Below, in pieces: positions 1 through 64,000 of a DNA stretch of 64,000 bases. The DNA lies in contig JARFIW010001364.1 in the NCBI GenBank assembly GCA_036346225.1, forward strand, positions 1,178,001 to 1,242,000. The letters are read 5' to 3'. Within the stretch, counting starts at the first letter, position 1; the number at the start of each line of letters is the position of its first letter. Made by a program: the position numbers and the translations under genes. The notes beneath the pieces were generated by a model that was given only the letters and a program-made list of their open reading frames with translations, had not been told where the DNA came from and ran no database searches. Source of the DNA: Platerodrilus igneus. Lineage: Eukaryota > Arthropoda > Insecta > Coleoptera > Lycidae.

Positions 1-775
1 TTCCTGCATTTGAAGTATTCATTGCCTCTTCAATATACAAGTTAAAAATTAATGGGGATAGCGTACATCCATGTCTCATCCCTTTAATAATGTTTACTTC
101 TCTACGTTCCTGCTCTAATTCTATTTCTGCTGTTTGCTCTTTGTATACGCTATGTACTATTCGTCTATCCTTATAACTCATTCGAATCTTTTTTAGTATT
201 TCGAACATTTTTCTCCATTATACATTGTCGAATGCTTTTTCCAGATCTACAAACCCCATATACACGCTTTCCCCTTTTACTATTGTTTTCTCCATTATCA
301 GACTCAGAGCTAAAATAGTTTCCCGTGTTCCCCTGTTTCGCCTAAACCCAAATTAATCTTCACCTAGTATTTCTTCAGCTCGTTTTTCCATTCGTCTTTG
401 TACAATTGTAGTTAATATTTTTGACACAAGTGCTGTCAAACTTATTCGAAAATTTTCACATTTATCCGCGCCTTTTGTTTTTTGTATAGTTACTATGATG
501 ATACGTTTGAAATCTTTGGGTACCCCGCCTGTCTCATACATATAGCTTACAGGTTGGACGAGACGTTCTGTTACTGCTTGTCTAACGGCTTTTACAGTTG
601 TTACTTGCAGCTTATCTGTACCCGACGCCTTACCATTTTTCTGACCCTTTAATGCTAATTCAAACTCATCTCTAAGTATAGGATATCCCAAGTCATCATT
701 TTCAGTGTCTGATTCCTGTTCTAATGCTGTTAGCTCCTCCCTGCATATAAATTCCCTGTACATTCTTGCCATCTA
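1..775 (-). pseudogene. RTE reverse transcriptase domain (partial)
   Basis: The 139-residue minus frame ending at 353 carries the N-terminal RT signature of this LINE group: KNGKASGTDK (fingers), then VPKDFKRIIIV and a CENFRISLT block. Left of 353 other frames continue with GFRRNRGTRE, FVDLEKAFD (palm motif A with its catalytic Asp) and LSPLIFNLYIEEAMNT (motif B region). A frame change is needed near 353 and again near 230, where a TAA interrupts the tryptophan-lysine stretch after motif A. The FADD motif expected further on lies outside the window. The product would copy element RNA at a nicked target. This copy is dead as seen. Confidence 0.85.
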
Positions 776-1389
776 CCCACTTTCTCTACATTTTCTATAA
801 TGAAGTTTCTTCCCGCGTTTTTTTGTATTTTGGCTATACGGTTTTATATCCCTAAAATTGATTCTAATTAGTATGTATGCTTCATCTGTCTTTCCTATTT
901 CCATCTTAGTTTGTACCTCTTTGCACTTTTCATCAATCCATTGTTCTTTAGCTTTCCTGCATTTGCGAATAATTTCCCATTTTATGGCTCTGTATCTGTG
1001 TTTTCCTGTTTCGTCTGATTTATTTTTGTATTTACGTCTTTCTTCTATTAAATTTTGTGTATCCTTTGTTATCCATGGTTTCTTATTTTCTTTTTATGTA
1101 TACCCCAGAATATCTCTGGCCGCCATGTCTAGGCTGGATTTAATGTTATTCCAGTCTGTTTCTAGTTCCTTAGTATCAGATATTTTTTCGCTATCTTTCA
1201 ACAACTCATTTGAATTTTTTTCATATCTTCCTTAAATATCTTTATCTTTTAGCTTCTCAAAGTCAAAGTGCCATTTTCCATTTCTGTTTTTCAAATTTTT
1301 AAATTTAAGCGCGGCTTTCATAATTACGATGTTGTGGTCAGTGTCTATGTTTGCTTCTGGGTAGCTTCTACAGTCTTTTACTTGATTTC

Positions 1390-2170
1390 TAAACCGTTAT
1401 CTAATAAGAATGTAATCAATTTGATATCTTCCTATATCGCCTGGCATCTTCCGCGTATATCGTCTTCTAGCATGATTTTGAAATAATGTGGTTGTGATGA
1501 TTAAATTGTTCTTGTCGCAAAATTTCTACCAACTTATTTCCCCTGTCATTTCTTGTGCCTAAACCAAATAAATCTGCTACCGCTCCTTCCCTACCTTTAC
1601 CTACCACTGCATTAAATTCCTCCGTAATTATTAAATTTTCATGTCCTTTTACGTATCTTAGTATGTCTTCGATATCTTTGTAGATCGCTTCTACCTCTTC
1701 GTCACTGTAGGTAGAGGTGGGCACGAATACTTGTATTATTACTGTGTTTGCCGGTTTAGATTCTAATATAACCATTAGTACTCTTTCGTTCTTTTGTAAG
1801 TAATTTTCTACACAGTGTCCTATCTTTTTTCGCATAAATATTCCCACACCCGAATTTCCTTCCTCTGCTCCTGTATGAATTACCCTGTAGTCTGCACTCT
1901 AAAAATCTCCCGCCTCTGGCCATTAAACTTCGCTGATACTTACTATGTCTAGTGCTAACCTATTCATTTCAATTTTCGGGTTCTTTAGCTTACTTACTTA
2001 CTTCATACTTCAAACATTCCACGCTCCGACTCGCAAAATGTTTCCGACTCCTATTCTGCACTTTCCGATCGCATCCTTCGAAGTAGTCCCCTTTCGGAGA
2101 TCCGAATGGTGGATTATTTTAACTCCGGAATCTTTTACCTCAGAGAATGCCACCCGGTTTATTACAATTT
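1390..2170 (-). pseudogene. RTE apurinic-type endonuclease domain, broken
   Basis: The best segment is a 126-residue minus frame (1467-1847) that includes EDILRYVKGHENLIITEEFN and then GLGTRNDRGNKLVE. It aligns by eye with the endonuclease of the 63-kb copy (TGDFNAVVG, then GLGTRNDR). The catalytic GDFN block reads EEFN here, so a key Asp is lost. Upstream, 1.93-2.03 kb holds a worn version of the N-terminal block around the RLALEIVGIGEVRW motif of the other copy. It belongs to the exonuclease-endonuclease-phosphatase fold that nicks target DNA. Confidence 0.75.
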
Positions 2171-2460
2171 AAGTACGTTGTGTACTTGGTAGGTAATGTG
2201 GTGATTTCCCGTTGCCTTTCACATCGCAGAAGTGTGTCTTAAACTGCCATACCGACTTCTATGGTCTCTGGCAATCTAAGTACCGAAAAAGCTGCTGCCC
2301 TCTTTCGGGGACTTGTCTTATTCTGGTTCCTCACTAACGATCTTACTACTTTGGTTGGATCTGTAGTTTGGCTCTTTAGCTCATTAGAACACGCAAGCCA
2401 TTTCACCTGCTCAAGTAATCTAGAACTTCGGCAAGGTGCAGGTCCATTCGAAATAGATAG

Positions 2461-4287
2461 AACATACAATATAACAAAATTTATACTTTAAAATTTTGCA
2501 TTAAAAGAAAATGTTCATCAAGTTATTTCTAAGTATGTAAAACAATATGTCTCCCTTAGTTTTGTTTGTGTTCATAAGGATTCAATAATCGATTTTATTA
2601 TTAGTTTTGTAATTAATTTATGTATTTAAAATTTCTGTAAAGTAATTAATGCTATAATTATTGGTAATGATAGCAGAATATTTAGCAGTAGTTGCAGTTT
2701 ATATAAAAGCAAGCTGCGGATATTAATAGGAATAAAACGAGGTTTAAAAAGTAGGCACATTTCAAAATTTTGTCCTATGTGCGGATATTTTGGTTATTGA
2801 ATTTAAGCTTTTATAAAAATATTAACATATTAAGATTGTCCTTGCCTATGACAACTGATCACTTTAAATGTAGGTACTTCCAAAAGTTTTGTACCTTTCC
2901 ATAGAACCTTATTCTGTCAATTTTCTAGAATTAATAGAATATTCTCACTTTTAATTACATTAGCAATACTTCTATTTCTAAAATTCTATCATTACATGTT
3001 TAACTGCATTTTGGCTAATATCCATGGTTTGCAACTATACAGTGCTATACTTCAGACATTTTTCAGTAGTCTGTTTTGTAATATCCAGTGCTATCTGTTT
3101 AGTATCACGCTTAGCACCTCCAAGGCATTCCTTCTTTGGGCTTTCTACTTTTTACATGTTTTCTTCCATTCTCCTTTGTGATCAAACTTCCTAAGTAGCA
3201 AAACTAGTCTTAGGGTTAGGCGTAGTGTATATTTATTTACACTATGGGTTAGGATTGCTCCCTCGCACACCTGCTCCTCCTAAATCCGAACTGATCCTTT
3301 AATCTCTTCTCAATATTAGTCCATTAAATATTATTTTAGTTAATATTTTTGAGCATTAAAAGACCTAAAATTTTTGTAACGTCTTGATCCCAATCTCCCC
3401 ATAAGTAATTTGTTCGATTTAATAAAATATACAGGTTGTGCAGCTACATGTACATGTTTCAACTCTACACTGTACCCCATAATCTGGCTTAAAAATTCCT
3501 ATAAACAAAGCTACATTTAAAAATTGCTTGTAAGTTTAAGAATTAGAGTAACGAGGTGTACTTTCAAGTAATATCAAAGTTAGAGAAAAGTGATTTTAGA
3601 CATATTTACAGTAAAAACTAAACAATTAAGCATTTAAGCTTACAGCTCTTCCATGGGGCAAACCTACGGATCCATTTCTACAGCTTAAGTTGCTTTAATG
3701 CTTTTTCCAAATTCCGTTCTTAGCATTTTGCATCCTGCTCCTCTTTCAATTTCGAATGTAGTAAATGCACTTCTTTCATATTGTATACATAAATTTTTGA
3801 AAGTGCAGTGTTAATAGTTTCTATAACACCTAAAGGATTGTATTTACTAAACATTACACATTTTTCTGAAACTTTATACTCTCCCTATAAATTAAGAATA
3901 TCTTGGGAACTGCGCATTTTTTAATTGTTTCTGTTAGAATTAGTTCTTGGAATAAGGTATCTTGTTGAAACACTTTCATAAATAAATGATACAGAATTGA
4001 TGTACCTGTATTGTGTATATCAAAAATAAATTTGGTATTACCTAATTTATATACATCTATTTATTTGTTATAATCAAATTTCAATCTTATATTTTATTTA
4101 TATTAATTGTAGATTGTTTATAATGTATATGTAGTTTCTGATTTAATAAAAAATTAATATAAATTGAATTCATCCAAGGTGAAAAATGCACATCGCCGAT
4201 TACCCACTACATCAGCGGACTCTCAGAGAAAGTACTGCACCCAATATTGATGAAGAAATTGGCCGTCCGAGACTATGGACCTCTAGC
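2461..4287. other. Unassigned AT-rich DNA
   Basis: I see no coding region, RNA gene or repeat that I can name. Short frames, such as one at 2996-3181, have hydrophobic low-complexity translations and no motif. Confidence 0.5.
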
Positions 4288-4451
4288 TTATAAAAAATAA
4301 TTTTGCTTGGAATCAGGCGAGTGTTGTACAAGTATAGTAGACAAAAATTAATTTGTTTATTGTTCGCTATATAAAACAATGAACAAATTGATTTTTATCT
4401 ATTATGCTTGTAGAACACTTGTCTGATACCAGACAAAATTATTTTTTATAA
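4288..4451. repeat. Small fold-back / MITE-like hairpin
   Basis: The ends TTATAAAAAATAATTTTG and its complement are joined by arms of about 75 bases that pair with scattered mismatches around a short centre near 4365. No coding sequence is present. The size and full-length symmetry suit a miniature inverted-repeat element. I could not define a target duplication. Confidence 0.6.
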
Positions 4452-7091
4452 TCGGAACTTCTAGTTTTATTTAAAACCTTCAGAGAGTCTGGTTCTCAAC
4501 CTTTTGAATAGAGAAGTCGCAAACCATGGTAGTAGATTTTAACGTCGTGTAGTTTTACCACATTTCAATAAGTGGCGCTAACTTGCCAACAGTTTTTATG
4601 CTGGAAATGACATATCGATTCTACCTATGATCAATATCTAGCTTTGAAATTGTTTAAAGTCGCTAGAGTTCACTAGTGACCACAAACGCAGTCTCATGTT
4701 TTCTTACTTTGGTGTCGAAAGGGTATAAAGTAAACCCTAAACCGTATACGGACATATTACTTATAATCAAACTTTAAACAAACACCGGATGTCACTTTGT
4801 AAGAGGTTCGTTAAGGATGACAAAATTATGGTGATTGTTTAATTTAGTAATGGTTAGATTTAAGGATCTCATATTATTACTTTTTCATTTCTATACTGAA
4901 TTCATGTTTGGATATAATTTAATAAGTGCCTAAAGATCAGAGACAGTTTCCTTCTAGTATCTTTCCAATGTATTAAATAAAACTTTTATCGATATATCTG
5001 TAATAATTCAGGAACCTTTATGAATAGGGGGATATCGGTGAAGCTTATCCCGGATTATTCATACTACATCAAGTAGCGATCGACTTGAACCGGAGGCCTC
5101 ATAGAGAGATCGGTTTCCTGTTTTTACATGCTCTATACAAATTTGGTGTAGTACAAAATTTATAGTGTTGATAATGGGTTGATATTCTTTTGTAAGGGTA
5201 AGATTACAACTATTAGCTATGAACTAGTGATAACGGATCTTATATAATCGGTTGAGGTGAAAGAACACCTGGCTAGGATCGCCTAGACCTAGATGAATAA
5301 GTCATCGTTTCTCACAATTGTATCTTCTTCCTGGTTAGTAAAATAAACACCCATGCCGTCAATATTAGCTACTCTTGCTTATTGTTCAACTTCGTGTGTG
5401 TGTTCCATTATTCGTTGTGCGTTAAGTGATTTTTTAGCGTTAAATACTAGATAAATTAATTATTGTTTGAATGTATCAGTTTTGTTAATATGAAATAAAT
5501 TAGTTAACGGTTCAAGTCAATCAAGCGTATTATGAAGAAGAATTGCGAATACTTAGGCAGCTTTTAAAAAGAAAACTAGAACAAAAATGTCAATCCAGTA
5601 AAAGTTGGAAAGCCAGTTGATTAACATCAATCTTTCTCAAAAGATAAAGGGGTTATAGGTATTTCCATTCACATTACTATACATTTAAAATCATAATGCA
5701 AAAAAGCTTTGATGGGTTCTGATTGTGTTATTTGCCTAAACTAAATGGTGCTTATCGTGAACCATGATGGCCTTTTAGGAAATCTGTTGAAGTTCAAAGC
5801 TGACGTTTCCATATTGTTTGTTATTGAAAGGACTTTAGTAAAAAGATTGAACAAATTATAACTAGTAGTACTTATCTCTAAGCATGTTTGGCTAACGCTC
5901 CTTGGAATAAAATCAAAACACCGAGGATAAAATTTCAAACTAACGGATAAAATGGAAAATATACTTATTAGAATTGTTAATGTTGTCCAAACAATGGCAA
6001 TATGTTTCTTGCCTTTCCGGGGTCGTAGGTAAAGATTAACTAAAATATGGTGTCGATAAAGCAATTTCTTGGACATAATTTACCACTTAGCACGTTGTGG
6101 TCTTTTTTAAACGCTCTTACCACAAACAAAAAATTACGATCAAAATGCAATGCATTATGGAACCTAAAATAATAATATTACTCCACTGAGTGGTCCAGTG
6201 TTAATGAAAATTATTTCAGTTCAATTTATCTCCATTAAGTTTATACAACAAAAAACATATCTAAGAGTCAAACGAGTGTTGTAGTCAGATATGTAACTGC
6301 CAGAATAGTCTACTGCATCAGAATTGAAAATAAAAATGAATGAATCGTTTCTGGAGTCGTTCCTGTAGTGTGACCAAGTAAGCGGATGTCTTGAGTGTAA
6401 AGTTTTAGAAGGAAATAATGTGGGTATTAAAAAGTGTAGAGGCCAAGTGTATAATGTCTCATGCACCATGAGTGACCAATATTAAGGTTTGCAAAAAGAC
6501 TAGAAATTGTTACACTTGTTGCGGAACATTCCATTGTGCGGTGCACAATTGAAATCCAGTTTTGAATATTTTACTGAGACATATTCTTGATATAAGTTAG
6601 TTTTCCTTAAACTTCTCAAAAGTATAAATTTTTTTAGTAATACCTTACCTTGCTGCGAGGAATTAACAAATACTGTTATGAATAATTTTTGCATAAGAAA
6701 TTTAACATTGAAGAAATTGGCCCCAGCGACATTTATTGCTCGCAATGAGTGTCATCTATTACTCCGAAAACTAATTTTAAATCGATTAGTATTATATTAT
6801 ATTGCATTAAAAAAAATGCAGATGGACCATTAAGAATCACCTCAACAGAATTCTTTTTACCTTCGTTGACACTTGAAGGTAATGTGTTCGATACTCTAGA
6901 TATTTCATCAAAAAGTTTACAAAATGAAATATCTCTCATCTGATCTCAAGAAACCTTGCTCTTTCTTGAACCGTGCGTATGATAAATTAAAAATTATAAG
7001 ACTATTTAGCTGCTCTTTTGAAAAACGTAAGAAAATTAGCTTAATCTTGCAATGTAGCCTGTGAAATGTGTTTGGGATATATTCGTATAAT
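4452..7091. other. Unassigned AT-rich DNA
   Basis: Several short open frames (about 60-110 codons, both strands) occur between 5.7 and 7.1 kb, but none has a recognisable domain and they overlap on opposite strands. No gene can be supported. Confidence 0.5.
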
Positions 7092-7438
7092 TGTACACCT
7101 TCTATGCGAATCTGCTGCACGTGCATTTGTTGTAGTATTAACTCTTAGGACCAACTTAACAATAAAACTGAAAACTTGTTTCTTGCTAAGATAGAAAATG
7201 TAAAGAATGCTTTAACGTGGAATACGTTTATTGTAACTGAATATAATTGAAAATTTAAGTAAAATATATTAGAATGAATGGGGTATGAGGTGTCACCAGC
7301 TAACCCCTCAGACATCTTAAACGCGAATGAATTCTGGAAACGAAGAACGCAGCAAAATATCAGCGCCTCCGCCACAAAAGTAGTTTCGGCACAAACGCGA
7401 AGTAACTTCACATGCTAGTAATTATATAATCCCCAACA
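7092..7438 (-). repeat. 3' LTR of the BEL/Pao element
   Basis: It starts TGTACA and ends CCCCAACA on the plus strand, the TG...CA form of LTRs. It aligns almost throughout with the sequence at 13192-13537, with small substitutions and one-base indels. Confidence 0.88.
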
Positions 7439-7570
7439 TGCCGCCCGGCGTTGAAAGCTCTATCTTTCAATAAATTAACAATTGTTTAAATATATTAGCT
7501 TAAATTCACAATAGAAATAGTATGAACAAGTATAGTACAATAATAATAAGTATAGAATATTAAAATATAT

Positions 7571-8020
7571 TTACATGTCGTCAATAGGTAGCGGACAGAT
7601 CCTGGAAAATGATCGACGAACTAGACCAGTAGCAGTTTTAATCGACGCAACGCGATTAACACGGTCGGCACCAGCATGAACATTCACAATGCGCCCAAGA
7701 CGCCACTGCAACGCTAGGAAATTGTCCTCCTTTATTAGCACCAATGTGCCTTCTTGAAGTTCGGAGTCATTGGAACGCAATTTTTGTCGTTGTTGGAGTC
7801 CGGATACATACTCTTTGCTCCAAGGTGACCATACTTGTTGCTGAAGAAGTTGAACTTTTTGGAGAGTATTAAGTCTGGAGTCTTTAAGGTGACTTAAGAA
7901 AGGAGCAGGAGCAGAAGTCATGGATCGGCCAATGAGGAAGTGTCCTGGAATTAAAGAGAGAAGATCGTTGAGATCAGAAGAAATAGGAGACAAAAATCTC
8001 GAATTTAGTATAACCTCCAC
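7571..8020 (-). pseudogene. BEL/Pao integrase C-terminal (DUF5641-like) domain
   Basis: A 149-residue open segment. It includes DLLSLIPGHFLIGR near the start, the QKVQLLQQQVWSPWSKEYVS block, then LVLIKEDN and WRLGRIVNVHAG, followed by VRVA-type and TGLVRRSFSRICPLP. These are the standard successive blocks of the domain that closes BEL/Pao polyproteins. It is separated from the integrase core by a break between 8020 and 8075. The final residues run to the expected stop, so the polyprotein terminus is probably intact. Confidence 0.88.
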
Positions 8021-8074
8021 CTATACCAACACGGTAAAAAACTCCTCATAAGTAAGAAGGGCATAGCCTAAGAC

Positions 8075-8490
8075 TCAACGTAAGTGGTGTTTGCACGATT
8101 TTACACCCGCCTCCCATCGTCCCTCGAAATGAGGAGAATGAGGAGGAATGAAATTCCAAGTTATGTCCATGTTAGTTACTTTATCTGGAATAATGGTTCG
8201 TTGAGAAAGAAGGAAATTGCCCAATTCAAGAAGTTCTGAATTGGCGCTTATGAAATTTAAACCATTATCAGAGTAAACGGTACTAGATTTACCCCTACGA
8301 GCAATGAATATGCGGAAAGTCATTAGACACAAATCACTGGAAAGATCAGTGACTAATTCTAGGTGGCTAGCCATGGTGGCGAAGCAAATGAAAAGAGAGA
8401 TATATGACTTGGAAATTTTAGCACCTCTGGCCCTTACGACCCTTAATATGATATGGACCAGCGTGGTCAATGCCGACTACATGAAAAAGT
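8075..8490 (-). pseudogene. BEL/Pao integrase core
   Basis: The DDE-type core is visible in two frames. Around 8450-8485 a shifted frame carries GIDHAGPYHI with the first catalytic Asp. The main frame then has CFATMASHLELVTDLS, VYSDNGLNF (second Asp) and HFEGRWEAGVKS (catalytic Glu). The three acidic residues are therefore still readable, but a frameshift near 8450 splits them. The enzyme would join element DNA to the host chromosome. Confidence 0.88.
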
Positions 8491-8555
8491 GGTGATGGAT
8501 AGACCTGATCAACTAGAAGATTTCACATAATGGGTTTGGTTAATTTAGAAGAAAA

Positions 8556-8906
8556 TCAAAAGCAGCGGAGACATTTATGGACAACAACCTTTGCAAGACT
8601 GCGACCAGCAATTATCCAATATCGTTCTCGCACGTACGAAAGAAGCAGTTGAGCACCGCCGTGCAGCAAACGAGTGTGTTCACGTATAAGAAGAAGCTGA
8701 GTAAATGTATGTTTTGCAGAAATCAAAATTGAATGTTTTTTTCTCAAAGGAGAACTGAGAATTTGAAGACGACCTCCGAAGCGTATTACGCCATCAGAGT
8801 CGAAAAAAGGAGTTGAAAAAAAAGGGTTTGAAACTGAGCTTGGTTTTAGAATAGGAATGCCTTTCGGTAGACATTTTATTTCTTTCGGAAATACTCTAGT
8901 TGACAT
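8556..8906 (-). pseudogene. BEL/Pao integrase zinc-binding (H2C2) region
   Basis: A 116-residue segment with GVIRFGGRLQ, ISAKHTFTQLLLIREH, LLHGGAQLLLSYVRERYWI and HKCLRCF. These give the spaced His and Cys of the H2C2 finger that precedes the integrase core in BEL/Pao and gypsy elements. A break occurs between this segment and the core. Confidence 0.85.
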
Positions 8907-9201
8907 GTTTTAACCAAGCGAGTATGTGAAAAGAAAATCTCTTCACACGTGAGAGGACCTAGGTTCCTTTCTGATAGGAGTTTTCTACGATTACGCAAAA
9001 ACCGCAAACAGTATGCAATAACCTCTTCGAGTCTTTTCAAAGTAGAAAATTTGTTCTATGGGAAAAGTTCAACCTGACGCTCATGATGACACCGTAAAGT
9101 ACTTTTTAGATCTGGTAGATGGGAAATACGATCTACGAAAATAGGCCATGAATTCTCAGATTCATGCAATCAGGAAGGACCACTTCACCATAGACTACAT
9201 T

Positions 9202-9615
9202 CTAATAACTGAGCAGGTAAAACTCCTCTTGAAAGCAAATCGGAAGAATTTGTTTGCATGTGGCATAAGCAGTCAAAACTTGTATGTCTGCAACTCTATT
9301 GCAAATGAAAGTTTTAAGTTGATTAGGTGGTATTTTTAGCCACCCTAGAACGACAATAGAATCGGACCAAAAGAGAGACCGCTCACAGTCTATGCCTAAG
9401 GTTTTTGTAGCTTGAACAGCAAGCTTGGCCAGCAACACGGCTGCACAAAGCTCTAAACGTGGAGTAGTGACAGGCTTCAAGGGCGTAACCTTAGCCTTCG
9501 CACACAGAAGCCGAATGAAATCCTGAACGCAGGTAGATAGATGCCCCGTAGGCATAAACAAAAACATCTGAGAATCCATGCATCTCCACCTGCACGGGAT
9601 TGCAACATACAACAT
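9202..9615 (-). pseudogene. BEL/Pao RNase H region
   Basis: The 137-residue frame holds CAKAKVTPLKPVTTPRLELC, a block highly typical of BEL/Pao RNase H, then AAVLLAKL, LFWSDSIVVLGWL and FICNRVADIQ. The Asp in WSDS is one of the expected metal-binding acids. The start is shifted relative to the RT frame. About 300 bases between this and the H2C2 region contain only broken remnants. Confidence 0.87.
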
Positions 9616-9730
9616 GACGTGAAATTACGAGATTGTTTAACACGACCCAATTTTGTCGTAAAAGAATCCAATTGTTTTGTATTGAAACAGGAATCGGATC
9701 ATCCCATAAAATCCTTTCCATCCAAAGAGA

Positions 9731-10627
9731 CTACATGAGAATTTTAGCGGATGTGACACAGGAACCAAAAAGGCCCAAAGGATCGAAAATCTGTGAAATA
9801 TCGGACAGCATAGCCCGTTTAGTAGGAATGCCATATGGCGGACTGGAAATTGAATATCGTAAGTAATCAGTTTGAAATGACCAGGTAAAGGCAAGTGTTT
9901 TGGTGTTTTCACGAGATCCAAACTCAAAAATGCCTAGATGAACGTCCAACGAATTTATACTGGAAAGTACCTGTGGATCATTGGAAATCCCCTTTCTAAC
10001 TTTAAAGCCACCTCCAGACAGAAGCGTTGGAAGCCCTTGGCAAATAGCTTTGGCATCAAAAAACTCATCAGAACCTGTAAGAAGATCATCTACGTAGAAA
10101 TCTTCCTGAATTATTCTGGAAAACTGAGGATGTGTGTCCTTAACTAGAATACCTATCCCAAGTCAGACATGGAATGGCCAGAAATGAAACCGCAGTGGTA
10201 CCATGAGTTACGGTATTTAAATCAAAGGTAGAAATTGAATCACAAGGAGAAGTTCGCCATATTATCCTTTGAAGAGATCTTTGGCTTGAATTGATCAGAG
10301 CCTGTTTGCACTTTTTCTCATGTCAGCAGATAAGGCGCACCTATGTTTGCGGAAACGTAATAAAATTGAAAAGAGATCTTTTTGGATACTGGGTCCAACC
10401 ATCTGAATACTGTTTAACGAATATCCACTGGAAGTTTTAGAATAACCGTCAAATACATTGCGAAGTTTGGTTGTAAGACTTTCCTCTTTAACTACGCCGT
10501 GGTGAGGAAGATAGAAAACTCGACATGTATAACTGAGGTCGGAAGGTGACATATGTCCAAGATTATGATATTCCTGCATAAAGGAAGTATATAACTGTTT
10601 GAATTCTAAATTTGACTGAAATTTCAT
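9731..10627 (-). pseudogene. BEL/Pao reverse transcriptase, frameshifted
   Basis: The 5' part (10295-10627) shows FYLPHHGVVKEESLTTKLRN, VFDGYSKTSSG and GPSIQKDLFSILLRFRKH, the fingers-palm blocks of Pao RTs. Near 10080 another frame reads DFYVDDLLTG, containing the catalytic YVDD. The 3' part (9731-9949) has LDVHLGIFEF-type sequence followed by TKRAMLSDISQIFDPLGLFG, a strong Pao landmark. At least two frame changes are needed. The domain is ancestral pol, now dead. Confidence 0.9.
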
Positions 10628-10944
10628 TTCTAGAGCCTCGAATCTTTTGAAAGCTGTATGCCAAGAATTCCCCAGAACAGAGAGGTTTAACGGAATGGAA
10701 ACGATGGAACGACCATCAGTGTCCCTTTTAGTAGTTGTAGGAAACTGTCTTTAACAGGAATTTTCCTCCTGCGAGAGGTACTTTTCGGACGGATACTGTT
10801 CCAATTCCCAGAAACGAGCAAGTTGCTCTTGAACTAGATCAGTAACCGAATAAAGGCATTTTGCTCGAATCAGCATGTCAGAGTCTAACGGACCAATAAC
10901 AACATAAGCAAATCGAGTTTTTTGAAGAGTAGGAAGATTTGGAC

Positions 10945-11424
10945 CTAATTGAAATTGTCCAGAACATAAATCTTAAAGAAGACTGGCGATCCCAGGAGGA
11001 TGTGGATTTCATCAGGCTTGTAAAATAAAGGATCTGATAACTTAATGTTGTCAGGGATGTGAAGCTTGATAATATCTACATGCCAGTTAGGTAGATTACT
11101 GGTGATATTGTCAATGACAAAGCAGGAAATTGTCAATTTGAACCACGAATGATACGAAGAATAAAGCATGATGTCATAACGTGAACGTATTTGCGAAGTG
11201 GCCTTGCTAAGACCGGAAATCGTAACATCAACTGGTTTTGTAATAAGTCTCAACCTCTTACAAATATCCGAAGTAATGAAATTCGATTGAGAGCCTGAAT
11301 CTAATAGAGCCCTAACTCTGAACAATCTGCCGTTGGAATCGAGAGTTGGTGTGCACACGGTAGGAAGTATTACTTGGGAAGTATTACTAGAAAAGGCAGA
11401 AGAAGCGACACCCACAGAAAGCAA
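10945..11424 (-). pseudogene. BEL/Pao aspartic protease (DUF1758-like)
   Basis: A 159-residue open segment with VRALLDSGSQSNFIT, the DSG active-site variant typical of BEL/Pao proteases, followed by CKRLRL and, near the end, IHILLGSPVFFKIY, the downstream hydrophobic-glycine block. It would cleave the Gag-Pol precursor. It lies immediately after the zinc-knuckle segment as expected. Confidence 0.88.
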
Positions 11425-11457
11425 AGTGATTGTTTGTCCTACGGAGACTGTAGAAGT

Positions 11458-11781
11458 TTACAAACGTTGAACGTCCTCAGGCAAAAGCGTATAATACTTT
11501 GACTTGCACTTCCTGCAAGTACAGTGAGAAGAACATTGTGGGACAAGATGTCCCTTGTTTAGGCAATTGAGACAGAGTTTCAACTCCTTTACCTTTGAAA
11601 TTTTGTTTTGTGCTGATAACTTTAAAAATTCTGTGCAATTACTGAGCAAATGAGAACCTTGGCAGATACAGCAACCGCGTGAATTACTAGATGTCATAAA
11701 TGTTTTGACACTAGCCTTGGATTTTTCATGTCTCTGGGGCACAACCGTAGATTTTTCTTTTAAAGTGGAAAGCAAATCCAC
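11458..11781 (-). pseudogene. BEL/Pao Gag C-terminus with zinc knuckles
   Basis: The frame contains CCICQGSHLLSNCTEF, then LKLCLNCLNKGHLVPQCSSH and CTCRKCKSKYYTLL. These CX2C...H...C knuckles bind nucleic acid in the nucleocapsid part of Gag. A stop separates it from the protease. Confidence 0.87.
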
Positions 11782-11789
11782 TTGGGACT

Positions 11790-12557
11790 TTAAGAAGTCT
11801 TGAAATTCCGCAAGAGTTGGTAGCTCTTAAGGTAAGGATTTGGAACGGACTCCCACTCACTAAGAGTAGTAGGGTCAAGTTTGTTGGCAATAACATAAAT
11901 GAGAAATGTCTCAATCAGAGATTTGTCGTCTGACAAAGAGCTTAAAGCACCAACATGTTTAGATAAGAAGTCGTTTATTTGACGAAGTTTGTCGGGTGAC
12001 TCCTTTGAGAGAGATTCGATGTTGAATAAAAATTGGACATGATTATGAACAATCATGCGTGTATTATTGTTCCTTTTGCATAACGTGTCCCACGCTAGAC
12101 GAAAATTGAACGAAAAGAAGTCTACAGACTGTACAACGAATAGCGCAGTAAATTTATCGTCGGAAGTTTAATGAAATGAGAACTGTGCGATTCTGAATGA
12201 TTTGATCGCGAACTTGAAGAACGAGATGGTCCACGAAATTTGAGTAAGTCGGAATTATTGACTTTTTCTAGAATCATTAATGCAACAGATGTGAGTCTAA
12301 AGAAAGATTTTTTCAAAGAAAATGAATTGTTCTTCATGAACCGAGTCGTCTGAAATAGAAATTATTTTTTTATGAATATCTTCAAAGTTCTGTAATAATG
12401 ATTTTAAAATGACCAAGCGATCATTCAAATCCATGATTAATTCTCTTGTAACTGATTCAGGATTAGAGTCGAAAGTATTTTTAAAGCCATTTACATAATT
12501 AATAAAGCCTGTAAGTTTGCCATTAATAATTCCACGTTCTGGTGCGAGTAACTCCAT
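11790..12557 (-). pseudogene. BEL/Pao Gag N-terminal and central region, broken
   Basis: Three overlapping frames cover it. The 5' frame (12297-12557) begins with an ATG and MELLAPERG, then a helical stretch. A middle frame (12122-12337) has a serine/arginine-rich linker and IKLPTINLLRYS, equivalent to the LPKIxLPxF block that opens the DUF1759-type Gag core. The last (11790-12056) includes LRQINDFLSKHVGALSSL and VIANKLDPTTLSEWE, both typical of that domain. Frameshifts lie near 12300 and 12060-12120. Confidence 0.8.
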
Positions 12558-13191
12558 GTTTTAATATTGTACTAAAATCTGTTATAATTACATGAAAGTG
12601 TCCGTACAAATGTACGAAGGGATAAAAAATCAGTTGAAAGTTCACAATTGTACTAAAGAATAATACCCGTTAATGGTATTTTAATTACTATCTTCAAAAT
12701 AACTAGAATGAATTGGATAATAATATGAAATTGTTATCAGTGTAAATATAACCCCAGCATTTGAAATGTTATAAAATGTTATACAGTAACACTAGAAATT
12801 TTTTTATTGTCATAAATCTGTAATAATTATTGATAACTACCCAACGTTGTTGAATGAAGTAAATTTTAATTACGAAATGTACTAGGTAACCTGTCTAGAT
12901 ATACCAGTACACAAAGCTTTATTTAAAAATGTTTAGCGCAAGGTAGTGGTATAAAAATCAATATTGAATTTTGAGTAAACAGTAAAGAAAGGGATGATTT
13001 ATAAAACCTGAAATTTCGTCGTAAACGAGTTTAAACGTCTAGTTTATTTGAAGTGTGCAACCCTCATTAGCTGCGTTGAACCTTGAATTTATGCCTGCAA
13101 GCGTTGAATATACGTACAGTTTTGGAATGTAAGTAACTTTTTTATAATGGAGCTGTCCAAATATTCTAGGATCCGGCTTGAAAAAAACAAT

Positions 13192-13537
13192 TGTACATCT
13201 TCTATGCGAATCTGCTGCACGTGTATTTGGTGAAGTATTAACTCTCAGAACCAACTTAACAATAAAACTGAAAACTTGTTTCTTGCTAAGATAGAAAATG
13301 TAAAAAATGCTTTAACGTGGAATACATTTATTGTAACTGAATATAATTGTAAATTTAAGTAAAATACATTAGAATGAATGAGTATGAGCTGTCATGAGCT
13401 AACCCCTCAGACATCTTAAACGTGAATGAATTCTGGAAACAAAGCACATAGCAAAATATCAGCGCCCCGCCACAAAAGTAGTTCTCGGCACAAACGCGAA
13501 GTAACTTCACTTGCTAGTAATTCTATATTCCCCAACA
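13192..13537 (-). repeat. 5' LTR of the BEL/Pao element
   Basis: Partner of the LTR at 7092-7438, with the same TG start and CAACA end. It contains the same GAATCTGCTGCACGTG and ACATCTTAAACG blocks. Differences are mostly single bases, so the element is moderately old. Confidence 0.88.
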
Positions 13538-14257
13538 AAATGAAAGAAAAATGTAAGGGGCTTGTTAAACGGTTTATTTGATAAATTAGCTTGTGACAAG
13601 GTCAAAGATCCGGTGAAATCTTTAAAAGTTAAAGTGTTTAATCTATCACTACATGTAATAAATCAACTGTAAATAAACTTCACTTACTCGAGAGCTGTTG
13701 TAGAAAACTTTTCATATTTATCACTACAAAAATTAAGATATCTTATAAATAAGAAAATAAAATAAAAATCCATTGTCTTTGTTAATGAATGTGCAACAGA
13801 TTTATAGAAAGATGTAGCAGGTCAAGCTGAATTTTTTTAAAAATTGATAAAGTATGAAATAAGCCAAAAGAAAAATGTGAAAAAAGTGACAAATTTACTA
13901 ATCGAGGAATATCTGCTCCATGGTCTGCTGATAGAATTTTATCACTACTTCAGAACTATATTAGATGGTACCGATCACTACCACCACTACCGAATAGTGA
14001 TTATCAAAGTTTAAAGTTATAAAGCCGTATGTAGGAAGTACAATGATCTAAATGCGTTTAAGCAGTTTGTCAGTTTTAGGAATAGCGCATGAAGAAGCTA
14101 TTTTTAATTAGACAGTAGTGAAGTAGTGCTAAAAATTTCTAATATAGAAGAAAGGGCTAAACTAGGACAAATTTAATCCTATGTAAAAGTGGATTACTTA
14201 TAACTTATTATGAAACAGTTTTTTTCCAATTATAATTATTTTTGTCTAAAACATAAA
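13538..14257. other. Unassigned AT-rich DNA
   Basis: No gene or named repeat is seen between the BEL/Pao element and the fold-back element to the right. Confidence 0.5.
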
Positions 14258-14769
14258 ATGAACAACGGTTTGTTGTGCTTGAACTTGTGTGTTCAAAATA
14301 GAATTGTCAAACAGAGTCAACTACGTAGTTCATGTAAGTTTTGTCAAGTACTTAAAACAATTATACTTGATAAAACTTTCCTGAACTATGCAGTTGATTC
14401 GGTTTGACAATTCTATTTTGAACACATTACATGTGATTTTCCAATGCTCCACCCGAAGGTACTACATTGGCCAGGAAGCGAGTTTTTTTTTTTTTTACCT
14501 GGAAAATTTTGAATTTTGCCGAACCCTTGCTTGTTTCAAGCAAGGTAGGGATCTTTAAAGTGCATGACAACACTCACACACGGGACCTCCATTTTACCTC
14601 TCATCCGAACCAGGGTGTATTTTTGAGAAAAATGCTCGCCTAACATTTTTCAAGCGGACCGTGTCGGGATCTGAACCCGGGACTTTGGGCGTAGTAGTCA
14701 CACACATACCACTACGCCACGGAGCCGCCTCTATTTTGAACACACCAGTTCAGGCACAACAAGCTGTTC

Positions 14770-14774
<5 letters not shown>
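14258..14774. repeat. Fold-back MITE split by a SINE
   Basis: The left arm begins ATGAACAACGGTTTGTTGTG. The complementary arm ends before the (TA)n run. The arms pair along roughly 85-100 bases around a centre near 14355 (GTACTTAAAAC region). The right arm is interrupted at 14427-14730 by a SINE. Removing the SINE and one copy of its target duplication restores continuous pairing of the two arms. There is no coding sequence. Confidence 0.75.
14427..14730 (-). mobile_element. tRNA-headed SINE, copy S1
   Basis: Read on the minus strand, it starts GGCTCCGTGGCGTAGTGG, an A-box-like tRNA start, followed by a B-box-like GGGTTCAGATCCC. A body with GTTAGGCGAGCAT, GGTCCCGTGTG and TTTAAAGATCCCTACC follows, and it ends GGAAAATCACATGTAA. 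Flanking copies of TCTATTTTGAACACA (14412-14426 and 14731-14745) form a 15-base target duplication. The same unit occurs at 20.3 and 22.1 kb. SINEs of this kind are transcribed by RNA polymerase III and moved by a LINE. Confidence 0.85.

Positions 14775-14853
<79 letters not shown>
14773..14853. repeat. (TA)n followed by (GA)n microsatellite
   Basis: About 22 TA units run directly into about 18 GA units. The poly-Ile/Tyr and Arg/Glu reading frames across it are artefacts of the repeat. Confidence 0.95.
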
Positions 14854-14856
<3 letters not shown>

Positions 14857-14991
14857 ATAATCCACATTTGGAATGCAAATGAATGCTTAATATATATTAA
14901 TAGTTATTAAGATGAAATGAAAACCCAACTTTGTATTTAAAGTTGAATTACCATTTCAAATCGAACTAGTAATTGAAAACCACTAAAAGAA

Positions 14992-15065
14992 CGGCTACAG
15001 CAGGATTTGAACCCGCAACCTCTGATTCACCGGATCAGTGCTCTAACCAATTGAACTATCTAGCC
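14992..15065 (-). other. tRNA-like sequence inside fold-back element (copy 1)
   Basis: A 74-base cloverleaf can be drawn. The acceptor stem GGCTAGA/TGTAGCC has one mismatch; an A-box-like TAGTTCAATTGGTTAGAGC follows; the anticodon arm is CTGAT-CCGGTGA-ATCAG; and the B-box-like GGTTCAAATCC lies in the T arm. Position 33 would be C instead of the invariant U, no variable arm fits a serine tRNA, and it sits within a repeat. I regard it as tRNA-derived and not a working tRNA gene. Confidence 0.7.
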
Positions 15066-15699
15066 TAATTGATTAGATGATGTTATACTTAATACTACTG
15101 AAGCTTGGTCCTTGTTAACGATTTTCAATTACGTCCTGCATTTAAGGAAATTGAATCTAGTTATATACATAATTCATGTACTAATAACTTGATCCTCCAT
15201 TTTGCAACGTTCGGAATAATACAAACATGTAATTATATTATTATTAATAGAGAATAATCCACATTTGGAATGCAAATGAATGCTTAATATATATTAATAG
15301 TTATTAAGATGAAATGAAAACCCAACTTTGTATTTAAAGTTGAATTACCATTTCAAATCGAACTAGTAATTGAAAACCACTAAAAGAAGTTATTCTAAAT
15401 TTCACTGTAATTTCTGTTTCAAATTAAAATAAATTTCTTAAGTGTTTCTTGTTGTTTTTTAAAAACACAGCTCCAAAGGCCCGAACCTTAACTCGCGTCT
15501 CACCTTGGTATTATTGGGTTTTTACACGCTTTTATGCATATTATAAATCAATAATCGTTCAATTAAATTCTTATCTAGCCTAATTGTTTAGATGATGTTA
15601 TACTTAATACTACTGAAGCTTGGCCCTTGTTAACGATTTTCAATTACGTCTTGCATTTAAGGTTCAGTAGTATTAAGTATAACATCATCTAAACAATTA

Positions 15700-15773
15700 G
15701 GCTAGATAGCTCAATTGGTTAGAGCGCTGATCCGGAAAATCAGAGATTGCAGGCTCAAGTCCTGCTGTAGCCG
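15700..15773 (+). other. tRNA-like sequence inside fold-back element (copy 2)
   Basis: 74 bases with the same cloverleaf as copy 1. The D arm reads TAGCTCAATTGGTTAGAGC, the anticodon loop CCGGAAA between CTGAT and ATCAG, and the T arm is slightly worn (GGCTCAAGTCC). It is oriented opposite to copy 1, as expected for the arms of a fold-back. It is probably not a functional gene, for the same reasons. Confidence 0.7.
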
Positions 15774-15862
15774 TCCTTTTAGTGGTTCTCAATTACTAGT
15801 TCGATTTGAAATGGTAATTCAACTTTAAATACAAAGTTGGGTTTTCATTTCATCTTAATAAC

Positions 15863-15866
<4 letters not shown>

Positions 15867-15904
<38 letters not shown>
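15867..15904. repeat. (TA)n microsatellite
   Basis: Uninterrupted AT dinucleotides directly next to the fold-back terminus, as at the 50-kb copy. Confidence 0.95.
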
Positions 15905-15911
<7 letters not shown>

Positions 15912-16306
15912 GTTTTAAAAGATTAAAAATAAAAATAAACGAAGCAATTTCAAAACACTCTGTATAAAGGAACAACCAGAAATTACGTGCGAAAGTTATA
16001 TTAGTTAATTCATTTTTAAGTATCAGATATTAACGAGATTTTACAAATAAATGATAAATATTTAATAGGTTTGCAAAGAAATTAAATGGTGGAAGTCAAT
16101 GCCATTAATTTATTAATTAAATTGAATTTAATTGAACGATTATTGATTTATAATATGCATAAAAGCGTGTAAAAACCCAATAATACCAAGGTGAGACGCG
16201 AGTTATGGTTCGGGCCTTTGGAGCTGTGTTTTTAAAAAACAACAAGAAACACTTAACAAATTTATTTTAATTTGACACAGAAATTACAGTGAAATTTAGA
16301 ATAACT

Positions 16307-18300
16307 TGTTCATAATAACTTTAATAAAAAATAATTAATTGTACTGGGCGAGTAGTCTAGGTAGACAACAATGCAAAAGCTGTAATACTCAGACTGACTG
16401 CCGGGCCTTGAGCTCCCGGGCTTTTTATAATAACCTGCCTTTCACACGGCTGTGGGAACTTGCAGATCTCATGTATGCGTTTCTCTTTGTTACAATATAT
16501 CAATCTTATTTCTAAGTAATTGCGGTATGTTGACCGCCTGTGACCTGCCACCTGCAGTATCACTGCCCTCTCGGATGCAAAGTTGCATTCCGTTCTCATG
16601 AACTGTCGATAACCTCTCTGGATTATCCTTGTATTACAATGTTGCAATGAACTTATACTTTATTTAACAATTTCTATTAATTCCTATTAAATTCAATATA
16701 TTCAATACATATATATAATTGGGGGATACATAACTCGCGTTGCTAACAAACAAATATATCAGTAGGGTTGAAATACGTGGAAAATCCAACTCGTAGAAGT
16801 GTTATTTAAAACGTTGCGATTGAACACCTGCGTATTTTCTAAATGTCAAGTTCTACTTAAATTTTGTAGATAATAAACGGTTACAGAGAATATTGGCTAA
16901 ACCGTCGCTTATATTCGCGGGAAATGCTAATAGGGGTTATTTAACTCACGTAGAAAGTCCACGTGTGGTAGACAGCGCACAAACAAGAATATTGATTTTC
17001 TACCATTCAAGCAAGGTTAGAAGGAGACGTAGAAAACGCATACGCATGAGACAACGGTTGTATAGGAGGGATTTGAGAAACGTCAGTGGGTCTACGATTG
17101 GTCGATATGTTTAGTTTGACTTGATATAAACACGAGAGTAGTGTAGCGTAATTTTCTAAAAATATTGTAACAACGTACTGAAATTCGCGGATTTGAAAAT
17201 CGGGGTGAGTGCAAAATTGTGGGAATGTGTTGTTGTGAGCAGGAGATTTCGAATAAACGTGGCCAGGAGGTGGCAGTCTAAAGATATAAATAGTTTACGA
17301 GATTACATTTTTTTAATTGAGGCATCACCTATAAATTTTAACCAACTCGTGTCGGGACTTTAAGTAACGTAGATTACAGTAAATATTTCTGAAAAACGTA
17401 TAATTGAAATGGATTTTGGAATTTAGCTGCACCGTGAAGGCAGCGTTAGCAGTTCAACTTAGATGGAGTGCGTCTAGTAACAGCTAGAAACGGCCTGCAG
17501 ACCAGATAGAAGAAGTACCCCCCATCATCTACAGAGCGGAGATCTAGAAATTTTCAGGTAACGATTTGAAATTGTAATTCCTATAAACTGTAAATATTGG
17601 GTGACGTATGAGAGTGTTTTTCAAGTTAGTGTGGATTATTTACGTATTGAACATAATACGTGTAAATAACTTTATTATGGTATTCAACTAGAAATTTGAA
17701 GGTGTCTATAAAGCTTTTTAACGTTCCATCAGAACGTGAAATTTTTGTGAAGAGTACATGGCTTTGTTTTTTTTGTGCAAAGTAGAAGGGCATACATTAT
17801 GCAGAATTAGCTGGGTTATCATGAGCTCACCCTACCCCAGAGTTTACTTAGATTAAAAAAAATAAATAAATAAATTATACAGAAGGAATTTTAGAGAAGG
17901 TATTATTTAAGGCCCATTTACTCCAGGTACATTTTATGTGTTTGATGATTTTAAAATAAAATACAGAACATTACAAAATAAAATTTACTGAAGTGTAGGT
18001 GAACAATGAAATATGGACAATATTGAATTTCTTTTGTAAATAGGAATAAATAAAAGGTTGTATGTTAGTTGTATTTTGTGGTTTTATTGGGAGTGTGCGT
18101 GAATGATTGAATATGAGAGTAAATATAGATATCCAAAAGGAGGTCCAAATGAGCTAGCCGGAAGCAGTTGAAGAAGGCCATTCAACCGAGGAAGAAAGGA
18201 AAACGGGTAAGAAATATTTTTTTGTGTATTATTTAAATTTTGAATTTTCGAGTTTTGAAAATTTAATAAAATTTACGAAAATAATTTTGTTGGTGAAGAT
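16307..18300. other. Unassigned DNA
   Basis: Two frames of 73-96 codons (16357-16647 minus, 16893-17114 plus) have no recognisable domain. The latter ends in an Arg-rich stretch with no family I know. No gene call is made. Confidence 0.45.
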
Positions 18301-18346
18301 TTTACCCGAATACCACGGCAATATATATATATATATATTGCTGTGA
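18301..18346. repeat. (TA)n run with complementary flanks
   Basis: ACCACGGCAAT precedes the TA run and ATTGCTGTGAT follows it. The two flanks are near-complements, so the whole can fold back. The right flank TTGCTGTGAT is the sequence that also follows TA runs at 44.6 and, slightly altered, 48.2 and 50.5 kb. Confidence 0.7.
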
Positions 18347-19199
18347 TAAGGAGTTGTTTAGGGGTGTATTGAGTGGTAAGAGTCGCGTAGTAACTGTAAA
18401 TAGCAATGGGAATCAGAAAACTGCATTTATTTAGCAGGAAAATAAATAATTCGCACATTATGTAAATAGCAAGCATTTAACACCCTTTATAAGGACCGTA
18501 ATTAACTTTAATCAATGCCAGTAAGCATATGTTCTAATAATAGAACGCGTATTCAGCATAGAAATAAGCATACAGGTAATTAAACTACGTTGAGAAGTGA
18601 TCTACCAGTTTATAAAATAAATACGCAAAAGATAAGATAAAACCTAGTAAATCTACATGCAATTACGCTAGAGCAATAAGCGCTTTGATAAGAAAACGCA
18701 CTTTAAATATCGTTTAAATAAATACATAAACGAAATAGCAATCGTGTTACATAATTTGTTTTTGTACAATTCTCCAAAAGCTTTATTTATACAAAACAAC
18801 AGACATAAGTTAAAAGTCCCGCAACGATAACAATAGTATATAACAACATGATACCAAAATCCAAAATAGTTTCATCAGAAATCAGCTTGAAAATACTGGG
18901 AATGTTTAAAAGAAACGAGTTTGGTCGCAATAATCTGTAAGGCTGCGTGGAAAACCAATCCAAATGTAGTGGTAAAAAGCTATATAACGCCCACTGGTGA
19001 TAAGAAACAGTCAGTATCAACTTGAAGCACGTTGAATTCACAATACTTTTAACCAAATATTTACGCGTCAGATAAATAAAATTTATATTATAGTGAAAAT
19101 AGTGCTGTATAAAAATTACGTGAAAAAGTTTTTGCCGTTTTTGCAGAAAACGTTAGTAGAAATTGGTTAAATAATTTAAATTAAATATTTATAATGATA
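18347..19199. other. Unassigned AT-rich DNA
   Basis: Nothing is supported here. A minus frame at 18787-19056 is hydrophobic with no recognisable motif. Confidence 0.45.
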
Positions 19200-19390
19200 T
19201 AGGGCTTCTAATCCACTTCTAAGACTTCTGGTTCAATTTTTAATCCGCTTTTGGTCTATTTCTGGTCTATTTTTGGTCCAATTCTAATAGACTTCTGGCC
19301 CAATTCTAATCCGTGTATAAAACAATTCTGGTTCACGTCTGATACACTGCTAATTTATGATCCGAAGTCTGGAACTCTAATCCACTGCGA
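19200..19390. repeat. Degenerate short tandem-like repeat
   Basis: Variants of TTCTGGTCCAATTCTAATC recur about ten times with irregular spacing. The order and copy boundaries are too blurred to define a unit exactly. Confidence 0.55.
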
Positions 19391-20039
19391 ATTCAGAAAC
19401 CCACAAATTTCAAGTGGTATTTAAGGCGTATACAGAGAAATATGGAATAAAGCACGAAGTGATTTTGAAAACAAGGGGTAGCCGTACTGAAATATTGGTT
19501 CAACGTATGTTAAGGAGTACAAAGCAGAGCATTGGTTTCGATTGAAGGTAATAAAGGGGTGTTGATCCACAACGTGAAACAACTTATCAGGAGATCACAG
19601 GTCAGACCTACCAAGTATTAAGAAATCTTTTCTAGTTTAAATTTTAACACTAAATTTATTAAATTTCTCTAAAGTTTATAAGGAGTCAACAGGAACATTG
19701 AATACGTTGAAACTTACGTAAAAATCATAAAAAGGTTTCAAACGTTCCAGATTTTTTTTGTAAAGGTATCGTTTTTGGTGACATTATATTAAATTAAAAG
19801 GATATAAATTTTGAGATAAATAGTCCATATAATATTAATTGATTAAAGGGTGTATTTAGAGAATTACAAAAATTGTGAAGTGTAGTTATTATTTCCTTTC
19901 ACTATATGAATGTTGATTGACTTCGTTTTATCAATTCTAACAGGTAATCATAAAGAGGTAAATGAAAATAAATTATCATCGTAACGTTGTGCACTTTGTG
20001 TAAATTAAAAAGGGCTAGCCGTGGCATAATAAAATTAGA
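19391..20039. other. Unassigned DNA
   Basis: No coding or repeat signal was recognised. Confidence 0.45.
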
Positions 20040-20190
20040 AGATTAGAGAAAAACACAAAGCGGCGGCGTTCTGAAGAACGTTTATTACATCGACTACGGC
20101 GTTAACATATCAATATTTAAATGACACAACAACGGGAAGGGGGAGATAAATACATAGTATTTATATGGCGACCCGAACGTAGGGGCGAAA
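20040..20190 (+). other. Possible LTR 3' end with primer-binding site
   Basis: TGGCGACCCGAACGTAGGGG at 20166-20185 resembles the TGGCGCC-CAACGTGGGGC style of primer site found just after the 5' LTR of Ty3/gypsy elements. A gypsy gag relic lies on the same strand 2.3 kb downstream. No matching second LTR was found, so this is only a candidate. Confidence 0.4.
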
Positions 20191-20334
20191 ATATAAGCAA
20201 TTGTTAAAGCCACCTCAGGGATAATAATCTGTCTTCTTAAAATATGAGAATTGGGCGCTATTCCGGATTACATAGGTTTGTAGAAAATGTTTACTCGTAT
20301 CATTGCAATCAGTCTTATTTAAGGGGACACTATA

Positions 20335-20616
20335 TTTGATATTCCTATGCTCCACACGAAGGTACTACATTGGCCAGGGCGTGACTCTATTTTTACTCTA
20401 GAAATTTGTCGAACACTTTCTGTTGCAAGAAAGGTAGGGATCTTTAACGTGCGTGACAACACTCACACACAAAACCTACATGTTAGTTCTCATTCGAACG
20501 CACTCGTATTCTTGGAAATAATGCTCGCATAACATTTTTCAAGCGGACCGCGTCGAAATACGAACCCGCGACCTTGGAGATAATAATCATGGGCATACCA
20601 ACTACCCCACAGAGCC
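20335..20616 (-). mobile_element. tRNA-headed SINE, copy S2
   Basis: Same unit and orientation as S1: the GAAGGTACTACATTGGCCAG block at the 3' side, GTAGGGATCTTTAACGTGCG in the body, and a worn tRNA head at the right end. It is more diverged than S1 and S3. I could not fix a target duplication, so the ends are approximate. Confidence 0.8.
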
Positions 20617-22128
20617 GCCTCTTATTATAGGGGACGACTGAAGGTAGTATTATGGTTTCAATTTATTCTTAAGTTCCCAACTCTTTAGTAAGGGTGTTAT
20701 TAACAATTTATGATTTCTTTAAGATGTGTGCGTTGGGCTGCGTGTTGTATTCCATTTTAAATTGATTTCAAATTCTACACCTAATATTTGCAAATCTTTT
20801 TTTATAGCTTTTATATAACTACGAGATGTTTATTAGATAATGGGTTAACTAAAACGCTGTTTAGTATTTATAGGCCGGTTTCATGCCAAACAACATGCAC
20901 GCAAAGATACATTACGCCGGTTTTAGGCCAAAGTGTATGCAGGGTTTGAACCAAAACAGTAAGCATTCTTATGTTGTATTAAAAATGTTAGCCGGTCACA
21001 TAAAAAGTTGAGCTGTTTTGACCCTACATTAGATCGGCTCAAGCGAGAAGTTTAAAAACCAGGTTAGCTGCAAAATATACTAAGACCAGTTTCAACTAAA
21101 TGTATGTTTACTATGGTGAGATGTCTTAAAAGTAAAGGATAGTTTTTAAGGATGTGCGGATGCAATATAAGTAGACTGACACTAATGGTAATTTATCTAG
21201 TTGAAGCTAAACTGTATTTCGCAAGCATAAACTTACATGCATATAATAGATGTTCAGGGATTCAAATATAGAAAACTGAATTTTTATGCAAAGGAATTGT
21301 GGTTCTGGTTTGTGGGAAAATATTATTTAGCATCAAATTTTTAAACTGACAATCCTGAGTACTTACCAAAAACGCAAATCTATAGGAGCCACGCACTAAA
21401 AAAAGACGTCATATTTGCCCAACCAAATTAGGAAGGATGAGCAAACAAACTTGCTATAATTGCAAGAAAGGCGTTTGTAAAAACCATAGTTTAATGTTTT
21501 GCAATAGTTGACGTTAGAAATTTATTGTGTTTAATGTAGGATAGATCTTCTTTTTTTTACACAATTTTTATATAATTAAAGTGACATTAAAGTTCCAAGT
21601 TTTATTACATTTGTTTATTACTATTATTTTTTCACTGTATGCAAAAGTGTAGAAATTTAATTATATGCATCCAAGGGTTAAAGTACAATTGATAATCTCG
21701 AGAACTTTATTTGCATAATTCTGGTATGTGTCTGAGTATTCCAAAAGTATTAATTTGTATATAAATTTGCGGACATTGTTATTGTAAGGCAGTTTTAATC
21801 GCAACTTTGATTGTAATACTTACCCTAATGTAAAACATTGATTCCAATATGTTTTAGTTTAAAGCTTTAAAAGGTTTCACATATATTTATGCGTACTGTC
21901 GATATAAATTATTGTAGTGATAAATTAAAAATTAGTAATTCGTATATAAAGTAATTGTTGTGCTTCGAGATTAAATAAATTAAGAAAATAGAATCGTAGT
22001 TTAAAAAGATTATATTTGTACTATTAGTTAAAGCTTTGAAAGTCAATCGTTGTGAGCTTTTAGGAATTTTATTATAACTATGAGTTGCTGAAAAGTTTTG
22101 TATAATCAATTTGAAAATAAAGAACTGT
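20617..22128. other. Unassigned AT-rich DNA
   Basis: Between 20.87 and 21.08 kb the motif GCCGGTTT with GCCAAA recurs a few times in degenerate form. No gene is supported. Confidence 0.45.
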
Positions 22129-22143
22129 TGTTAACGCAAATAG

Positions 22144-22416
22144 TATGTGTGTGACTACTACGCTCTAGGTCCCGGGTTCGAATCCCGACACGGTCCGCTT
22201 GAAAAATGTTAGGCGAGCATTTTTCGCAAAAATACACCCTCGTTCGGATGAGAGGTAAATGGAGGTCCCGTGTGAGTGTTGTCACGCACGTTAAAGATCC
22301 CTACCTTGCTTGGAACAGCAAGGATTCGGCAAAATTCAAAATTTTCCAGGTAAAAAAAACTCGCTTCCTGGCCAATGTAGTACCTTCGGGTGGAGCATTG
22401 GAAAAATCACATGTAA
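22144..22416 (+). mobile_element. tRNA-headed SINE, copy S3, 5'-truncated
   Basis: It begins inside the tRNA head (TATGTGTGTGACTAC), retains the B-box GGGTTCGAATCCC and the full body, and ends GGAAAAATCACATGTAA. A perfect 15-base duplication, TGTTAACGCAAATAG, flanks it (22129-22143 and 22417-22431). Missing 5' bases with an intact 3' end is the signature of target-primed reverse transcription. The B box is the best preserved of the three copies. Confidence 0.88.
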
Positions 22417-22519
22417 TGTTAACGCAAATAGAGTTTTTGTTACATTGGTGCAAACTTGTAGAATAAAGACTTCGGAACAATTTCTATTTGCACGCCAGTT
22501 AGTTGTGGTTAGAAACTTG

Positions 22520-23640
22520 AAATGGATAATAGAATTCTTTTATTCTCAAAAGACTTCAAGTTAGGCGTTACAAAGAACTTGGCTGAAAATGCACAGAAAC
22601 TAAGCAGGCCTGTCGGTGAAATCAAAAGTAAGTAAGGCGAGGTCAACGAAAGAATTTTAGGAAATCGCTGCAAATCTCGCAGAAAAATTATATCAGAATG
22701 TAAAAACATTTGAACAAAAATTATTTGAAAATTATAGCCAATTACGAGAAGAGTTTATATAAGAAGCTACAAAATCCGCAACAGTGGTTGAACAATTAAA
22801 AGAGAATTTTTTAAAAGAAACTATAAAATCTGCAGAAAACCTGAAAGCTAAATTTTACGGAGGCTTGCAGACATTAGAAACCGAGTTTCTAAATTATTCG
22901 CATCAGTTGGAAGCGTGAATTTCTAAAAAATTGTTAGAAAATTCGCGTTAAATAGAAAGAGGCATTGAAGAGGGAGGAACGGATTAATTCCCTAACAGTG
23001 CAAACACCAGGAACCTCAGTGCGCTGTGATACAACAGTACGCACCAGAGTTTAACAATATCGGGGAATGCAAACAAACGTCAAGGTTCAGAGTAAAACCA
23101 CCACATTTGATAATAGGTTACCTTGGTAGACATTTTTTAAACAATTCGAAACCGCCACGAGAGTTAACGGCTGGAACGATTGTGAAAGAGCAACAGCGTA
23201 GATTGTCGCGCTACGAGTTGAGACCTTCAACATCCTGCAGACCATACCAAACCATGACGAAAGAAGCTACGGCGCCTTAATATCTAGGCTGGAAATGAGG
23301 TATAGTAACTCTCATCCGCAACAAATGTACCACGCCCAAGTGAAGATTAGTTACCCAAAAGACCAACGAGAATTTGCAATAGTTTGAAGCAATATTGCTT
23401 TTTTGATGAGACTCGCTTACCGAATAGCTTCCTAGAACAGCTAGCAGTACAGACATTTGTTAACAAGATACGAGACGGAGAGATCCACATAGCACTACGG
23501 CTGGGTCGGCCAAGGACTATTGAGAAACTATTGAAAAACAAAGCAAAGAAAGCATGGAGAAGGTGATTCGACGGGTACTTTGTGAATACCAACCAAAGAG
23601 AAAAGGACCCAGATGCTATTGTGGCGAGTTTGGGCATATA
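22520..23640 (+). pseudogene. Ty3/gypsy-type Gag relic
   Basis: The 5' half is a Lys/Glu-rich helical stretch with stops (LAENAQKLSRPVGEIKSK onward). Near 23.37-23.57 kb a frame reads LPNSFLEQLAVQTFVNKIRD, then GEIHIALRLGRPRTIEK. This matches the capsid block seen in gypsy Gags (the AVQTFIDGLRDxEIxxALRL type). Several stops and frame changes break it. No protease or RT follows before the Penelope-like element, so the element is truncated. Confidence 0.65.
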
Positions 23641-24167
23641 CAGTTCAAATATAAACAGCTTAAGATCTAAGATTGCAGCATATACATATATGGACAGTTT
23701 AAAATCAAGATTGTGATGTTCTTAGTTAATGCGTTCTTGTGGATTCTGCAAGTATTGCTTTTAGATTTATTTTTAACTGATATTAGAGTATTTGAATGTA
23801 GTTTAAGAATAATTCGTATAATTTTTTCTTTGTAAAGGAATTTTTACCAGAAAAGTTTGTGATCAGGGTTGGAAATACTCTGACCTTTTAATAGACTATC
23901 TGTCAAAGATTTTTGCCCAAAACAAATCTTGCAAGCGTGAAAATAATTTTAACCCAGTGAACCATCTTCAAAAGAAGAAGTTTAATTCTGTAAATTTCAA
24001 ATAAAGTAGGGAACTATGTTTTTTTTTGTAATTAATACTTCTTAGAAATTATTTTATTTTTAAAAGAAACAATGTTGTAAATGTTCTATATCCTTTTGTA
24101 TAAGAGAAAAAATTTCATACTTTTTAAATGCTTTGTGATATTGGTGTGATTGATTGCATTTTGAAAA
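23641..24167. other. Unassigned AT-rich DNA
   Basis: No coding or repeat signal between the gag relic and the Penelope-like element. Confidence 0.45.
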
Positions 24168-24264
24168 AGAGAGAAGCTACATCCAGTGAAATGAGAACGT
24201 GATCTTCAGGATTTTCATCTACCTGAAGATCACATTCTCATTTCACTGAATGTAGCTTCTCTCT
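24168..24264. repeat. Hairpin at the truncated end of PLE1
   Basis: Arms of about 43 bases (GAGAGAAGCTACATCCAGTG and its complement) surround a loop of about ten bases near 24216. The right arm encodes the remains of RT motif A, so the left arm is an inverted copy of coding sequence. Confidence 0.8.
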
Positions 24265-25329
24265 TTACGAATATTCCTTTGTCTATGGTTATTGACATCA
24301 TTAAAGAAAATTGGAATAAAATCAAGCCCTTTTGTAATATGTCTGTCACCCATAATCGCTCAAATGATTATGGATAATTTACTGTCGAGTGTTATACCAT
24401 ATGAGATGTTTTTCTTGGTAAAGTATGTGGACGATATCATTTGTTCGTTGTCAGTCCAATATGTTGACCAAACGTTAACAACATTTAATGATTTTAATGA
24501 TCACCTTCAGTTTACTTTTGAAATTGAAGTGGATGGTAATTTACTTTTTTTGGATGTTATGGTCATCAGAGATATATCTAATCATCTATTATTTGATTGG
24601 TACACTAAACCAACAAACTCTGGCAGATATCTAAATTTCCACTCCAACCATTCTTTTAAACATAAGGTAAACACGGTGAAGGCCCTACGATATCGAATTT
24701 GGCATATATCAGACACACAGTTTATTGAGAAAAATAAGAAATTATTGATTGACACTTTAGTAAACAACGGTTATCCAAAGGGAGTGTTGCATAGATTGAT
24801 TTATGGCAACTTCTTAAAAGTAAACTCTACAGAAGTTGAAATTACGTACAAGAAGCTTCCGTATATACAGAAGTTATCTCCACTTTTAGTACGATTACTT
24901 AAACAATCTAAGATTGCTATTGTCTACGAATACTATTTTTCCATCCAGAATTTGTTTACCAAATTAAAGGATCGTACTCCGAAATTGTTAAATAGTAATG
25001 TTGTCTACAAGATCACGTGTAGTTGCAACAATAGTTACATTGGTCAGACTAGCCAGTGGCTAAAGAGTCGTTTAACCCAGCACAGGAGTGATTGCAGGAT
25101 AAACTCCAATAAATGTGCGTTGTCCGCTCATGTTGCGGCAACCAATCATACACCATTTTTCGATGACACCATCACTTTGGAGAATGAAACCAATTACAAA
25201 ACTAGGCTTTTCATCGAGTCTTTTTATATTAATAGTGAAATTAATACTATCAATAATAAGATTGATATTGATAGGGTGCATAACGTCTATTCTGCTTTAT
25301 ATAGTAATGACATTTTTAAACAACGTTAA
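24226..25329 (+). pseudogene. Penelope-type reverse transcriptase / GIY-YIG endonuclease
   Basis: The coding remains start in the hairpin arm with LNVASLFTNIPL, equivalent to the SLFTNIP motif-A block; the catalytic Asp position reads Asn. After a frame change at about 24290 and an apparent deletion of the A-to-B spacer, one open frame runs to 25329. It has LSPIIAQMIMD (motif B end), KYVDDII (catalytic YVDD near 24424) and LLFLDVMVIR. Then come DWYTKPTNSGRYLNFHSNHS, and a GIY-YIG domain (VVYKITC at about 25000, SYIGQTSQWLKSRLTQH from about 25033). The frame has no ATG at its start (TTG). The RT would be inactive; the nuclease domain looks intact. Confidence 0.88.
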
Positions 25330-25580
25330 GTATTTTCCTTCAGGTTATGTAATCAATGCCATTTTCGGAACGTACTCTGTCACTTTTATAGAATTTGTCA
25401 TTCTCAACTTTGTCTTTATGTTTTAACCGCCATCGTGGCATGACTTGCCCTTCAGGCAATTTTCTAATTTTTTAATTTTTGACCCACATTTATTATGTGA
25501 ATCGTGCAGTAATTGTTTTTCAATTTCCTTTAGTATAATTGATCAATGTAAGTAGTTAGCGACATGTTATGTATTTCTTG

Positions 25581-25582
<2 letters not shown>

Positions 25583-25624
<42 letters not shown>
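25583..25624. repeat. (TA)n microsatellite
   Basis: A clean TA run ending in ACACACA, next to the tail of PLE1. Confidence 0.95.
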
Positions 25625-25630
<6 letters not shown>

Positions 25631-25750
25631 GGGCGAATCTCCGTTGACGCGACGGTCCATTATGGATAAACGGTAACAAATTTAAAATATTTGCCTGTGC
25701 AACGATATGTGCGTTACTAATGGCTACATTTTAAAATTATTTTGAAGTAT

Positions 25751-26062
25751 ACAGGGCGTCCCAAAAAAGTGTAGCATACCAAAGTTTTGTTTTTCTTATG
25801 GAAGACTCTGTATTTTATTGTATTTTTGGATTGTAAGTAAAAAATGAGATAAACTCTCTTAAACAAGTCCTATACCTAAACATTGTAGTTACCGAGATAC
25901 TTTGATTTTTCGTAAATTTGAAAGTCTAAAAGAAAAGTGTATAACTCCCAAACAAATACATTTATCCAAATCCAATTTTAACTATAAATATTAGACCAAT
26001 AATAGAAATTATCGTTGTATTTAAAGTTAACGAAAATTCTACTGAGTGTCCAAAATAATAAC
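25751..26062. repeat. Left part of a dispersed repeat used as target by the Polinton-like element
   Basis: It starts ACAGGGCGTCCCA. The complementary motif GGAACACCCTGT closes at 37508-37519, on the far side of the 11.4-kb element. The ACAGGGTGTCCC style is common at the ends of short non-coding repeats in arthropod genomes (recalled, not checked). The interior has no gene. Confidence 0.5.
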
Positions 26063-26289
26063 AGTAGAGGAAAATCACGCAACCCACGCCCACATTTCCT
26101 CCAGCATCCACATTTCCTCACACATCTCGACCAAATTTACATGTAAGTTCCCATAAGGATGAAATGTGGAGATGAATCTCATCCTTGCTTTCTCCTTGCT
26201 CTCCTCCTTGCTCGGACACACCCACAACCATTTTGATTACGTCGCACCCGCATTCTTTCCACCCGCGAGATAAATCTTTCTCCACATTT

Positions 26290-26640
26290 CCACCCACAAG
26301 ATAAACCTATCTTGTTTGGTATCAATTAATATTAGATTTTTCTTAGTACCCAAATCTCTTGAAATTTTTCAGATCGCATCATCCCCCAGGGAGCTACCCT
26401 GATTTTACGATTTTTTTATTCCTAACATTTTGAACCAAAATAGTTTTCTTCGTCTAATCAATGCATCTTTTGAGATAAACCTATCTTGTTTGGTATCAAT
26501 TAATATTAGATTTTTCTCAGTACCCAAATCTCTTTAAATTTTTCAGATAGCGCCATCCCCCAGGGAGCTAACCCAATTTTAAGATTTTTTTGCTGGTAGC
26601 GATTTCTGACCGTCCTTATAAATTTTTTAGTCATGCAATA
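26290..26640. repeat. Subterminal repeats, left arm (2 units)
   Basis: Two copies of a unit of about 100 bases with GATAAACCTATCTTGTTTGG and CCCCCAGGGAGCTA, at about 26296-26400 and 26470-26580. A third, worn copy lies near 29.51-29.60 kb. Confidence 0.8.
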
Positions 26641-26870
26641 CATCAAACTAACCTAGAATTTTATGTAGAATCCGAATCTGTAAATAAATTTAAAATAGGA
26701 CCACCCCTTACCATTTTACACACACCCTCTAAATTATAACCCTCCTGCAGCTCATACCTTAAAGAAAATTTAAAAACCATTCTTAAAACTTTTTATTACA
26801 GACAATTTTTACTAATACAATTTAAATTTGTAAACCACATTTCTAAATACATATTCACAATTTTTCATTT

Positions 26871-27491
26871 TCAACCTAGAACTTCACATATCGGCTTATA
26901 CTTATTAATATTTATTTCTAAATAGAGCACCTTTTCCAAACACCAACCGGACCCACATGTTTCAAATTCCTCTGGTTTTGTTCGCATGGTTTCGCTTAAG
27001 ACCTCGTACATATTTTCCATATTACTAGAAGACGTTATAACCACATTTTCTATGTTAAAGGATTTCACATCGGTAGTATCTTCCCGCATTTTGTTGTAAA
27101 CGCCGTAGAGTTCGCAATAGACTTTTACTGTTGTATGTTGTATTCTTTTTTTATTAATTAATCGAATAAATCGCTCTTTCTGCTTCCAAAGGAACTCGGG
27201 CACTCCATCGGCGACACTGGCATTCTTTATGCGATAGCTAGCCATACGGTTGTTAAACGCTGTGCTAACCATTTCTACACAATCGTCGCTAGTAGCGGTA
27301 ACTGATGCATTTTTATGTCTGTTGCTTCTTAAGTGTACGGCATAGGTAGTCTTTTCCATTTCGAAATCGCATACTTTACACATATTACGTGGTTGTTTCG
27401 TACAAGGCCCTTTAACAGCTGGTGGAGCTGAACGTTTACTGCTTAATGACATACCGTGCTGTTTTTCCTTGTGTCGTTGTAAGCTCTCCAT
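26871..27491 (-). CDS. Zinc-finger ORF of unknown function (left-arm copy, intact)
   Basis: From the ATG at 27491 it encodes 206 residues, starting MESLQRHKEKQHGMS. The upstream in-frame GTG start is ignored. Residues about 43-63 hold CKVCDFEMEKTTYAVHLRSN followed by RHK, a C-X2-C...H-X5-H arrangement like a C2H2 finger; a half finger (QRHKEKQH) lies at the N-terminus. The rest is helical and charged (VPEFLWKQKERFIRLINKKR) and ends CEVLG at a stop. The basic finger suggests nucleic-acid binding. From memory, similar N-terminal blocks precede Maverick-type polymerases in insect genomes; that is unverified. The right-arm copy is broken. Confidence 0.7.
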   Translation of the reverse strand: MESLQRHKEKQHGMSLSSKRSAPPAVKGPCTKQPRNMCKVCDFEMEKTTYAVHLRSNRHKNASVTATSDDCVEMVSTAFNNRMASYRIKNASVADGVPEFLWKQKERFIRLINKKRIQHTTVKVYCELYGVYNKMREDTTDVKSFNIENVVITSSSNMENMYEVLSETMRTKPEEFETCGSGWCLEKVLYLEININKYKPICEVLG

Positions 27492-27589
27492 TTTAGTACA
27501 AACCAAAATCCGCACTATAAGACTTTGGTTAAACTTGTAAGCGAACTAACTTATAACTAAAAGGTATACTCTTGCGTACCTGCTTTATG

Positions 27590-27669
27590 TACCCTATAAA
27601 ATGCAAACCGAAGGTTTCCGAAGACACCCGAACGAAGTTGAGGATTCAGCGGGGAACTAAATGACGTCA
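27590..27669 (-). promoter_or_regulatory. Probable promoter of the zinc-finger ORF, left arm
   Basis: On the minus strand a palindromic TGACGTCA (27662-27669, a perfect CRE/ATF-type site) lies upstream of a TATA-like TTTATAGGG (about 27592-27600). That is about 100 bases before the ATG. The same arrangement is preserved in the right arm. Confidence 0.55.
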
Positions 27670-28147
27670 TCTTTTGCCAATCCTTGCTGCTCGTCCAATA
27701 CATTTAGCACCAATGCATGCGCCCGGTTGTGCTTTGTCCATGCTGCGAATGCAGTTAGTATAGAAACACCGCAAAACGTTTTCTATGTTATACGGATCAA
27801 CAATTGCATCGCGTGCATATTAAAAATCTAAAAGGGTAGTAGCACACGCACACAAATTGTGTGCAAGGCGTGCAGTAAAAGATGCAGTGCTACTATAAAC
27901 AAAAACTTAATAAAAACACTTTAAACCTTTACTAAGGGAATACCAAACTTGTTGTTTACAGAATACTTACTAATAAAGCAATTTAATTTTAAATAACTTC
28001 TACGTCATATTTTAGGAAATGGTAGGCTTGAATATTTTCTAAATGAATCACCAAGCGAAAAGTATATGCATAGCGGTATTAAAATTAACCATTAATTTCC
28101 CATTTTTACGACCGTGATTAATTATAGATTAAAATTTAATTTGCTCA

Positions 28148-29330
28148 CGTTCGAGCTACCCGTAAACTAACATATTTTATAGTAACAGTGCGCTGTATAA
28201 TACATGCATACCTCTTCTCCGCGCTACTGCTATTTTTGTAGTTGCTTGAAAAAGTCACTCTCCTTTTTACTGTTAGGACCGATGCAAAGCACCATTTAAT
28301 ACTTTCTATAGCACATCGCACACTTTTTCGTCTGATAATTAAATTTTGCTTCTGTAGGCTGTTTTCACTTTAGCATAGCGGTCGGTCGCACGTAATGATT
28401 TCTAGAACCGGTAAGTACTCGATATCGCCCGAATAGAGAATTAGATGCTCGATGTCTGTCAACCTCCGATTCCCTCGTAAAAGGTAGAAAAGAAACTCGG
28501 TCAATCATCCATCTAACTTATACTTCGACCCGCTCCCGTTCTGATAATTTCCAAACATTTTTTAAACGACATGGGCTCAGAATTTTTAAACCTTCGAGGG
28601 ATCTATAAGTCGTAATCAATTACACGTTTGAACTCTCCGTAAACTAACTATGCGCTGTATAATACATGCATACCGCTTCTCTGCGCTACTGCTATTCTTG
28701 TAGTTGCTTGAAAAAATCAGTCGCCTTTTTTACTGTTAAGATCGCTGCAAAGCACCATTCTATACATCCTTTAAAGGTATGGCACATCGCGCACTTTTTT
28801 GTCTGATAATTAAATTTTGCTTAGGTAGGCTTTTACACTCTCGCATATTTAAACATCTAATACGATTGATTAACCACTTTGGATTATTCTAACGGGAACC
28901 GCCATACATTTCGCCGCACCGTTCCTTTTGAATCCAACGGTCCTATGGGCTTCCACACACTAACACCTAACGTATCTTTCCTACTATTTGTTAAACAAAA
29001 ACTACCGGCGTCGCCATGTCCGTATGCGGACGTAAGCAGATGTTTGTGGATGTGTACGAGAATATGTAACCATATACATTAATCAGTCTAAGCTATTTTA
29101 TTTAGTCCACGAAAACTATTATTTTTTCTAAACCACAATTAATAATCGCCGTTATAGATTTAACATTTCTACCATTACCCAATGACTGGTGCTACTACAT
29201 GGAAACTTTAATTTCTTATTGGAGAAAATCCTTATTCTCCCACGCGCTGTTGCATTGTTGCATGCCCACCCCTTTTGAGGATATATGCTCGTTATAGGTT
29301 GTAGCATCCGCGGTTTTACTTAACTACACT
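28148..29330 (-). pseudogene. Decayed second copies of the arm ORFs, left arm
   Basis: At 28.40-28.50 kb a minus frame retains EHLILYSGDIEYLPV, clearly related to KHLILYLDGIEHLPV of the 83-residue ORF. At 29.21-29.33 kb the sequence matches the middle of the 30397 ORF, including GAATAAGGATT and a CTACAACCTATAA block. Two direct repeats (28148-28385 and 28623-28845) share AATACATGCATACC and GTCTGATAATTAAATTTTGC. Together they show an ancestral tandem duplication of an ORF pair followed by decay of one pair. The rest of 27670-29875 has nothing else I can name. Confidence 0.65.
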
Positions 29331-29875
29331 TCGTGAGACCCTTTTAATCTTTTTAATCGTGTCTTTCTCGCTTACAATACAGTAGGACTTAGCCCTACTA
29401 CCAACAAATTATAATACTAGATACCCATTAAATTCGTCTTTAATTTTCCCTACAACTTTTTTTTGTTGACATGCGGTATATTATATTTATTATCCGCGGG
29501 GTAGGCACTCTTTTAAGATAAATATATTTTGTTTGGTGTCAACTAATATTAGATTTTTCTAGGGAGCCCAAATCTGTAAATAGATTTTAAATAATTCCAC
29601 CCCATACAAAGTTACGCCTTTTAAAGACTAATTTTTGCCCATCTTTATTTAGCTACATTTTTAAAACCCTTTTTTCGTTACCCAAGACATATGTTTTAAT
29701 CAACTATTTCCCTAGAAATCTAAAACCGATGTGTCCCGCGAACACCACGTGGAGATATCACGTATACTCTGCCCACCTGGATAGAAACAGGAAGGATTTG
29801 GAAGGTGAGCGAAGAACTTAAAAATTATGGAATTTAAAAACTAATATATACAATAGATTTACAAAATCTATACAA

Positions 29876-30127
29876 CTATCTTAGATTTATATCTTTATGC
29901 CCCCCATGCGTAGATTGATATGCTTCCAGGAGGATGTTACGCTTGTCATCTTCGCTCGGTAAACTAATTTTACTAATAATCTGTGTGTACAAATCGTGTA
30001 TTTTTACTCCGAATACATACACCGGCAAGTGTTCAATACCATCCAAATAAAGAATTAGATGTTTGGTGACTATTAACTTCCGCATCCCTCGTGTACGCCC
30101 TAGACACATCCCTGGTGGTGATGTCAT
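29876..30127 (-). CDS. Small ORF of unknown function, 83 residues (left arm)
   Basis: Starts MTSPPGMCLGRTRGMRKLIV and continues VTKHLILYLDGIEHLPVYVF and KIHDLYTQIISKISLPSEDD; it ends DINLR. No membrane segment or known motif is seen. Translation is identical in the other arm, which may reflect recent duplication and not selection. It follows the 30397 ORF in the same direction, as if co-transcribed. Confidence 0.55.
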   Translation of the reverse strand: MTSPPGMCLGRTRGMRKLIVTKHLILYLDGIEHLPVYVFGVKIHDLYTQIISKISLPSEDDKRNILLEAYQSTHGGHKDINLR

Positions 30128-30396
30128 AGCCTTTTATAAATAAAGAGCAATGTAATACTATTCTAAAATTTTTATTCTGACATTATACATAAGAAAATTT
30201 AAAAAAAAATGTAATGCCAAGCATGGAGTCATTTAAACTTAATTTTAATACAAAGTTATGCATAGAAGACAGTCCTTTTTAGGTTTGTTTGGAATGGTTT
30301 TAATTTTATCTAATTTTATTCGCAGCTTAAAATTTAAATCGACACCAAAGTCCTCTATCTCCTTTTCTAGTCAATAGTTTGATACATAGACACCGT

Positions 30397-30760
30397 CTAG
30401 GTTTTCGAATTGTAAAATGTACCGAAGTTTGCCTCTATATATAGAAAGTCTTTGATTCCACCGACAACCAGATCCATTCCTTCGTGTAATTCTTGCAGCT
30501 TGTGACAATCTTTTAATCGCGGCTCCCCCACTATATCCTGCATACGTATCTTGTTAGCTTGATCGACTTCTTCTTGTCGGTATTGGAGGAAATCCTTATT
30601 CTCCCACTCACCATTACGTAGTTGCAAGTCCACTACTTTTGGAAATATATGGCTGTTATAGGTTGTAAGACCCTCGGTTTTAAATGATCCGAAAGGTTCT
30701 TTACTAGGCAAATATACAATGTTTAACGGAACCCCTTTGCGTGTGGTGTACGCCAAGGTT
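30397..30760 (-). pseudogene. Unknown ORF, 5'-truncated at the arm boundary (left copy)
   Basis: 119 residues open, including TRKGVPLNIVYLPSKEPFGS and the charged block WENKDFLQYRQEEVDQANKI, ending FGTFYNSKT. The annotated start is not real: the first residues of the right-arm version (MADNIDDLRNAG) are missing because the arm ends here. It reads through the TAA that interrupts the right copy at 32760, so it is the better 3' part. Confidence 0.6.
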
Positions 30761-32466
30761 TCTCAACTTTTTGGAAATAAAGTGAAACCTACAAATGAGC
30801 GATTTGGATTATGGCTGTCGGCAGAAAATATGTGCAACAATAATCTGGTGACCGATATTGGTAATATTTGTTATGTCAAAGGCGAACAGATGCTGACTGG
30901 TGGACTACACACACCAATTACAGAACCATTTTGGGACAATATAATGTTGGTTAAAATTTGCGACCTTTCTGACACCGAACAAACATCTGCAAACAAAAGG
31001 ATGTTTATCCTAAAAAAAGAAATTTGTGGTGCATTTAACAGCTATCTACGAAGAAAGTTCGACCGATTTGTTTCCGCTAGGCGTGGTGTTAAAGCTAAGC
31101 TTCCGTTTTCTCTGGGAAGCACTAACAAGATGAGCCAGAGAGTAAAAGAAATTATCGAAAAAGAACACCTCGAATGCATTAATAAAAAATTCCAAAATCC
31201 TATGTGTTCCATACAAAGTGGAACTAGCAGATGTTTAGTTGGAAACTTTATTGGAGGAACTGCCAGATATATTAGACGAACTCGAAAAAGATTATTTCTA
31301 TCTTTTTGACATGGATGTAATCCCAGATTTTGCAGGCATTTTTAGCAAGATGGAGATGTGTAATTATTTAACTACAAAGCATAACTTTTGCTATAAGGGA
31401 GAATACGAAGAAAAGTGTGATATTATAGTTGACAACGATAAAACTGCGGGGATTGATTGTTTAACATGGCTAACAACCAATGTAAGAATTAAGATATACA
31501 GCAAATTTGTATGTCAGATAACAAGTCCTGGTGTTAATAAACAACTCGGCAATCATATACTAGATTTTTTACGTTGTCCAGATGTACGTTTAAGGGAAAC
31601 ATTTGCGTCTACTTTGGTCAAACAACATGGTATTACGCGATTGGATTCGACAATATACAACTGTACAATTGGAAGCTATGTCAGTGCGGAACGGGTGTAT
31701 AAACCCTTAAAAGACTGTTTAACCTTATTGGAAGATAGTAAGTTATACTTCCTAAAGGCGCCAATATACTCGGTACCACGTGCCAAAATGTGGAGTAAGC
31801 TATCGGTCAAGGTACAAAATAGCTGCTGTTTAGTGTATAATAACCTACTACAGTACGTGTATTGGGGGAATGGTAATACAAAGAAATTGACGGGCTTGCA
31901 AATTAAGTTGTCCGAACAACTAGTGGAAAGAGAAAAATTGATAAAGTATGTGCTTTCGGCTTTTAGTTTTAACTATTTACCTGTAAATTATTTGGAGATA
32001 GTAGAGGAAAAAGATAGCCAAGATAAAATAAAAATCTTAAACAAGTGCTACATTAAAGCAGGTAGTACATATTTTACACAATCTGCAACACCATATTCTA
32101 CAATTTCAAAAGAAATAGTCATTTCAGAATTGGGTTTGATAGATACGCTTAACATTCGCCCAGAGGTTGTACGACAACGCGTAAATATTGGCAGTAAACT
32201 CTATCCGTTTACTGCTACAATACGCGAACAAAGATGTGTTAGACAAAGAACATCTTATTAGAGAAAATGAGGAAGAAATAAAAGATTATTTTATGTGCCG
32301 ATAGACTGACTTAGCTACATCTGGTTTCTACAAGCTGTATGCATTTGTGGTTAGTAAAAAAGACTCTTTTAGTTATCCAGGCGTCCTTGCGAAAAAAGAT
32401 GGTACTGAATCCGTATACTTTTTAAAAAGTTATTCTAAAACGTTTTTATCAAAATGGCAGATAACA
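30761..32466 (+). pseudogene. Core gene of unknown function, frameshifted and 5'-truncated
   Basis: One long coding region fills the core in at least three frames. The first (to 31309) includes KPTNERFGLWLSAEN, MLTGGLHTPI and KLPFSLGSTNKMSQRVKEII. The second (31239-32261; it has a TTG, the first ATG is at 31311) has DFAGIFSKMEMCNYL, VRIKIYSKFVCQITSPGVNK, ITRLDSTIYNC and SCCLVYNNLLQYVYWGN. The third continues to a stop at about 32466, with FYKLYAFVVSKKDSFSYPG, and overlaps the next ATG. Frame changes fall near 31235 and 32240. The N-terminus is lost at the arm junction; the ATG at 30719 lies in antisense arm DNA. Size would exceed 560 residues. I do not recognise the family. Confidence 0.7.
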
Positions 32467-32860
32467 TAGACGACCTAAGGAATGCAGGTTTCGTAACCTT
32501 GGCGTACACCACACGCAAAGGGGTTCCGGTAAACATTGTATATTTGCCTAGTAAAGAACCCTTCGGATCATTTAAAACCGAGAGTCTTACAACCTATAAC
32601 AGTCATATATTTCCAAAAGTAGTGGACTTGCAACTACGTAATGGTGAGTGGGAGAATAAGGATTTCCTCCAATACCGACAAGAAGAAGTCGATCAAGCTA
32701 ACAAGATACGTATGCAGGATATAGTGGGGGAGCCGCGATTAAAAGATTGTCACAAGCTGTAAGAATTACACGAAGGAATGGATCTGGTTGTCGGTGGAAT
32801 CAAAGACTTTATATATATAGAGGCAAACTTCGGTACATTTTACAATTCGAAAACCTAGAC
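32454..32860 (+). pseudogene. Unknown ORF with its original start (right copy), interrupted by a stop
   Basis: ATG at 32454 in core DNA gives MADNIDDLRNAGFVTLAYTT, then enters the arm at residue 14-15. A TAA at 32760 stops it after 102 residues. The frame continues to about 32857 with ELHEGMDLVVGG and FGTFYNSKT as in the left copy. The ATG overlaps the end of the core gene by about a dozen bases, suggesting compact virus-like gene packing in the ancestor. Confidence 0.65.
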
Positions 32861-33129
32861 GGTCTCTATGTATCAAACTATTGACTAGAAAAGGAGATAG
32901 AGGACTTTGGTGTCGATTTAAATTTTAAGCTGCGAATAAAATTAGATAAAATTAAAACCATTCCAAACAAACATAAAGAAAGGACTGTTTTCTGTGTATA
33001 ACTTTGTATTAAAATTAAGTTTAAATGACTTCATGCTTGGCATTACATTTTTTTTTAAATTTTGTTATGTATAATGTCAGAATAAAAATTTTAGAATAGT
33101 ATTACATTGCTCTTTATTTATAAAAGGCT

Positions 33130-33381
33130 ATGACATCACCACCAGGGATGTGTCTAGGGCGTACACGAGGGATGCGGAAGTTAATAGTCACCAAACATCT
33201 AATTCTTTATTTGGATGGTATTGAACACTTGCCGGTGTATGTATTCGGAGTAAAAATACACGATTTGTACACACAGATTATTAGTAAAATTAGTTTACCG
33301 AGCGAAGATGACAAGCGTAACATCCTCCTGGAAGCATATCAATCTACGCATGGGGGGCATAAAGATATAAATCTAAGATAG
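33130..33381 (+). CDS. Small ORF of unknown function, 83 residues (right arm)
   Basis: Identical in translation to the left-arm ORF (MTSPPGMCLGRTRG...). It lies about 270 bases after the interrupted 32454 ORF in the same direction. Between them 32.87-33.12 kb holds only AT-rich DNA. Confidence 0.55.
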   Translation: MTSPPGMCLGRTRGMRKLIVTKHLILYLDGIEHLPVYVFGVKIHDLYTQIISKISLPSEDDKRNILLEAYQSTHGGHKDINLR

Positions 33382-33899
33382 TTGTATAGATTTTGTAAAT
33401 CTATTATATATATTAGTTTTTAAATTCCATAATTTTTAAGTTCTTCGCTCACCTTCCAAATCCTTTCTGTTTCTATCCAGGTGGGCAGAGTATACGTGTT
33501 ATCTCCACGTGGTGTTCGCGGGACACATCGGTTTTAGATTTCTAGGGAAATAGTTGATTAAAACATATGTCTTGGGTAGCGAAAAAAGGGTTTTAAAAAT
33601 GTAGCTAAATAAAGATGGGCAAAAATTAGTCTTTAAAAGGCGTAACTTTGTATGGGGTGGCCCTATTTAAAATCTATTTACAGATTTGGGCTCCCTAGAA
33701 AAATCTAATATTAGTTGACACCAAACAAAATATATTTATCTTAAAAGAGTGCCTACCCCGCGGATAATAAATACAGTATACCGCATGTCAACAAAAAAAA
33801 GTTGTAGGGAAAATTAAAGACGAATTTAATGGGTATCTAGTATTATAATTTGTTGGTAGTAGGGCTAAGTCCTACTGTATTGTAAGCGAGAAAGACACG

Positions 33900-35110
33900 A
33901 TTAAAAAGATTAAAAGGGTCTCACGAAGTGTAGTTAAGTAAAACCGCGGATGCTACAACCTATAACGAGCATATATCCTCAAAAGGGGTGGGCATGCAAC
34001 AATGCAACAGCGCGTGGGAGAATAAGGATTTTCTCCAATAAGAAATTAAAGTTTCCATGTAGTAGCACCAGTCATTGGGTAATGGTAGAAATGTTAAATC
34101 TATAACGGCGATTATTAATTGTGGTTTAGAAAAATAATAGTTTTCGTGGACTAAATAAAATAGCTTAGACTGATTAATGTATATGGTTACATATTCTCGT
34201 ACACATCCACAAACATCTGCTTACGTCCGCATACGGACATGGCGACGCCGGTAGTTTTTGTTTAACAAATAGTAGGAAAGATACGTTAGGTGTTAGTGTG
34301 TGGAAGCCCATAGGACCGTTGGATTCAAAAGGAACGGTGCGGCGAAATGTATGGCGGTTCCCGTTAGAATAATCCAAAGTGGTTAATCGGTCGTATTAGA
34401 TGTTTAAATATGCGAAAGTGTAAAAGCCTACCTAAGCAAAATTTAATTATCAGACAAAAAAGTGCGCGATGTGCCATACCTTTAAAGGATGTATAGAATG
34501 GTGCTTTGCAGCGATCTTAACAGTAAAAAAGGCGACTGACTTTTTCAAGCAACTACAAGAATAGCAGTAGCGCAGAGAAGGGGTATGCATGTATTATACA
34601 GCGCATTGTTAGTTTACGGAGAGTTCAAACGTGTAATTGATTACGACTTATAGATCCCTCGAAGGTTGAAGAATTCTGAAACCATTGTCGTTTAAAAAAT
34701 GTTTGGAAATTATCAGAACGGGAGCGGGTCAAAGTATAAGTTAGATGGATGATTGACCGAGTTTTTTTCTACTTTTTACGAGGGAATCGGAAGTTGACAG
34801 ACATCGAGCATCTAATTCTCTATTCGGGCGATATCGAGTACTTACCGGTTCTAGAAATCATTACGTGCGACCGACCGCTATGCTAAAGTGAAAACAGCCT
34901 ACAGAAGCAAAATTTAATTATCAGACGAAAAAGTGTGCGATGTGCTATAGAAAGTATTAAATGGTGCTTTGCATCGGTCCTAACAGTAAAAAGGAGAGTG
35001 ACTTTTTCAAGCAACTACAAAAATAGCAGTAGCGCGGAGAAGAGGTATGCATGTATTATACAGCGCACTGTTACTATAAAATATGTTAGTTTACGGATAG
35101 CTCTATAATT
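33900..35110 (+). pseudogene. Decayed second copies of the arm ORFs, right arm
   Basis: Mirror image of the left-arm relics: an ORF-1-like block at 33.95-34.05 kb and an 83-residue-ORF-like block at 34.77-34.86 kb (EHLILYSGDIEYLPV). Direct repeats lie near 34.40-34.62 and 34.87-35.10 kb. The 67-codon minus frame at 34174-34377 is identical in both arms but has no motif, and I do not call it a gene. The segment 33382-33900 holds nothing I recognise beyond one worn subterminal repeat. Confidence 0.6.
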
Positions 35111-35560
35111 AACCACGGTCGTAAAAATGGGAAATTAATGGTTAATTTTAATACCGCTAAGCATATACTTTTCGCTTGGTGATTCATTTAGAAAATATTC
35201 AAGCCTACCATTTCCTAAAATATGACGTAGAAGTTATTTAAAATTAAATTGCTTTATTAGTAAGTATTCTGTAAACAACAAGTTTGGTATTCCCTTAGTA
35301 AAGGTTTAAAGTGTTTTTATTAAGTTTTTGTTTATAGTAGCACTGCATCTTTTACTGCACGACTTGCACACAATTTGTGTGCGTGTGCTACTACCCTTTT
35401 GGATTTTTAATATGCACGCGATGCAATTGTTGATCCGTATAACATAGAAAACGTTTTGCGGTGTTTCTATACTAACTGCATTCGCAGCATGGACAAAGCG
35501 CAACCGGGCGCATGCATTGGTGCTAAATGTATTGGACGAGCAGCAAGGATTGGCAAAAGA

Positions 35561-35640
35561 TGACGTCATTTAGTTCCCCGCTGAATCCTCAACTTCGTTC
35601 GGGTGTCTTCAGAAACCTTCGGTTTGCATTTTATAGGGTA
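35561..35640 (+). promoter_or_regulatory. Probable promoter of the zinc-finger ORF, right arm
   Basis: TGACGTCA at 35561-35568 and a TATA-like TTTATAGGG at about 35630-35638, about 100 bases before the ATG at 35739. Conserved base for base with the left arm. Confidence 0.55.
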
Positions 35641-35738
35641 CATAAAGCAGGTACGCAAGAGTATACCTTTTAGTTATAAGTTAGTTCGCTTACAAGTTTA
35701 ACCACAGTCTTATAGTGCGGATTTTGGTTTGTACTAAA

Positions 35739-36360
35739 ATGGAGAGCTTACAGCAACACAAGGAAAAACAGCACGGTATGTCATTAAACCGTAAACGTTC
35801 AGCTCCACCAGCTGTTAAAGGGCCTTGTACGAAACAACCACGTATTATGTGTAAAGTATGCGATTTCGAAATGAAAAAAACAACCTATGCTGCACACTTA
35901 AGAAGCAACAAACATAAAAATGCATCAGTTACCGCTACTATAGGCGATTGTGTAGAAATAGTTAGCACAGCGTTTAACAACCGTATGGCTAGCTATCGCA
36001 TAAAGAATGCCAGTGTCGACGATGGAGTGCCCGAGTTCCTTTGGAAGCAGAAAGAGCGATTTATTCGATTAATTAATAAAAAAAGAATACAACATACAAC
36101 AGTAAAAGTCTATTGCGAACTCTACGGCGTTTACACCAAAATGCGGGAAGATACTACCGATGTGAAATCCTTTAACACAGAAAATGTGGATATAACGTCC
36201 TTTTAGTAATCATGAAAATATGTACGAGGTCTTAAGCGAAACCATGCGAACAAAACTCAGAGGAATTTGAAGCATGTGGGTCCAGTTGGTCTTTGGAAAA
36301 GGTGCTCTATTTAGAAATAAATATTAATAGGTATAAGCCGATATGTGAAGTTCTAGGTTG
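35739..36360 (+). pseudogene. Zinc-finger ORF (right-arm copy, broken)
   Basis: Starts MESLQQHKEKQHGMS and carries the same CKVCDFEMKKTTYAAHLRSN finger. A sequence change near 36200 introduces a stop (DITSF-stop at 36206), and a further frame change follows near 36250. Remains of the shared C-terminus (LEININ, CEVLG) lie at about 36.31-36.36 kb. Compared with the left copy several residues differ, showing the arms have begun to diverge. Confidence 0.75.
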
Positions 36361-36479
36361 AAAATGAAAAATTGTGAATATGTATTTAAAAATGTGGTTT
36401 ACAAATTTAAATTGTATTAGTAAAAATTGTCTGTAATAAAAAGTTTTAAGAATGGTTTTTAGATTTTTTTTTAGGTATG

Positions 36480-37220
36480 AGCTGCGGGAGAGTTATAATT
36501 TAGAGGGTGTGTGTAAAATGGTAAGGGGCGGTCCTATTTTAAATCTATTTACAGATTCGGATTCTACATAAAATTCTAGGTTAGTTTGATGTATTGCATG
36601 ACTAAAAAATTTATAAGGACGGTCAGAAATCGCTACCAGCAAAAAAATCTTAAAATTGAATTAGCTCCTTGGGGGGATGGCGCTATCTAAAAATTTTAAA
36701 GAGATTAGGGTAGCTGAGAAAATTCTAATATTAATTGATACCAAACAAGATAGGTTTGTCTCGTGGGTGGAAATGTGGAGAAAGATTTATCTCGCAGAGG
36801 GTATGTGTGTAATTTTGTAAAGCGTGGTCCTAGTTTAAATCTGTTTGCATATTCAAATTCTGTATAAAATTCTAGGCCAATTTAATGTATCGCATGTATA
36901 AAAAAATTTATGCGGACGGTCAGAAATCGCTACCAGCAAAAAAATCTTAAAATTGAGTTGGCTCCCTGGGGGATGGCGCTATCTGAAAAATTTAAAGAGA
37001 TTTGGGTACTGAGAAAAATCTAATATTAATTGATACCAAACAAAATAGGTTTATCTCGGAAGATGCATTGGTTAGACGAAGAAAACTATTTTAGTTCAGA
37101 ATATTAGCGGTTAAAAAAATTTTAAAATCAGGGTAGCTCCCTGGGGGATGATGCTATCTGAAAAATTTAAAGAGATTTGGGTACTAAGAATAATCTAATA
37201 TTAATTGATACCAAACAAGA
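36480..37220. repeat. Subterminal repeats, right arm (3 units)
   Basis: Three copies of the unit with CTCCCTGGGGGATGGCGCTA and GATACCAAACAAGATAGG, near 36.67, 36.96 and 37.14 kb, against two in the left arm. The extra copy is part of a direct duplication of about 290 bases that also contains ACGGTCAGAAATCGCTACCA. Confidence 0.8.
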
Positions 37221-37467
37221 TAGGTTTATCTCGTGAGTGAAAATGTGGAGAAAGATTTATCTCGCGGGTGGAAAGAATGCGGGTGCGACGTAATCAAAGT
37301 GGTTGTGGGGGTGTCCGAGCAAGGAGGAGAGCAAAGAGAGTGCAAGGATGAGATTCATCTCTACATTTGCTCCTTATGGGAATTTACATGTAAATTTGGT
37401 CCAGACGTGTGCAGAAATGTGGATGCTGGAGGAAATGTGGGTGTGGGTTGCCTGATTTTCCTCTACT

Positions 37468-37519
37468 AATGACATTTTCAAACGTTAATATCGTGCTCAT
37501 GTTAAATGGAACACCCTGT
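37468..37519. repeat. Right part of the interrupted target repeat
   Basis: Begins with the AATGAC hexamer after the Polinton-like terminus and ends GGAACACCCTGT, the inverse of the ACAGGGCGTCCC start at 25751. Confidence 0.5.
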
Positions 37520-37622
37520 ATTTTATAATACAGTCATATAGTAAATTTAATTACCTTTCAAAAATTATTATATATTGTTCTACACAATTTCTTATTGCGG
37601 ACGGCAAATAACTTGTCTTTTA

Positions 37623-37658
37623 TTATATATATATATATATATATATTATATGTGTGTA

Positions 37659-37721
<63 letters not shown>

Positions 37722-37737
37722 TATGTATATATATATA
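37623..37737. repeat. (TA)n microsatellite, interrupted
   Basis: Long TA runs with TGTGTG and GATATG interruptions, directly against the outer end of PLE2. Confidence 0.95.
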
Positions 37738-38637
37738 AAGTAATGTTGATGGAAAACTGTTATGGGATAAAGGCGTTCGATAAAAAATTAATTATTGGAT
37801 AATCATTTATTGAATAGCAACGTTTGGATAATATGAATCTTTAATCATGAGCTAAAAATTGCAATTAACAAAAACAGGAAAATAGCATTATATACGATAC
37901 TTACATTCAATGTGATTAATAACACTAATTCATAACAGATATTGAATAGAATATTGAAGTGTCAATTTGACGGATGAAACACCAAGTAATATTAAATAAG
38001 GATAGACAAATGATTGATTTGAAAAGTCACAAAATTAAAATATAACTAACCAATAAGAAAAGTGCAATAAATCGATCTACTAAAAATTAATCTATTGCAT
38101 ATGTTTCATGTTGTAGTTAAAATATCTAAAAAGCAAAAACAAACAACTCTAAAAATTCAAAACTATTAGGAATATTGATAACTATTGTATGGTGTGAAAA
38201 GGATTGAAAGGGTGTGTAGAAAAAGAAAAGAGAAGAGAAAAAAATAAAAATAAAAAAAAATAAATAAATAAAATGTTAGGAATTATTATTATTTATAGAA
38301 TATAAAAGAGAATAAACTGCACTTAGATGCTGAGTGTCTGATTTTCCATTATGGCCATTAGTTTGTTGTTGGATATGTAACGCTTCAAGAACTAAACAAT
38401 TTTTATATTTAGGTTTTATTTCTAGAATTTTTGTGTCAGTGTAATTCGGTATATGATTTGTATTATTTACATGCTCTGCTAAGGTGCAGGTGGTCTTTTG
38501 TAACTTGGCATCACTTTTGTGTTAGGTGATGCTGTTTTTAAGCCATTGACTAGTGTGGCCCACATAAGTGCACTGCAACTACAAGTAATTTGGTATACTA
38601 CATTACTCAGTGACATTTAATCTTCAATAACACTAAC

Positions 38638-39087
38638 TTCACTTTTCAAAATCAAGTTTATAATCAAATATTTGGTACACCGATGGGTTGTCCTTTATCA
38701 CCTGTACTAGCTCAGATTACGGTGGATTTTTTATTAGAACACACTACAGAATTACTCCCGTTCAAAATTCCATTCCTCGCCAAATATGTTGATTATATCA
38801 TATGTGCCATTCCCATTGACAAAATTGATGAAACCCTAATAATTTTTAATTGTTTTGACGTCGATCTACAGTTCACATATGAAATTGAAATTGACGGTTG
38901 CTTACCATTTTTAGATACCCTTGTTATACGCAATCCAGACAATCTCCTCATTTTTGATTGGTATACTAAACCTACCCATTCAGGAAGGTATATCAATTAT
39001 TATTCACAGCACACCTTTCAACATAAAGTAAATATGATTTTGGCTCTAAAAATTCGGATCAGTAAAATTTGTGAACCACAATTTTAA
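38638..39087 (+). pseudogene. PLE2 reverse transcriptase fragment with altered catalytic motif
   Basis: Coding identity starts at about 38640 with FQNQVYNQIFGTPMGCPLSP (RT motif B) and continues LAKYVDYIICAIP, where the expected YVDD reads YVDY: the second catalytic Asp is lost. LPFLDTLVIR and FDWYTKPTHSGRYINYYSQH follow. It stops at 39087, and frames shift before the GIY-YIG segment. Motif A and upstream RT are missing. Confidence 0.88.
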
Positions 39088-39306
39088 AAAAAGAATCTCC
39101 GTCTCCTTCAAGGAATTCTAATTAACAATGCTTATCTCACCATTTTGATCAAAAAACTTTTATTAATACCACCTCTATTACAACAGTGTCAAAAATAACA
39201 AAGAATAAAGTATATAAATTACTTCCGTTTATTAAGAATCTAACACCCACACCCAAAAAAAAATCTTGCTAACCCCCCTTGTACAATATTTTTTCAATAT
39301 AATAAT

Positions 39307-39789
39307 TTGCTTAATTCTTTGTTTTCTAAACTTAAAAACCCAACTAATAAAATGTTACTGAGTAATGTAGTATATCAAATTACTTGTAGTTGCAGTGCCA
39401 CTTATATGGGCCACACTAGTCAATGGCTTAAAAATCGCATCACACAACACAAAAGTGATGTCAAGTTACAAAAGACCACCTGCACCTTAGCAGGGCATGT
39501 AAATAATACGAATCATATACCGAATTACACTGACACAAAAATTCTAGAGATAGAACCTAAATACAAAAATCGTTTATTTCTTAAAGCGTTACATATCCAA
39601 CAACAAACTAATGGCCTTAATGGAGAATCAGACACTCAGCATCAAAATGCGGTTTATTCTCTTTTATATTCTATAAATAATAATAATTCCTTACAGTTTA
39701 TTTATTTGTTTTTTTTTTATTTTTATTTTTTTTATTTTCTCTTTTCTTTTTCTACACACCCTTTTAATCCTTTTTACACCATAAAATAG
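39307..39789 (+). pseudogene. PLE2 GIY-YIG endonuclease segment
   Basis: VVYQITCSCSATYMGHTSQW shows a GIY-YIG start in which YIG reads YMG. LKNRITQHKSDVKL, CTLAGHVNNTNHIPNY and ILEIEPKYKNRLFLKALHI follow. The last 30 residues are a Phe/Tyr-rich read-through of AT-rich tail. An inverted copy of this segment forms the left arm at 38.3-38.6 kb. Confidence 0.85.
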
Positions 39790-40259
39790 TTATCAATATT
39801 CCTAATAGTTTTGAATTTTTAGAGTTGTTTGCTTTTGCTTTTTAGATATTTTAACTACAACATGAAACATATGCAACAGATTAATTTTTAGTAGATCGAT
39901 TCATTGCACTCTTCTTATTGGTTAGTTATATTTTAATTTTGTGACTTTTCAAATCAATCGTTTGTCTATCCTTATTTAATACTACTTGATGTTTTATCCG
40001 TCAAACTGACACTTTAGTATTCTATTCAATATCTGTTATAAATTAGTGTTATTAATCACATTGAATGTAAGTACCGTATATAATGCTATTTTCCTGTTTT
40101 TGTTAATTGCAATTTTTAGCTCATGATTAAGGATTCATATTATCCGAAACGTTGATATTCAATAAATGATTATCCAATAATTAATTTTTTATCGGACGCC
40201 TTTATCCCATAACGATTTTCTATCAACATTACTTCATTAATTTTACGTCCGTAAATTTG

Positions 40260-40262
<3 letters not shown>

Positions 40263-40304
<42 letters not shown>

Positions 40305-40314
40305 CGATATATTA
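40263..40314. repeat. (TA)n microsatellite
   Basis: TA run separating PLE2 from PLE3. Confidence 0.95.
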
Positions 40315-40628
40315 TTAATGGGTTTGAGGTCAGCTGGAGGAATGTATACTTTTTTAAGGCCTAAATTTTCGAATTTATTTCAAATTCTTGATCACAGTCT
40401 TTCTAAAACACAATTAACTAGGCTAACATATACATGAATTGCTATTAACTTACAAGGTGAGGATATATATTAAATTAACATAGATATTAAATCGAAAAAT
40501 CTTTTTAAAATAATGTTTGCTTCAAGTTGTATAAAAATTGTATAACTTGTATAAAAAATTAAAAAGTCAGATTTTTGAAACCTTTCAGTTTCACTTTTTT
40601 ATTATTTAAAGCTTTAAATATAAGATGC

Positions 40629-40632
<4 letters not shown>

Positions 40633-40698
<66 letters not shown>
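40633..40698. repeat. (TG)n microsatellite in the left arm of PLE3
   Basis: More than 30 TG units. Its complement is the shorter (CA)n at about 41572-41620 in the right arm. The unequal lengths show independent slippage since the arms formed. Confidence 0.95.
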
Positions 40699-40701
<3 letters not shown>

Positions 40702-40969
40702 AGCATGAGTGTGCGTACATGTTATAATTATATGAGTGTCCATGCATATTTCTGATTATGTATTTTAAATCTGTTTGTTTGTTAGTACGTGTGTGTATGT
40801 GTACATGTGTATGTATGTATGAATGTGATGTGCATGTATGATGTGAAGTATTAATCACTACAATATCAATTATTGCATTAGGTGCAGGTTACTTCTGAAG
40901 ACTAAGTAAGTATCTATAAATCGAACTTAATAAATTAATAAATTAACTCAAGTATTTAAAAATTACAAT

Positions 40970-41377
40970 TTCAAATACGCTAAAAAGAATATTTTAACAT
41001 TAGGAACTATTTTTTCAAAATTTAAAGATAAAACACTGGATTTGTTTCAAAAAAACATTGTATATCAAATTAATTGTATAGATTGTGGTAACCCCTATAT
41101 TGGACAAACGTCACAATTTTTAAAGCAACGTATAACCCAACACAAAAGTGACATTAGAATCAAACCAAATTCTTGTGCTTTATCAAGTCACTCGCTCAAT
41201 TTAGATCATAAAATTGATTTTGAACATCCTAAAATTTTAGACTTAGAAAAAGATACAAAAAAAAGATTATTCCTTGAAATGTATCATATTTTTCGCAAAA
41301 AAAATTGTATAAATAAAAAAACAGATATTGGTGGTTTAAGTTCGATTTATACATACTTACTTAGTCTTCAGAAGTAA
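40970..41377 (+). pseudogene. PLE3 GIY-YIG endonuclease segment
   Basis: The open frame contains IVYQINCIDCGNPYIGQTSQ, FLKQRITQHKSDIRIKPNSC and KDTKKRLFLEMYHIFRKKNC, ending SIYTYLLSLQK. The Y-YIG pair, downstream Arg and Glu are all present, so the nuclease fold looks intact. The 41042 start is TTG; the frame extends upstream to about 40970 without an ATG that I trust. The RT is missing. The last codons overlap the right inverted arm. Confidence 0.85.
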
Positions 41378-41581
41378 CTTGTACCTAATGCAATAATTGA
41401 CATTGTAGTGACTAATACTTCAAATCATACATACACATCACATTCATACATACATACACATGTACACATACACACACGTACTAACAAACAAACAGATTAA
41501 AAATACATAATCAGAAATATGCATGGACACTCATATAAATATAACATGTACGCACACTCATGCTCATACATACACACACAC

Positions 41582-41620
<39 letters not shown>

Positions 41621-41941
41621 CACACATAGGCATCTTATATGTAAAGCTTTAAATAATAAAAAAGTGAAACTGAAAGGTTTCAAAAATCTGACGTTTTTTA
41701 TTTATACAAGTTATACAATTTTTATACAACAACTTGAAGCAAACATTATTTTAAAAAGATTTTTCAATTTAATATCTATGTTATTTAATATATATCCTCA
41801 CCTTGTAAGTTAATAGCAATTCATGTATATGTTAGCCTAGTTAATTGTATTTTAGAAAGCCTGTGATCAAGAATTTGAAATAAATTCGAAAATTTAGGCT
41901 TTAAAAAAGAGTATTTGTGCAAGGTCATTATCTCCAAACTG

Positions 41942-41946
<5 letters not shown>

Positions 41947-41985
<39 letters not shown>
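41947..41985. repeat. (TA)n microsatellite
   Basis: A clean TA run just right of PLE3. Confidence 0.95.
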
Positions 41986-41988
<3 letters not shown>

Positions 41989-41989
41989 A

Positions 41990-44600
41990 GAGTTATTTTC
42001 AGTTGGGAACACTAATTGGTAGCGAATATTTCTTACTTGAAGCAACAGAAACGAATTTGATGAATATCTAGTTTACATTCTTGCTTTCAAATCTACTTTT
42101 GGATTTATAAAAATTAGAGTTTTGAGATATGAACAAGTAAATTATGTTTCTAACCTTTTCTGTACAAAATCGCTATCGACGCTAATGGCGAGCCACCTGT
42201 GCTGAATAAACTGTAATGAGAATTCCGTTAGTACTGGTCCAGCTCGAACAGATGGCGCTGTCAACTCAGTTTTAAATTATTATATAGAAAATTTATACTC
42301 TATTGATCTGTGGTTATACTCGCTTCCGCTTCTCCACTTCGTCTTGTCTGTCCGTATGTATTGATTTCTGAAAGGCCTTTTCAGTGCACTAGATGTTTCT
42401 ACAACCATCTTAAAGCGTGCAAATATATTTAATAACGTAATTATATAAACCTTTTAATAGAATAAGGTTCAGATAACGCAATCTGGTGCTACGGGATCTT
42501 ATAATTGCTGGATATTCACTTAGTTATAACTTTGGGTACAGCCACTCCCTTTACAACTAATTAACACAGACCTAAATATTGTTTTTATCTCATTTTATTC
42601 TTAAGAAACTGCTTATGCATAATATTTATTTTACAAAATATTTATCACAGTTGCAAAATGTTGCTTAATAATAGTTGTTTAACAATACTTTCGACTTAGA
42701 AAGTTAGGGCATGTTCCTATAAAGAACGGCGTAAATTTACCAATCACAATAAGTACTGTTCTTTGTAAAATGTACTTATTAAAATATTTTAATATGGCGC
42801 CATCCGTGTAATCGATACTGTATGCAAATAGTCCTAACTGGTAAAACATTGGGAGGGGCAGGTATAGTAGAAACCACGAAAGAAGTCCTCTACGTCATAG
42901 ATAGCTAACTCAATTCAAAACATACATTTAAGATTATTTAAAAGCTTAACTAATGTACATGATAAAGATAGGAATACGATTTGTACGTGTTTTAAATAAA
43001 GACATACGTGAACACGTTCATCTGGGAATAAGACAGAGAAGAGTATGTGCCGTACGTTTTGAACTTTATACTTAACAGGCTAACCTTTGGTAAAATTATG
43101 CCTTTTCTTTAAAATAGGATATATTTCTTAGTTGTTTGTAAATGGAATATACTTTTTAAAGTTTTAAAAGCTTTGACGGAAACTTCCGAATCGAAATATT
43201 TATTGGGTATTTATGAACTACATGCTACATGGACTTAAAATTTTCAACTTAATTCGTACGAATACAAGTGATGACGCAGACGACTTCTTCATGGTTTCGA
43301 CTATATAAATAAGGTTGAGGTTGAATCAAATGCTGTTACATTTAATTCTTGTACTAATACAAATTGACTTAATTAATATCATTCTCAGAGAAAGCTTAAA
43401 GCCACGTGTAGCAACTTTTTACGAAAGTAATTTTAGCTCTCTAGCTTTATTCTCTGAGTATAAATGAATTACATCCACGGGATTAATGTTTATTCTGTGA
43501 TGGGTTGACGTCACGGCCACCCTAGTCAGTTTTCTTGACAAGTATTGTTCTCAAATAAGTCCTTAAACCTTACAGAATTAAAGCGTGGTTTCAGGAGTAT
43601 AGTATAGCTACTGACGGGTAACACCGACAAAATTTGTAGATACTTGGAAATAAATACTTCTTAACTCTCCAGGAGCATCAAAAGCACAAGTTGACATGAC
43701 AATCCACTTCTGGTGCAGTTGTTATTTTGTGTTCCAAAATGGAATTCTGGTTTTATGGAGTGTCATTCTAAGATTTTCTACAAACATCAAAATCTTTAAC
43801 TTTGAAGCAAAGCCCGTTCTGGTGATGCACATGTGAAGCTAAATGTAAAGCGGCGATATGTGGTTTTATGATTTTCAAATATGGAGCGAAGCTTTTTATG
43901 AATTCGTTCTAAAACAGAATCATGGCCGTAAAAATGTTATGATTTTGCGCACTGTAGCTTGTTTTGTTTCGTTGTCATTAATCTATGTGTGAGATGCTTA
44001 TTTATTCATTCACAGCTGTGGATAAATTGCGTGTTGCTTTGAAAATCACGTCTAGTTTTTATTTGACATCCCCGGATTCCATCAAAAGTTTTTAAAATTA
44101 AATCAACATGCTTTAAGGTAACTACTTATTAGCAGATGTCGCTTTTGAAGATATTTTGATCTTCATACCAAACTTAATTTTTCCAAGGTATTGACATCAG
44201 TTTTGACGATCTACATAAACCTTATCAACAGATAATGATTTCAAACCAACAATGCTTAAAAAGCTCAGTAACCTATAAAGTACTATGCTGCAAAGATTGT
44301 ACCATTGGGTTTCTATTTACACAAATATATTTACACATTTTCACATATCTAGTGAGGTATAAAATGGAATTTTAATATAGTTCTTTCAAATTCTTTCAAA
44401 ATAGAATTTTTAAGTTGAGGATTGTATCGGCAGAATGAATTGAAAACTAATTAAACTAACATACGGGTCAATTGCGGTTTCAAAACTTCAACATTCTACC
44501 GATTCGCCTAACATTTTATCTAACTTTCACAGGTGTTTTCATATCAAATTTAAATTCACATAATTAAAACTTTGAAACTATTTGTCAGAATATACATATA
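41990..44600. other. Unassigned AT-rich DNA
   Basis: 2.6 kb without any frame over 60 codons and without a repeat that I recognise. This is the emptiest part of the window. Confidence 0.5.
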
Positions 44601-44601
44601 C

Positions 44602-44602
<1 letters not shown>

Positions 44603-44638
<36 letters not shown>
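44603..44638. repeat. (TA)n microsatellite beside LTR copy A
   Basis: A TA run followed immediately by TTGCTGTGATTCCC. Confidence 0.95.
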
Positions 44639-44640
<2 letters not shown>

Positions 44641-45796
44641 CTGTGATTCCCTATAAGAATCGAGCCTCACGAATTGGGCGTCAAGATTCTGTGAAACCTA
44701 CAAAAAAAACTCACCAGAGAAAAAAAAACACTCGAGCCCCAACGTTGGGCCGTCCAGATTGCTGTGATTCTCTTCTGATAATCGCCTCTTTACTCTCTCC
44801 GCCTCGGCTGCTCACCTAGTTAAAACTTTCATCCTCATTCATAAAAAAAAACAAACACATTCCTACCACAAACATCAACGTTAACTCTATTTACATCAAT
44901 ATTCATAATACATTAAAATTTCAAAATTAAATTTCAGTATAAATTTCAGCATCATAAAATTTCAAGTTAAAATTTGTCATCATTTTAATTTGCATCCAGA
45001 ATTAGAGTCCTTGTAGTATGCATACTAATTAAGTTAACAATATGTGCAGACCTAAGTCTGAATAAAAGGGAGCATCTCCCAACCCTTTACGTTAATTTAA
45101 CAGGTTAGTCTAATTGAGCTCAAAAACAGACCCAAATTTTCATCATAATCAAAAACATAAACCTGATAAATACTTCTTTCTACTTATACAAGAAAATTTT
45201 ACCTTAAAATTAAAAATTTGTTGTTTATGCAAATTAAGTACTGTCCATTTTTATCAAACAAATTATAAAGATATTTAACACACACTAAAACATCTAAGAT
45301 CGAACAAAATGCATAATTTACCTGAAGGTTACTGCACTCGTGGCTTCAATGTATATCGGACTTGCTCATCCCACCAATCCAGCTGGTTTATGTTTACGGC
45401 TTCAGATTCTGACCGCTTTTAAAATTTTTGTACACCACCACGTAATCACCACGTATTCTACTTAAAGTATCGAATAATCAAAAAAATAAAGAGCAAAACT
45501 GTTTAAAGTATTGAATAAAATCAAAAATCTAAGAGAGCGCAACAACTATAAGCACGGGTTTATATAATGGCCCGCTTGCAAGTCGAATTTGTCCCGCAAC
45601 GGACAATTTTTACAATTCGCATTCTCTTCTCCCTTCCGACGGCTCGGCACAGCGATTCTACTAAAAATTTGCACACGTCCAAGTTGAAAATCTAAGAAAT
45701 TTCCACACGGCTCGCAACACGTCCGAGAACAACTAATTAATTTTACACACCAACTGATATGCTTTCCCCTCTCATGTTTGCATCTTATTTCAACCA
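44639..45796 (-). mobile_element. Solo LTR plus primer-site segment, copy A
   Basis: Aligns over most of its length with 48175-49563, sharing GATAATCGCCTCTTTACTCT, CCGAAGG-type and GCACGGGTTTATATAATGGC blocks. On the minus strand the LTR ends ATCACAGCA and is followed by TGGACGGCCCAACGTTGGGG, a good primer-site candidate (about 44742-44761), then by a second worn LTR-end/primer-site module. The body of the element is absent. The 107-codon frame at 45546-45869 crosses the right boundary and is not called. Confidence 0.65.
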
Positions 45797-46434
45797 ATCG
45801 TAGACCTAGTGAAGCTTCACAAATCACGCCTTTTATTATCAGTGTCTCTGCTTTACGCGTTTTATCCATCTCTTTCTACCCTGGTCTGAGTGGTACAAAT
45901 CAATATTCCAGTCTATATGCTATTTAAATCCACGTGGATTCTTACGTGAGTAAAATAACCCCTCATCTAGCATTTCCTGCTAAAACACCCGACCGTTTCC
46001 AATATACGTAAAAGCTGCATGTTTATCTATTCAAATTTATTAGAATTTGACATTTAAAAGTTTGCAGGTGTGTGCTCCTAATGAACGTTTTAATATAATT
46101 CTCCGAGCTTTGTTTCAAGGTATTGTAACCTTCTTTTTAGCTGTTTGTTGCCAACCTTGAATTTTCACAGGCTTTTATGCATATTATGTATTACTAATGG
46201 TTCAATTAACTCCAATTAAAATAATAATAAATGGCATTGACTTCTACCCTTTAATTTTTAGCGAATACCAATTAAATATTAATTATTATTTGTACACTTT
46301 GTTTAATACCCGTTACTTAAAAATTGAATTAATTAATATAAATTTCGCAAGTAATTTCTATTTGTTTCTTTATACAGGGTGATTAAAATTATTTGATGTC
46401 GTTAATTAATTTTCTACCCTAGTCTAAATTTGAG

Positions 46435-46436
<2 letters not shown>
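45797..46436. other. Unassigned DNA with a fold-back fragment
   Basis: At 46.16-46.22 kb the text matches the inner end of the 15.4-16.3 kb inverted repeat (CTTTTATGCATATTAT and a GTTCAATTAA block). Otherwise nothing is recognised. ATACAGGGTGATTAAAA at 46373 resembles the ACAGGGTG repeat end at 25751. Confidence 0.45.
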
Positions 46437-46482
<46 letters not shown>

Positions 46483-46510
46483 CAATAAACCCCCCTTTCC
46501 TCTTTTCTTA
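46437..46510 (-). other. (TA)n run next to a polypurine tract
   Basis: On the minus strand AGAGGAAAGGGGGG precedes TTTATTGTAA and a TA run. A purine tract directly before an LTR start is where plus-strand priming occurs in LTR elements, so this may be the 3' junction of another LTR fragment. No matching LTR was found. Confidence 0.35.
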
Positions 46511-48134
46511 AATCGAATATAATTCCTTCTGCTGGTGCTTCAAGGGCAGCGTGCGGCTCAGCTCCTAGTTCTTATATAATATGCCTCGGCTATGAGTACT
46601 CCTCACTCGGGTATTCTAATAATTTTTGTTGCCAAATTAACTACCCTAGTGTGGGTTCCAAAACCAGAGCAGTCGCCGTTATGATAGTAAAATTCCCCTT
46701 TTAAAAATATAATTGACGCACGCACCCTTATGTCACGATTGACAGACTGATATGATACGTAACCTTTCACTAGGTACTGATAAATTATTGAGTACTGAAT
46801 GTGTTGTCAAATATATTTTGTGTGGTATTGGATACTTTTGATTCACAGAATTAATCCCTCAATCAATAATGGCAATCAGAAGACTTATTTCTAAATAAAT
46901 ACCTCTTAAAATCCTGTGCAGTGGACATCGTCTTACAAGGTATCAATGGTGTACAATTCTCTAACTCTTTCAGCAGTGACATCCAAAACCTAACACAATT
47001 GTTTGTTTTAGTTTTACTAATATTACAAAGGACCCTTTGTAAAGGTTGATTTTAAATCAATTACGGAAATTAAAGTTGTTATTAATGGATACTTATTACT
47101 GGTCCTGGTCTTCACTAGTAGTAGCTGTTTCACGATGTTCTTTACTGTTGGAACAATTAGGGTGCGCTGATTGCCTTAGGCTCCTGGTACCTATGCTAAC
47201 AGTTGTGGTGCTTCAATCGATTTCTGGGCCCTTGGACTTGGGCAAGCTTCCCGCAATAATCAAACTCTTCTAAAACTCCTCTAGAAATATCCTAGCATCA
47301 CAAGTACTATGTCTGGCTCTTCTTAATTACACCAATCTTTTCTGGATAAGGACTAATTACCTCCTAATCACTTTTTATAATTTCTAATAATTAATAACAC
47401 CAAATTTTAAATGTAAGTTCTCTTTATTTTCAGAGCTTGTTTTTACCAAAAATCTCATCAACAACTCCCCCAAACATTCCCTTTTTAATTTCTAATTCAA
47501 CCTTCCCCTCTTTTTTTCATGACAACATCAATAGCAAATATTTTTTTAATCTCCACACTGTCTTTTAAAATTGTCATAGCCTACTAGTTTCTTAATATAC
47601 TATACATAATGCATGTCATTCATTTCAAATGCATGATAACCAATAACAATCTTTTAACTAAACTTCTAACTTTAATATTGAACTCTAAATATTAAACTGA
47701 GGTGCAACCCTAATATTACAACTAAACTACTAAAATACTGTAAATTTTTATGGTTATATAATACAAATGAAAGGTGGTCTTAATCCTAGGCATTTAAATC
47801 AGAATAATAATTTTGGCTTTTATTTTGGATTCCATGTTATCAAAACGTTCCAACAAATGAATCATGCTTCCATACGTTGATGCCGTCCACCACCAGTGAA
47901 GAAGTTAGCACATGACATCCCCTGGTTACCATTAATCATGGAGGCTCAACACCGAGAATCTCAAGCATCCTTTTATAATTATGACCTGTTTTTAAACCCT
48001 TGCTTTTTAATTTATGATTTTAACAGTATGAATAAATGTCCCCTATGTTTTATTATTATTAGTATTTTAATATGATATGTGAACGCAGCCCCCCCCCCTT
48101 TAAGTATATAAACGCATCCCAAACCTCACTGTTT

Positions 48135-48137
<3 letters not shown>
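46511..48137. other. Unassigned DNA
   Basis: One 75-codon plus frame (47046-47273) has no known motif. A C-run at 48.09 kb is unexplained. No gene is supported. Confidence 0.45.

Positions 48138-48174
<37 letters not shown>
48138..48174. repeat. (TA)n microsatellite beside LTR copy B
   Basis: A TA run followed by TTGCTGTGTTTCC, the same junction as copy A. Confidence 0.95.
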
Positions 48175-48176
<2 letters not shown>

Positions 48177-49563
48177 CTGTGTTTCCTCGTACTAGAATCG
48201 AGCCTCACGAATTGGGCGGCAAGATTTGCTGTGACCCCCTTAAAATTAACTGGTCCGTTGACTTTCTTCTGATAATCGCCTCTTTACTCTCTCCGCCTCG
48301 GCTGCTCACCAAGTTAAAACTTTCATCCTCATTCATAAAAAAAAAACAAACACATTCCTACCACAAACATCAACGCTAACTCTATTTACACCAATATTCA
48401 CAATACAGTAAAATTTCAAAATTAAATTTTAGCATAAATTTCAGCATCATAAAATCTCAAGTTCAAATTTGTCATTATTTTAATTTGCATCCGGAATTAG
48501 AGTCCTTGTAGGATGCATACTAATTAAATAAAGAATATTTGCACACCGGAGTCTGAATAAAAGGTAGCATCTCCCGCCCCTTTACGTTAATTTAACAGGT
48601 TATTCTAATTGAGCTCAAAGACAGACCCACATTTTCATCATAATCAAAAACATAAACCTGATAAATACTCCTTTCTACTTATACAAGAAAATTTTACATT
48701 AAAATTAAAAATTTGTTGTTTATACAAACTTACTACTGTCCATTTTTATCAAACAAATTATAAAGATATTCAACATACACCAAAACATCCAAGATCGAAC
48801 AAAATTGCATAAATTTACCTGAAGGTTACTGCACTCGTGGCTTCAATGTACATCGGACTTGCTCATTCCAGCTGGGTTATGTTTACGTCCTAGGATTCCT
48901 AGTCGCCTTTAAAATTTTTCTACACCACCATTCGTCTAAATTGTTTCAGGGCTTCTCAGGAACTCATTTATGTATATCTAAATCTTGTTTTGTGGACCCA
49001 ATCACGTTTACGAATAACACTTGATTACTCACTCCCGAAAAATAGCAAAGAAATTCATAATTCTTTCACGGTATACCGAAAACTGCCTACTTCTATTTAT
49101 TTATTTATCGTTACTAATTTGGATAATTGGTACAGTAATACTCGCAAATATAACTAGACTTTATTACCTTGTATCTTCTCTAAGTGCACTAATAACTATT
49201 ATTGTAGCACGTAATCACCACGTATTCTACTTAAAGTATCGAATAATCAAAAAATAAAGAGCAAAACTGTTTAAAGTATTGAATAAAATCAAAAATCTAA
49301 GAGAGCCAAACTCCTATTAGCACGGGTTTATATAATGGCCCGCTTGCAAGTCGAATTTGTCCCGCAACGGACAATTTTTAGAAATTCGCATTCTCTTTTC
49401 CCTTCCGACGGCTCGGCACAGCGATTCTACTAAAAATTTGCACACGTCCAAGTTGAAAATCTAAGAAATTTCCACACGGCTCGCAACCCGTCCGAGAACA
49501 ACTAATTAATTTTACACACCAACTGATATGCTTTCCCCTCTCATGTTTGCATCTTATTTCAAC
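48175..49563 (-). mobile_element. Solo LTR plus primer-site segment, copy B
   Basis: Second copy of the LTR at 44639-45796, in the same orientation and with the same (TA)n junction. It retains one module (CGAGCCTCACGAATTGGGCG on the plus strand) and TTTGCTGTGACC at 48227; the better primer site of copy A is deleted. About 300 bases at 48.92-49.21 kb are absent from copy A. Sequence identity ends at CATCTTATTTCAAC in both copies, marking the outer LTR edge. Confidence 0.65.
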
Positions 49564-50016
49564 TTATTCAATAACAGATTAAAGTTCACCATAGAAGTAG
49601 AAGATAATAAAAATTTCTCCTTTTAGTTGTATTGGTTTCACATGATGAAGCAAGTCAGATACATACACAATAGTACCAAAAACTATTATCATTAAATAGA
49701 ATTCTAAATTTTTATTCAAACCACTCGTACAAATAAAAAATCGCTATAATAAACTAATCTTTGAAATTCTTAATTATAAATTAAAGCTATACTAAATTCC
49801 ATCAAATAGACTCGAAAACAATTACCCTTAAACTTCAGTAAGCAAGATTTTTAATTCTAATACTACCATTAACAACAATATTAACCCTAATATAAAATAG
49901 TTAAATTTCCCCATTTAGCAATTAACCATTCACTTAAACGAACATTACAAAACAAAAACATCAAAATTATAACATATAATATAAAAACTACTGAACAATT
50001 ATTTTCACACACACAC

Positions 50017-50020
<4 letters not shown>
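49564..50020. other. Unassigned AT-rich DNA
   Basis: Nothing is recognised between LTR copy B and the TA run before the fold-back element. Confidence 0.45.
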
Positions 50021-50058
<38 letters not shown>

Positions 50059-50107
50059 GAGAAGGATAATCCACATTTGGAATGCAAATGAATGCTTAAT
50101 ATATATT

Positions 50108-50493
50108 AATAGTTATTAAGATGAAATGAAAACCCAACTTTGTATTTAAAGTTGAATTACCATTTCAAATCGAACTAGTAATTGAAAACCACTAAAAGAA
50201 CGGCTACAGCAGGATTTGAACCTGCAACCTCTGATTTTCCGGATCGGTGCTCTAACCAATTGAGCTATCTAGCCTAATTGTTTAGAAGATGTTATACTTA
50301 TACTACTGAAGCTTGGCTCTTGTTAACGATTTTTCAATTACGTCTTGCATTTAAGGAAATTGAATCTAGTTATATACATAATTCATGTACTAATAACTTA
50401 ATCATTCTTTTAGTGGTTTTCAATTACTAGTTCGATTTGAAATGGTAATTCAACTTTAAATACAAAGTTGGGTTTTCATTTCATCTTAATAAC

Positions 50494-50498
<5 letters not shown>
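50108..50498. repeat. Fold-back element with an internal tRNA-like sequence (simplest copy)
   Basis: 92-base terminal inverted repeats (50108-50200 and 50406-50498) are nearly perfect. The interior holds a tRNA-like sequence directly inside the left repeat, then about 130 bases with GATGTTATACTTATACTACT and TTACGTCTTGCATTTAAGG. TA runs lie outside each end (50022-50056 with a 50-base spacer, and 50499-50533). No protein is encoded. This is the cleanest statement of the family also found at 14.9-15.9 kb. Confidence 0.8.
50201..50274 (-). other. tRNA-like sequence inside fold-back element (copy 3)
   Basis: 74 bases: acceptor GGCTAGA/TGTAGCC, D arm TAGCTCAATTGGTTAGAGC, anticodon loop CCGGAAA, T arm with GGTTCAAATCC. 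Both RNA polymerase III promoter boxes look intact. C at position 33 and the repeat context argue against a working tRNA gene. Confidence 0.7.
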
Positions 50499-50533
<35 letters not shown>

Positions 50534-50535
<2 letters not shown>

Positions 50536-50650
50536 GCTGTGAATCTGCGAAATAGAAAATGTAAGACTTACCTTGGGTGTCAATAAATTAATCTGTGAAT
50601 GCCAATTTAAGCTGCCCAAACGTTGGGAGTCAATAAATATCTGGGTACAA
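50534..50650 (-). other. LTR-end / primer-site modules beside a TA run
   Basis: On the minus strand TTGACTCCCAACGTTTGGGC (about 50607-50626) resembles a primer-binding site. It is followed by TTCACAGATTAAT and TTGACACCCAAGG, a second worn module, then TTCACAGCAT against the (TA)n. The LTR itself was not delimited. Confidence 0.45.
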
Positions 50651-51879
50651 CGCCCAAACCAATAAAAGTTTAATGACTATCAATCGAAACAATAAGAGTA
50701 TATGATGTGGATTCTTACCTGAATATGCTCCTATATTCTTGCTAGCTCAGATATAAACATGCTGTAAAAATTTAAATAAAACTAAGAAATGTCACAATTA
50801 CAATTGTAATTACATAAAATTTTTATGAACAATCCTTCAGATTATGTAACTCAATACATTCAAAGGCATCTTTCTTCTACACACATTATCTAAGAAATTC
50901 TCTTACACGCAGGTATAATGAAAGTTATAAATGCAGTTTACCATTTAGGTCTAAAAAGAAACATTTCATCACTACTACACACTAACTCAATTTTCACCTA
51001 ATCTTTGTTAATAATTAGAGAACCGCAAAATTTTTCATGTAAGCCACAATTTTTTTTTGTAATTTGGATAATTTTAATAATCTTCTATTATCCCGTCTCA
51101 GCGTGACTGATCAGTAACCCCCTAGAAAACATTTGTAAGAATCAAACCACTCACAAGTATTTTCAATACGCAAAAAATTATACTAGCTTAATCTACTTAA
51201 TAATAGCACAAAATGTCTCTCTAGGGGATTAAAGCTGCGTCGCCCTTACAACATGTCCTTCATTATAATTGCCATCTTAAAATCGTTTTCATGTAGAAAA
51301 AATCGCATTGAAAAGTTTATGGTTCTACTCTGAGTTTTCTTTTTAAATAAATCTTTATCTGTCGAAGTCCATTTTATCGGTTTTAGAAGGTACTTTTGTT
51401 TCAATTGATTAAAATATCGAGGAGACCTTATACCAAGTTAAGTTATAATTTATATTGGAGCAATAAATACGCCATCAACAATTATTTTTATAAACAAACC
51501 ATTTGAAACCCTTTACCAACTATTACTGAATGATTTATCTTGAAATGAATTCTAATTATTTTCTGGCTTTTATAAATAAAAATCTCAGTACGTCACAGTT
51601 CTCGAATGATTCTATCATATTTCAGCAGGTCTGACTCATTGCATGATGTAATAATTAACTGCAATTTTGTGCGTTTTTACCTTAATTACCTGTCAGTAAA
51701 ATCTACTACAATTGTAAACATTTGACTATCGCATGTTAATGAATGGAAGCGCTTTGTGCATATCTCTTCCTTTTATAATTTACGAGCTTCTGTATAATTT
51801 GTGGCCTTTAAAAACGTGTTATCTTATCTAGTTCATAGTTTTTACCAGCGTTTGCTCGTTCCACGAATTTACTAAATTG
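50651..51879. other. Unassigned AT-rich DNA
   Basis: May include the LTR that belongs to the primer-site modules at 50.6 kb, but no second copy is present to confirm it. No gene is seen. Confidence 0.45.
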
Positions 51880-52512
51880 TTTTTTTCTTGTTAAATGTAG
51901 CACGGCCTTGTGCTAGTCTTTGTTTTATATCTTTTGTGCTTTTCCCATTTTGCGTTATTTGACTTCCTGGATAGCAAAAATCCTTAACCTCTTGTAAGTT
52001 AGTGTAACATATTTGTATTCTTGTTTTTGATTTATTTTCCCCTCCTGTGCATACTAGTACTTTTAGTTTTGTTAATTTTCATATCATATCTCTCTGTTGG
52101 AACCGTTTCCATTTCATTAAGAGCAGTTTCTAACTCTTCTTTGCTAGACGCTAATACCGCTATATCATCTGCAAATCTAAGCATATCATTTTTTGTACCT
52201 GCATAGTAATTCCAAATGTCTTCTTGCATTTGACAGTATTCATTGCCTCTTCTATGTACAAGTTAAAAATTAATGGAGATAGGGCCCAGCCTTGTCTCGC
52301 ACCTTTCCGTAATGTTTACTTCTCTACGTTCCTGCTCTAATTCTATTACTGCTGTTTGCTCTTTGTTTAAGCTATGTACTATTTGTCTATCCCTATAACT
52401 CATTTCAATCTTTTTAAGTATTTCAAACATTTTTTTCCATTTTACATTGTCGAATGCTTTTCCCAGATCTACCAACTCTATGTACATGCTTTCCTCTTTT
52501 TCTATTGTTTTC
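51880..52512 (-). mobile_element. RTE-type LINE fragment R2 (internal RT piece)
   Basis: Covers the RT palm only. VDLGKAFDNVKWKKMFEILK (motif A; the usual Glu reads Gly) and IVHSLNKEQTAVIELEQERR are in one frame. In another is MLRFADDIAVLASSKEELET with the catalytic FADD. It is truncated on both sides relative to the 60.8-63.8 kb copy and joins the gypsy LTR directly at 52512/52513. Confidence 0.85.
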
Positions 52513-52910
52513 TGACTACAAACTTCTTGGTAAATGTACCCTTACAAAAAAAAAATTATTATATAATTAAAACTTATTTTATCTTAAACTAAAAAGGTTT
52601 ATACTCAAATATCAGTTACAAACAATATATTAAAATGCACGAATTCCTTCTTCAATTCGTAAAAAGTTTTTTTTTTATTATTTTAAGTTGACATCTAAAT
52701 CAGCTCACAAGATTTTCATATTATTTATATCTCCATTTAAAAGCAATGTGCATCCTCGGCTTGATTATTTAAATTTTTAAATAGCTTTTATCTTGAAGAA
52801 TTTTCCACCTTCATTACATTTAATAACAACTATATTTATATGCACGTTCCGTTTAAAACTAACTTCTGTATTTACTGTTACATGGTAATTATTAATTACG
52901 ATATGTATAC
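52513..52910 (-). repeat. Partial 3' LTR of the gypsy-like element
   Basis: Aligns with 55709-56300. The outer part is missing where it meets the RTE fragment. The stretch 52911-53265 is leader-like or untranslated DNA with ATTAATTAATTAAT and no ORF. Confidence 0.6.
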
Positions 52911-53265
52911 TTGTTCACGCCTAAGCGGAACGGCTGGTTCACAACAACAAAATTAAACGTGTAATAAAATATGGTTGCATAAAAAACTTACCCCGTGTTC
53001 CATTGTCACTTTGCACTCACCACTAAATACATAATTGGTTAGGCAGGAGAGGGTGATGAAGGAAGGGAAATAGAGGTGCTCACGTTGTTAATTTAATTAA
53101 TTAATTAATGCCGACAAACCGGCGCGAATGTGATATTTAATGGACTGTCTTTTAAGAGCGAGCTGTGTTGACTGTCTTATCTTATTGTTTGTAATCAGCG
53201 CTCACCCTTGGCGATGCGGGAATAACAAATCGTAGTCGAGACATAAGAGGAACATGCTTTTTAAT

Positions 53266-53510
53266 TTATAATAGGCAAGGCCTAAACAATACTGCAAACT
53301 CAAAATAACATCTTCGCAAAGCAACAAGCGGCGATACTAAATTATTTATTTTAATAGGGATAACTTTCTTAATTAACTCCTCTAAATTATCTTTAATAAA
53401 ACCTTCACTTACTAATATTGCTTCAGCTCCTGTATCTAAATGTAATTTAATCTCCCTTGCTTCTACTTGCAATTTTATTATACGTGGTATATCATTTTTT
53501 CATTAATGTT
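53266..53510 (-). pseudogene. Gypsy-like aspartic protease relic
   Basis: The frame holds IKLHLDTGAEAILVSEGFI, with the DTGA active-site motif of retroviral-type proteases. It is about 68 residues before a break, shorter than a complete protease domain. The displayed start is TTG, and the frame likely continued upstream. Confidence 0.75.
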
Positions 53511-53699
53511 TTCATCATTTTCCTATTCAAGTTTTATAAACTTACGCTCATGTTCATATTTATTAATTTCTATATTTTTGAAGTTTGATTTTTCTGCTTC
53601 TAAAAATCCTGCCTACTTGACGTTCCGGGTTGTTTAACTTATCTGCGTATGTCCTTATATTGTCATTGCTACCATTTATATCATTTTTTCGAATGTTTG

Positions 53700-55086
53700 T
53701 CATATTCTCCCTTCCTTGGGTAACGGTTCTATTCTCGTGGTACGGGTTTCATTATTCTTTCTTCCCCAATCCCTGCTAATGGGATTTCCTCTATTCCAAA
53801 TACTTCTTTGGCTATTCGATCTTTCAAATGGTCTGCCTTGACATCTCTCCTGTCCATTATTCCTCTGGAATCTAAATGTATTCATGGGCTGGCTCCTTCG
53901 CCTGGTCTCCATGCTCCTTGGTTGACCCATATCATCTTAACGTTGAAGATATTCTAAAAACACAGCTCTATCAACAATATTTTGTAAGGCTATGCATTGC
54001 CTTAGTTTTGTTTCAAAATAACCTGTTAAATATTTTATAATTTGCTTGTCCTCTAAAGGAGGGTAAGGTTGTTAGGCAACGCTAAATTTCTTGATTGCAT
54101 ACAGCTCCCTTGTCATACCTAAATTCCTACTATATTTTCCCATCAATAAATTATTTCTAACTTTAAATTGCAGGTTGTCTACCCAGAAATATTTTAAAAA
54201 TTCATTTTCGAAGTCTTTAAACGAACTAAACTCACTTTCTATCAGTCCAAACCAAATTTCAATACTACCCTTCAACATGGGTCTTACAATATCTAACTTT
54301 GTTTGATCATCCCAGCTACCTTATATTAAAGTTTTTAAGATATTTAAAAATATTTTAGGGTGCAGGGACAATAAGTCCCCATAAAATTTCGAATGTTGTT
54401 CCAACGAAACACTGGTTGGACTCCATCTCATCGGTTTTCCTAATATGAATATTTTTAACCATATCTTCTAAATTTTCAAATTTATTTCCTATGTATGTTT
54501 TAAGATTTCCCAAAACATTTCTAAATGTTTTGAAACCATCTTGGTAGCTTCTCTCTGTTTCATTTATTTTTCGATCCAAAGTTTTAACTTTTCCATTAGT
54601 TTGACTTTCGCCTGCTTCCAGATTTGCATTTATTTGAACAATTTCCTCTTTAACGTCATCCATATTCTCTAAAATTGGTACTACTTTTCTCTAATTTCAT
54701 TTCTTTAATAGTTTTGTTAGTTTCTTTTACGCCCAAAGTTATTTTCTCACACATCTTTTAAATTTTCTTTAATTCTTTTTACTTTCTAATTTTAAACTTT
54801 CCACCCAATTTTGCTATGTTTTCTTCAAATTCTGTTCGTCACTTATGCGTATTTTTATCCAATTTGTCACCAATTTCTTTCATATTTTCCTTTTGTTCCT
54901 GCATATTTTGATTTAGACTTAATAAGAGAGCCATCATGTTTTATTCCTGAGTTTCTCCTACACTCTGCTTTTTTTTGGCCTTTGGATCTTTATTCTTCTG
55001 TTCTTCGATGTAAACGCTTTCCTGAGACGAATTTCCACTCTCTTAGCTTTCAATTTTTTACGAACTTTTTTCATTCTGTCAGCCAT
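53700..55086 (-). pseudogene. Gypsy-like Gag, broken
   Basis: An ATG at 55086 starts a very basic N-terminus (MADRMKKVRKKLKAK). A coiled-coil-like Glu/Lys segment follows (54355-54663, with NETERSYQDGFKTFRNVLGN). Next is the capsid block LKGSIEIWFGLIESEFSSFK, DFENEFLKYFW and NLLMGKYSRNLG (54072-54278). Last is an Arg/Asn/Gln-rich C-terminus (53700-53930) with no CCHC knuckle, typical of Gags that use a basic tail. Stops and frameshifts separate the pieces. Confidence 0.75.
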
Positions 55087-55147
55087 AGTCGAAAATTAAT
55101 CAGATATTACAAAGAAACTCCAAAAATAAATCCTATGAGACAGTAAA

Positions 55148-55335
55148 CCCTAATTTACAGACGAATTAATCGTGCCCCGCGTTGAGGCGTCAGTAAAAGA
55201 GTGCTGTGACAACAGCCCGATTTGGATACGCCGCTAAAAGTAATGTGATAATGCCCCACGTTTGGCACCACTAAAAAAGTGCAGTGACAATGCCTAGCTT
55301 TGAAGCGCCGCTAAAATTATGCTGTGATACAAATT
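55148..55335 (-). repeat. Tandem LTR-end / primer-binding-site modules
   Basis: About four diverged modules of 40-55 bases. Each has a CACAGCA-like start, then TAGCGGCGC- or TGGTGCC-like sequence and a GGGC close. The clearest primer site, TGGTGCCAAACGTGGGGC, lies at about 55245-55262; neighbours read TGACGCCTCAACGCGGGGC and worn versions. Confidence 0.65.
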
Positions 55336-55339
55336 TGAA

Positions 55340-56305
55340 ATTGTTGACTTACTTTCCTTTCTAACTTTTCTTTGCTTGGCTAACTCTCTGGAATTGATGG
55401 AATTTACAAAATGAAATCAAACACAGCAATATCACAAAGCATCTATACAGTCTAAAATATTTTCTCTCATACAAATAAATATAGAACATTTACAGCATAA
55501 TTATTTTTAAGCATAAAATTATTCCTAATAAGTACTTAATTATCAAAAATGTTCCTCAACTAAAGTTGTTTACAATTTACAGAATTCACATCTCTTTTCT
55601 TGTGGATAGGTTGCCTGGCTTTTTGTTATTCCCACCCTTGTAAGGTTTGTTTTGGCCAAAAGAATCCTCGACAGATAGTTTATAAATAAAGTCAGAGTGT
55701 TTCGAACTCTGACTACAAACTTGCTGGTAAATATACCCTTACAAAAAAATTATTATATAATTAAGACTTATTCTATCTTAAACTAAAATAACATATACTC
55801 AAATATCAGTTACAAACAATATTTTAAAAAAAATATTCTTGCAAAAATTCTCAAAGCTCTTCTCCAATTCGTAATTAAGTATCTTCTGCTTTTATTTTAA
55901 ATTGACATCCAAATCAGCTTACAAGATTTTCATATTATTTATGTCTCTATTTAGAAACCAATGTGCATCCTCGGCTTATTATTTAAGTTAATTTTCAAAT
56001 AGCTTTTTATTTTGAAGAATTTTCCACGTAACCTCCATATAAATATAGAAGTTATTAAATGTAATGAAGGTGGAAAATTCTTCAAGATAAAAAGCTGATT
56101 GAAAATTAACTTAAATAATAAGCCGAGGATGCACATTGGTTTCTACATAGAGATATAAATCATATGAAAATCTTGTAAGCTTCATTACATTTAATAACTT
56201 CTATATATAGAAGTTATTAAATGTAATGAAGGTTACGTTTAAAGCTATCTTCTGTATTCACTGTTATATGGTAATGATTAATTACGATATGCATACTGCA
56301 TACTC
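55340..56305 (-). repeat. 5' LTR region of the gypsy-like element, rearranged
   Basis: Contains the LTR blocks shared with 52.51-52.91 kb. Inside, 55.91-56.03 and 56.07-56.18 kb are inverted copies of one another around ACATTTAATAACTTC repeats, so the LTR has been partly duplicated as a palindrome. The 61-codon frame here is an artefact. Confidence 0.6.
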
Positions 56306-56310
56306 GAAAT

Positions 56311-58493
56311 AACATCTTCGCAAAGCAACATGCGCTTGCGACTTAATAAAAGTAACATTTTTGCCATCGAATTTATGAACGACTCTCTTTAATAAAAGTT
56401 TCCGTTTATATAAAAAAAGTATCTCCTTTCTAGAATGTACTAGTACCGTAAGGAATATTTTACACCGTAATGAGGTAAGGTTTCTCAGAATAGTTTTGTA
56501 AAGTTCTCAAAATCCAACTATCTATTTTTACATCACTGTGTTTATACGGCTTATAATTTAAATAGACAACATAAATATAATTTCATTTAGAGACGCTATT
56601 AATACAAGGTGTACGATAATTATATATAACAAGGTCCCCTAAGGTTATTGGCGTGGATCATGCTCGGCTCTGAACGTTTTCCCTCAGGTTGGTGTATTCC
56701 CGGTATGGTTGAGATCGCTTCATGCTACAATTAAATATTCGAGAAATACTTTTTGTGGTAAGACTCACAAGTTCTTTTTCACGCCGTAATATTTTTTATT
56801 TTAGCACAGGAAGTAATTCAAAGTAATTTAAAGAAATTTGAAAAACAAATGACAGCCGACAGCGATGTTTGATTTGTTTAAGAGAAATCCTTGGTTGATT
56901 TTGTAACAGCTGATGGTTTAGCGAATTTTAGTTTGTTATTGTTTTCTTATGGAGTGCTAGCAATTTTATGAAGATCTGTTCCAATTGTCGGAATCTTCAA
57001 ATCGAATTTCGAAAAGGATTGCTATGGACCCCATGTTTGTTGCTCCTTACCACAAACCTTTTGTTGTAGGATATTAGTTCCTAAAGTGACATCTAGTGAA
57101 ATTTAAGGTAGAAGATCTTAGAGGTAAGTGAATTTCAAATTAATTCTACCTGTATTTCGAAGTATTAGCGTTTAGTTAAATGTATTTAAAAACTAAATAC
57201 GTTTTATGCGAATCCTAGGCTTGGTTGGAACCACAAGCGTTACAAAATCTTAGTACCCAAAATAGTGCTTTCTTGTTATCAATTATAATCGTTTAAGGAT
57301 TGAAATAAATGTTTGTAGTTTCACTCAATCTTTACTACTTGTAGATAGCGCTTTATAGTGCCATAACGTAATTGAAATTTTAGTACTCTATAATAGTGTC
57401 CTATTTTTTGTTTTAACAATTAAAGATCTAGAAGCTGATACGTAAATCGTTTAGTTGATCAATCTCGATACTCATTAGAATTTTAATAAAAATTTGTAGT
57501 AACTAATAATTAAGCTGTGACTTGTCATACTTGAATCAATTATTGATTCAACAATTAAGTTGACCAAAGTTATGTTTTAATAAAATATCTTAAGAGTAAC
57601 CATATATTTTTTATTAATTATTGAAGGAAGTGGTATAATGTTATAGCATCGACATAGCTCTGTGTGGAAGCCAATGAATTTAATCTTGTTAGCTATACGA
57701 TATTGCATGAGAGTCAGTGTGCCTGATAAATCTATTAGAAATTATACAATATTGTACTACTGAAAAGTTTTACCAAACAAATTTTACTATATTTTATTCT
57801 TTCTATAAATTCTTATTACTTTTTAACTAAACAACTAAGGTGAAAATAAGAAATAATTGTAATTCAAATCATCCATAAATATATTGGTGATAGTTCACAA
57901 TATTAGTGACATTAGTGCTTGGTTAAAATTACACTTATAACTTTTTAATGTTTTATGGGATTCAAAGAGTATCTACCTTCTACATTTGGCATTGTATGTA
58001 TTTACAAGAGAATCCTACCAGTCCAATTATAGGCAGCACGTACATCCAAGTAAGTAATATTGTGTATATTTGGTTTCGTTTAATAGCAGTGGTTGTTTTG
58101 AGGTTTTCTATATCCTCCATCAAGACTAATCGGTCGCTGCGTAATTGGGTTCTTTTAAAGAAGGGCTCGTGTATTGTTTATATCTAAGCCAGTATATAGT
58201 AACGCCTATTAAAATTATATCCATCTCTGATTTGACCCCTTACTATCTAGTTTGAAAACTCTCCTCACTCTCATATCTCCGTAGGCCTAAACGTCAGTTA
58301 GTTTATCGTCTCAGTGGGTTGTTAGTCACTTCTAGTCACCGTCCAACATTCCGAACCATGGACCTAAATTTTTAAAACTAATACACATAAACATTCAACT
58401 TCAGTCTACATATTATAGGGGTGTATGTCTGACTCGATTTTACCCTTATGGTCATCTACCCGGTAAAATTTCAGGTGTCCGCGACTTACGTTT
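56311..58493. other. Unassigned AT-rich DNA
   Basis: A 79-codon plus frame at 57948-58187 has no recognisable motif. No gene or repeat is supported. Confidence 0.45.
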
Positions 58494-58529
58494 TGGGCCT
58501 TGGGAGCTGCCTTTTTAAAAAGTCTTCTT

Positions 58530-59130
58530 CCAAAAACTCTTGTAGCAAAATTATTGCAGAATACCATACATCAAGATACAGAGAAAAAAATGTTGTTAAA
58601 ATATATTAATGATTTAAAACATTATAAGAACTGGCGGCTCAGAAAAGTTGCTTGATACTGCTAAACTATTACTAGAAGATTACAGTAAGTATTATTTTAA
58701 TTTTGATAATTGGTAAAGTTAATGTTTGTATGTATTTAGAAGCTGACGTTTCCGTTTTGAAAGATAATGAAAATAATTTTAAAGGTCTATATTTTGTTAT
58801 AGACGAAATGAAAAATCAATGTTTTCATGGCCTCAGATAGTTTCACTCGATGGCACTTATAAACTACTAAAAAATGTTACCGCTACACTCCCATTAGTTG
58901 TCGATTCAGAAAGGTCTAGTGAAAAAGTTGGGGTTGGGTTGTTAAGAAATGAAGATTATGAAACATTTAAATGGTTTTTAGAAGTTTTTAAAGCTTCTCA
59001 TTTAAATGGTATTCAAGATGTGCAGTGTTTTTGGGTGATAAAGATCTCTTGCAGAGATGTTATTAAAGATGTTATTCTGGGAATTCCTATTTATATTTGT
59101 TTGTTTCATACTCTAAAAACATTTAGATAA
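58530..59130 (+). pseudogene. MULE-type transposase domain relic (ZSWIM3-like)
   Basis: The main frame (58819-59130) reads IVSLDGTYKLL, then VGVGLLRNEDYETFKWFLEV and DVIKDVILGIPIYICLFHTL. This is the DDE transposase core block (SLDGTYKL ... LFHTLxxFR) shared by MULE transposases and ZSWIM1/3-like proteins. Upstream, in a frame shifted at about 58818, are FKGLYFVIDEMKN and ADVSVLKDNENN. Before these a 55-base segment with GTAAGT and TTTAG ends looks like an intron, preceded by GGSEKLLDTAKLLLEDY in yet another frame (shift near 58635). The SWIM finger and C-terminus are absent. It is a transposon or host-gene fragment and not functional. Confidence 0.75.
58685..58739 (+). other. Probable micro-intron in the MULE relic
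   Basis: GTAAGT at the left and TTTAG at the right bound an AT-rich 55-base segment. Joining the flanks connects two stretches that both look like ZSWIM/MULE protein, while the segment itself has stops. Confidence 0.5.
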
Positions 59131-59224
59131 AATATTACTATTGAAAGGATGCATATCACCACTACTGAAAAAGCATAGGAACTTTTATTACAACTTGCAT
59201 ATAGTTGTTCGGCATCATCGTTAA

Positions 59225-59721
59225 GTCTTCTGAACTAGAACTGGTTGGACGCGTACCCTCAATTTTTCCTAGTCTGAATCAACCTACACATTTCCCTGAA
59301 AATTGCACAGTCTGCATCTATCACTATTTGTGTGCAAAAGTCTGATCTCGGTCTACCTCTACCTATCTTTTCCTATCCCTGCTTGAAATATATCCCGTAC
59401 TATTCCCCAGAAATGCCTTAGAAAGTATCCTGTCCTATTTTTCATATTTTTTTTTGTTTCCCACAGATATCTTTATTCCTCCACTATTTCAACAATCTAT
59501 TTGTTATTAACTTTGTCTGTCTATGCTAACATCCTCATGCATCTGAAGCACAACATTCTAGATGGCTTCTATCTCTTTCTGTCTGCTTTTCCTGCTGCCA
59601 CTATTTCATAAATGTGCTGTGCTATGCTCCACACTATGCTTTGAACAGTTTTCTTCCTGTATCTATGTTCGTTGTCTTTGAACATTGCTGCTGTTCTTTC
59701 TCGTTTGATGCAGTTCGGTCA
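59225..59721 (-). mobile_element. RTE-type LINE fragment R4 (C-terminus)
   Basis: Matches the C-terminal coding part of the 60.8-63.8 kb copy by shared wording (CTGTGCTATGCTCCACAC, GTCTGCTTTTCCTGC, GATCTCGGTCTACCTCTACC) but with many substitutions and stops. It is the oldest RTE piece in the window. Confidence 0.7.
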
Positions 59722-60388
59722 CCTTCTATTATTTTACAGTTATATACCCTACTTCCCCAATATTCAGTTGTATGTGAAGGGGGGTAAGCAGCTTTTGGCT
59801 GTCAAGTTCCCCCAGCGCTCGAACCCTTGTCGAATTAATAGTTTTTCCAATTTATCCCTTCGCACAATCAACATTAGTTAAAAATATTTTACAACCAACA
59901 TCTGCAGTTATTTATAATAATCATCAGATTTAAGAGCACTTATTTTTTTGTCATTCGATTATACGTCTTGAAACTGGTTGGACTTCACCTTATTTATGAT
60001 CTGAGCTAGCCTACACAGTTCCCTGCAATTCACCCAACAGCCTATATTCAACTCGATTCCCTTCTATTGTTTTCTAATTATATGCCCTATTTCACCAAGA
60101 TTCAATGGTATGTGAAGGGGGTTAAGCAGCCTGTGGCTGCCAAGGGTCCCCCAACACTTAGACATTTGCCGTATTAATAGTTTTCAAATAGGTCCTTTCG
60201 CACAATTAACATTAGTAGAGAGTATTGAAAAATCAATATCTGTAGTTGTTTATAAAACTCACCATGTTTAAGTACAGTTATTATTTTTTTCATTAGTTTT
60301 TTATCTTACGACTAGTTGGAAGCGTACCACCATTGATTTCTATTCTAAGCTAGCCTACACATTTCCCTGAAATTTTTACAGCCTACAC
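59722..60388 (-). repeat. Tandem RTE 3' tail units
   Basis: Two units of about 340 bases (59722-60060, 60061-60388) share TTCTATTxTTTTxxAxTTAT, GTATGTGAAGGGGG, ATTAATAGTTTT and CTAGCCTACACA blocks. They are the 3' tail of the RTE element, repeated head to tail. Confidence 0.7.
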
Positions 60389-60690
60389 CAGCGATGGGCA
60401 ACTGCCGGCCCGCGGGCCTAATCCGGCCCGTTACGATGTTAAAGTTGGCCCGCGGCATAAATGAAAAATTGTGCAAGCAGTGTGACGAGATTGCGGTGTA
60501 GAAAAACTTTGCGCAAAGATGATGATGATTGTGAATGCCAGACAAAGACAAAAGACATTAAAACATTTTTTAATTAGATAACTAATTTTTGGTAGCCCTT
60601 AATTTGCAGTGCCGTATTTCTAATGCCCCCGAATTTTCATTGTTTTTCACGAAAAATGTTCATAGTTTTATTTATATAGTATATATAAAG

Positions 60691-60736
<46 letters not shown>

Positions 60737-60822
60737 TTATAAATCGCTCGATTTGATCAGGCCCGCATTGTCAGAGGAAAATTGAAAATTGGCCCTATGC
60801 TGAAAAAAGTTGCCCACCCCTG
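60389..60822. mobile_element. Non-autonomous hAT element (MITE)
   Basis: Begins CAGCGATGGGCAACT and ends AGTTGCCCACCCCTG, imperfect hAT-type terminal inverted repeats, followed inward by CCGGCCCGCGGGCC and GGCCC. Perfect 8-base duplications GCCTACAC flank it (60381-60388 and 60823-60830), as hAT elements make. There is a (TA)n run inside (60689-60733) and no transposase. Confidence 0.93.
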
Positions 60823-61200
60823 GCCTACACCTTTCACTATCTGTGTGCAGTAGTCTAACCTAGATCTACCTCGACTTCTCTTTTTTCCTATCTCTGCTTC
60901 TAATACACTCCATACTATTACTTCATGTCTTAGTATGTAACCTATTATCCTATCTCTCCTATTTTTTACTGTTTTCCGCATATTTATTCCTTCCCCTACT
61001 ATTTCTAGTACCTCTTTGTTCTTAATTTTATCTGTCCATGGTATCTTCATCATACGTCTGTAGCACCACATATTAAAGGCTTCTACCTTTTTCTTGTCTG
61101 CTTGTCCTACTGTCCAGGCTTGACAGCCATACAGTGCTGTGCTCCACACATATGTATTAAGCAATCTTTTCCTTGTTTCTATGTTTGTGGTCTCTGACCA
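60823..61200 (-). pseudogene. RTE C-terminal region
   Basis: The frame has LNTYVWSTALYGCQAWTVGQ, KVEAFNMWCYRRMMKIPWTD, then NKEVLEIVGEG and RDRIIGYILRHE. This is the thumb-like C-terminal block of these endonuclease-RT proteins. The last residues run into the hAT element and are not native. Confidence 0.85.
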
Positions 61201-61382
61201 CAGTAGTTGCTTTTTCTTGTTAAATGTAGCACGACCTTGTGCTAATCTTTGTTTTATATCTTTTGTGCTTTTCCCATCTTGCGTTATTTGACTTCCTAGG
61301 TAGGAGAAATCCTTAACTTCTTGTAAGTTCTTGTTACCTATTTGTATTCTTGTTTTTTATTTATTTTACCCTCTTTTGCATA

Positions 61383-62471
61383 CTAGAACTTTAGTTTCAT
61401 TTTTGTTAATTTTTTACCATATCTCTCCGTTAGAACTGTTTCCATTTTATTAAGAGCAGCTTCTAACTCTTCTTTGCTAGATGCTAATACCGCTATATCA
61501 TCTGCAAATCTAAGCATATCAATCTTTTGTCCCTGCATATTAATTCCGAATGTCTTCCCGCATTTGACAGTATTCATTGCCTCTTCTATGTACAATTTAA
61601 AAATTAATGGGATAAGGCACATTCCTGTCTCACCTCTTTCCTAATATTTACTTCTCTACTTTCTTGCTGTAATTCTATTACCGCCGTTTGCTCTTTGTAT
61701 AAGCTATGTACTATCCGTCTATCCCTAAACCTCATTCCAATCTTTTTGAGTATGTCAAACATTTTTTTCCATTTCATATTGTCGAATGCTTTTTCCAAAT
61801 CTACAAACTCTATATATATATATATATATATATGCTTTCCCCCTTCCTATTGTTTTCTCCATTATCACTCTCAGAGCTAAAATAGCCCCCCGTGCACCCC
61901 TGTTTCGCCTAAACCCAAATTGATCTTCTTCCAGTATTTCTTCAACTTGTTTATCCTATGTCTTTGTACAATTTTAGTTAATATTTTTAAAACGTGAGCT
62001 GTCAAACTTATTGTTCCAAAATTTCACATCTATCTGCGCCTCTTTTTTTTGGTATAGTTACTATGATGTTACGTTTGAAATCTTTGGGTATCTCACCTTT
62101 CGCATATATATAGCTTACAAGTCGGAAGAGACATTCTGTTGCTGCTTGTCCAGCGGCTTTAGAGTTTCTGCTTGCACCTTATTTGTACCCGGCGCTTTAC
62201 CATTTTTCAGGCTCTTTAATGCTAATTTAAACTCATCTCTAAGTATAGGATATCCCAGGTCATCATTTTCAATGTCTGATTCCTTTTCTAATGCTGTTAG
62301 TTCCTCTCCTGAATATAAATTCCTTATATATTCCTGCCCTCTAGCTACTTTCTCTACATTTTCTATAATGACGTTTCCTCCCGCGTCCTTTATATTTTTG
62401 CTGTATGCTTTTATATCCCTAAAATTCATTCTAATTAATTTGTATGCTTCGTCAGTCTTTCCTATTTCCAT
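61383..62471 (-). pseudogene. RTE reverse transcriptase domain
   Basis: In order from 62471: DEFKLALKSLKNGKAPGTNK (fingers); then, after breaks, MEKAFDNMKWKKMFDIL (motif A region) and VHSLYKEQTAVIELQQ. Then PLIFKLYIEEAMNTVKCGKT and IDMLRFADDIAVLASSKEEL with the catalytic FADD. At least three frame changes and a microsatellite interrupt it. The large 243-codon plus-strand frame over this region is its antisense shadow. Confidence 0.87.
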
Positions 62472-62766
62472 CTTAGTTTGTACCTCTTTGCACTTTTCAT
62501 CAATCCATTTGTATCCCTGTTTTCCTGTTTCATCTGATCTATTTTTGTATTTTCGTCTTTCTTATATTGAATTCAGGATATACTTTGTTATCCATGGTTT
62601 TTTGTTTTCTTTTTGTGTATACCCCAGAATATCTCTGGCCGCCATGTCTAAGCTGGATTTAATGTTATTCCATTCTGTTTCTACTTCCTCAGTATCAAGA
62701 ATTTTCTCGATATCTTTCGGCAATTCATTTGACTTTTTTTAAATCTTCCGTGGATATCTTTATTTT

Positions 62767-63683
62767 TTAGCTTCTCAAAGTCAAAGTGCCTTTTCCGTTC
62801 CTCTTTTTCAGATTTTTAAATTTAAGTGCGGCCTTCATAATTACAAAGTTGTGGTCAGTGTCTATATCTGCTTCCGAGTAGCTTCTACAGTCTTTTACTT
62901 GATTTCTAAAACGTTGTCTAACAATAATGTAATCTATTTGATATCTTCCTATATCCCCTGGCATCTTCCACGTGTATTGTCTTCTAACACGATGTTGAAA
63001 TAATGTATTTGTGATGGTTACGTTGTTCATGTCGCAAAATTCTCCCAACCTAATTCTCCTGTCATTTCTCGTGCCTAAACCAAATAAACCTACTATCGCT
63101 CCTTCCCTACTCTCACCTACCACTGCATTAAAATCTCCCGTAATTATTAAATTTTCATGTCCTTCCATGTATCTTGGTATGTTTTCGATATCTTTGTAGA
63201 TCGCCTATACCTCTTCCTCACTGTAGCTAGAGGTGGGTATATATACTTGTACTATTACTGTATTTACTAGTTTAGATTTAAATCTAACCATTAGTACTCT
63301 TTTGTTCTTTTGTAAGTAGTTTTCTACACGTCGTCCTATCTTATTTCGCATAACTACCCCCACACCCGAATTTCTTTCCTCTGATCCTGTATGGATTACC
63401 CTGAAGTCTCTACTCCAAAAATCCCCTCCTCTGACCAGCGGACTTCACCGATCCCTACTATCTCTAGTGCTAATCTATTTATTTCGAGTTTCAGGTTCTC
63501 TAGCTTACCTACTTGTTTCATACTTCTGACATTCCACGCTCCGACTCGCAGAATGTTCACGGATCTTTTTCTATACTTTCGGATCACATCCCCCAAAGTA
63601 GTCCCCTCCCGGAGATCCAATTGGGGTGCTATTTTAACTCCGGAATTTTTTACCCCAGAGGATCTCATTGTCATTAATAACAA
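62767..63683 (-). pseudogene. RTE apurinic-type endonuclease
   Basis: From 63683 the frame gives ILRVGAWNVRSMKQVGKLEN and LALEIVGIGEVRWSEEG, the N-terminal AWNVRS/ExRW blocks. After a break come LIITGDFNAVVGESREG (catalytic GDFN), GLGTRNDRR, ITNTLFQHRVRRQYTWKMPG, YQIDYIIVRQRFRNQV (IDYI) and DTDHNFVI (the catalytic DH). All key residues are present but split between frames. Confidence 0.88.
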
Positions 63684-63780
63684 TTTGAGTACGCTGTGTA
63701 CTTGGGAAATAATGTGGTTTCACGTTGCCTTCCACATCAACTTTCTAGTTACCGCTTAAAGCGAGCGGACGTGTTTTGCA

Positions 63781-64000
63781 GAGCTCCGCTTCAGCAGCTA
63801 ACAAGTAAGTTTTTAACTAGGGTTTATATTATTTATTGTTATATTATTTTATTTGAAGCTTTGCTTTTTATTGTGTTTTATTTTTATCATTGTGTGGCAT
63901 TAAATTTTAAATACAGAGCAGTAAAATAAAAATTTAAAAACAGAATTTAAACCGAATAAATATTAAATAAATCCCGTTTTCTCTGTAATTTAAGCTAAAA
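63781..64000. other. RTE upstream edge and unassigned DNA
   Basis: Leader-like sequence (GAGCGGACGTGTTTTGCAGA) marks the 5' side of R3; beyond about 63.81 kb nothing is recognised up to the window end. Confidence 0.4.

Follow-up and report, generated by a model that had tools for sequence, protein, structure and literature searches.

The window analysed here, a stretch of 64,000 nucleotides from Platerodrilus igneus, contains an element in which one half is a near mirror image of the other. Such a structure raises the question of whether it represents a single unusual recombinant of a Polinton-like DNA, as in the original prediction, or the product of a process that recurs within a family of elements.

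Architecture of the palindromic element

Comparison of the window with itself (blastn) defined an 11,405-bp element (26063–37467), composed of inverted arms (26063–30760 and 37467–32495) placed around a 1,734-bp core (Table 1). The arms match in inverted orientation at 97.2% over 4,297 columns (26472–30760 versus 36762–32495), which is far above chance, and in their outermost parts at 90.9% over 672 columns (26063–26730 versus 37467–36796). The left arm (4,698 bp) is shorter than the right arm (4,973 bp), mostly due to one stretch of approximately 297 bp that it lacks. These alignments and arm lengths confirm the near-palindrome as it had been described, with the same arms and core. The element has AGTAG..CTACT ends and is flanked by a 6-bp target duplication (5/6 matching), which supports the earlier view of a Polinton-like DNA lying between two like ends.

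Table 1. Features of the element and its flanks, with positions in the window.
Feature	Position	Strand	Basis or remark
Left target-site duplication, AATAAC	26057–26062	.	5/6 versus right AATGAC
Left arm, copied from the right arm in inverted orientation	26063–30760	-	97.2% over 4,297 columns and 90.9% over the outer 672
Left terminal repeats including tandem units, starting AGTAGAGG	26063–26870	-	Inner limit approximate
214-aa ORF, PolB-N-like	26871–27515	-	PolB N-terminal region of relative C1231: 29% over 132 aa, E 2e-9
C-terminal part of the ~780-aa protein: incomplete left-arm counterpart	30397–30762	-	Cut at the arm boundary
ORF for the N-terminal portion of the ~780-aa insect protein	30719–31309	+	Match to P0016
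GTT microhomology (3 bp), left-arm/core junction	30758–30760	+	Visual comparison with both source sequences
Single-copy core	30761–32494	+	Window self-blastn; matches at other loci
ORF for the middle portion of the ~780-aa insect protein	31239–32261	+	57% to P0016
ORF for the C-terminal portion of the ~780-aa insect protein, core into right arm	32454–32762	+	Match to P0016
Right arm, native	32495–37467	+	Self-blastn; comparison with copies
PolB-N-like ORF, right-arm copy	35715–36206	+	ORF list and comparison
Right terminal repeats including tandem units, ending CCTCTACT	36500–37467	+	Inner limit approximate
Right target-site duplication, AATGAC	37468–37473	.	5/6 versus left AATAAC

The polarity of copying can be read from the gene located in the core. 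One 782-aa database protein (P0016) matches three ORFs colinearly, the last of which reaches the right arm: residues 4–147 correspond to ORF 30719–31309 (52%), residues 160–480 to ORF 31239–32261 (57%) and residues 607–702 to ORF 32454–32762 (36%). This gene crosses the right edge of the core, whereas the equivalent ORF of the left arm ends abruptly where that arm meets the core. The left arm is therefore the copied one, and the earlier claim to this effect holds. The first ~13 codons of ORF 30719–31309 are antisense sequence of the left arm; this ORF is therefore a chimera created by the arm/core junction.

Pfam searches with eight ORFs of the window and with four relatives of the core protein revealed no family above the cut-off, profile comparison with PDB sequences yielded matches at chance level only, and no relative of the core ORF was found among viral_contigs. 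The first AF2 model was weak (pLDDT 58). The core itself was matched at 39 other loci among 40 scored, with 92–96% identity, in nearly all cases over its first ~1,450 bases.

Fold-back chimeric reads can occur in long-read data, and a palindrome may thus be produced by assembly; ordinary long terminal inverted repeats are a further alternative. Either explanation is extremely improbable here, given that divergence between the arms is about 2.8%, with indels, that a target duplication is common to both flanks, and that arm lengths and junctions vary among relatives. Among the copies read, in which both arm length and core vary, no complete relative was seen that has these arms in the form of ordinary terminal repeats.

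Recurrence and diversity of the related copies

The distribution of the palindromic layout was examined in a sample of 22 copies from the 2.7-Gb genome. In 16 of them, the left side carries part of the right half in inverted orientation. A mirrored half, with an unpaired loop in asymmetric cases, was observed in the window element, C1629, C988, C325, C909 and C1577, each with both ends in view, and also in C1486, of which one side was read. In two copies, C1370 and C1441, the palindrome continues across the centre (88–89%), and in C2 and C791 it nearly does. In six copies nothing is inverted beyond the terminal repeat: the inverted terminal repeat of C1598 is only 228 bp long, and C1023, C1706, C295, C1231 and C1043 have none in the sequence examined.

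No two of the located junctions are identical, and this includes the core-arm junctions of the window element, which the original prediction proposed to seek elsewhere. The palindromic halves are hence recurrent rather than one odd accident, and the idea of a single unusual recombinant had to be abandoned. Eight of the nine junctions inspected by eye show overlaps of 1–4 bp (3, 3, 2, 4, 3, 4, 2–3 and 1 bp; lengths as read) and the remaining one carries a 2-nt insert; a tenth junction (C1577) was unreadable and stands outside this count.

The presence of the inverted piece in most sampled copies (16/22) would also be expected if a palindromic element had arisen once and spread as such. This is very improbable, since the located junctions differ and a single clade of short arms, a group chosen after viewing the tree, was rejected (p-AU 4e-8 for region A and 4e-5 for region B). 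The trees thus appear to reject a single ancestral palindrome, unless the arms were homogenised, which could mimic this result. The two arms of one copy pair strongly in three of five cases for region A (window, C988 and C325) and in two of four for region B (window and C909). In region B the arms of C988 pair weakly (75/36) and those of C325 are unpaired, although their pairing was not rejected (p-AU 0.26). The arms of C1629 are unpaired in the best tree, pairing again not being rejected (p-AU 0.12); for C1370 a sister relation was rejected (p-AU 0.004).

AGTAG..CTACT termini were found in all seven copies with both ends in view. Target duplications match at 6/6 positions in C1629, C1577, C988 and C325, and at 5/6 in the window element, C1598 and C909 (the value for C909 was obtained by eye, as the script caught the inner CTACT of CTACTACT and gave 2/6). 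PolB (PF03175) was detected in C1231, where one of four PolB ORF pieces scored 33.4 bits (cut-off 25.8); the PolB content of the window element is limited to the N-terminal-like ORF, with 29% identity to that polymerase. Pox_A32 scored 26.9 bits in C1529 and 19.9 in C909 (cut-off 22.8), and no A32-like ATPase was seen in the window element. The AGT-type ends and 6-bp target duplications are shared with Polintons/Mavericks; the PolB_2 polymerase or A32-like ATPase that relatives have beside a common hairpin resembles theirs. In contrast, the arms described here reach ~4.7 kb, include coding sequence and vary by copy, whereas terminal repeats of 46–1,447 bp, with a mean of 402, are given for a vertebrate set of Polintons (PMC8097293).

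The common hairpin is central in eight copies (C500, C1231, C619, C909, C1629, C1099, C1529 and C295), and in the four that were folded its folding z ranged from -11.4 to -16.4. Between 0 and 29 mirrored bases lie past the stem before the sequence jumps (seven copies measured); C791 has 84 mirrored bases and has lost the stem-loop. In several relatives the hairpin is situated about 0.4 kb to the left of the position equivalent to the proposed fold point of the window copy near 30761. A relative with polB on the other side, whose existence had been anticipated, is provided by C1231, in which PolB lies beyond the hairpin. This copy was also considered as proof of an ancestral order PolB–hairpin–core, an argument that was dropped, because its PolB side could equally be a template jump.

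Origin of the mirrored half

The layout of the copies, their termini and flanking duplications, the variety of junctions with their short overlaps, and the mirrored bases beside the hairpin are direct observations; on balance, the locus is probably a snap-back derivative, now integrated, that belongs to a Polinton/Maverick-type family of insects and was formed by recurrent fold-back synthesis of one-ended DNA followed by insertion. A linear, presumably extrachromosomal element DNA would have retained only its right terminus, and its own 3′ end would fold back, near 30761 in the window copy and at the short hairpin in several relatives. Pairing over 1–4 bp may then prime synthesis at an internal site (32495 in the window), such fold-back priming being favoured over gap repair. 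The right half would be copied outward to the terminus, generating a complete second end and leaving the core as an unpaired loop. Second-strand copying would give double-stranded DNA with two like ends, which a putative integrase could insert with a 6-bp target duplication; the acting polymerase and integrase are likewise proposed.

The arm mismatch of the window element is uneven, a feature absent from the original prediction: it amounts to 4.7% in the outer 1.5 kb and 1.3% in the inner 3 kb (p = 3e-11), and the outer value remains higher (3.9%; p = 1.7e-5) after removal of tandem repeats. Outer arms diverged 3–4 times more than inner ones are not expected from one copying event, and so either later arm-to-arm conversion or a gap-repair origin is needed. 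According to the latter, an inserted element was cut or broken, and its two ends, bearing terminal-repeat stubs, invaded a template at its right terminal repeat, were extended inward to two different points and were joined by microhomology. This would account for two free break points per copy, the small overlaps and the retained target duplications, and it explains the step in the window arms better than fold-back does. It also has a parallel in Galileo, a P-type element whose terminal inverted repeat extensions take in ORF pieces and for which template switching in gap repair is proposed (PMC4168063). However, the step is clear only in the window and visible in C988; divergence is flat in C1370 and C909, flat except for the outermost bin in C325, and without a clear trend in C1577 and C1629. 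Gap repair alone also leaves unexplained the common central hairpin of eight copies, some with 6–29 mirrored bases beyond it, and we consider this origin possible, albeit rather unlikely.

Alternatively, a full palindrome may have been formed first, by joining of two halves at the hairpin (cf. replicating dimers that have a hairpin end), and later have undergone a central deletion that stabilised it, as for long palindromes. An identical layout would result, and the uninterrupted palindromes of C1370 and C1441, as well as the nearly complete ones of C2 and C791, speak for this possibility. This sequence of events is nevertheless unlikely: copies that keep the hairpin break 0–29 bases outside one side of the stem (seven measured), which would imply one-sided losses, full palindromes are few (2/22 sampled), and the arms of C1370 are not sisters.

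Relation to known systems

To our knowledge, Polinton replication and the form of the integrating DNA are understood mostly by analogy. Symmetric recombinants occur in adenovirus, and the insertions described here resemble fossils of the hairpin-shaped, snap-back defective genomes of DNA viruses. By recording fold-back or repair products junction by junction, the integrated copies constitute a natural archive, which makes the question of Polinton replication and integration testable from genome data. They also connect Polintons with parvoviruses, in which snap-back defective genomes are known.

A close parallel of this kind is provided by AAV, in which half of a linear genome is copied into its own mirror image; the products are either symmetric or, when they have an unpaired loop, asymmetric, and template switching is proposed there for genomes of non-unit length (PMC8235507). 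The AAV molecules are encapsidated parvovirus DNA, whereas those studied here are chromosomal Polinton-type insertions with target duplications, known from an assembled genome. Foldback/Galileo elements similarly have variable, extended terminal inverted repeats that can include ORF sequence, but their target duplication is described as 7 bp long (PMC4168063), as opposed to 6 bp here, where nearly a whole half is mirrored. In yeast, inverted repeats near a DNA end prime hairpin synthesis and inverted duplication; that work concerns chromosomal repair in mutant laboratory strains (PMC10622511), not a mobile element's own DNA. Among the titles and abstracts listed from open-access papers on Polintons, snap-back and foldback, none gave a pointer to palindromic Polinton derivatives.

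A bolder and quite doubtful extension of the snap-back reading is that this is the regular route of the family to an integrable genome. The hairpin would then be origin-like and perhaps nicked by the putative Rep-like/OB-fold protein of the core gene; one-ended molecules would fold there and rebuild the second terminus, and most integrations would be self-rescued palindromes, also able to give dsRNA. Palindromic copies would be a ready source of self-complementary RNA in the insect.

Organization of the window element

Self-comparison of the window revealed two inverted arms (26063–30760 and 37467–32495) around a core at 30761–32494, which bears out the near-palindrome described in the original prediction. 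The element (11,405 bp) starts with AGTAGAGG, ends with CCTCTACT and is flanked by AATAAC on the left and AATGAC on the right. Matches to the database protein P0016 (782 aa) indicate that one gene spans the core and the right arm; in the ORF at 30719 about 13 codons of left-arm antisense precede the true reading. Since this gene runs on from the core into the right arm, and the left-arm version of its last part is severed at the arm boundary, the native side is the right one and the left arm was copied from it, so that this proposal also held. At 32211–32217 the window copy lacks about 110–130 bases that are present in many other copies.

Relatives were sought in the genome (2.7 Gb in 1,723 contigs) by scoring the best 40 candidates per query, so that all counts are lower bounds: at least 58 match rows for the inner 2 kb of the right arm, and at least 83 rows, with at least 39 loci besides the window, for the core. 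Twenty-two copies were sampled: 14 from the right-arm matches, chosen mostly by rank (the window, C1629, C1023, C988, C1598, C1529, C295, C909, C325, C1577, C1370, C1030, C1706 and C1441), and eight from the core matches, chosen for differing end points or inverted pairs (C1486, C500, C1099, C2, C791, C619, C1231 and C1043; in six of these, 0.3–1.9 kb around the centre was covered).

In 16 of the 22 copies (10/14 and 6/8, respectively), part of the right half, reaching beyond the terminal repeat, stands inverted left of the centre; this share applies to the sample and not to the family. The inverted piece is short in C1030 (249 bp), C1529 (435 bp, ATPase type) and C619 (156 bp). C1598 carries 228 bp of inverted terminal repeat alone, and no inverted piece was found in the sequence examined of C1023, C1706, C295, C1231 and C1043. 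The left side of C295 holds other genes and a diverged inverted piece of hairpin-side sequence. C1441 (stretch L036) is a multiply folded copy, with several inversions of one core nested in each other. In the C1370 palindrome (L009/L010) the arms are not sisters, and no right end was found; two elements, or a jump between molecules, may lie behind it.

Junctions and the central hairpin

Recurrence of the window's core-arm junctions at other loci, put forward earlier as a check, was not seen among the located junctions of the sampled copies: all differ, with no pair agreeing. Less exact are four of the 16 copies with an inverted piece: C1030, where this piece joins at 32079; C1529, which turns round at the hairpin; and C1370 and C1441, in which the mirror symmetry continues across the centre. 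Overlaps were judged by eye against the left- and right-source sequences at nine junctions; that of C1577 was unreadable.

Gene matches and junctions (a/b: inverted arm ends at a, native side starts at b; window-equivalent coordinates)
Feature	Position	Junction overlap
P0016 residues 4–147, protein match	30719–31309	
P0016 residues 160–480, protein match	31239–32261	
P0016 residues 607–702, protein match	32454–32762	
Window	32495/30761	3 bp (GTT)
C988	33629/ATPase segment	3 bp
C325	34551/31120	2 bp, if one later C-to-T change is assumed
C1577	35951/31918	
C1486	32273/~90 bp left of 30761	absent; 2-nt insert
C500	33727/hairpin	3 bp
C1099	32012/hairpin	1 bp
C909	35267/hairpin	4 bp
C1629	34583/hairpin	2–3 bp
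C619	~35900/hairpin	
C791	31405/near hairpin	
C2	30995/between hairpin and 30761	
C1598	~37240 (within tandem repeats)/32308	4 bp

Eight copies (C500, C1231, C619, C909, C1629, C1099, C1529 and C295) contain at their centre a near-perfect short inverted repeat with the stem AAAAATTGATAGGTTAGGTCAGC and more, and a short loop; in C1099 one stem side alone passes the search pattern. Where the core gene adjoins, the hairpin is found some 0.4 kb to the left of 30761; an A32-like ATPase segment takes the place of this gene, right of the hairpin, in C909, C1529 and C295. A pattern search allowing up to 4 mismatches did not find it in the window. DNA folding of four hairpins gave z values of -11.5, -16.4, -11.4 and -13.5, with none of 200 shuffles as stable.

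The sequence left of the hairpin differs in all eight copies. Ungapped mirrored bases before divergence, counted in seven of them, number 29 in C1629, 28 in C295, 18 in C500, 6 in C909 and C1231, and 0 in C619 and C1529; C791, which has lost the stem-loop, shows 84 at 92.9%. It looks as if synthesis turned at the hairpin, continued briefly and then jumped.

Target duplications, arm trees and the route of formation

The 6 bases outside the two ends match in all seven copies with both ends in the sequence examined, at 6/6 positions in C1629, C1577, C988 and C325 and at 5/6 in the window, C1598 and C909 (chance 0.0046 per copy). For C909 the by-eye value at the outer CTACT (CCCTCG/CCCACG) was used, because the automatic score (2/6) took the inner CTACT of CTACTACT as the end. 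Palindromic copies thus sit in the genome as palindromes between target duplications, which strongly disfavours a mirror image made by later rearrangement with outside DNA and leaves in-place gap repair unaffected.

Trees were built from arm pieces of about 0.75 kb. In region A, same-copy arms are sisters in three of five testable copies: the window (100/100), C988 (96/87) and C325 (100/96); pairing was rejected for C1370 (p-AU 0.004), and C1629 is unpaired (p-AU 0.12). In region B they are sisters in two of four, the window (100/99) and C909 (100/99), with weak pairing in C988 (75/36) and none in C325 (p-AU 0.26). One clade of short arms (p-AU 4e-8 in region A, 4e-5 in region B) and one of left-strand arms (3e-6, 7e-100) were rejected, both groups having been defined after the trees were seen. 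Either the palindromes form anew or their arms are homogenised.

The window's arms differ by 4.7% over the outer 1.5 kb and by 1.3% over the inner 3 kb. Gap repair or later conversion finds its best argument in this unevenness, which for this copy speaks against a single copying event. Likeness also rises towards the centre in C988 and does not in C1370 and C909; the trend is confined to the outermost bin in C325 and not clear in C1577 and C1629.

The repeated origin of mirror-image half-genome derivatives, now between target duplications, is well supported. We consider fold-back, in which one-ended DNA primes on itself and copies its own half, the somewhat probable route; in-place gap repair seems rather unlikely, and central deletion more doubtful still. 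AAV snapback genomes, as PMC8235507 describes them, work similarly, although the features tested place the window family with Polintons. Galileo also extends its terminal repeats, according to PMC4168063, but is a transposon of another class. No description of palindromic Polinton derivatives appeared among the titles and abstracts listed by a literature search.

Family membership and neighbouring sequences

As far as tested, the family is of Polinton type by its ends, its target duplication, and PolB and ATPase in relatives. Beyond its hairpin, C1231 carries a broken PolB gene directed away from the hairpin (one of four ORF pieces above the PF03175 cut-off, 33.4 versus 25.8 bits), followed by tandem units, perhaps the terminal repeat of this copy. 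C1231 is the sole PolB candidate adjoining a core-match locus among the best 40 PolB candidates and the core loci listed. Pox_A32 scored 26.9 bits in C1529 and 19.9 in C909 (cut-off 22.8); the C295 ATPase was recognised by nucleotide match. Left of the C295 hairpin, two ORFs (L021, 3277–4522) presumably resemble psq-type helix-turn-helix proteins.

Named sources of core-protein relatives are insects (Cacopsylla, Schistocerca, Planococcus, aphids, planthoppers), one relative being assigned to a bacterial MAG, Baumannia, an insect symbiont; the host of the element is therefore probably an insect. P0016–P0028 form an insect family of ~780-aa proteins without a Pfam name; they look Rep-like/TBP-like in their first half and may be OB-like at the end.

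Left of the element, a 345-aa ORF (24292–25329) matches reverse transcriptase below the threshold, at 18.6 bits against a cut-off of 29.6. Just right of the element lie two more inverted-repeat units, 37660–38621/39347–40312 (93% over 967 columns) and 40274–40930/41336–41985 (91% over 665), with TA microsatellites at some borders and no match to the element arms among the self-comparison matches listed. Direct repeats at 44765–45794/48259–49563 (91–97% identity) are found near C1023 too. Those at the window ends (1–2225/61555–63738, ~85%) match in part stretches around C295, C1023, C1577 and C1629.
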